Shown: piece after piece, positions 1 through 5,408 of the stretch
How positions within the stretch are numbered: the stretch's first letter is position 1
Layout of the letters: each line of letters opens with the position of its first letter
From: a bacterium
Lineage (GTDB): Bacteria > BMS3Abin14
Direction: 5' to 3'
Assembly: GCA_029210545.1 (NCBI GenBank)
Contig: JARGFV010000146.1
Coordinates: forward strand, 1 to 5,408
Length of the DNA stretch: 5,408 nt
The notes under the pieces: generated by a model
What the model was told of the DNA's origin: nothing
What the model saw: only the letters and a program-made list of their open reading frames with translations
Database searches by the model: none
Made by a program: the position numbers and the translations under genes

Positions 1-108
1 AAAAGCGTCGTTTTCCCTTTCCTCACAAATCAATGACTTGCGGGACCGGTCATTGATTTGGGCGCCCCGCGCGGGGCGCGTTGATGGACTTTTTGCGAGT
101 CCATCAAT
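1..108. repeat. Structured repeat element, copy A (right part, cut by window edge)
   Basis: This stretch aligns without gaps to positions 1436-1543 of copy B. It contains the same series of foldbacks: the right half of an AAAA/TTTT-rich hairpin (1-22, loop GCGTCG), a perfect 12-bp stem CAAATCAATGAC/GTCATTGATTTG (26-37 with 49-60), a perfect 18-bp GC palindrome (62-79), and a terminal 10-bp stem TTGATGGACT/AGTCCATCAA (81-90 with 98-107). Most differences from copy B are in the 11-base loop at 38-48 or are paired changes in the palindrome. It is non-coding and is probably the right end of a small non-autonomous element or a REP-like chromosomal repeat. Confidence 0.85.
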
Positions 109-140
109 TTTCGAGAGTGCAAAGTGCAAAGATGAAAGAG

Positions 141-168
141 CAGGGGCCCGAAAGGGCCCCCTGTTTTT
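141..168. terminator. GC-rich hairpin with T-run, probable terminator
   Basis: CAGGGGCCC (141-149), loop GAAA and GGGCCCCCTG (154-163) form a very stable stem with one bulged base and a GNRA-type loop, followed by TTTTT (164-168) on the plus strand. The T-run fits termination of rightward transcription entering from beyond the left edge. Read on the minus strand, the same stem is followed by a U-rich but interrupted tract. It lies about 100 bases past the stop of the leftward leucine-rich-repeat gene, so it could serve both directions. Confidence 0.6.
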
Positions 169-224
169 GCATTTCAGTTTTAGCTCAGTGCACAGATGCA
201 CCAGTGCACTCTTTCCACTTTCCA

Positions 225-244
225 CCCCTTCGACAAGCTCGGGG
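225..244. repeat. Short CCCC(N12)GGGG dispersed-type repeat
   Basis: The 20 bases form a CCCC/GGGG-ended motif whose core GAGCTTGTCGAAGG (minus strand) resembles a short repeat widely scattered in bacterial intergenic DNA. It sits just after the leucine-rich-repeat stop codon, among TTCCACTTT-type simple sequence. Only one copy is visible here, so its status as a genome repeat comes from recollection of similar motifs and is not shown by this window. Confidence 0.4.
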
Positions 245-262
245 TCTTCCACTTTTCACTTG

Positions 263-1321
263 CTACTGTTTTTTCTCTTCCTCCAGCAGGTCCTTGTGGA
301 TCATGTCGGTGATACGGGTGCCCTGGTACTCCTCTGACCGGTCATCGTCTCCCCGGCCGTGGTCGATGCGGCAGCCGGGAATGTTCCCGCTCAGGGCTTT
401 CAGACCGTCCCGGCTGATGGTTGTGCCTCTGATGAATAACTTGTCGAGGTAGTTCAGCTCCGACAGGTAATCGACGCTCGTATCCGTGACCCCGGGTCCG
501 GAAAGGCTGAGGCTTCTCAGCCCGCCTATCTTGCTCAGGGATCGGACCCCGTTGTCGGTGATCCTGTTCCGGCCGAGGTAAAGCCTTCGCAGGCTCTGGA
601 TCTCCTTGATAGTCTCGATGTCGTTATCGGTGATGTCCGTGTTCACGAGGTTCAGGATCCTCAAACTTTCAAAGCCGGGAAGCACCTTGAGGTCCTTGTC
701 ACCGCACTTGTTGAAACTCAGGTCCAGGCACTGCAGGGAGGTGAGCTTTGCCAGGCTGGACAACCGCGACGGGTCCGGCTCGATGATGTTGGTTCCCATG
801 AGATTGAGCACAACGAGTTTTTCCAGTGCCCCCAGGTGTTCGAGAGAGTGACTGCCGAGCCGGTTAAAAGCCAGGTGAAGGATCTCAAGAGCGGACAGGT
901 GCGCCGCAGCGACAGCCGCACCGGATGTCACAAAGGTGAATGACAGGTCGAGGTACTTTACAACGGGCATTTTGAGGGCAAACTGCTCGAAGCCGTAATC
1001 GGTGAGGGGGGTATAAGACAGGTCGAAAACCTGGATATCCAGGGGGTCCAGCGCGCTCACGAGCTCCAGGTTGGCGGAAATATCCAGGGAGACCCTGAGG
1101 CCGGGTTCGGTGGAAACGTCCACCTCGCGGGCACCTCTGGCCTCACCGAAGTGCATCCAGTTGGCGAACCGTTCCTGGGGGACGGCACCGAGAGCCAGGC
1201 TCTGGGACGGCATGCTCGCCCACCAGCGTTCGTCGTACCTTTGCGCGGGATCCCTGACGTAGATATCCCCGAAGGAGTGATGGGACGGGAAGCTGATCAG
1301 CTTCGTCTGCAACTGGACCAT
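263..1321 (-). CDS. Leucine-rich repeat protein, probably cytoplasmic
   Basis: The product is 352 residues. Residues about 96-316 form roughly nine consecutive leucine-rich repeats, mostly 24 residues long with the pattern LxxLxLxxTxITDxxIxxL; examples are LRILNLVNTDITDNDI near 220 and LRRLYLGRNRITDNGV near 244. One repeat (about 169-195) is 27 long. The first 95 residues are not repeat-like and carry W-rich and charged segments; the last ~35 residues are strongly charged (GRGDDDRSEE, DLLEEEKKQ). I see no signal peptide, membrane segment, LPxTG anchor or catalytic domain, so a protein-binding scaffold in the cytoplasm is the best inference, with partner unknown. The ATG at 1321 is chosen because GGGAGAG lies 8 bases upstream; an in-frame TTG at 1369 would add 16 residues but lacks such a site. 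The gene stands alone, with a repeat element directly upstream and a hairpin terminator downstream. Family identity is firm, function is not. Confidence 0.87.
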   Translation of the reverse strand: MVQLQTKLISFPSHHSFGDIYVRDPAQRYDERWWASMPSQSLALGAVPQERFANWMHFGEARGAREVDVSTEPGLRVSLDISANLELVSALDPLDIQVFDLSYTPLTDYGFEQFALKMPVVKYLDLSFTFVTSGAAVAAAHLSALEILHLAFNRLGSHSLEHLGALEKLVVLNLMGTNIIEPDPSRLSSLAKLTSLQCLDLSFNKCGDKDLKVLPGFESLRILNLVNTDITDNDIETIKEIQSLRRLYLGRNRITDNGVRSLSKIGGLRSLSLSGPGVTDTSVDYLSELNYLDKLFIRGTTISRDGLKALSGNIPGCRIDHGRGDDDRSEEYQGTRITDMIHKDLLEEEKKQ

Positions 1322-1371
1322 AAGTAATGCTCTCCCATTTGGTTGAAAACCGACCCTGTCCGATTTCAATC

Positions 1372-1398
1372 TTTATACATTGTTTGATAGAGTCGCAA
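1372..1398 (-). promoter_or_regulatory. Weak candidate promoter of the leucine-rich-repeat gene
   Basis: On the minus strand TTGCGA (1393-1398) is followed after 15 bases by TATAAA (1372-1377), about 50 bases before the ATG at 1321. The -10 is good but the spacer is short. The -35-like hexamer lies inside the end of repeat copy B, so this element may supply part of the promoter. Confidence 0.25.
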
Positions 1399-1542
1399 AA
1401 AGTCCAATCCGGGACTTTTCGCTCCACGGAAAGGGAAAAGCGTCGTTTTCCCTTTCCTTACAAATCAATGACTTATGGTGCGGGTCATTGATTTGGGCAC
1501 CCCGCGCGGGGTGCGTTGATGGACTTTTTGCGAGTCCATCAA
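1384..1542. repeat. Structured repeat element, copy B (complete, with terminal inverted repeats)
   Basis: This is the only complete copy in the window. Its first 23 bases (1384-1406, beginning TTGATAGAGTCGC) and last 23 bases (1520-1542, ending GAGTCCATCAA) are inverted repeats matching at 21 of 23 positions. Inside, in order, are hairpins AAAAGTCC/GGACTTTT (1398-1405 with 1412-1419), GGAAAGGGAAAA/TTTTCCCTTTCC with loop GCGTCG (1428-1457), CAAATCAATGAC/GTCATTGATTTG (1461-1472 with 1484-1495), an 18-bp palindrome (1497-1514) and the terminal TTGATGGACT/AGTCCATCAA stem (1516-1525 with 1533-1542). There is no coding potential. The layout fits a miniature inverted-repeat element or REP/BIME-like repeat mobilised in trans. 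Flanks share ATTGTTT (1379-1385, 1544-1550) and TTTATA (1372-1377, 1548-1553), but not exactly at the element ends, so a target duplication is unproven. Confidence 0.85.
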
Positions 1543-1557
1543 TATTGTTTATATCAT
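1528..1557 (+). promoter_or_regulatory. Weak candidate promoter for dgt at the edge of repeat copy B
   Basis: TTGCGA (1528-1533), inside the terminal hairpin of copy B, is followed after 18 bases by TATCAT (1552-1557), which matches five of six bases of a sigma-70 -10 box. It points toward dgt, but the start codon is about 360 bases away, with two further structured elements between. No better promoter is obvious in 1558-1919. Confidence 0.22.
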
Positions 1558-1597
1558 GGCATAAATGAGGTCGACATTCAAAACTCGTGATATCCTA

Positions 1598-1820
1598 GAA
1601 AAACAGGTTCATCCGGTTAATGAGTACCTGTTTCCCCCGGCGTGCAACCTGATATGGACCGCTCTTCCCTGCCGGGGTCGTGGCCGTGACCGGCCCTTGT
1701 TCTCCGGCCAGTCGCGAGGCGCAGCTTCTCAAGTGCTCTGCGAAGCCGGGCGATTGGACCGGAGAACACCTCCGGCGTCGGCCAGGTCAGGTACGCATTT
1801 ACCGGATGAACCGAAAAACA
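1598..1820. mobile_element. MITE-like foldback element with 25-bp inverted ends and 8-bp direct repeats
   Basis: Positions 1606-1630 and 1788-1812 are inverted repeats identical at 23 of 25 bases (outer sequence GGTTCATCCGGT). Immediately outside both ends lies the identical octamer GAAAAACA (1598-1605 and 1813-1820), as expected of an 8-bp target-site duplication. Inside, a second inverted pair TGTTCTCCGG (1698-1707) / CCGGAGAACA (1759-1768) and a short GCTTC/GAAGC pair (1724-1728, 1742-1746) let much of the 207 bp fold back on itself. No transposase or convincing reading frame is present, so it would depend on a transposase elsewhere. Several insertion-sequence families make 8-bp duplications; I cannot assign this one. 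It differs in sequence from the TTGATG repeat family nearby. Confidence 0.65.
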
Positions 1821-1826
1821 AAAAGG

Positions 1827-1848
1827 GAAATTCCACAAAAGGAATTTC
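1827..1848. other. Small perfect hairpin in the dgt leader
   Basis: GAAATTCC (1827-1834), loop ACAAAA and GGAATTTC (1841-1848) form a perfect 8-bp A/T-rich stem. No T-run follows, so it is not a typical terminator. It sits between the foldback element and the larger stem-loop ahead of dgt. Its role is unknown. Confidence 0.5.
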
Positions 1849-1853
1849 ATTTG

Positions 1854-1910
1854 CTAGGAGTCTGTCGGAGAACATCCCTGTTTTTTAACAGGGAGGGCAC
1901 AGACTCCTAG
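1854..1910 (+). promoter_or_regulatory. Two-tier stem-loop directly before the dgt ribosome binding site
   Basis: CTAGGAGTCTGT (1854-1865) and ACAGACTCCTAG (1899-1910) are a perfect 12-bp inverted pair. Within the enclosed loop, TCCCTGTT (1875-1882) and AACAGGGA (1887-1894) form an 8-bp stem closed by TTTT. The last base of the outer stem is the first G of the Shine-Dalgarno GGGAGG (1910-1915). In RNA this could affect ribosome access or leader stability; as DNA it could instead be another short inverted-repeat insertion. It resembles no riboswitch class I recognise. Confidence 0.55.
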
Positions 1911-1919
1911 GGAGGCACC

Positions 1920-3068
1920 ATGTTAAGGATCGAGAGGGAACGTAAGGAGAAGGATGAACTGTCCCTGTTCGGGGCGTTAAACTCCCTTTCCCGGGGGCGT
2001 CAGTATCCGGAGGAGGAACACCGGTACCGCCTGGCCTTCGAAAGGGACCGGGACAGGATCATCCACTGCAGCGCTTTCAGGCGGATGGAGTACAAGACCC
2101 AGGTCTTTTTTTACCACGAGGGTGATTATTTCAGGACCCGGCTGACCCATTCCCTGGAGGTTGCGCAGATCAGCCGTTCCGCCGCACTCGCGCTTGACCT
2201 CAACGAGACCCTCGCCGAAGCCGTCGCTCTCGCCCACGACCTGGGGCACACGCCCTTCGGTCACGCGGGAGAGCGGGTCATGGACAACCTCATGAAGGAC
2301 GCGGGAGGGTTCGAGCACAACCTCCAGTCCCTCCGGGTGGTCGACCTTCTCGAGGAACGGTATCCGGACTTCACGGGCCTGAACCTCACCTGGGAGGTTC
2401 GTGAGGGGATCGCCAAGCACAGCACCGATTTTGATCAGCCCGAGATCGCGGCTTTCGGTGAAACCCAGCCAAGCCTGGAGGCCCAGATCGTGGAACTGGC
2501 CGACGAGATCGCCTACAACAACCACGACCTGGACGACGGCCTGACATCCCGGATGCTCGAGCAGGGGGAACTGTCCAGGGTCACCTTGTGGAGAACCGTC
2601 ACCGAAAGCATCTTATCGGAATGGGTTGGCATCAGCCCGGCAATGCTCAGGCACGAATCGATCCGGAAGATCATCAACTGGCAGGTGACCGACCTTGTCG
2701 ACAATATCGCACGGAACCTGAAACAGATGGGGATCTCCAACCGGGAAGAACTGGCCCAGGCCGGCGAACGGGTAGCCTCGTTCAGCTCCGAGATGGAGGA
2801 GATGAACAGGGAACTCAAGAAATTCCTGAGGGATAACCTGTATGCCCACTACCGGGTGACACGGATGGCTGAAAAGGCTCAAAGGATCCTCGTCGACCTT
2901 TTCAACGCATACCTGGACAAGCCGAAGCAGCTGCCCCCATCCACCTATAACAGGATCAAGGGCGGCGGGGACGTTAAAAGGGTGGTCTGCGATTACATGG
3001 CCGGGATGACCGACAAGTTCGCCCTGGAGGAGTACAAGAAGCTTTTCGACCCCTATGAGAAAGTATGA
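1920..3068 (+). CDS. dgt: dGTP triphosphohydrolase-like HD-domain protein
   Basis: The 382-residue product is an HD-superfamily dNTP triphosphohydrolase, which splits dGTP or other dNTPs into deoxynucleoside and triphosphate in the cytoplasm and so trims the nucleotide pool. The conserved N-terminal block HCSAFRRMEYKTQVF (49-63) is followed by TRLTHSLEVAQISR (73-86, metal ligand H77), the signature AHDLGHTPFGHAGE (105-118, H106 and D107), FEHNLQSLRVV (131-141) and LADEIAYNNHDLDDGL (193-208, D195), giving a complete H...HD...D set. Length is normal for the shorter bacterial dGTPase-like subfamily, and the family-typical C-terminal YMAGMTDKFALEEYKKLF is intact. The ATG at 1920 follows GGGAGG by 4 bases, and its leading residues match the family start. 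The gene seems to be transcribed alone: the next gene is 215 bases away with its own promoter. Substrate preference (dGTP or general dNTP) cannot be read from sequence. Its leader is crowded with repeats. Confidence 0.95.
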   Translation: MLRIERERKEKDELSLFGALNSLSRGRQYPEEEHRYRLAFERDRDRIIHCSAFRRMEYKTQVFFYHEGDYFRTRLTHSLEVAQISRSAALALDLNETLAEAVALAHDLGHTPFGHAGERVMDNLMKDAGGFEHNLQSLRVVDLLEERYPDFTGLNLTWEVREGIAKHSTDFDQPEIAAFGETQPSLEAQIVELADEIAYNNHDLDDGLTSRMLEQGELSRVTLWRTVTESILSEWVGISPAMLRHESIRKIINWQVTDLVDNIARNLKQMGISNREELAQAGERVASFSSEMEEMNRELKKFLRDNLYAHYRVTRMAEKAQRILVDLFNAYLDKPKQLPPSTYNRIKGGGDVKRVVCDYMAGMTDKFALEEYKKLFDPYEKV

Positions 3069-3100
3069 AATCAGTTCAAAGCGAAGAGGAAGGCGAGGGT

Positions 3101-3143
3101 CCAGGGTCTGGATCAATTGATTTTTCCTGATCCTGGAACCTGG
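3101..3143. other. Imperfect inverted repeat downstream of dgt
   Basis: CCAGGGTCTGGATCA (3101-3115) can pair with TGATCCTGGAACCTGG (3128-3143) apart from one bulge and one mismatch, enclosing a 12-base T-rich loop. No T-run follows the 3' arm, so it is a weak terminator candidate; it may instead stabilise the dgt mRNA end or be another dispersed repeat. Nothing else is visible between dgt and the cytochrome promoter. Confidence 0.4.
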
Positions 3144-3170
3144 AAACTGATGTTCCCGATCTGAACCTCC

Positions 3171-3198
3171 TTGACCTTAACAATAAGGGTGCTAAACT
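3171..3198 (+). promoter_or_regulatory. Candidate sigma-70-type promoter of the cytochrome gene
   Basis: TTGACC (3171-3176, five of six consensus -35 bases) is separated by 16 bases from TAAACT (3193-3198, four of six consensus -10 bases). Transcription would start near 3205, leaving a leader of about 80 bases before the ATG at 3284. No operator is obvious. Confidence 0.45.
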
Positions 3199-3283
3199 GT
3201 AATAGTTGCAGATAAAGATTTTTTCCGGGAAAGCCCATCATCTGGATTCCCCGTGTGAAAACATGGGAGCGAAGGAGAAAGTA

Positions 3284-3571
3284 ATGAAAAACAGTATCCC
3301 CGTTCTGATCGCACTGCTCGCCCTGGCCCTGGTTCCCCTGACTGTTATGGCCGAAGAGATGGTCGATATGGAAGCAGCCAGGGTGGCCTTCGAGACCACC
3401 TGCTCCAAGTGCCACGATCTGCAAAGATCCCTTGCCAGGTCCAAGGATCTGGAAACCTGGGAGAAGACCGTAGGCCGCATGTCCGAATATCATAAACGGT
3501 TCGGCGCGCCCATCCCGGAAGAGGACCAGAAGGCAATCGTTCAGTATCTCGTGGAAAACGCGGGGAAGTAG
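3284..3571 (+). CDS. Small exported mono-heme cytochrome c
   Basis: The product is 95 residues. Residues 1-23 form a Sec signal peptide: MKNS, a hydrophobic leucine/alanine core, then VMA before EE. The mature part of about 72 residues has one heme-binding CSKCH (C40, C43, H44) and a later WEKTVGRM segment where M66 is the likely sixth iron ligand, followed by IPEEDQKAIVQYL, a typical C-terminal helix of small class I c-type cytochromes. It should be a soluble periplasmic electron carrier; its redox partners are unknown, because no oxidase, reductase or maturation gene is nearby. The ATG at 3284 is preceded by AAGGAG with 6-base spacing and places the signal peptide at the N terminus; the upstream in-frame TTG near 3206 would put a charged stretch before it and is not used. 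A single-gene unit is likely, with its own promoter and a strong terminator. Confidence 0.92.
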   Translation: MKNSIPVLIALLALALVPLTVMAEEMVDMEAARVAFETTCSKCHDLQRSLARSKDLETWEKTVGRMSEYHKRFGAPIPEEDQKAIVQYLVENAGK

Positions 3572-3599
3572 GGAAGTTTACGGTTTACGGCATACAGTG

Positions 3600-3625
3600 T
3601 TGATGACTTCGCAAAAAGTCATCAA
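3600..3625. repeat. Solo terminal hairpin of the TTGATG repeat family
   Basis: TTGATGACTT (3600-3609), loop CGCAAA and AAGTCATCAA (3616-3625) make a perfect 10-bp stem. The sequence, including the internal CGCAAAAAGTC, is nearly the reverse complement of the terminal hairpins of copies A (81-107) and B (1516-1542). It is therefore a fourth, minimal member of the same family, lacking the other modules. Confidence 0.65.
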
Positions 3626-3630
3626 TCTTG

Positions 3631-3659
3631 AAAAGGTTCCCTTCGGGGAACTTTTTTTT
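3631..3659. terminator. Intrinsic terminator with UUCG tetraloop
   Basis: GTTCCC (3636-3641), TTCG loop and GGGAAC (3646-3651) form a C(UUCG)G-capped stem followed by eight T (3652-3659), a strong Rho-independent terminator for the cytochrome gene 60 bases upstream. On the minus strand the same stem is followed by TTTT (complement of 3631-3634), so it may also stop leftward transcripts from dinB, as suits a convergent gene pair. Confidence 0.88.
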
Positions 3660-3706
3660 GAGGAATTTATTCTAAACCGAAAACCGTGAACTGTGAACCG
3701 TAAACT

Positions 3707-3749
3707 GGAACGGTTTGAGTCGGTCAGGAAGATCTTCTCAAACCGTTCC
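3707..3749. other. Long perfect inverted repeat spanning the dinB stop codon
   Basis: GGAACGGTTTGAG (3707-3719) and CTCAAACCGTTCC (3737-3749) are perfect 13-bp inverted arms around a 17-base loop that contains the dinB TGA (3724-3726). The inner arm encodes part of the C-terminal RRNGLRRSS of polymerase IV. There is no T-run on the minus strand after it, so it may protect the 3' end of the dinB mRNA or assist the terminator at 3631-3659. Confidence 0.6.
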
Positions 3750-4962
3750 TTCTCCAGCTCGGAGAGATCACCCTCAACTCTCCAAAATCGGGCAGCGCGT
3801 CGGCGTAGGTCAAGGTGAACTCACCGTACCTGTTGTTGATCCGGTCGAGGGTTTCCTGCACCTGGTTTCCATTGGGAGACGCCGGGGAACAATCCGGGAA
3901 AAGGAGGCCGTTGGAAATTGTCCCGGGTTCCCTGGTGATGGAAACACCCAGGAGACGGACAGGTCTGGACAACCTGATGGTACTGAAGATCTCCATGGCC
4001 GTTCTGTAGATCTCACCCGTGTTATTGACGGAAGAGGGCAGGGTCCGCTGCCTGGTGTGGGTGGTCATGTCGCTGTAGCGCCACGTCAACGTGACCCGCT
4101 TCCCTGAAAATCCGTGTTTCCTGGCACGCCTTCCCACCATCTCGGAAAGGGTGAGAAGCACCCGGCCGGCAAAATCCCTGTCGACCGTGTCCGCCTGGAG
4201 GGTAACCGAATGGCCGACACTTTTCGTAACCTCATCCTTTCCTTCCGGGCATTCGCGGTGGGGGTCCAGTCCCCGGGCCATGTCCCCCAGGTGAACTCCT
4301 CTCGCTCCGAATTTTCCGCCCAGAAGCTCCACCGGGTAACGTCCCAGCTGTCCGCAGGTCCTTATTCCCATCCCGTGGAGGACCTGGCTTGTTTTCGGCC
4401 CGATGCCCCCGATCCTTTCCACGGGCATCTTTTCCATCAGTTCGCTCACCTCATCGGGAGATATGACCGTCAACCCGTCAGGCTTTTCCATGCCACTGGC
4501 AAGTTTGGCCAGGAGCCTGTTTTCTCCGATCCCCACGCTGCACGTCAAACCGGTGTCTTCCCCTATTTTATTCTTGATCGCCCTGCCGAGCTCCCGGGGT
4601 AAACCGGATTCAGGCAGGAGAAACGTCCCTTCGAACCACGCCTCGTCCACGGAGGTAACTCTCAGGTCGGGTGTAAAGGTGCCCAATGCGTCCATGACCC
4701 TGCCAGACGCGTCCGAATATTTCCTGTAGTCGGCCCGGATCACCGTCAGACCCGGGCACACACAGCGTGCCTGGGCCACCGTCATCCCTGTTCGAACGCC
4801 TGTCTTCCTCGCCGGATAACTTGATGTTGTGATGATGCTTCTCTTCCCTGGTCCCGCAACGGCGCAGGGGCGGCCCTTAAGGGCAGGGTTTGCCAGTTCC
4901 TCCACCGAAATGAAGAAGGCATCCATGTCCACGTGGACGAAGATCCGCCCGTTCAAGGTCAT
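3724..4962 (-). CDS. dinB: DNA polymerase IV (Y-family, translesion synthesis)
   Basis: The 412-residue product is a complete Y-family polymerase, which copies past damaged template bases with low fidelity. Visible motifs are HVDMDAFFISVE (10-21; catalytic D12, likely steric-gate F17), SSYPARKTGVRTGM (47-60, fingers), TSVDEAW (103-109; catalytic D106 and E107), SVGIGENRLLAKLAS (142-156, palm), the helix-hairpin-helix IGGIGPKTSQVL (184-195, thumb), and a little-finger domain from about 245 to 345 beginning KSVGHSVTL and including RPVRLLGVS. The C terminus ends in RRNGLRRSS with no obvious QxxLxLF-type clamp-binding motif. The ATG at 4962 is chosen over the TTG one codon upstream: its A is also the last base of the TGA of the preceding small gene (TGATG), a classic translational-coupling arrangement, and no strong Shine-Dalgarno lies close to it. 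It is convergent with the cytochrome gene. SOS control is usual for the family, but I could not identify a LexA site here. Confidence 0.95.
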   Translation of the reverse strand: MTLNGRIFVHVDMDAFFISVEELANPALKGRPCAVAGPGKRSIITTSSYPARKTGVRTGMTVAQARCVCPGLTVIRADYRKYSDASGRVMDALGTFTPDLRVTSVDEAWFEGTFLLPESGLPRELGRAIKNKIGEDTGLTCSVGIGENRLLAKLASGMEKPDGLTVISPDEVSELMEKMPVERIGGIGPKTSQVLHGMGIRTCGQLGRYPVELLGGKFGARGVHLGDMARGLDPHRECPEGKDEVTKSVGHSVTLQADTVDRDFAGRVLLTLSEMVGRRARKHGFSGKRVTLTWRYSDMTTHTRQRTLPSSVNNTGEIYRTAMEIFSTIRLSRPVRLLGVSITREPGTISNGLLFPDCSPASPNGNQVQETLDRINNRYGEFTLTYADALPDFGELRVISPSWRRNGLRRSS

Positions 4963-5213
4963 CAAGGCAGGCTGATCCCCTCGATGTGCCAGGAAAGGGT
5001 CTCGCTGTTCATGACGAGATGGAATGTGTCAGGGCCGTCTGAAACGGAAAAGTGGTGCAAGGTGGCGAGGCCCTGCCTCTCGATCCACACGTGGTTGACG
5101 CCGGAGACCTTTACCTTCCGCCCTCCGAAGACGAACCAGGCCGGGCTTACCTTCGCGCCGTGCCCGAATATGGCGCCGACCACCACCGGGTCATTGAGAG
5201 TTTCGCTGGTCAT
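4962..5213 (-). CDS. Small unrecognised protein translationally coupled to dinB
   Basis: The 83-residue product starts MTSETLNDPVVVG and is not one I recognise. It appears to be a small soluble beta-rich domain: alternating hydrophobics in AWFVFGGRKVKVSGV (25-39), then HVWIERQGLATLHHFSVSDG (41-60), and DTFHLVMNSETLSWHIEGI (62-80). There is no signal peptide, membrane helix or cysteine. The conserved-looking W, F, G-G-R and H positions suggest a folded domain, not a shadow frame. Its TGA overlaps the dinB ATG by one base, so the two are almost certainly cotranscribed and coupled, and a role with polymerase IV is the natural inference. The layout loosely recalls small domains of the DUF6504 type associated with Y-family polymerases in other phyla, but I cannot claim homology. 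The ATG at 5213 lacks a clear Shine-Dalgarno; in-frame upstream codons to a TTG at 5294 would read into the repeat element and are rejected. Confidence 0.7.
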   Translation of the reverse strand: MTSETLNDPVVVGAIFGHGAKVSPAWFVFGGRKVKVSGVNHVWIERQGLATLHHFSVSDGPDTFHLVMNSETLSWHIEGISLP

Positions 5214-5261
5214 GATTGATGTGTCCAAGTCTCTACGTATCCAAGAGCCTTCGTGACCACG

Positions 5262-5408
5262 TATCAATGTTTGATAGGGTCGCAAAAAGTCCAATCCGGG
5301 CCTTTTAGCTCCACGGAAAGGGAAAAGCGTCGTTTTCCCTTTCCTTACAATGACTGCTGATAGATCACCAAAGTCTGTGCGAGACTTTGGCTCTACGGGA
5401 AGGGAAAA
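5262..5408. repeat. Structured repeat element, copy C, truncated and joined to a second divergent unit
   Basis: From TGTTTGATAG (5268-5277) to about 5350 the sequence matches the first half of copy B: CGCAAAAAGTCC (5281-5292), the GG(C)CTTTT arm with one mismatch (5299-5306), and the perfect GGAAAGGGAAAA/TTTTCCCTTTCC hairpin with loop GCGTCG (5315-5344). The remaining modules of copy B are absent. Instead, from TGATAG (5358-5363) a new divergent first module begins, with a perfect 9-bp stem CCAAAGTCT/AGACTTTGG (5368-5376 with 5382-5390), then CTCTACGGGAAGGGAAAA, which runs off the window edge. A small TATCAA/TTGATA stem (5262-5276) marks the left boundary. The element lies just upstream of the small gene-dinB unit, as copy B does for the leucine-rich-repeat gene. 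Confidence 0.8.

Follow-up and report, generated by a model that had tools for sequence, protein, structure and literature searches.

The window analysed here, a 5,408-nucleotide stretch of DNA that makes up an entire contig of a draft bacterial genome (2.72 Mb, 97.5% complete), carries a gene for a Y-family DNA polymerase (dinB) preceded on the same strand by a small gene (Table 1). Two genes, one for a small cytochrome c-like protein and one for a dGTPase, are convergent with dinB, and several relatives (e.g. loci L135 and L138) have dinB, cytochrome and dGTPase in this same order; a leucine-rich-repeat protein with a TTG start is encoded near the other end. A dispersed hairpin repeat occurs three times in the window. 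The draft genome as a whole has at least 40 copies of it (327 candidates at first look), several of which lie at contig ends, and the repeat probably breaks the assembly.

Table 1. Features of the 5,408-nucleotide window and the evidence on which they are assigned
Feature	Position	Strand	Basis
Hairpin repeat, first copy	1..111		
Leucine-rich-repeat protein, 368 aa	263..1369	-	
Hairpin repeat, second copy	1378..1546		
dGTPase	1920..3068	+	
Small cytochrome c-like protein	3206..3571	+	
Y-family DNA polymerase (DinB/Pol IV type), 412 aa, ATG at 4962	3724..4962	-	Pfam IMS 4e-43, IMS_C 7e-25; NCBIfam Pol IV
Conserved C-terminal polymerase tail RVISPSWRRNGLR (consensus ISPxWRPxGxR)	3727..3771	-	Common to polymerases of the same sub-group and Geobacter
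RecA-NT-like (DUF4113 N-terminal) motif in polymerase C-terminus	3796..3861	-	Weak DUF4113 match, residues 368-389, E 0.037
TGATG, stop of small gene overlapping polymerase start	4960..4964	-	
Predicted stand-alone ImuB-C (DUF6504-like) protein, 83 aa	4962..5213	-	Family searches, profile comparison, predicted structure
Dispersed hairpin repeat where relatives have lexA; contig ends inside	5265..5408		

The small gene ends in a TGA stop that has one base in common with the ATG of dinB, and its own ATG at position 5213 agrees with the starts of aligned homologues, so that the longer frames in the list of open reading frames (110 or 148 residues) were ruled out. Orthologues with 45-59% identity (E 1e-23 to 1e-31) are present in six genomes of the same family, each directly 5' of dinB with overlapping stop and start codons. 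Changes in a close orthologue pair are dominated by the third codon position (2, 4 and 14 at the three positions), with a dN of 0.03, a dS of 0.31 and a dN/dS of ~0.1. Because of these overlapping orthologues and the low dN/dS, the small gene is real and not a chance reading frame, which bears out the 83-residue gene that a preliminary description, made from the sequence alone, had placed across the start of polymerase IV. That description had also seen no strong ribosome site for dinB, a fair reading, as dinB is preceded only by a purine run, GAGGGG, whose spacing (14 nt upstream) is poor. A search for a sigma-70 promoter before the small gene found none.

The family link of the window protein rests on profiles, the single sequence having no Pfam match at E ≤ 1, to DUF6504 or otherwise; single-sequence scans of Pfam, NCBIfam and PHROGs and a sequence search of the PDB likewise gave nothing useful. 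Among 19 family members, 16 touch Pfam DUF6504 (best E 2.5e-6), and comparison of the family profile with a profile of the DUF6504 hits returned a probability of 98%. ImuB proteins for comparison were drawn from plasmid ImuA-ImuB-DnaE2 cassettes, and the C-terminus of one of them is matched by DUF6504 above the curated cut-off (32.2 bits). When 81 family sequences were compared by hhalign with seven full-length ImuB proteins, they aligned over the whole C-terminal domain of ImuB (columns 418-503 of 505, E 1.4e-5, probability 80%), while five column shuffles, LexA and DinB used as controls gave E values of 0.11-0.83. With HMMER by itself the family could not be linked to ImuB (best E 0.042); the link came from profile-profile comparison. 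Since the family aligns to the ImuB C-terminus where controls fail, and DUF6504 is found on both, these profiles identify the 83-residue protein as a stand-alone member of the ImuB-C superfamily (DUF6504).

This superfamily was defined by Aravind et al. 2013 from 'GSU0042-like' small proteins, whose stand-alone members are found most often beside dinB, often with lexA, and for which DNA binding was proposed (PMC3765255); its members are small accessory proteins that travel with error-prone polymerases in the SOS response. The window protein shares with the GSU0042-like proteins (PMC3765255) its length, its beta character and conserved residues that include a late Trp. The Geobacter proteins fall in the same alignment, and members from Geobacter and Desulfuromonadaceae are ~26-38% identical to the window protein. 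The operon is the lexA-imuB-C-polY arrangement known from Geobacter (PMC3765255, PMC6511836, PMC12926913), where the order of lexA, small gene and polymerase is like that of the family, although the upstream lexA was not found in the window genome.

A profile of 19 members detected homologues in 72 of 386 genomes across the domain. About 4 kb was fetched on each side of the family matches, and polymerases and LexA/S24 proteins in these loci were scored with profiles built for this analysis. Among the 65 loci with strong matches (the window and one plasmid included), at least 48 have a Y-family polymerase that begins no more than 200 nt downstream on the same strand, at least 56 have one within 1.5 kb downstream, and at least 25 have LexA within 400 nt upstream, contig ends making these neighbour counts lower bounds. 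By the counts for polymerase and lexA, the small protein is a conserved partner of the polymerase operon. Its role may not be polymerase binding alone, because neither neighbour was found within the fetched DNA at three of the 65 loci and some others (e.g. L139 and L105) have lexA without an adjacent polymerase. A scan of named records yielded 24 loci, from Geobacter, Desulfuromonadaceae and Nitrospirae among others; in most of the 24, lexA stands immediately upstream of the family gene, and in many a polymerase follows it directly. On a Geobacter anodireducens plasmid LexA comes first, then the small protein, then a polymerase that is broken into two frames. At one locus (L129, G014:C25) a divergent family member is followed immediately by a UmuD-like S24 protein and a Y-family polymerase, an arrangement that may be an ImuB-C with a Pol V operon. 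Single-protein scans of genome contigs and viral contigs found no relatives, nor did phage records.

The profile search and table of neighbours that the preliminary description had called for agree with its view that the small protein accompanies the polymerase: the homologues are mostly beside dinB, they show conservation at the codon level, and they match no unrelated family. It had also held that the protein resembles neither UmuD nor YolD, and both families were rejected here, UmuD for want of a Pfam or NCBIfam match and with an E of only 0.27 when the profile was aligned with LexA, and YolD because neither the window protein nor 19 relatives match the Pfam YolD model. The proposal of an undescribed accessory factor did not stand, the family having been described in 2013 (PMC3765255).

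The partner polymerase matches several NCBIfam Pol IV models, keeps the catalytic motifs VDMDAFF and SVDEA, and has a clamp-like LLFPD in its C-terminal region. Its RecA-NT-like pattern, VQETLDRINNRYGEFTL, recurs in most tails of polymerases adjoining ImuB-C and is the expected RecA-binding element. The extreme tail reads ISPSWRRNGLR in the window polymerase, and this conserved segment could be a docking site. The ISPxWRPxGxR tail pairs with the window type of ImuB-C, and another tail, VLRTPSLTK (loci L102, L106, L110, L112, L117 and L123), pairs with an RADFxG type; this co-variation may reflect co-evolving docking tails or shared ancestry only.

A single-sequence model of the small protein was unusable (pLDDT 38), and a model based on an alignment of 22 sequences was used instead, predicting eight strands and no helix (pLDDT 91.4, pTM 0.80). 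Trp75 is among the residues that are invariant in the family alignment, and a beta-strand protein with a conserved C-terminal Trp and no catalytic pattern is as expected for ImuB-C. A fold search of the PDB returned nothing below an E of 0.099 (best Z 6.0 over 46 residues), and the best viral fold match was a siphovirus protein (E 0.009, TM 0.56). ImuB-C has been published as a novel fold (PMC12926913), with which the lack of a close PDB neighbour for the model is consistent, though no proof.

Relatives have lexA between smc and the small gene, and in three of them an operator-like palindrome, GGTATAC-N4-GTATACC, stands ahead of lexA. In the window genome lexA is absent both from the 195 nt between the small gene and the contig end and from the 505 nt before smc on another contig (C138), the palindrome is absent from the draft genome at up to two mismatches, and the sole LexA found is encoded on contig C87. 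On these grounds the neighbouring lexA has likely been lost, with the gap between the two contigs unread. The C87 locus (L143, G000:C87, 864-6000) is a second cassette, in which lexA is accompanied by a Y-family-like protein without the SxDE motif, and hence inactive-looking, and by a DnaE2-like polymerase III alpha; it resembles the DnaE2B-iPolY type of PMC12926913. It is conceivable, though rather doubtful, that the ImuB-C/polymerase pair lost its own LexA and operator to the hairpin repeat, and that a pair once gated by the SOS response is now constitutive or under the C87 LexA.

We consider it likely that the small protein is an all-beta ImuB-C accessory subunit produced jointly with an active Y-family polymerase (a GeoPolY-like DinB). 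Within ImuB, this domain forms one protein with an inactive Y-family polymerase and works with ImuA and DnaE2, whereas in the window ImuB-C is separate and the partner polymerase keeps its catalytic residues. The fused protein binds ImuA' through its RecA-NT motif, a contact that ImuB-C stabilises (PMC11791113), and by analogy the small protein would most likely be the small subunit of a PolY/ImuB-C/RecA mutasome. ImuB-C would bind both the polymerase and RecA held on the RecA-NT motif of the polymerase, forming a translesion complex that it would stabilise while controlling when the polymerase acts, much as the fused domain does in ImuB, or UmuD' in Pol V; coupled translation across the gene overlap would match the output of the two proteins. 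UmuD' of Pol V and YolD/YqjX of Bacillus offer a parallel in that a small subunit is encoded before a RecA-NT-bearing Y-family polymerase. The likeness would be one of analogy; no homology to the window protein was detected, the window protein is not a LexA-like peptidase, and the ImuB-C barrel is unlike the SH3-type barrel of UmuD' and YqjX (PMC12926913). PolY complexes with ImuB-C were modelled in a 2026 survey (PMC12926913), and a physical or regulatory effect of ImuB-C on the polymerase is predicted in the literature (PMC3765255, PMC6511836, PMC12926913), in which we found no experiment on a stand-alone ImuB-C paired with an active Y-family polymerase and no purified stand-alone member.

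Among the other readings, the one put forward by Aravind et al. 2013 (PMC3765255) is rather unlikely here; in it the protein binds DNA, senses damage and directs polymerases and further repair enzymes to the lesions, and is not itself a regulatory subunit bound to the polymerase. This reading would fit the other repair genes in the fetched loci, where inspection of the sequences by eye picked out Tag-like and Fpg-like glycosylases, RadC and UmuD, as well as a weak, non-significant profile match to affitin, a Sul7d-type DNA-binding scaffold (E 0.2-0.7). The polymerase is nevertheless the dominant neighbour, often in an overlapping frame, no DNA-binding SH3 or OB protein is prominent among the top fold matches, and the ImuB domain has been modelled touching the proteins DnaE2 and ImuA rather than DNA (PMC12926913).

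That the protein instead serves mainly to co-regulate the SOS operon, together with LexA or by acting on it, and just happens to precede the polymerase, appears very improbable: lexA does lie immediately upstream at 25 of the 65 loci, a few of them with no polymerase found alongside, but a polymerase is found next to the small gene more often, the domain occurs fused to the polymerase-like ImuB with no LexA fusion seen, and in the window genome the small gene and polymerase have stayed together without a neighbouring lexA. There is scarcely any likelihood that the frame is non-coding, or translated solely for translational coupling to dinB with an inert product, as the overlap and the weak ribosome site of dinB might suggest, when the protein is conserved across many bacterial families with invariant residues, is under the codon-level constraint described above, is homologous to the ImuB domain and occurs away from dinB.

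With the small protein read as an ImuB-C subunit of its polymerase, the window brings one more member of the family, from a lineage that has been sampled little, and a possible loss of lexA, but not a new kind of system. What had seemed a mystery partner of Pol IV is now placed in the ImuB-C family, which among the modules of bacterial mutasomes is the least characterised, and the two-gene ImuB-C/PolY pair offers a minimal set-up in which to test what stand-alone ImuB-C does.
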